NCBI GenBank assembly: GCA_024227975.1
Contig: JAAETV010000419.1
Location: forward strand, 1-19,794
Direction: 5' to 3'
Length of the DNA stretch: 19,794 nucleotides
From: Actinomycetes bacterium
GTDB taxonomy: Bacteria; Actinomycetota; Acidimicrobiia; Acidimicrobiales; SZUA-35
This document shows, one piece after another, positions 1 to 19,794 of this stretch. A model generated the notes under the pieces. It was not told the DNA's origin and searched no databases. It saw only the letters and a list, made by a program, of their open reading frames with translations. The number at the start of each line of letters is the position of its first letter. The stretch's first letter is position 1. A program made the position numbers and the translations under genes.

Positions 1-299
1 AACTTGGCGTTGACACTGCGCTGGATGCGGGCCAGATCGGCATCAGCCGGAAGGTCGGTCGAGAGCACCTGCCCCCAGGCGTGAACCCCAGCATCGGTCC
101 GCCCCGACATCACCAACTTCGGCTCGTAGCCGACAAGCGGGGTCAGGAATGCCTGCAACTCGCCAACAACGGTGCGGACGCCCTCATTCGGCGCCAATCC
201 CCGAAACCCCGTCCCGTCATAGGCAACGAGCAACCGAACGCGTCGAGCCCCAGTAGGAGACTTCCCTACCTGTGGGACATCAGAATGACTGCTACACAA
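1..299 (-). CDS. truA: tRNA pseudouridine(38-40) synthase TruA, N-terminal part (runs off window)
   Basis: TruA converts uridines 38-40 of the tRNA anticodon arm to pseudouridine. The translated minus strand reads [14 protein letters not shown] near the start and then [14 protein letters not shown], the family signature containing the catalytic aspartate (GRTDAGVHA). About 80 codons of the conserved N-terminal half are present and the rest lies beyond base 1. The start is uncertain: no ATG or GTG is in frame near the conserved N-terminus. A TTG at 297-299 would overlap the rplQ stop by 8 nt and fits the tight coupling of this cluster, while a TTG at 231-233 would remove the usual first beta-strand residues. 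I chose the upstream one. truA after rplQ is a common order downstream of the alpha operon. Identity is confident; the start is not. Confidence 0.85.
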
Positions 300-645
300 A
301 CTCGATGCGGGCCATGGGGGCATTGTCACCCTTGCGAGGGCCCAGCTTCAGCACCCGGGTATAGCCCCCGGGGCGAGTCTCATAGCGAGGACCGACCTCG
401 TCGAAGAGCTTGGTCGTCATCTCGACATCACCCAGATACGACAGCACCTGGCGGAAATTGTGAAGCCCACCCTTCTTGGCCTTGGTCACCAAGCGTTCAG
501 CGACAGGGCGCATGGCCTTGGCCTTGGCCTCGGTGGTGACGATGCCATCGGCAGCGACCAGGGATGCGACCAGGTTCGCCATCATCAGCTTCTGGTGTTG
601 GGCAGAACCGCCGAAGCGGCGAGCCTTGCGGGGTCGACCGGGCAT
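292..645 (-). CDS. rplQ: 50S ribosomal protein L17
   Basis: L17 of the large subunit, 117 residues, a normal length. The N-terminus [25 protein letters not shown] matches the family pattern (basic start, then H/Q-K-L-x-NL). The central [22 protein letters not shown] helix and the C-terminal [25 protein letters not shown] are typical L17 features. The ATG at 643-645 lies 5 nt after the rpoA stop, so the gene is in the alpha operon with rpoA, its usual partner. truA probably follows with a small overlap. Nothing is odd about the protein. Confidence 0.97.
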
Positions 646-650
646 GTGTA

Positions 651-1592
651 CTAGCTCCTTGCGCCGCGCAGGGTCAGCCCGCGCTCATCCAGTTTGGCGA
701 TGACCTCATCGAGCGACTTCTGACCAAAGTTGGTAATGGCCAGCAGGTCATCGTCGGTCTTCGTCAGCAGCTCACCGATCGTGTTGACCTGAGCACGCTT
801 GAGACAGTTGCGGGGCCGCTCCGACAAATCGAGATCCTCGATCGGAAGGTCGAGATCGGGCGATCCCGAAGCCGCGGCGGGAGCCTCACCGAGGGTAAGA
901 CCCTCGGGCTCCTCGCTCATCTCCTCGACCAACTGCATCAGCGAGCGGAGGGTGGCTCCGGCCGAAGCCAGGGCGTCACGAGGGGCGATTGAACCGTCGG
1001 TCTCGATATCGAGAATGAGGCGGTCGTAGTCGGTTGACATCTCGACCCTGGTCGGCTCCACAGCCAGTGACACCCGACGAATCGGGCTGAAGATGGCATC
1101 AATGGGGATGACACCGATGGTGGAGGTCTCCGAAGGGCGGACCGAGGACAGCCAGCCCCGACCGCGACCGACAGTGAGATCAATGGCCAAACGGCCTTTG
1201 TCGTTGAGGGTGGCGACCAGAGCGTCGGGGTTGAGCACCTCGACCTCGGGTGGACACGAGATATCGCCGGCTGTCACCGAGCCCGGACCGCGGGCATCGA
1301 GGCGGAGCACAACGTCCTCGTCGCTCTCGCTGGTCACAACGACATCCTTGAGGTTCAAGATGACGTCAGTAACGTCCTCGACGACTCCGACGATGGTGTC
1401 GAACTCATGCAGAGCATCGTCGAAACGGACCGAGGTAATGGCAGCACCAGGGACCGACGACAACAGGGTACGGCGCAGGGAGTTGCCCAACGTGTAGCCG
1501 AAGCCGTGCTCCAGAGGGCCGATGGCGAACGAGCCGCGTGACGACTGGCCGTCGTCCAACTGCTCGACCGTTGGTCGCTGAATAACCAGCAT
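651..1592 (-). CDS. rpoA: DNA-directed RNA polymerase subunit alpha
   Basis: The alpha subunit nucleates RNA polymerase assembly through its N-terminal domain and binds UP elements and activators through its C-terminal domain. The 313-residue product has a clear alpha-NTD (about 1-230; [25 protein letters not shown] near residue 25 is the dimerisation signature), an acidic Ala/Ser/Pro linker, and an alpha-CTD (about 250-310; [16 protein letters not shown], then [10 protein letters not shown] with its helix-hairpin-helix). The ATG at 1590-1592 has a GAGGA about 7 nt upstream. It is separated from rpsD by a 112-bp spacer with two strong hairpins (1644-1701), so it may be partly uncoupled from the genes before it. 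It is followed closely by rplQ. Confidence 0.98.
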
Positions 1593-1643
1593 GGGAGATT
1601 CCTCGTTGGTGGGGTTGGGACCGGTGATGATTTGAACGGAGAC

Positions 1644-1701
1644 GTTCGGCCGAGCGCCGAACCTGAGCTGCCTCGCTAGCAGCCGCTACCCGCCGGGTAG
1701 C
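1644..1701 (-). promoter_or_regulatory. Two-hairpin element between rpsD and rpoA
   Basis: Two perfect inverted repeats lie in the spacer. Reading the minus strand, GCTACCC-GGC-GGGTAGC (1685-1701) begins 3 nt after the rpsD stop, and GTTCGGC-GCTCG-GCCGAAC (1644-1662) follows, trailed by GTCTCC. No run of T follows either stem, so this is not a textbook intrinsic terminator. It could be a U-tract-less terminator, an attenuator or an RNase processing site. The same arrangement recurs after rplO and rpsJ. Confidence 0.55.
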
Positions 1702-1704
1702 GAT

Positions 1705-2322
1705 CTACTTGCTGTAGAGCTCCACGATGAGTTGCTCACGGATGGGAACGTCGATCTGCTCACGCAGCGGTTCCGAATAAACCTTGACCTTGAACTCGTC
1801 GTCTCGGTCGAGCCATGGTGGGGGCGTGCGATCGAGGACGTCCTTGTTCCATTGGACGATCGCGTTATCCCGGGTCTTCTCCCGGATCTCGACCACATCA
1901 TCCTTGCGTACCCGATACGAGGGCACGTTGACCCGCTTGCCGTTCACGTTCACATGACCGTGAGACACGAACTGGCGAGCCTGAGGCCGGGTCGACGCCC
2001 AGCCTGTGCGGTAGATCACATTGTCGAGCCGAAGCTCGAGGGAGCGCAGCATGTTCTCGCCCGTCACGCCCTTCTTGCGAGATGCCTCGGTGTAGACCCG
2101 ACGGAACTGACGCTCAGTGAGACCGTAGGTGAAGCGAGCCTTCTGCTTCTCCTGGAGTTGGGCCAGGTACTCGCTGTTGTTGTTGCCACGGCGACGGGTA
2201 CGGCCATGGATCCCGGGAGGATAGGGACGCTTCTCCAAGGCATGGGTCTCGCCCCGGGTGCCGAAGATGTTGGTGCCGAGACGGCGGGAGACGCGGGCCC
2301 TGGGGCCGGTGTATCGAGACAT
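1705..2322 (-). CDS. rpsD: 30S ribosomal protein S4
   Basis: S4 is a primary 16S rRNA-binding protein that nucleates assembly of the 30S body and often acts as a translational repressor of the alpha operon. The start chosen is the ATG at 2320-2322 (MSRYTGPRARVSRRLG), the conserved S4 N-terminus, giving 205 residues; a longer in-frame reading up to 2355 would run back into rpsK. GGAGGG lies about 8 nt upstream inside the end of rpsK. The N-terminal region has no cysteines, so this is the zinc-free type. The S4 RNA-binding domain is at about 95-160 (LRLDNVIYRTGWASTRPQARQFVSHGHV). The stop is followed 3 nt later by a strong hairpin. Confidence 0.97.
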   Translation of the reverse strand: MSRYTGPRARVSRRLGTNIFGTRGETHALEKRPYPPGIHGRTRRRGNNNSEYLAQLQEKQKARFTYGLTERQFRRVYTEASRKKGVTGENMLRSLELRLDNVIYRTGWASTRPQARQFVSHGHVNVNGKRVNVPSYRVRKDDVVEIREKTRDNAIVQWNKDVLDRTPPPWLDRDDEFKVKVYSEPLREQIDVPIREQLIVELYSK

Positions 2323-2324
2323 AT

Positions 2325-2723
2325 TCAGACCCTCCGGCGCTTCGGGGGCCGGCAACCATTGTGGGGTACCGGGGTGACGTCTTTGATGCCGGTCACTTCG
2401 ATGCCGGCGTTCTGGATGGATCGAATGGCCGTCTCACGCCCGGAACCCGGGCCCTTGACCTGCACATCGACCTTGCGCACCCCGTGTTCCATGGCCCGTC
2501 GGGCCGCAACTTCGGCCGCCTGCTGGGCGGCGTAGGGGGTGGACTTGCGTGAGCCTTTGAAGCCGACATTGCCGGCTGAGGCCCAGGACAACACATTGCC
2601 CTCCTGATCGGAGATGGCGATGATCGTGTTGTTGAAGCTCGACTTGATGTGAGCGACACCGTGGGTGACGTTCTTGCGCTCTCGCTTGCGGGGCCGACGC
2701 CCTCCGCTGGTTGGCTTGGCCAT
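2325..2723 (-). CDS. rpsK: 30S ribosomal protein S11
   Basis: S11 lines the mRNA exit region on the small-subunit platform. The 132-residue product carries [48 protein letters not shown], the family signature, and ends in [11 protein letters not shown], the conserved basic tail. The N-terminus is basic ([16 protein letters not shown]), as usual. The ATG at 2721-2723 is 2 nt after the rpsM stop, and its own stop is 2 nt before rpsD. This gives the standard rpsM-rpsK-rpsD order of the alpha operon with likely translational coupling. Confidence 0.98.
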
Positions 2724-2725
2724 GG

Positions 2726-3103
2726 TTACTTGGTGACCTTCTTCTTGCCGGCGACAGTCTTCTTGGGGCCCTTGCGGGTGCGGGCGTTGGTCTGGGTCCG
2801 TTGACCCCTGACCGGTAGGCCCTTGCGGTGGCGGATGCCCTGGTGGCAGCCGATCTCCATTTTGCGCTTGATGTCCTGGGAGACCTCACGACGGAGATCA
2901 CCTTCAGTCTTCAAGTTGGAATCGATCCAAGCCCGGATTCGCATGACCTCATCGTCGGTCAGATCCTTGACCCGGGTGTTGCCATCGACCCCGGTGGCTT
3001 CGGCAACGGTCTTGGCGGTGGTCGACCCGACGCCGAAGACATAGGTCAGTGCGATTTCGAGTCGCTTGTCTCGGGGGATATCGATCCCTGCGATACGAGC
3101 CAT
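2726..3103 (-). CDS. rpsM: 30S ribosomal protein S13
   Basis: S13 sits at the head of the small subunit and contacts the P-site tRNA and intersubunit bridges. The 125-residue product starts [26 protein letters not shown], the diagnostic N-terminus, followed by the helix-two-turn-helix region. [28 protein letters not shown] is the RNA-binding C-terminal motif, and a Lys-rich tail ([12 protein letters not shown]) follows. It lies 3 nt downstream of rpmJ and 2 nt upstream of rpsK. Nothing is unusual. Confidence 0.98.
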
Positions 3104-3106
3104 GCT

Positions 3107-3220
3107 TCAGCCCTGCCTTTGCTTGTGACGAGGGTTCTCGCAAATCACCTGAACCCGCCGATGGCGACGGATCACTTTGCACTTCTCACACATCGGTTTG
3201 ACGCTTGGTCGGACCTTCAT
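3107..3220 (-). CDS. rpmJ: 50S ribosomal protein L36, zinc-ribbon type
   Basis: A 37-residue gene on the minus strand. The product begins [20 protein letters not shown] and ends NPRHKQRQG, a full-length L36. It keeps the zinc ligands C11, C14, C27 and H32, so it is the zinc-binding form rather than the zinc-free paralogue made under zinc limitation. The start is the ATG at 3218-3220. It lies between infA and rpsM, its usual place, and ends 3 nt before the rpsM start. A 123-bp spacer with a stable hairpin separates it from infA. Confidence 0.97.
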
Positions 3221-3247
3221 CGGTGTTCTTTCGTTCACACGTTCGAC

Positions 3248-3278
3248 GCCGGGAATACGCAGCAATCCTGCGTCCGGC
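3248..3278 (-). promoter_or_regulatory. Hairpin in the infA-rpmJ spacer
   Basis: The 123-bp spacer 3221-3343 holds one good inverted repeat. ACGCAG (3257-3262) and CTGCGT (3268-3273) form a perfect 6-bp stem with a 5-nt loop, extended by GCCGG (3248-3252) pairing with CCGGC (3274-3278) across a 4-nt bulge. It ends 28 nt before the rpmJ start. It could be a leader structure, a processing site or a site for an S4-like repressor. The structure is visible; the role is inference. Confidence 0.45.
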
Positions 3279-3343
3279 CTGAGCGGGAGGGACTTTTGGG
3301 AGGCGGCCCGGCGGGTGCCTCGGGAACTGGTTGCTTGGGTTGC

Positions 3344-3568
3344 CTACTTGTAGCGGTAGGTGATGCGCCCGCGAGTGAGGTCGTACGGGGTGAGCTCAAC
3401 TTGGACACGGTCACCGGGCAGGATGCGAATGTAGTGACGTCGCATCTTTCCCGAGATGTGACCCAGTACCGAATGACCGTTCTCGAGTTCGACCCGAAAC
3501 ATGGCGTTCGGGAGCGACTCGACTACGGTGCCTTCGAGCACGATCGCATCTTCTTTATGCTTTGGCAG
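3344..3568 (-). CDS. infA: Translation initiation factor IF-1, apparently starting at CTG
   Basis: IF-1 blocks the A site and assists IF-2 and IF-3 during initiation. The product has the single OB fold: [67 protein letters not shown], essentially invariant for IF-1. No ATG, GTG or TTG occurs at the conserved N-terminus. At that point the frame reads CTG-CCA-AAG (positions 3568 downward), giving (M)PKHKED, with GGAGG at 3575-3579 exactly 6 nt upstream, so I place the start at CTG, 74 residues. An upstream TTG at 3601 would add 11 residues unlike the family and lacks a ribosome-binding site. A candidate promoter lies about 50 nt upstream. Confidence 0.9.
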
Positions 3569-3615
3569 GACAATCCTCCATAACCGGCGGTGCGGGCACA
3601 ACGGCCCAATCGTTT

Positions 3616-3644
3616 AGTCTAGAGCGACCAAGGTGTGGCGCCAA
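3616..3644 (-). promoter_or_regulatory. Candidate sigma70-type promoter for infA-rpmJ-rpsM-rpsK-rpsD
   Basis: On the minus strand TTGGCG (3639-3644) is followed after exactly 17 nt by TAGACT (3616-3621). Each hexamer matches 4 of 6 consensus positions. Transcription would start near 3608-3610, about 40 nt before the proposed CTG start of infA, leaving room for the GGAGG. It sits in the 80-113 bp gap after adk, a reasonable place for an alpha-operon promoter. Found by eye. Confidence 0.45.
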
Positions 3645-3648
3645 CCCG

Positions 3649-3678
3649 GCTGAATACCCTCTAGCCCAGTGATTCAGC
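3649..3678 (-). terminator. Inverted repeat just after adk
   Basis: GCTGAAT (3649-3655) and ATTCAGC (3672-3678) form a perfect 7-bp stem with a 16-nt loop. On the transcribed strand it begins 3 nt after the adk stop. No T-run follows. It lies immediately before the candidate infA promoter, so it could mark the end of the secY-adk transcript. The long loop weakens the case. Confidence 0.3.
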
Positions 3679-3681
3679 GCC

Positions 3682-4275
3682 TCAGAGCCCAGGTGTACCC
3701 AATTCACCGTCGAGGATGGCGTCGATGGCCCCGAACAGGCGAGACGACACCTCCTCCTCGGATCCGAGCCCATCGACGGTGACCAGCAGACCATGCTTCT
3801 CGAACCAGTCGAGGACCGGACGGGTCTCCTGCTCGTAGAGGCCCAAGCGCTGGGCAATGGCCTCATCGGTGTCGTCGGCCCGGGCCCGGGCCTTCATCCT
3901 GGTCGTCACCTCGTCGAGGGGGACGTCCAGGTTGATGACGGCGTGAAGGCCGTCATGGCCGAGAGCCGAAAAAAGGCCCTCAGCCTGGTCGATCGTGCGG
4001 GGAAAGCCGTCGAGAACGAATCCGCTGGCTGCCACATCGGATTCTGCGATCCTGTTCTGGGCCACCGGGATCATGATGTCGTCGCCGACGAGGCCGCCTC
4101 GGTCCATGATCTCGCCTGCCTTGCGGCCGAGCTCTGATTCAGCGGCCCGCTCAGCGCGGAGCATGTCACCGGTGCTGATGTGGACGACGCCGTAGCGTTC
4201 CACCAGTCGCGTGCACTGTGTGCCTTTTCCTGCCCCTTGGCGACCGAAGATGACCAGTCGAGTTGGCTGTCCCAT
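3682..4275 (-). CDS. adk: Adenylate kinase, short-LID form
   Basis: Adenylate kinase catalyses ATP + AMP = 2 ADP in the cytoplasm. The 197-residue product has the P-loop GRQGAGKGT at about 11-19, the AMP-binding region HISTGDMLRAE, and the FVLDGFPRTIDQA motif at about 86-98. The LID is the short type (RARADDTDEAIAQRL) with no zinc-finger cysteines, as common in actinobacteria. The ATG at 4273-4275 is 18 nt after secY, so the pair is probably cotranscribed. In many bacteria map follows adk here; in this window adk is followed directly by infA. Confidence 0.98.
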   Translation of the reverse strand: MGQPTRLVIFGRQGAGKGTQCTRLVERYGVVHISTGDMLRAERAAESELGRKAGEIMDRGGLVGDDIMIPVAQNRIAESDVAASGFVLDGFPRTIDQAEGLFSALGHDGLHAVINLDVPLDEVTTRMKARARADDTDEAIAQRLGLYEQETRPVLDWFEKHGLLVTVDGLGSEEEVSSRLFGAIDAILDGELGTPGL

Positions 4276-4293
4276 GAGTACCTCCGAAGCGTG

Positions 4294-5637
4294 CTACTTC
4301 AAGAATCCGTCGTAGTTCCTGGCCATCAGCTGGGCGTTGATCTGCTTCATGGTCTCGAGAGAGACACCGACAGCAATCAACACCGACACGCCGGAGAAGC
4401 CGACCAGGCTGGCCGCGTTGTTGCTACCCGAACCCAGGAGCCGAGCGAGGGCGGCCGAAGGGATGAGGGCCACCAGAGCCAGGAACAGGGCACCGGGGAG
4501 GGTGATGCGGTTCAAGATCTTGGCCAGGTATCGCTCAGTTTGCGGTCCGGGCCGGATGCCGGGGATGAACCCGCCCGACTTGCGGAGCTCATCGGCTCGA
4601 CGAACCGGGTCGAAGGCAATCGCATTGTAGAAATAGGCAAACCCCACGATCAGAGCACCGAAGACGAGGATGTAGCCAAGATTGTCCGGCTGGAAAAGGT
4701 TGTTCGAGATGAAGGTGCGGACAGTGTCACCCCAGTTCGGCTGGGCGGGATCACCACTCGTTGGCAAGACATTGGCCAACAACGACGGCAACTGAAGTAG
4801 GGAGCTGGCGAAGATCACGGGGATGACACCAGCCTGGTTCACCTTGAGTGGGATGTAGGTGTTATTGCCGCCGTATTGCCGACGTCCGACAACCCGCTTG
4901 GCGAAGTTGACCGGGATACGGCGCTGGCCCTGTTCGACAAAAACGATCCCAGCGCACAACACTGCCAGGAGGAGGAGGGCAACAACGAGCCACGCCCACC
5001 CTGAGATGGCCTTGATACGGATCCCAAGTGCGGGGAGGCCGCTGACGACCGAAGCGAAGATGAGCATCGACATCCCGTTGCCGATGCCTTTCTGGGTCAC
5101 CAGCTCGCCCATCCACATGACCAGGGCCGTTCCAACCGTCATACAAGTGATGGCCATTACCATCAGACCGGCCGAGGAATCGGGGAAGAGGCCAACATCG
5201 ATGCCGAAGAAGGCGGTCGGGTTGCGCCCGACGATGAACACGATGCCCGTGCTTTGCACCATGGCCAAGACGATGGCGATGTAGCGGGTCCACTGGGTGA
5301 TCTTGCGCTGCCCGACCGATCCCTGCGACTGCCACTCCTCCAACTTGGGGACGGCCACGGTCAGGATCTGGATGATGATCGAGGCCGTGATGTAGGGCAG
5401 GATCCCGAGAGAGAACAGAGACAGTGAGGAAAGTCCTCCACCCGTGAACAGGTTCAGGTAGCCGAAGATCCCGCCCTCGGTCTGCTCGGCCTCGGCCCGC
5501 AGCTGCTCGATGGCATCGAGGCTGACCCCTGGGGCCGGGATCTGAACCCCGAGCCGGTAGACGGCCAGGATGAAGATCGTGAACAGGATCTTGTTCCGCA
5601 GTTCGGTGGTTCGCAGAACGTTTCGCAGCGTTGACAT
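4294..5637 (-). CDS. secY: Preprotein translocase subunit SecY
   Basis: SecY is the channel of the Sec translocon in the cytoplasmic membrane. The 447-residue product shows ten hydrophobic segments. The N-terminal RNKILFTIFILAVYRLGVQIPAPGV begins TM1, GGGLSSLSLFSLGILPYITASIIIQIL covers the plug and TM2 region, and KVNQAGVIPVIFASSLLQLP is the conserved cytoplasmic-loop/TM7 stretch. Near the C-terminus, RYDGFLK-like residues (NYDGFLK) end the protein, which is usual. The ATG at 5635-5637 has AGGAG about 9 nt upstream. It follows rplO, its normal partner in the spc operon, but across an 81-bp spacer with the recurrent two-hairpin element. Confidence 0.98.
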   Translation of the reverse strand: MSTLRNVLRTTELRNKILFTIFILAVYRLGVQIPAPGVSLDAIEQLRAEAEQTEGGIFGYLNLFTGGGLSSLSLFSLGILPYITASIIIQILTVAVPKLEEWQSQGSVGQRKITQWTRYIAIVLAMVQSTGIVFIVGRNPTAFFGIDVGLFPDSSAGLMVMAITCMTVGTALVMWMGELVTQKGIGNGMSMLIFASVVSGLPALGIRIKAISGWAWLVVALLLLAVLCAGIVFVEQGQRRIPVNFAKRVVGRRQYGGNNTYIPLKVNQAGVIPVIFASSLLQLPSLLANVLPTSGDPAQPNWGDTVRTFISNNLFQPDNLGYILVFGALIVGFAYFYNAIAFDPVRRADELRKSGGFIPGIRPGPQTERYLAKILNRITLPGALFLALVALIPSAALARLLGSGSNNAASLVGFSGVSVLIAVGVSLETMKQINAQLMARNYDGFLK

Positions 5638-5656
5638 ATGCTGATTCTCCTGGGAC

Positions 5657-5708
5657 GTTTCGGCCTAGCCGAGACTCCAAGCAACCCATAGGAACCCCGC
5701 CGGGTTCC
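5657..5708 (-). promoter_or_regulatory. Two-hairpin element between rplO and secY
   Basis: On the minus strand GGAACCC-GGCG-GGGTTCC (5691-5708) starts 10 nt after the rplO stop. It is followed by GTCTCGGC-TAG-GCCGAAAC (5657-5675; one G-T pair) and then GTCCCAGGAG, which runs into the secY ribosome-binding site. The second stem can alternate with an overlapping CCGGG/CCCGG pairing near 5700-5711. No T-run follows. Placement directly before secY suggests attenuation or processing that lowers secY relative to ribosomal proteins. The layout matches the elements after rpsJ and rpsD. Confidence 0.55.
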
Positions 5709-5718
5709 CGGTTGCCAG

Positions 5719-6204
5719 CTACCGGTTGGTTAGTGCATTTCCTTGAGCCGCTGGCCTCACCTTGAACGGCAGGGGCAGCTTCTCAACTTTGCCACCTGCT
5801 GCGATGATGGCGGCTTCAGCACTCTTGGAAAAAGCGTGAGCCTTGACCATGACGGGTTCGGAGACCGTCCCCCGGCCAAGCACCTTGACCAGGGAACCCT
5901 TGCCGACAAGACCCTTGGCTAGCAGGGCCTCGGGAGTGACCTCGAGCAGGCCAGATTCGACGATCGTGTCAAGGTTGATGGCCTGATACTCGACCCGGAA
6001 TGGGTTGTTGAAGCCACGCAGCTTGGGTAGACGCTGCTGGATCGGCAGCTGGCCGCCTTCAAAACCGACCCGGACCGTGTTGCGGGCCTTCTGACCCTTG
6101 GTGCCTCGGCCGGCGGTCTTGCCACCCTTGCCTCCGATACCACGACCGACGCGCTTGCGACGCCTACGTGAACCCTCGGCTGGCTTGAGATCGTGAATCT
6201 TCAT
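5719..6204 (-). CDS. rplO: 50S ribosomal protein L15
   Basis: L15 is a late-assembly large-subunit protein. The 161-residue product starts [22 protein letters not shown] and continues with [19 protein letters not shown], the Gly/Lys-rich extension that threads into 23S rRNA. The globular domain ends with [15 protein letters not shown]. The ATG at 6202-6204 is 2 nt after rpmD. It is the last gene of a tightly packed stretch, and the spacer to secY carries hairpins. Confidence 0.97.
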
Positions 6205-6206
6205 TG

Positions 6207-6416
6207 TCAGGAATCCTCTTGCGCTTCGACGCTGACCAGGTGAGGAACACGGGCGATGATGCCTCGTATCTCAGGGCGGTCAGGCAGCACGTTCGACTTG
6301 CCGATGCGGCCCAGTCCAAGGGCTCGGAGGCAGCCTCGCTGCTTTGGCTTGGACCCGATAGCGGACCGGGTCTGGGTTACCTTGATCGCACCATCGTTTG
6401 CACTTGCGCCGGCCAT
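6207..6416 (-). CDS. rpmD: 50S ribosomal protein L30
   Basis: L30, 69 residues. [51 protein letters not shown] is the complete conserved domain, with the RALGL-x-RIG motif. A short [10 protein letters not shown] leader precedes it. Start and upstream stop share a base (TGATG with rpsE), indicating translational coupling. It lies between rpsE and rplO as in most spc operons. Confidence 0.97.
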
Positions 6417-6985
6417 CAGCCGACCTCCGCCCCGGCCTTGGCCGCTTTCTTGCGCTCGTTGTACGCATCGAGCATGCCCTTGGGGGTGAACTCGCTGGCG
6501 TCGAGGCCGCGCAGACGAGCAACCTCGTCGGGCCGCTTCAAGCTCTGGAGAGCATTGATGGTGGCGCGAGCCACGTTGATCTGGTTGGCTGAGCCGAGCG
6601 ACTTGCAGAGCACGTCGCTGATGCCGGCCTCTTCTAGAATGGCGCGGGCCGCGCCCCCGGCGATGACTCCGGTACCGGGAGCCGCAGGCTTGAGCAGGAC
6701 TCGTCCTGCACCCTGGGTACCGATGATGGGGTGGGTGATGGTGCCACCGGCCATCGGCACGTCGAACATGAGGCGACGGGCCTCTTCGGTGCCCTTCTGG
6801 ATGGCCAAAGGCACCTCCTTGGCCTTGCCGTAGCCGAGACCGACCCGGCCGTTGGCATCGCCCAGAACGACAAGGGCGGTGAAGGCAAAGCGACGCCCAC
6901 CCTTGACCACCTTGGCTACCCGGTTGATGGTGATGACTCTGGACTCTCGCCCGTCACCGCGATCATTTCGATCGTTGTTGGCCAT
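6416..6985 (-). CDS. rpsE: 30S ribosomal protein S5
   Basis: S5 contributes to decoding fidelity and the mRNA entry helicase activity. The 189-residue product has a basic, Asp/Arg/Asn-rich N-terminus, then [21 protein letters not shown], the S5 double-stranded RNA-binding domain. [23 protein letters not shown] and the C-terminal domain ([34 protein letters not shown]) follow. The ATG at 6983-6985 is 8 nt after rplR. Normal length and order. Confidence 0.98.
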
Positions 6986-6993
6986 GAGATCTC

Positions 6994-7362
6994 CTAGAAC
7001 TCGAGTCCGGCTTCGCGGGCGGCAGCAGCCAGAGCGGCCACGCGTCCGTGATAGCGGTTGCCACCGCGGTCGAAGACCACGGTGCTGACGCCCGCAGAGC
7101 GGGCCCGTTCGCCGATGAGACGACCAATCGAGGTCGCAGTGTCGACGTTGCCGGTGGAGCCGGCGGAGCGAACGCCTGCCTCATAGGAGGAGGCAGCAGC
7201 CAACGTACGACCCTGCGAGTCGTCGATGACTTGCACACTGATATGACGGTTGGACCGGAACACGGCCAAGCGAGGCCGCTCTGTTGTGCCAACCACCTTC
7301 TTGCGAACACGACGCTGCCGACGTTTGTGAGCAGCGTGCTTCACATTGGTTCTGGAGCTCAT
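6994..7362 (-). CDS. rplR: 50S ribosomal protein L18
   Basis: L18 binds 5S rRNA with L5 to form the central protuberance. The 122-residue product has a basic N-terminus ([41 protein letters not shown]) and the family C-terminus [26 protein letters not shown]. It overlaps the end of rplF by 4 nt (ATGA), indicating coupling, and is followed 8 nt later by rpsE. Normal. Confidence 0.98.
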
Positions 7363-7898
7363 TTGCCAGCCTTTCCAGCCTTGCGCAGCACCCGCTCGCC
7401 CGCATACCGGACACCCTTGCCCTTGTAGGGCTCGGGCTTTCGGTAGGCACGAATCTCAGCTGCTACCTGACCAACGACCTGCTTGTCGATGCCAACGACA
7501 CCGATCTTGGTCGGCTCAGGGACATCGAAGGTGACCCCCTCGGGGGCCTCCACCGTGATCGAGTGGCTGAAGCCGAGAGCCAGTTCCAACTTGGATGGCC
7601 CTTTGGCATTGGCCCTGTAGCCGACGCCGATGATTTCCAGGTCTTTGCGGAACCCTTCACTGACACCGACGACCATATTGTTGACCAGGGATCGGTTCAG
7701 GCCGTGAAGCGCCCTCGACTGACGCTCCTCGTTGAGCCGATCGAGGGTGATGGTGCCATCGTCGATCTCGATCGAGATCGGATCCGGCAGGGTGTGGGTC
7801 AAGGAACCCTTCGGGCCCTTGATCGTGAGATCCTGGCCACTGACGTCGATCTCGACGCCGGAGGGAACCGTGATGGGGGACTTGCCAATACGAGACAC
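7359..7898 (-). CDS. rplF: 50S ribosomal protein L6
   Basis: L6 lies near the GTPase-associated centre. The 179-residue product starts [17 protein letters not shown] and has two tandem L6 domains (about 10-82 and 90-165). The C-terminal signature [25 protein letters not shown] is characteristic. The start is GTG at 7896-7898, 8 nt after rpsH, and the matching N-terminus supports it. It overlaps rplR by 4 nt. Confidence 0.98.
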
Positions 7899-7906
7899 GG
7901 TGGCTC

Positions 7907-8311
7907 CTACCAGACGTAGCAGAGAACCTCGCCGCCGACCTTGGCCTTGCGGGCCGCTCGGTCGGTTACGAGTCCGGTGCTGGTCGAGAGCACGGCGACG
8001 CCAAGGCCACCAAGTACTCGGGGAATCTGATCGCTCTTGGTGTAGACCCGCAAGCCGGGCTTCGATACCCGCTTGATACCACTGATGACGCGCTCCCGCT
8101 CGGGGGAGTACTTCATATTGATGGTCAGGGTCGAACCAGGACGGTTGCTGTTCTCAGTTGCCTGGAACTCACCGATATAGCCCTCACGATGGAGGACATC
8201 GGCCAGAGCAACCTTGAGCTTGGACGAGGGCATGGAGACTTCGTCGTGCATCGCCGTGTTGGCGTTGCGGATCCGAGTCAACATGTCGGCGATGGGATCA
8301 GTCATTGACAT
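7907..8311 (-). CDS. rpsH: 30S ribosomal protein S8
   Basis: S8 binds helix 21 of 16S rRNA; in several bacteria it also represses spc-operon translation at the rplE region. The 134-residue product has [31 protein letters not shown] and the C-terminal signature [34 protein letters not shown]. Two starts are possible, MSMTDP or MTDP (codon 3); I kept the longer. It sits 17 nt after rpsZ and 8 nt before rplF. Confidence 0.98.
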
Positions 8312-8328
8312 TGTTCATGCACCGCCTT

Positions 8329-8514
8329 TCACCAGCTGGCCTTGGTAACACCCGGGATCTCGCCGGCGTGAGCCATCTCCCGGAAGCAAACCCGACATAG
8401 GTCGAAGCGGCGATACACGGAACGGGGCCGGCCACAACGGCGGCACCGGGTGTAGGCCCTGACCTTGAACTTGGGTTTGCGCTGTTGCTTGTTGATGAGT
8501 GCTTTCTTGGCCAT
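8329..8514 (-). CDS. rpsZ: 30S ribosomal protein S14, type Z (zinc-binding)
   Basis: A 61-residue short S14. It keeps the zinc ribbon C24-x2-C27 and C40-x2-C43 (TRCRRCGRP ... [24 protein letters not shown]). This is the zinc-dependent form; a zinc-free, longer S14 is often encoded elsewhere in actinobacteria under Zur control. Start and rplE stop share a base (TAATG). Often annotated rpsN. Standard position between rplE and rpsH. Confidence 0.97.
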
Positions 8515-9086
8515 TATTGGGCCTGCCCTTCACGCCGGAACGGGAAACCGAATGCATCGAGGAGGGCTCGGCCCTCTGCATCGCTGGTTGCGGATGTGAC
8601 GATCGTGATGTCCATACCCCGTGGTTGATCGACGGCGTCGTAGTCGATCTCGGGGAACACCAACTGCTCGGAGAGTCCGAAGGTGTAATTGCCCCGACCG
8701 TCGAACGACCGAGGGCTGAGACCCCGGAAATCACGGATTCGGGGGATAGCCAGGGTGACAAGGCGGTCGAAGAACTCCCACATCCTGTCTCCTCGGAGGG
8801 TCACCTTGCAGCCAATGGGATTGCCCTGGCGCAGCTTGAAGCTGGCCAGTGACTTCTTGGCCTTGGTGATAACCGGCTTCTGGCCGGCGATGAGAGCCAG
8901 ATCGGCAACAGCCGCGTCCAGCGCTTTGGATTGGACGACGGCTTCACCGACGCCCATGTTGATCACGATCTTCTCGAGCTGGGGAACTTGCATGACATTG
9001 CCAAGCTCCAGGCTCTCCTTCAGCTGATCGCGGATCGATTCCTGATAGATGGACTTGAACCGGGGCGAGGTTGTGGTGGCGGTCAC
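8514..9086 (-). CDS. rplE: 50S ribosomal protein L5
   Basis: L5 binds 5S rRNA and contacts P-site tRNA. The 190-residue product has [67 protein letters not shown], the L5 signature, and [23 protein letters not shown] near the end. The start is GTG at 9084-9086, overlapping the rplX stop by 4 nt (GTGA); no better ATG exists nearby. Followed by rpsZ with a 1-nt overlap. Confidence 0.98.
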
Positions 9087-9403
9087 TCGGACACCTCCGG
9101 AATCTCGGCTCCCGTCCGCTTGCAGACCCGAATCTTGCGATCTCCATCGATCTTGTAGCCGACGCGAGTCGGCTTGCCGTCTTTGGGGCTGATGACAGCG
9201 ACATTGGAGACGTCCATCGGCATGTCCTTGTCGACGATGCCACCAGGATCTTCCTGTGATCGGGCCTTGGTGTGACGACGAGCCGTGTTGTGGCCCTCGA
9301 CGATCACCTTGCCCGTTGCCGGGAAAGCGACCAGTACCTGGCCTTCCTTACCCCGGTCCTTGCCGGACAAGATCCGTACTTGATCACCCTTGCGAATTCT
9401 CAT
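9083..9403 (-). CDS. rplX: 50S ribosomal protein L24
   Basis: L24 is an assembly initiator at the exit tunnel. The 106-residue product begins [24 protein letters not shown], a KOW motif, and continues with the conserved [46 protein letters not shown] is the usual C-terminus. The start is 2 nt after rplN and the end overlaps rplE by 4 nt. Confidence 0.98.
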
Positions 9404-9405
9404 GG

Positions 9406-9774
9406 CTAGATCACCTCCGGGGCGAGAGAGACGATGCGCATGAAGCGCTTGTCGCGAAGCTCGCGGCCAACGGGGCCGAAGATGCGGGTCCCTCGCGGCT
9501 GCTGCTGCTCATTGATCAGGACGGCGGCGTTCTCGTCGAAGCGGATGTAGGAACCGTCAGGACGACGGCGCTCCTTCTTGGTCCGCACGACGACGCAGCG
9601 GACGACCTCGCCCTTCTTGACCTGAGCGCCAGGGATAGCATCCTTGACGGTTGCGACGAAGATGTCGCCGATACCGGCATAGCGTCGGCGGGAACCGCCG
9701 AGCACCTTGATGCACAAGACCTCGCGAGCACCTGAGTTGTCGGCGATGCGGAGTCGTGATTCCTGCTGGATCAT
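9406..9774 (-). CDS. rplN: 50S ribosomal protein L14
   Basis: L14 forms intersubunit bridges. The start is the ATG at 9772-9774 ([37 protein letters not shown]), the highly conserved L14 N-terminus, giving 122 residues. An in-frame extension to 9807 lies inside rpsQ and is rejected. The C-terminus [27 protein letters not shown] is typical. It overlaps the rpsQ stop by 4 nt (ATGA). Confidence 0.98.
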
Positions 9775-10043
9775 CGAGCACGCTCCAGGACTTCGAGGAG
9801 GCGCCACCGCTTCTTGGCCGACAACGGGCGGGTCTCGACAATACGAACCCGGTCACCCTCGTTCAGGGTGTTCTCCTCATCGTGGGTGTAGTACTTGGTG
9901 CGCCGCTGAACGGTCTTGTTGTACTGGGGGTGACGAGAACGATCGGTCACCTCGATGACAGCCGTCTTGTCCATCTTGGCCGAGACGACCATCCCGTCAC
10001 GAGTCTTGCGCCGAATAGACCGGGGCGCTTGTTCATTGGCCAT
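9771..10043 (-). CDS. rpsQ: 30S ribosomal protein S17
   Basis: S17, an OB-fold early-assembly protein of the small subunit. The 90-residue product reads [47 protein letters not shown], then [29 protein letters not shown], both family hallmarks. It shares one base with the rpmC stop (TGATG) and overlaps rplN by 4 nt. Normal length and order. Confidence 0.98.
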
Positions 10044-10291
10044 CAGGCTTCTCCTTCACCACTGCTGGCCTGGCCTTCGCCAACCTCCAGCTGTTCGGCC
10101 GCTGCGATCTCCCGAGCTCGGATCTCGGTGTTGAGGCGGGCAATGTCTTTCTTGACCTGCTTGATCCGAGCCGTATTCTCCAATTGGCCGGTAGCCAGCT
10201 GGAAGCGCAGATTGAACAGCTCTCGCTTGGCATCAGCCAAGCCGTTTACGAGCGAGGCGTGTGAGGACTCGAGCAATATGTTGTCAGCCAT
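10043..10291 (-). CDS. rpmC: 50S ribosomal protein L29
   Basis: L29 lies at the tunnel exit near the SRP and trigger-factor site. The 82-residue product has the two-helix core ([50 protein letters not shown]) with the LFNLRFQ-x-ATGQLEN signature. A short Glu/Gly/Ala-rich tail follows ([20 protein letters not shown]). It starts 8 nt before the rplP stop. Ordinary apart from the slightly long tail. Confidence 0.97.
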
Positions 10292-10706
10292 CGAAACCGT
10301 CCACTCGTGTGATGATGCGGGCCTTGACCGGCAGCTTCTGGATAGCCCGGTTCAGAGCCTCGCGAGCGACCGTGTCATCGGGATATGAGAGCTCGAAAGC
10401 CACTCGACCGGGACGAACCACGGCCACCCAATGCTCAGGGTTGCCCTTGCCGGAACCCATTCGGGTCTCGGCCGGCTTGGCCGTCACCGGCTTGTCAGGG
10501 AAGACATTGATCCAGACCTTGCCGCCGCGGCGGACATGGCGGGTCATGGCGATACGGGCGGCCTCGATCTGGCGGGCTGTCAACCAGCCCGGTTCCAGAA
10601 CCTGGATGCCGTAGTCGCCGTAGGCGACGGTGGTCGCTCCCTTGGCATTGCCCTTGCGGCGACCTCGGTGTGTCTTTCGGTGCTTCACCTTGCGCGGCAT
10701 GAGCAC
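10284..10706 (-). CDS. rplP: 50S ribosomal protein L16
   Basis: L16 helps organise the A-site tRNA binding region. I chose the GTG at 10704-10706 because it gives [19 protein letters not shown], matching the ML-x-P-K/R start of the family, and lies 2 nt after rpsC like other gaps here; the ATG at 10698-10700 is the alternative. The product is 140 residues, with [41 protein letters not shown] as the diagnostic middle. It overlaps rpmC by 8 nt. Confidence 0.96.
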
Positions 10707-10708
10707 GA

Positions 10709-11620
10709 TCAATCACCATCCCCAGGGCGGAAGTGAGGGGTCTCGCTACCCGACTTGTCCTTGAGGCTGGCCTCGATGGCCTCTTCCTCAGCCAGGAGGC
10801 GCTCGAACTCAGGGTCGGCTTCTTTGACCAGGGGGGCTGGCTCTTCGGCTGCCTCGGGGGCCTCCGCTTCAGGCGCGGGCCGAGGCCGACGAGAGGAGGA
10901 GACAACAGTCCGGGGCGTATCGGCGGCGCCGGCAGTTTCACCGACAGCCATCGCCGCCTCGCGGCTGGCCTTGTCGGTGCTGGCCTTGTAGGGCAGGATG
11001 TCGCCCTTGTAGAGCCATACCTTGACACCAATGCGGCCATAGGTCGTGTGGGCCTCGCGCAGGCCGTAGTCGATGTCGGCTCGCAGGGTGTGGAGAGGAA
11101 CCCGGCCCTCGCGGTACCACTCGGTGCGGCCCATTTCGGCTCCACCGAGACGACCCGACGATTGGATCCTGATCCCCTTGGCTCCCGCCTTCATGGCGTT
11201 CTGCATGGCCCGTTTCATGGCCCGCCGGAAGGCCATGCGGCCGGCCAGCTGATCGGCGACACCCTGAGCGATCAGGGCGGCGTCGAGCTCGGGTTGCTTG
11301 ATCTCGACGATGTTCAGCTTGACCTTGGGGTTGCCGGTCAGCTTGGTCAGACCCTGGCGGAGGCGGTCGGCCTCAGAACCCTTGCGTCCGATGACAATGC
11401 CAGGGCGAGCCGTGTGCACGTCGATCTGGAGCTTGTCACGGGTCCGCTCGACCTCAACCCGGCTGATGGCCGCATTTGGCAGCTCGTTCAGCAGGTAGTG
11501 ACGGATGTTGTGATCCTCGAGCAGGTAGTCGCGGTACTCCTGGCGATCTGCAATCCAGCGTGACTTCCAGTCGGTCGTGACACCGAGGCGGAAGCCGTAG
11601 GGGTGAACCTTCTGGCCCAT
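10709..11620 (-). CDS. rpsC: 30S ribosomal protein S3 with a long acidic C-terminal tail
   Basis: S3 forms part of the mRNA entry site. Residues 1-215 are ordinary: [22 protein letters not shown], a KH domain with GRKG at 78-81, and the C-terminal S3 domain ([36 protein letters not shown]) ending around [10 protein letters not shown]. Residues about 216-303 are an Ala/Pro/Glu-rich, mostly acidic extension ([16 protein letters not shown], then [12 protein letters not shown]). The total of 303 is long compared with 210-280 in most bacteria; many actinobacteria have shorter tails. Overlaps the rplV stop by one base. Confidence 0.97.
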
Positions 11621-12288
11621 CAGGCATCACCCCCATCGTCGTCGCTACGCTCCTCGTCGCTCGAGGCTGCGTCATCGGTGACCTCGTCCACGGTGTCTTC
11701 AACGACTTCTGCTGTCACAGTGTCCTCCGCAACCTCGGTGGCCGCGAGGTCTGTGTCCTCGGCGTCCGTGGTTTGCTCGGTGTCTTCGGGGTCTTCGTTG
11801 CGGCTCTTGGCTACTCGGCGGGCTCGGGCGGCGCTGGCGTCGGCGTTGCGGCCACTGCTCTCGCCTCGGAGCTCAGCCTGGTGGCGCCGGGCGTCGAGCT
11901 CTTCCTCGTCATAGCGGCTGACCACGATCGTTATGTGGCAGGTCTGCTTGTGGATCCGACCGGCGCGTCCACGAGCCCGGGGGCGGAAACGCTTGAGCGT
12001 CGGGCCCTCATCGGCGTAGCAGGCGGAGATGTAGAGCTCCTCGGTCGGGATCTCGTCATTGTTCAGCGCATTGGCCACCGCTGAGCGGAGGCACTTGCCG
12101 ATGACCTGGGCCGCCAGGCGTTCGCTGAAGGCCAGGATCTGGTCGGCTTCGACAACATGCTTGCCCCGGATGAGGTTGAGTATCACTCGAACCTTGGAGG
12201 CTGACATCCGTACATAGCGGACCTGGGCCCGTGTCCCCGGACGCTCGTTGGTCTTGACCTTGGTTCCGAAGCTACTTGCGGCCGCCAT
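11620..12288 (-). CDS. rplV: 50S ribosomal protein L22 with a ~95-residue acidic tail
   Basis: L22 lines the nascent-peptide tunnel and is a site of macrolide-resistance changes. Residues 1-126 form a normal L22: [26 protein letters not shown], then [40 protein letters not shown] with the tunnel beta-hairpin. Residues 127-222 are an extension, first charged and basic ([23 protein letters not shown]) then strongly acidic from about 157 (repeated [24 protein letters not shown]). Typical L22 has 110-130 residues. The tail is in frame and continues up to the rpsC start (1-nt overlap), so it is not an obvious frameshift. Confidence 0.97.
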
Positions 12289-12566
12289 CAGCGCCGCCCT
12301 GATCGTTCTTGGCCGGCGTGGAACTTGAAAGTCCTCGTCGGGGAGAATTCGCCGAGCTTGTGACCGACCATCGATTCGGTGATGTACACCGGCACGTGCT
12401 TGCGGCCGTCGTGGACGGCAATGGTGTGGCCGACCATGTCAGGAATGATCGTCGAGCGACGAGACCAGGTCTTGACGACTCGCTTCTCGTTCCTCTCGTT
12501 GAGCTCGTCGACCTTCTTCAACAGGTGGTCGTCGACAAATGGGCCTTTTTTGAGACTTCGCGGCAT
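12288..12566 (-). CDS. rpsS: 30S ribosomal protein S19
   Basis: S19 pairs with S13 at the head of the small subunit. The 92-residue product has [80 protein letters not shown], essentially the consensus sequence for the family. Its start is 2 nt after rplB and its stop shares a base with rplV. Nothing unusual. Confidence 0.99.
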
Positions 12567-12568
12567 GA

Positions 12569-13405
12569 CTACCTCCGACCGCCACGCTTCCGCCGACGGC
12601 GGATGATGAGATCATCTGACTTCTTGCCCCGCTTGCGAGTACGGCCTTCGACCTTGCCCCAGGGCGAAACGGGATGACGCCCTCCGGAGGTCTTACCTTC
12701 ACCACCACCATGAGGGTGGTCGACGGGGTTCATGGCGACGCCACGAGTCTGGGGGCGCTTGCCCTTCCAGCGACTGCGGCCAGCCTTGCCGACCTTGATC
12801 AGCTCCGCTTCAGAGTTGCCGACCTCGCCAACCGTTGCTCGACAGTCGATCGATACTCGGCGCATCTCGGTGCTGGGAAGACGCAGCGTTGCCGTTGTGC
12901 CTTCCTTGGCCACCAACTGGACGCTCGTCCCGGCAGACCGAGCCAGCTTGGCTCCTGCTTCAGGCTGGAGCTCGACAGCGTGGACGACAGTACCGACCGG
13001 GATGTAGCGCAGGGGAAGTGCATTCCCGGGGCGGATATCGGCGGAAGGTCCAGACTGGATCTTGTCGCCAACGCTCAAATCACGAGGGGCCAGGATGTAG
13101 CGCTTCTCCCCATCGTGGTAGTGGAGCAGGGCGATGCGACAATTCCGGTTGGGGTCGTACTCGACGGAGGCGACCGTTGCCAAGACATCGTCCTTGTTAC
13201 GACGGAAGTCGACGACGCGATAGCGGCGTTTGTGGCCACCACCCCGGTGCCGCGAGGTCTTGCGTCCGTGGTTGTTGCGGCCGCCGGTCGAAGACTGCTT
13301 GGCCAGCAGTGACTTCTCCGGGCGCTCTGTTGTCAGCTCTGAGAAGTCAGACGTGGTCTGGAACCGTCGACCCGGGCTGGTTGGCTTGCGTTTGCGAATG
13401 GCCAT
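12569..13405 (-). CDS. rplB: 50S ribosomal protein L2
   Basis: L2 is required for peptidyl transferase activity and subunit association. The 278-residue product has the RNA-binding domain ([66 protein letters not shown]) and the C-terminal signature [30 protein letters not shown] with the key histidine. The basic tail reads [23 protein letters not shown]. Eleven bases separate it from rplW. Normal. Confidence 0.99.
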
Positions 13406-13416
13406 GATCCAGGTCC

Positions 13417-13710
13417 TCAGCTGGTGTAGAGCTCGATTTCACCCTCGGCCAGGGTGACAATCGCTCGTTTGGTCGTCGGTCGGGTACTAACGGTGTTGTT
13501 TCGCCGATTGCGAACACGCTTGCCCTTGCGGTTCAAGGTGTTGACTTTGGCTACCTTGACCCCGTCGAAGATGGTCTCTACGGCATCGCTGATCTCGGGC
13601 TTGGAGGCGCTAGCGGCAACGATGAAGGTATAGGCGTTGTTGGCCTCGCTCTGAACGAACGACTTCTCCGAAACCACCGGCCGGATGATTACGTCGTGTG
13701 GGTCTTTCAC
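13417..13710 (-). CDS. rplW: 50S ribosomal protein L23
   Basis: L23 is the tunnel-exit docking site for trigger factor and SRP. The 97-residue product reads [92 protein letters not shown], a complete L23. The start is a GTG at 13708-13710 that overlaps the rplD stop by 4 nt (GTGA). Normal. Confidence 0.98.
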
Positions 13711-14390
13711 GACTCCTCACTTTCACTGGTATCACTGCCACTGGTATCGCTGCTGCTGGCATCGGGCGCCATCCCGGGGAGGCTCGTCGTGGTGAAGACG
13801 ATGTAGTCGTTCACCAACACGTCGTAGGCGTTGAGCTGATCACCAACCAACACCGAGACCAGCGGGAGGTTACGAAAGCTCTTCTTGGCGTTGTCGTCGC
13901 TGCGGTCGACAACGACGAGGGTCTTGCCTTCGATCCCGAGAGCATCGAGAGCGGCTTTGGCCGTCTTGGTACTTGGCTGGTCGAATCCCCACTGGTCGAC
14001 GACGACGATCTTGTCGTCGCGGTAGCGATCAGTGAGAGCCGAACGCAAGGCCAACCTGATCATCTTCTTGTTGGTGCGCTGGGCGTAGTTGCGGGGCTTG
14101 GGGCCATGGGCGATACCGCCACCAACCCAGATCGGCGACCGGATCGATCCGGCCCGGGCTCGACCGGTGCCCTTCTGCTTCCACGGCTTGGCTCCACCAC
14201 CGCGGACCTCGGCCCGGGTCTTGGTGCTGTGGGTACCGGCTCGGCGAGCAGCCAATTGGGCCGTCACTACCTGATGGAGGACTGCCATGTTGGGTTCGGT
14301 ACCGAACGTGGCCTCGTCAAGATCGACCGTGCCCGCACTCGCACCCGATGAGGACTTGACGTCAACGGAGGTCGGGGTTGCGCTAGGCAT
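13707..14390 (-). CDS. rplD: 50S ribosomal protein L4 with a Ser/Asp-rich tail
   Basis: L4 lines the tunnel; in enterobacteria it also represses the S10 operon. I took the ATG at 14388-14390 ([11 protein letters not shown]), which overlaps the rplC stop by 8 nt; the longer frame up to 14489 is antisense-like shadow inside rplC. The 227-residue product has the tunnel loop [44 protein letters not shown] and the C-terminal domain. The last 15-20 residues ([16 protein letters not shown]) form a Ser/Asp/Glu tail absent from typical L4; its DNA has a short duplicated CACTGGTATC motif. Confidence 0.97.
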
Positions 14391-15036
14391 CGGAGTTGCT
14401 CGCCTTCTTGATCGCATTGCGGATGATGACCGTCCCGCCCTTGGGCCCCGGGACCGAGCCCTTGACCAGGACGACATTGCGCTCGGCATCGGAGCGGACG
14501 ACGGTGAGGCTCTGGGTCGTGACCCGATCCGAACCCATACGGCCCGCCATCTTCACCCCTTTGAAGACCCGGGACGGAGTGGCGCACTGGCCAATCGAGC
14601 CGGGCATACGGTGGACGAGGTGGGCGCCGTGAGTGGCTCGCTGGCCGCTGAAGTTGTGACGCTTCATGACGCCGGCGAAGCCCTTGCCTTTGCTGGTGCC
14701 GATGGCATCGACGGCCTCACCGGCCTCGAAGACGTCGGCCCCTAGTTCCTGGCCTGGTTCATAGTCCGAGACATCGTCGAGGCGGAGCTCGACGAGCTCG
14801 CGGCCGGGGGCAACTCCTGCCTTGGCGAAGTGACCCGCTTCGGGCTTCGTGAGCTTGTTGGCATCCTTCTCGCCAATGGTCACCTGGATGGCCGAATAGC
14901 CGTCGGTGGCTGGCGTCTTGATCTGCACGACGCGGCAAGGCGTGACCTTCACCACCGTGACAGGGATGACGCGGTTCTCGTCATCCCACACCTGGGTCAT
15001 GCCGACCTTCTCGCCGACGATCGCCTTTTGAGCCAT
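14383..15036 (-). CDS. rplC: 50S ribosomal protein L3
   Basis: L3 is an assembly initiator close to the peptidyl transferase centre. The 217-residue product starts [41 protein letters not shown]. The signature [50 protein letters not shown] is complete, including the glutamine usually N5-methylated in that loop region. The start is the ATG at 15034-15036. Upstream is a 316-bp non-coding stretch, then the GH16-like gene instead of the expected rpsJ, so this long operon needs its own promoter or long readthrough. Confidence 0.98.
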
Positions 15037-15048
15037 ACGAATGTCACT

Positions 15049-15104
15049 TTCCCGTCAGAGGGAACTCCACTCATTGCCGGGTGGGAGCGCCGTTCACGTG
15101 AACG
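15049..15104 (-). promoter_or_regulatory. Palindrome and SD-covering stem in rplC leader
   Basis: CGTTCACGTGAACG (15091-15104) is a perfect 14-bp palindrome centred on CACGTG; flanking GGAG/CTCC can lengthen it with a 3-nt bulge. It could be a dimeric-protein operator or an RNA hairpin. Closer to the gene, TTCCC (15060-15064 on the minus strand) can pair with GGGAA (15049-15053) across a 6-nt loop, covering the most purine-rich sequence before the rplC ATG. Both structures are visible directly; a role in repression of rplC is inference. Confidence 0.4.
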
Positions 15105-15142
15105 CTCCGCAACCAGGTTTGGATCCTGCGAGCGGAGCAACT

Positions 15143-15174
15143 GTTATAGGGCCGGGCGGTTCCTCGACTGGCAA
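15143..15174 (-). promoter_or_regulatory. Weak promoter candidate for rplC operon
   Basis: On the minus strand TTGCCA (15169-15174) and TATAAC (15143-15148) resemble -35 and -10 boxes. The spacing is 20 nt rather than 16-18, which lowers confidence. The predicted start would lie about 100 nt upstream of rplC, so the transcript would include the CACGTG palindrome and the stem over the ribosome-binding site. Confidence 0.25.
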
Positions 15175-15352
15175 GAAGAGGCCTACGCGGACGTCTCGAG
15201 CGTCCGTTTCCCCGCCATGGTCTATACCGGCGGTTCGAGCAACTGGGCACGCTCGACGAGCGGACCGGTTCCTGCGGACCGAACTAGCCTACCGGCCCCC
15301 CTCAGGGGTTCCACCGAGGCCGATTGGGCGCTGTTTCAAGGGTCTGCGCTGA

Positions 15353-16804
15353 CTAGTCGCAGCCCCGCCAACGGTGGACCCTGACGAAGTCAATCTCGAG
15401 CACGGCTGCCTCGCCCAGGGTGCTGGCGGTCGTGTCGAAGCTGATACCGAGGGCACTGGCCCCATCGGGGATGGGGTGCTCGTTGGGGTCGAGGGAGCGA
15501 ATGACGACATCATTACGCAGCAAGGTCGAACTCTCCGGCGTCCACTCCAGCACCAGGGTCTCCCACTCCGAAGCATCGCCGGAGTGTTCGATCACGGTGG
15601 TCGCGCCATCGCTGAGGGTCGGATGGAAGATCGAGCTGAAAGGACGCACGTCGTCGGTGCCGTCGTCATCGGCGTCGGCACTGGTCGATCGGTAGAGCTC
15701 GTAGCCACCGTCGGTTGGGAGGTCTCCATCGCTGGGCCAGATGCCGATCGAGGCGACGACTTCGGTCGCCGAGGAGGCATCAGTCCTGACCCTGATCTCA
15801 TAGCGACCATATGGCTCATCGTTGCGCAGCCGAAGGGCCCCGCCCCAGGGCTGGCCGCCGACCATGGAGGCCCGGATGCTGAGCACCCCTTCCCCAACCA
15901 CGAGTGTCGAGGGTCGCCTGATACCGACCCCGTCATCCCCGTCCGCGGTGAGGGACTCCCAGCGGTCGGACTCGAGGGTGCCACCGTCGAAGTGCTCGTC
16001 GATGGCCAGGGTCCACGGACGGCAGGCCGCAATCACTGGCCCATCGTTGGTCTGGGGCTCCGTGGTTGACGGGGCCGAGGTCGATGGCGGCTCAGATGTG
16101 GTCGAGGTGGTGGTGGCCAACGTCGTCGATGGGCTGGCCGTGGTGGTCGGGGCAGCCGTGGTCGTTGGACGGCGGGTGGTTGCGGTCGTTGGCTGGCGGG
16201 TGGTTGGGGTCGTTGGCTGGCGGGTGGTTGGGGTCGTTGGCTGGCGGGTGGTTGGGGTCGTTGGAGCGACCGTGGTCGAAAGAGCCGTCGTCGACGAGGT
16301 CGAGTCGGCAACTGCCCGTGTGACCTGGGTGGTCAGGGTCGGGGCCACGCTCTCGATCCGGTTCAGGCCATCGACGAGGCCGTCGGAGGGCACGAAGACA
16401 CCCAGTTGGTCACCATCGGGAGGGGTAGCAGACGAAGCCGGCGACGCCAGGTACTCGGTGGATAGGGACAATACCTTCGCTCGGTCACCGGTGCCCCCGA
16501 TCACACCGACGGCCAGAGCGGTGAAGACCACAGCCGCAGCCGGACGAGCCATACGTCGGATCGACCGGGGAACCCGCGCCGTTGACATCTTGGCTTCACG
16601 GGCCCGCTCGATCAGGCTCGGCAACTCCCGAAGGTCGTATTCGGCCGTCGGCCCATTCCAGAGCAGATCGTCGAAGGAATCACCAGAAGCATCAGGCCCA
16701 AAGAAAACCTCAGCAGCCGAGGGGCTATCGTCCGCGCTTTTGGCCCATCCTTCTTGGCCCGATTCATGATCTTGCGAAAGCTGCCAAACCCGTTTCCGCC
16801 ACAC
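15353..16804 (-). CDS. Membrane-anchored GH16-like (ConA-fold) protein, probably non-catalytic
   Basis: Not a ribosomal gene. From the GTG at 16804 (residue 1) the 483-residue product has: a cytoplasmic segment of about 85 residues, acidic then basic (RVPRSIRRMAR); one transmembrane helix at about 88-105 (PAAAVVFTALAVGVIGG), positive side inside; a Thr/Pro/Ser-rich linker to about 260 with four PTTPTTRQ-type repeats; and a GH16-like domain from about 262 to the end, with DEHFDGGTLESDRW, YGRYEIRVR (332-340), WPSDG (356-360), LVLEWTPESS and IDFVRVHRW. Where GH16 enzymes have ExDxxE, this protein reads E369-L-Y-R-S-T, losing the Asp and the acid/base Glu, so hydrolysis is unlikely. C261 and C482 could form a disulphide closing the domain. 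An upstream GTG at 16879 would add 25 residues but has poor ribosome-binding context; AAGGGG sits 10 nt before 16804. Confidence 0.8.
   Translation of the reverse strand: MWRKRVWQLSQDHESGQEGWAKSADDSPSAAEVFFGPDASGDSFDDLLWNGPTAEYDLRELPSLIERAREAKMSTARVPRSIRRMARPAAAVVFTALAVGVIGGTGDRAKVLSLSTEYLASPASSATPPDGDQLGVFVPSDGLVDGLNRIESVAPTLTTQVTRAVADSTSSTTALSTTVAPTTPTTRQPTTPTTRQPTTPTTRQPTTATTRRPTTTAAPTTTASPSTTLATTTSTTSEPPSTSAPSTTEPQTNDGPVIAACRPWTLAIDEHFDGGTLESDRWESLTADGDDGVGIRRPSTLVVGEGVLSIRASMVGGQPWGGALRLRNDEPYGRYEIRVRTDASSATEVVASIGIWPSDGDLPTDGGYELYRSTSADADDDGTDDVRPFSSIFHPTLSDGATTVIEHSGDASEWETLVLEWTPESSTLLRNDVVIRSLDPNEHPIPDGASALGISFDTTASTLGEAAVLEIDFVRVHRWRGCD
16171..16266 (-). repeat. Four tandem 24-bp repeats in the Thr/Pro linker
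   Basis: Four contiguous 24-bp units, at 16171, 16195, 16219 and 16243. Units 2 and 3 are identical; units 1 and 4 differ by one or two bases. Each codes for eight residues of the type TRQPTTPT in the extracytoplasmic linker. Near-identity at the DNA level indicates recent slippage or unequal exchange, so linker length probably varies between strains. It is in-frame coding repeat, not a CRISPR array. Confidence 0.95.
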
Positions 16805-17079
16805 TTCGAGGCCACCCCTTACGTAATTGCTTCTCCTGGTCAATAGCTCCGGTGTGAGGAAGTGTCCGCCTCCACACACCTTGGACGGGTTGCAAGCAGA
16901 CAGTACCGCGCTTCTTCGGGTGCTGTCCTACCGGGCGTATGAGTCTTGGGTTGCCAGGGAGGCAATACCTCGGGGGGAAAGGCGCCAAACAGAGTTGAGA
17001 ATCGGTGATCAGCGGGGTCCTGATGGGGTAGCAGCGATACCAGGCCAAAAGGGCTTGGTGAACCGCATCCTTGGCTTCC
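16805..17079 (-). other. 275-bp spacer between kinase and GH16-like gene
   Basis: No convincing gene, promoter or strong hairpin was found. A minus-strand open frame (16764-17048) covers it, but its composition is unlike a protein family and it overlaps the downstream gene. The spacer is long for this packed cluster, so the GH16-like gene may have a promoter here that I cannot recognise. Confidence 0.4.
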
Positions 17080-19008
17080 TCAGCGAACGAGCTCGATCTC
17101 GCGGCGTGTCCCGATGCGAGTCCCGTCCTGTCGGGTCACGATCAGGGTGATCTCCCACGAGCCCTCACCCCTGGGGGTGATCTTGTAGGTATCACCCACC
17201 AGGAGCTGGCCGGTGGGATCGATCCACTCGACGCTGGCCACGTCGTCATGGGGAGCGGAGAAGGTGAACTGGGCGGTATTGCCCACTGTCACCTCGGCCG
17301 GGCCCACGATCTCAGGACCGTTGTCCGCCTCGACAATCGTCACGGTGTGATTAGCCGACCGGGATTCGCTGCCGTCGTTGATGGCGACGACACTGAAACT
17401 GAGCTGGCCGGGGGCGATGGCCCGAACCTCCAGCTCCTCGCTATCGATGGAGTCACCGTTCCAGTCGGTCCACCGATATGAGTCGGCACCGTCGAAGCTG
17501 GCGGTATATGTCTGAATCTGGCCGGCAGCCACCTCGGGCGGACCGCTGATCGTTGGGGTCGGGCCTTGGAGAGTGAAGAAGCCGCCTACTCCGGCCAAGG
17601 CCAAGACTACGACTCCGAGAAGCCAGGGCCACAGGGTTCGCTTCTTGACCTGTTGCGACTGCTTGAATGACGGAGCCTGGAAGTAGGGCGCCTGACCGCC
17701 GATAGTCGGCTGCTCAGCCGGAAGCTGAGAAGGGGGACCCGATTCCGCAACCGACGGTGGCGAGTAGTGAGCCTGTGCGGGAGGCTGATACGACGGCTGG
17801 CCCGTCTGGGGGTAGTCCGAATGGAGAGGCAGGCCCGACTGCCCGTGACCGTGCTGCTGACCATGTTGTTGGCCGAGTTGTTGATCGTGTTGCAGGCCAG
17901 ATTGCTGTTGGCCCGTCTGCGAGTAGCCACTATCAGGCAAACCGCCGTGCTGACCTGATTGGGGATGGCCGCCCGGTTGTCCCGTCTGGGGGTAGCCCGA
18001 CTGTGGCTGCTCGACCTGGGTTTTGGCGCTAGCGGGGTCTCCGATTGGGGGGAAGTGGGCGGGTCCGGGAGTAACTGGGGGTGCGCTGTAGCCGGGGTCG
18101 CTGGCTCCGGTTGAAGGCTGGGATGGTGATGCCCATTGGGTGGTCGCTGACCCCAACTGCTGGCCTCCCGCCTGTTGGGTCCCACCAAAGGCATCCCGGA
18201 ACTCGCTGGACCAGTCCTCGATGGAGTGGTGGCGGTCATCTTGGCGGAAAGCCATCCCGTGGCGGAAGAACTGACCGAGGGGGCCGCCCATCCACCATTC
18301 ATGGTCGGGGAAGGGGACCGCCTCGTGCAGGATCTCGAAGCTGGGCGGGATCACGCCGCTGATGACCCGGTACATGACAGCGGTGGTTGCGTACAGGTCA
18401 GTGCGACGATCGGGGGCACCTTGGGGGTTCATCTGCTCGGGGGCCGCGTACCCACCGGTACCGGCAGCAATAGTCAGGTTTGTGGCTTGGAGGGCAACAT
18501 CTTTGGCCAGGCCGAAGTCACCCAACACAAGGCGCTCGGCCGGGAGCATGAGAGACGACACCTGCTGATCGACTATCGACCGGCTGCCCGTGACGAGCAG
18601 GTTGCTCGGCTTGATGTCACGGTGGATCAGGTCGTGATCATGAACGGCGCGGACACAGGCGGCAACCTCGACGGCGACCCCCAGAATCCCCTCTTGGGAC
18701 GGTGATGTCACTCGGCTCAAACGGTCCTCGAGGGTGCCGCGATTAGCCAGCGACATCACGAAGTAGGGCTGGCCCGATGGGAGCTCGCCGATGTCGTGGA
18801 CGGTGACCACCCGATGGGAATCGATGCGACGAAGGAGCTGAGCCTCCCTCATGAACCGATCTCGCAGATCTACGTTGTCGGTCCAGTTCTCGGCCAGAAC
18901 CTTGGCCGCGACCTCGCTGTCGAGCACCGAATCGCGGACACGATAGACGGTGGCGAAGCCACCCGAGCCGATGCGCTCGACGACCTCGTAGCGACCGATC
19001 CTGTCCAA
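17080..19008 (-). CDS. Transmembrane Ser/Thr protein kinase with two PKD/Ig-like ectodomains
   Basis: A 642-residue PknB-like kinase. Kinase domain 7-274: glycine loop GSGGFATVY (14-22), VAAK lysine K36, helix-C E55, HRDIKPSNLL (H129-R130-D131; N136), DFG (164-166), GTGGYAAPE (183-191) and TDLYATTAVMYRVISG. All catalytic residues are present. About 15 extra residues lie between the catalytic loop and DFG. Residues 275-454 are a Pro/Gln/Gly/His linker with repeats such as YPQTGQP and long Q/H runs. A transmembrane helix at about 459-480 (WPWLLGVVVLALAGVGGFF) leads to two Ig/PKD-like modules (about 483-560 and 562-642; each opens I-x-GP-x-EV). It lacks PASTA repeats. The start is TTG at 19008 with GGGAG 8 nt upstream and matches the kinase N-terminus (DRIGRYEVVERIGSGG). 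Probable role: sensing an extracellular ligand and phosphorylating cytoplasmic targets; the ligand is unknown. Confidence 0.92.
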   Translation of the reverse strand: MDRIGRYEVVERIGSGGFATVYRVRDSVLDSEVAAKVLAENWTDNVDLRDRFMREAQLLRRIDSHRVVTVHDIGELPSGQPYFVMSLANRGTLEDRLSRVTSPSQEGILGVAVEVAACVRAVHDHDLIHRDIKPSNLLVTGSRSIVDQQVSSLMLPAERLVLGDFGLAKDVALQATNLTIAAGTGGYAAPEQMNPQGAPDRRTDLYATTAVMYRVISGVIPPSFEILHEAVPFPDHEWWMGGPLGQFFRHGMAFRQDDRHHSIEDWSSEFRDAFGGTQQAGGQQLGSATTQWASPSQPSTGASDPGYSAPPVTPGPAHFPPIGDPASAKTQVEQPQSGYPQTGQPGGHPQSGQHGGLPDSGYSQTGQQQSGLQHDQQLGQQHGQQHGHGQSGLPLHSDYPQTGQPSYQPPAQAHYSPPSVAESGPPSQLPAEQPTIGGQAPYFQAPSFKQSQQVKKRTLWPWLLGVVVLALAGVGGFFTLQGPTPTISGPPEVAAGQIQTYTASFDGADSYRWTDWNGDSIDSEELEVRAIAPGQLSFSVVAINDGSESRSANHTVTIVEADNGPEIVGPAEVTVGNTAQFTFSAPHDDVASVEWIDPTGQLLVGDTYKITPRGEGSWEITLIVTRQDGTRIGTRREIELVR

Positions 19009-19315
19009 CGCTGCTACTCCCGTACCTGCTCGTCGAATGGCCCCAGCTTGGCAACCTCAAATAGAGCCCCCGAGTACCTGCCGTCGATCATACCGGCCAC
19101 AGCCCCTAGCCTGCCCCAAACCAGTGCTGAGGGTCCCCACACTCCCCAGACGCGACTGAGCGGCCGACCAGTTCTCCAGCCGACCACCCAGTCCAAACTC
19201 GTCTCAGTTATCCCTCAAGCCAACGTTCAGCAGGTCCATAACCCACACGAGCGCTAGAGCGGAGGACGTTTCGGCCAACCCGAAACTCCCGAAGGCCGTC
19301 CTCCGGACGGCCGAC
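19009..19315 (-). other. 307-bp spacer between rpsJ and the kinase gene
   Basis: No plausible gene in this spacer. The rpsJ-proximal side holds the two-hairpin element (19268-19312). Nearer the kinase, the minus strand has TATGAT at 19087-19092, a good -10 match; the hexamer 17 nt upstream (GGCAGG) is a poor -35. GGGAG at 19017-19021 lies 8 nt before the kinase TTG. A kinase promoter here is plausible but not shown. Confidence 0.4.
19268..19312 (-). terminator. Two-hairpin element after rpsJ
   Basis: On the minus strand GGCCGTCC-GGA-GGACGGCC (19294-19312), a perfect 8-bp GC-rich stem with a 3-nt loop, begins 3 nt after the rpsJ stop. GTTTCGG-GTTGG-CCGAAAC (19268-19286), a perfect 7-bp stem, follows, trailed by GTCCTCC. 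The first stem alone is strong enough to pause polymerase, but no T-run follows. Given that unrelated genes come next, termination of the tuf-rpsJ transcript is the simplest reading. The layout matches elements at 5657-5708 and 1644-1701. Confidence 0.55.
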
Positions 19316-19636
19316 TCAGACCTCTTGGATCTTGAGCTCGATGTCGACGCCGGCTGGCAGCTCTAGCCGCTGGAGGGAGTCGACCGTCTTCGGGTTCGGT
19401 TCCAGGATGTCGATGAGGCGCTTGTGGATGCGCATCTCGAAGTGCTCGCGACTGTCCTTGTCCTTGTGAGGTGACCGGATCACGCAGAACCGGTGCTTCT
19501 CGGTCGGCAAGGGGATAGGACCACGGAACTCAGCATTGGTCCTGGCTACGGTCTCGACGATCTTCTTGGTCGACTGATCAACGATCTCATGATCGTACGC
19601 CTTCAACCGGATTCGGATCTTCTGCTTTCCTGCCAT
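19316..19636 (-). CDS. rpsJ: 30S ribosomal protein S10
   Basis: S10 (NusE) works in the ribosome and in transcription antitermination with NusB and NusG. The 106-residue product reads [99 protein letters not shown], the full family sequence. The ATG at 19634-19636 is 13 nt after tuf, so it is probably cotranscribed with tuf. It is normally followed at once by rplC; here hairpins and a kinase gene follow. Confidence 0.99.
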
Positions 19637-19649
19637 GGTCTCTCAGCCT

Positions 19650-19794
19650 CTACTTGATGATCTTGGTGACACGACCGGCACCAACCGTCCGGCCACCCTC
19701 ACGAATAGCGAACCGCAAACCCTCATCCATCGCAATCGGATTAATCAACTCAACCGTCATCTCCGTATTATCACCCGGCATACACATCTCCGTA
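19650..19794 (-). CDS. tuf: Elongation factor Tu, C-terminal end (runs off window)
   Basis: Only the last 47 codons are present. They read [47 protein letters not shown], the domain III C-terminus of EF-Tu, which delivers aminoacyl-tRNA to the ribosome. Stop TAG at 19650-19652. The rest, and presumably fusA, rpsG and rpsL, lie beyond the window edge. Confidence 0.97.

Follow-up and report, generated by a model that had tools for sequence, protein, structure and literature searches.

In much of the Acidimicrobiia, the class from which the DNA studied here comes, the S10 operon seems to be divided, with rpsJ ending a str-type unit, rplC opening an operon of its own that would be controlled by a leader RNA, and the gap between the two genes tolerating insertions; we put the probability of this reading at about 0.7. 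The adjacency of rpsJ and rplC is among the most conserved in bacteria. In the window, i.e. the whole stretch of 19,794 nucleotides that was analysed, these two genes lie 4,279 bp apart and are separated by genes for a kinase and a GH16-like protein, both on the operon strand, which bears out the original prediction of an S10 operon split at this very point. The last gene preceding rpsJ is tuf, and rpsJ closes the upstream unit. The features, all on the minus strand, are as follows.

19648..19794, minus strand: 3' end of tuf, an in-frame C-terminus that we take to be that of EF-Tu, with its stop 11 nt before rpsJ
19316..19636, minus strand: rpsJ (S10), above the cut-offs of the equivalog models NCBIfam PRK00596 and TIGR01049
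19294..19312, minus strand: 8-bp hairpin after rpsJ, a possible terminator; the 80 nt past rpsJ fold at z -1.8
17080..19008, minus strand: Hanks-type Ser/Thr kinase, a lineage-specific insert (Pfam Pkinase, 1.4e-31)
15353..16879, minus strand: GH16-like protein, with no significant Pfam match and a family profile that matches solved GH16 structures
15089..15199, minus strand: candidate ribosomal leader RNA (found by cmsearch with model R1 at 55.7 bits, E 1e-13; the window is itself among the 64 sequences on which R1 was trained, and E-values of R1 are rough)
15151..15192, minus strand: leader helix P1, formed by 15179-15192 with 15151-15164 (alignment A2) and interrupted in the window by a C-C mismatch
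15103..15139, minus strand: leader helix P2, formed by 15132-15139 with 15103-15110 (alignment A2)
15089-15102, minus strand: conserved tail of the leader, after P2
14383..15036, minus strand: rplC (L3), which opens the downstream operon (NCBIfam equivalog TIGR03625, 296 bits, above cut-off)
13707..14393, minus strand: rplD (L4; Pfam Ribosomal_L4, 2.3e-70)

The presence of the leader element is tied to open rpsJ–rplC junctions. The gap measures only 8–39 bp in all 51 actinobacterial loci from outside the class, whereas it is at least 179 bp in every one of the 115 element-bearing loci in which it could be measured (window included) and exceeds 1 kb in 68 of them. Class loci lacking the element have a gap below 60 bp in 31 of 37 cases, 25 of these being a 4-bp overlap, and the other six still show 110–335 bp; this sample was partly chosen for lacking the element, since 40 genomes were picked for having no model match and loci were obtained from 30 of them. 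The comparison further draws on 100 regions hand-picked from about 150 listed of 345 rpsJ matches, a choice that favours relatives of the window. The locus set includes near-copies, and seven loci without a measurable gap were excluded from the gap counts. After near-copies had been collapsed, there were 57 inserts and 43 short gaps among the element-bearing junctions, and 28 of 34 element-free junctions were tight. The spacing comparison thus upholds the original prediction in that a split is rare outside the class; within the class, wide gaps are common and no oddity.

What occupies these junctions differs between lineages and shows no strand preference. Among ORFs of at least 200 aa in the gaps, which were called mechanically and may include false antisense ORFs, 77 lie on the same strand and 68 on the opposite one, and the insert state has changed at least 16 times on the tree. 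The nearest relatives of the window carry an oppositely oriented GGDEF gene (L001), an OmpA/BON gene (L090) or no gene at all, the junction then measuring only 343 bp (L002) and 314 bp (L089). The notion of a special, domesticated insert unique to the window was therefore dropped, as inserts of more than 1 kb are found at those 68 of 115 element-bearing junctions. It is barely credible that the split in the window is an assembly join. The data are of the MAG type and contigs often break at tuf among the loci fetched, which would speak for such a join; yet many independent assemblies show an open junction, of widely varying size and in some cases on a single contig of more than 3 Mb (L098, L104, L115, L130, L169 and L173), the leader sits where relatives have theirs, the GC contents of insert and operon are alike (64.2 and 62.2%), and another record holds a protein 98% identical to the GH16-like one (P0001, known from the protein alone).

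The leader element was found in 183 of the 395 class genomes, the remaining 212 giving no match at E 0.001 under strict filters. There are 121 element-bearing loci in all, and 64 sequences were used to build R1. On the 100 loci, R1 gave 84 strong matches, each the sole match of its own locus and placed before rplC; the next-best match, at 21 bits, came from the complementary strand of that hairpin. The same placement was seen in 30 of 30 further class loci, rplC lay downstream in 22 of 22 further loci with a model match, and every strong match examined sits directly before rplC. In 10 of 10 genomes the element adjoins rplC, including seven in which rpsJ is on another contig or more than 12 kb away. 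Between the end of the model and rplC there are 5–109 nt (111 loci), which means that no insert has come between the two. Outside the class, five weak matches were obtained (E 1.4e-5 to 8.4e-4), none of them near rpsJ, rplC or rplD; three are terminator-like hairpins and two fall into coding sequence, and all were treated as chance. One of these, in G445, scores better than chance would readily give.

The element is built from P1, which carries a 3' bulge, followed by a conserved linker, by P2 and by the conserved tail, and covariation shows that P1 and P2 form in this family. Across 24 pairs in 64 sequences, 91.4% of the cells are paired as compared with 82.4% in shuffles, double changes number 129 versus 32, and 20 of the 24 pairs have at least one double change, which is above all 500 shuffles. 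Sliding the partner columns by 1–3 positions lowers pairing to 35–45%, with the true register above all slides, and RNAalifold recovers both helices unprompted. By eye, a pairing of the linker with the tail was also weighed; it lacks covariation and was discarded. The structured leader foreseen on the rplC side is hence confirmed as a family; the window copy alone is unconvincing, being diverged, with a mismatched and weak P1 and an unconserved linker, and it folds no better than its shuffles (z -0.70).

Compensatory changes show that the element acts as an RNA, and a consistent single location before an operon of ribosomal proteins is, in the description of r-leaders given in PMC7247131, their usual sign. 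Both points weigh against the alternative, which we regard as unlikely, that the element is no leader to which a ribosomal protein binds but serves in processing or stability, as an attenuator or within the promoter region. That alternative would be consistent with the variable distance to the start codon, which also makes it less plausible that P2 simply masks the ribosome site, and with a search for rRNA mimicry that detected none: with the whole model, nothing above 10.3 bits was found in two 23S loci. This 10.3-bit match falls outside the rRNA and is to the reverse strand. One 10-nt piece of the linker matches 23S with one mismatch, compared with about 2 for shuffles, and was not counted as mimicry. 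It is also stated in PMC7247131 that some r-leaders may bind no ribosomal protein (Eckert and Weinberg 2020).

The leader of the S10 operon in E. coli precedes rpsJ, the head of that operon, and the candidate element differs from it in standing before rplC, with rpsJ upstream or elsewhere; on this ground an E. coli-type S10 leader was rejected. The block of genes that would be controlled is the same, and it encodes L4. Structural similarity between the two was not found in the Rfam search: no family reached its gathering threshold in the window, and over the window plus three relatives the only match was one in L001 at E 1.7, i.e. chance level. The E. coli leader is described in PMC10931766 as controlled by L4. 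By this precedent L4 would be the likelier ligand of the candidate element, the other candidate being L3 as the product of the first gene. With the r-leaders presented in PMC7247131 the element shares a conserved, covarying structure, confinement to a lineage and a position before ribosomal protein genes. Table 1 of that paper contains no leader for rplC, L3 or L4 in Actinobacteria, its sole leader before rplC being an archaeal L4 candidate from Archaeoglobi. Candidate leaders for the S10 block are also given there and in PMC11109978 for Firmicutes/Clostridia and, as an S10 candidate, for Peptostreptococcaceae; these belong to another phylum and lie before the S10 gene, and their structures were compared via Rfam only. 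Full-text searching, supplements and subscription journals aside, turned up no publication that describes an actinobacterial leader in front of rplC.

The hairpins expected on the rpsJ side were recovered as well, the one at 19294–19312 lying directly after the gene. In 82 relatives the sequence past rpsJ folds at a mean z of -2.43, compared with -0.21 inside rpsJ; a terminator with a T-run was not found directly after rpsJ in the window. The -10-like motif TANNNT is enriched 41–70 nt before the element (12, 21 and 27 of 87 in successive 10-nt bins versus about 5). In the window, no TANNNT occurs at the usual distance upstream of the element and no consensus promoter was found within 15000–19400. 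A plain operon split, which the original prediction had held as its fallback, has turned out to be the better description. In the divided operon as we envisage it, rpsJ would be the last gene of a tuf–rpsJ unit of the str type and be followed by hairpins, and rplC would head another operon, which has a promoter and a structured 5' leader to itself. This leader would be transcribed from the enriched -10-like site, and a ribosomal protein from its own operon would bind it and then lower expression. Since co-transcription across the gap, from the hairpin of rpsJ to the promoter of rplC, would be unnecessary, genes may have entered and left it again and again.

The two genes in the window would then be lineage-specific passengers. 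The kinase has the ATP-binding Lys and the HRD and DFG motifs, and like PknB-type Hanks kinases it combines this catalytic domain with one predicted transmembrane segment (residues 462-480); it differs from them in having two weak PKD/Ig-like regions in place of PASTA repeats and reaches 150 bits with the PknB_PASTA model, whose cut-off is 450. The GH16-like gene probably starts at the GTG at 16807, where its homologue P0002 begins. Used as a profile, its small family resembles solved GH16 proteins (best E 3.2e-7); the catalytic Glu-x-Asp-x-x-Glu motif, however, is absent from the window protein, in which the two Glu are replaced by G and R, as read from alignment A1 and an alignment to 6t2n and 3iln. 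Homologues P0003–P0005 keep both Glu and have Asn for the Asp. The protein also contains a linker rich in Thr and Pro. The suggestion of two single-pass membrane proteins stands as far as hydropathy goes, with one hydrophobic segment in each.

That these genes were kept beside ribosomal genes and couple ribosome synthesis to the sensing of the envelope, as had been suggested, or of sugars is very improbable. Their shared strand, the intact catalytic motifs and the extracellular-looking domains would fit, and a full-length kinase elsewhere that is 71% identical (P0007) implies that the kinase gene is under constraint. Yet no homologue of either gene was present at the junction in the 180 loci searched (80 and 100), and the window's closest relatives carry different genes there or lack any. 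Nor was an orthologue of the kinase found in the 395 class genomes (best match 39% over residues 2-331), and no relative was found with the same two genes elsewhere and an intact junction. The insert was also considered as an integrated mobile element or island and rejected: in agreement with the claim that transposases and att-like repeats are missing, its two ORFs belong to other families, its borders lack direct repeats and no tRNA was found in it. A single 16-nt repeat pair, at 16623 and 19284, lies away from the borders.

We consider it rather likely that the class carries an undescribed r-leader before rplC, which governs a re-cut S10 operon, and that this shift of control freed the rpsJ–rplC adjacency to become a recurrent landing site for genes. 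If so, a lineage-specific ribosomal leader would be added for the S10 block in the Actinomycetota. It would also show how the oldest bacterial operon can divide: rplC would first have acquired its own promoter and control RNA, upon which rpsJ would have been free to move to the str unit, with the gap left as free space. Genomes with the element and an open gap, set against those with no element and overlapping genes, offer a clean natural experiment on how operon coupling persists or disappears. The leader could also serve to test whether L3 or L4 is the protein that senses the supply of ribosomes.

On the minus strand of the window, the 3' end of a gene that we presume from its C-terminus to be tuf is followed by rpsJ, a Ser/Thr kinase gene, a gene for a GH16-like protein, rplC, rplD and the remaining S10, spc and alpha genes, with 4,279 bp separating rpsJ from rplC:

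19316-19636, minus: rpsJ
17080-19008, minus: kinase gene
15353-16879, minus: GH16-like gene
15089-15199, minus: structured element before rplC
14383-15036, minus: rplC
13707-14393, minus: rplD

Many contigs of the fetched loci, the window (end 19794) among them, break off within or close to tuf, immediately ahead of rpsJ; assemblies interrupted by a second tuf copy would give this pattern.

The original prediction called for a comparison of rpsJ-rplC spacing across Acidimicrobiia and other actinobacteria, and this comparison sets the window apart from other actinobacteria but not from its class. When the window's rplC was used to scan genome contigs, 80 loci were recovered, of which title or placement marks 29 as acidimicrobial; the other 51 come from other actinobacteria, and all 51 have gaps of 8-39 bp. 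At the nearest locus (L001, a MAG called Acidimicrobiales; rplC 83%) the gap is 3,056 bp. Among 395 genomes of the same class, 345 had an rpsJ match; in 100 regions fetched around rpsJ, picked among about 150 listed matches and favouring the window's relatives, rplC was in reach on the same strand in 92, and in 55 of these the two genes stand over 1 kb apart.

What fills these gaps is highly variable. In the five members of the window's own clade the gaps measure 4,279, 3,056, 343, 314 and 1,670 bp and differ in what they hold, and the insert state requires at least 16 changes on a tree of the rpsJ and rplC proteins. Among 68 loci with gaps above 1 kb, window included, many gap genes occur only once; the commonest family, an AI-2E-type transporter (27 loci, e.g. 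L018:8482-9681), lies nearly always opposite to the operon strand and probably goes back to a single early insertion within one clade. An HtrA-like protease (nine loci) comes second. Of the gap ORFs of at least 200 aa, 77 run with the operon and 68 against it. No homologue of the window's kinase or GH16-like protein was found in the 180 loci (80 plus 100). The catalytic motifs of the kinase are intact, whereas in the GH16-like protein both catalytic Glu positions are lost, so that, judging from its sequence, it probably does not act as a conventional hydrolase. Its Thr/Pro linker contains a 24-nt tandem repeat (16136-16279), whose copy number varies, since a 98% identical homologue (P0001) has fewer units.

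By contrast with these contents, the DNA directly before rplC is strongly conserved in nearly all open junctions. An alignment of 64 loci reveals a helix P1 (in RNA terms, G-UCCGUG-A-GGCC ... GGnACC-CACGG-C), a linker near CACAACCGA, a helix P2 (CGCUCCGC ... GCGGAGCG) and a conserved tail, UUCGCGUGA. RNAalifold recovers both helices, 14 of 17 pairs show double changes, and across the 64 loci the P1+P2 structure outscores every one of 500 shuffles on each of the five measures, as well as every slid pairing. The free variation in loop length is a further argument against a coding sequence. In the window's clade (window 15037-15088, minus; L001, L002, L089, L090), a short hairpin seen by eye (CCCKCUGACGGG / CCC(G/T)CTGACGGG) overlaps the likely rplC ribosome-binding site and is a possible output of the leader.

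A covariance model, built from sequences including the window's own, gave 84 strong matches in 100 sources, window included; it matched 30 of 30 further class loci, but neither any of the 30 loci taken from match-free genomes nor any of seven outgroup loci. Whole-genome searches place the element in 183 of the 395 class genomes, singly in 177 and doubly in six; for one of these six, G143, the doubling is a contig overlap, and the other five with a second match to the model are G029, G005, G239, G348 and G380. Phylum-wide, 27 of 296 genomes match: 22 belong to the class, and five weak matches outside it lie away from these ribosomal genes. In seven genomes where rplC is apart from rpsJ the element stays with rplC, the separation being real in three (G132, G185, G372), while in the other four the rpsJ contig ends within 4.2 kb.

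Is the element tied to the open junction? A gap could be measured at 152 class loci: it is at least 179 bp in all 115 that carry the element, whereas of the 37 without it 31 have gaps below 60 bp and six of 110-335 bp. In 25 of these 37 (e.g. L216-L224) the two genes share 4 bp in an ATGA-type overlap, a closer packing than the 8-39 bp that separate them in other actinobacteria, which suggests translational coupling. The loci are not independent: the element label needs five changes on the tree versus 38 for shuffled labels, which points to a trait of long standing that has rarely been gained or lost. The element is likely the reason for the open rpsJ-rplC junction.

Sequence statistics support an arrangement in which rpsJ would close an upstream unit and rplC would open its own, with promoter and leader. 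Over 82 loci the first 80 nt downstream of rpsJ tend to form hairpins (z averaging -2.43, with 63% under -1.5 versus 15% inside rpsJ), and TANNNT is enriched 41-70 nt before the element (12, 21 and 27 of 87 loci in successive 10-nt bins versus 4.9 to 5.8 in shuffles). Both signals are weak in the window itself, with a post-rpsJ fold of z -1.8 and neither a T-run terminator nor a consensus promoter found in it. By analogy with known r-leaders, an r-protein of the rplC unit may bind the leader and lower expression when in excess. The precedent rule of Eckert and Weinberg (PMC7247131) would point to L4 as ligand; nearness would suggest L3. Neither a whole-model search over two 23S loci nor a comparison of linker pieces with 23S found rRNA mimicry backing L4 or L3. 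The 23S rRNA of G007 and G008 matched in pieces or without its 5' half, which may be due to introns or other inserts, or to a limit of the search.

The E. coli S10 leader is ruled out as the element's identity: it precedes rpsJ, and the element precedes rplC. No Rfam family matched, as far as tested with the window and three relatives. The element is likely a new ribosomal leader. While the split of rpsJ and rplC by a kinase and a GH16-like gene stands as originally described, the importance given to the insert itself does not: the two genes appear, from sequence, to be passengers, and interest moves from them to the element before rplC.
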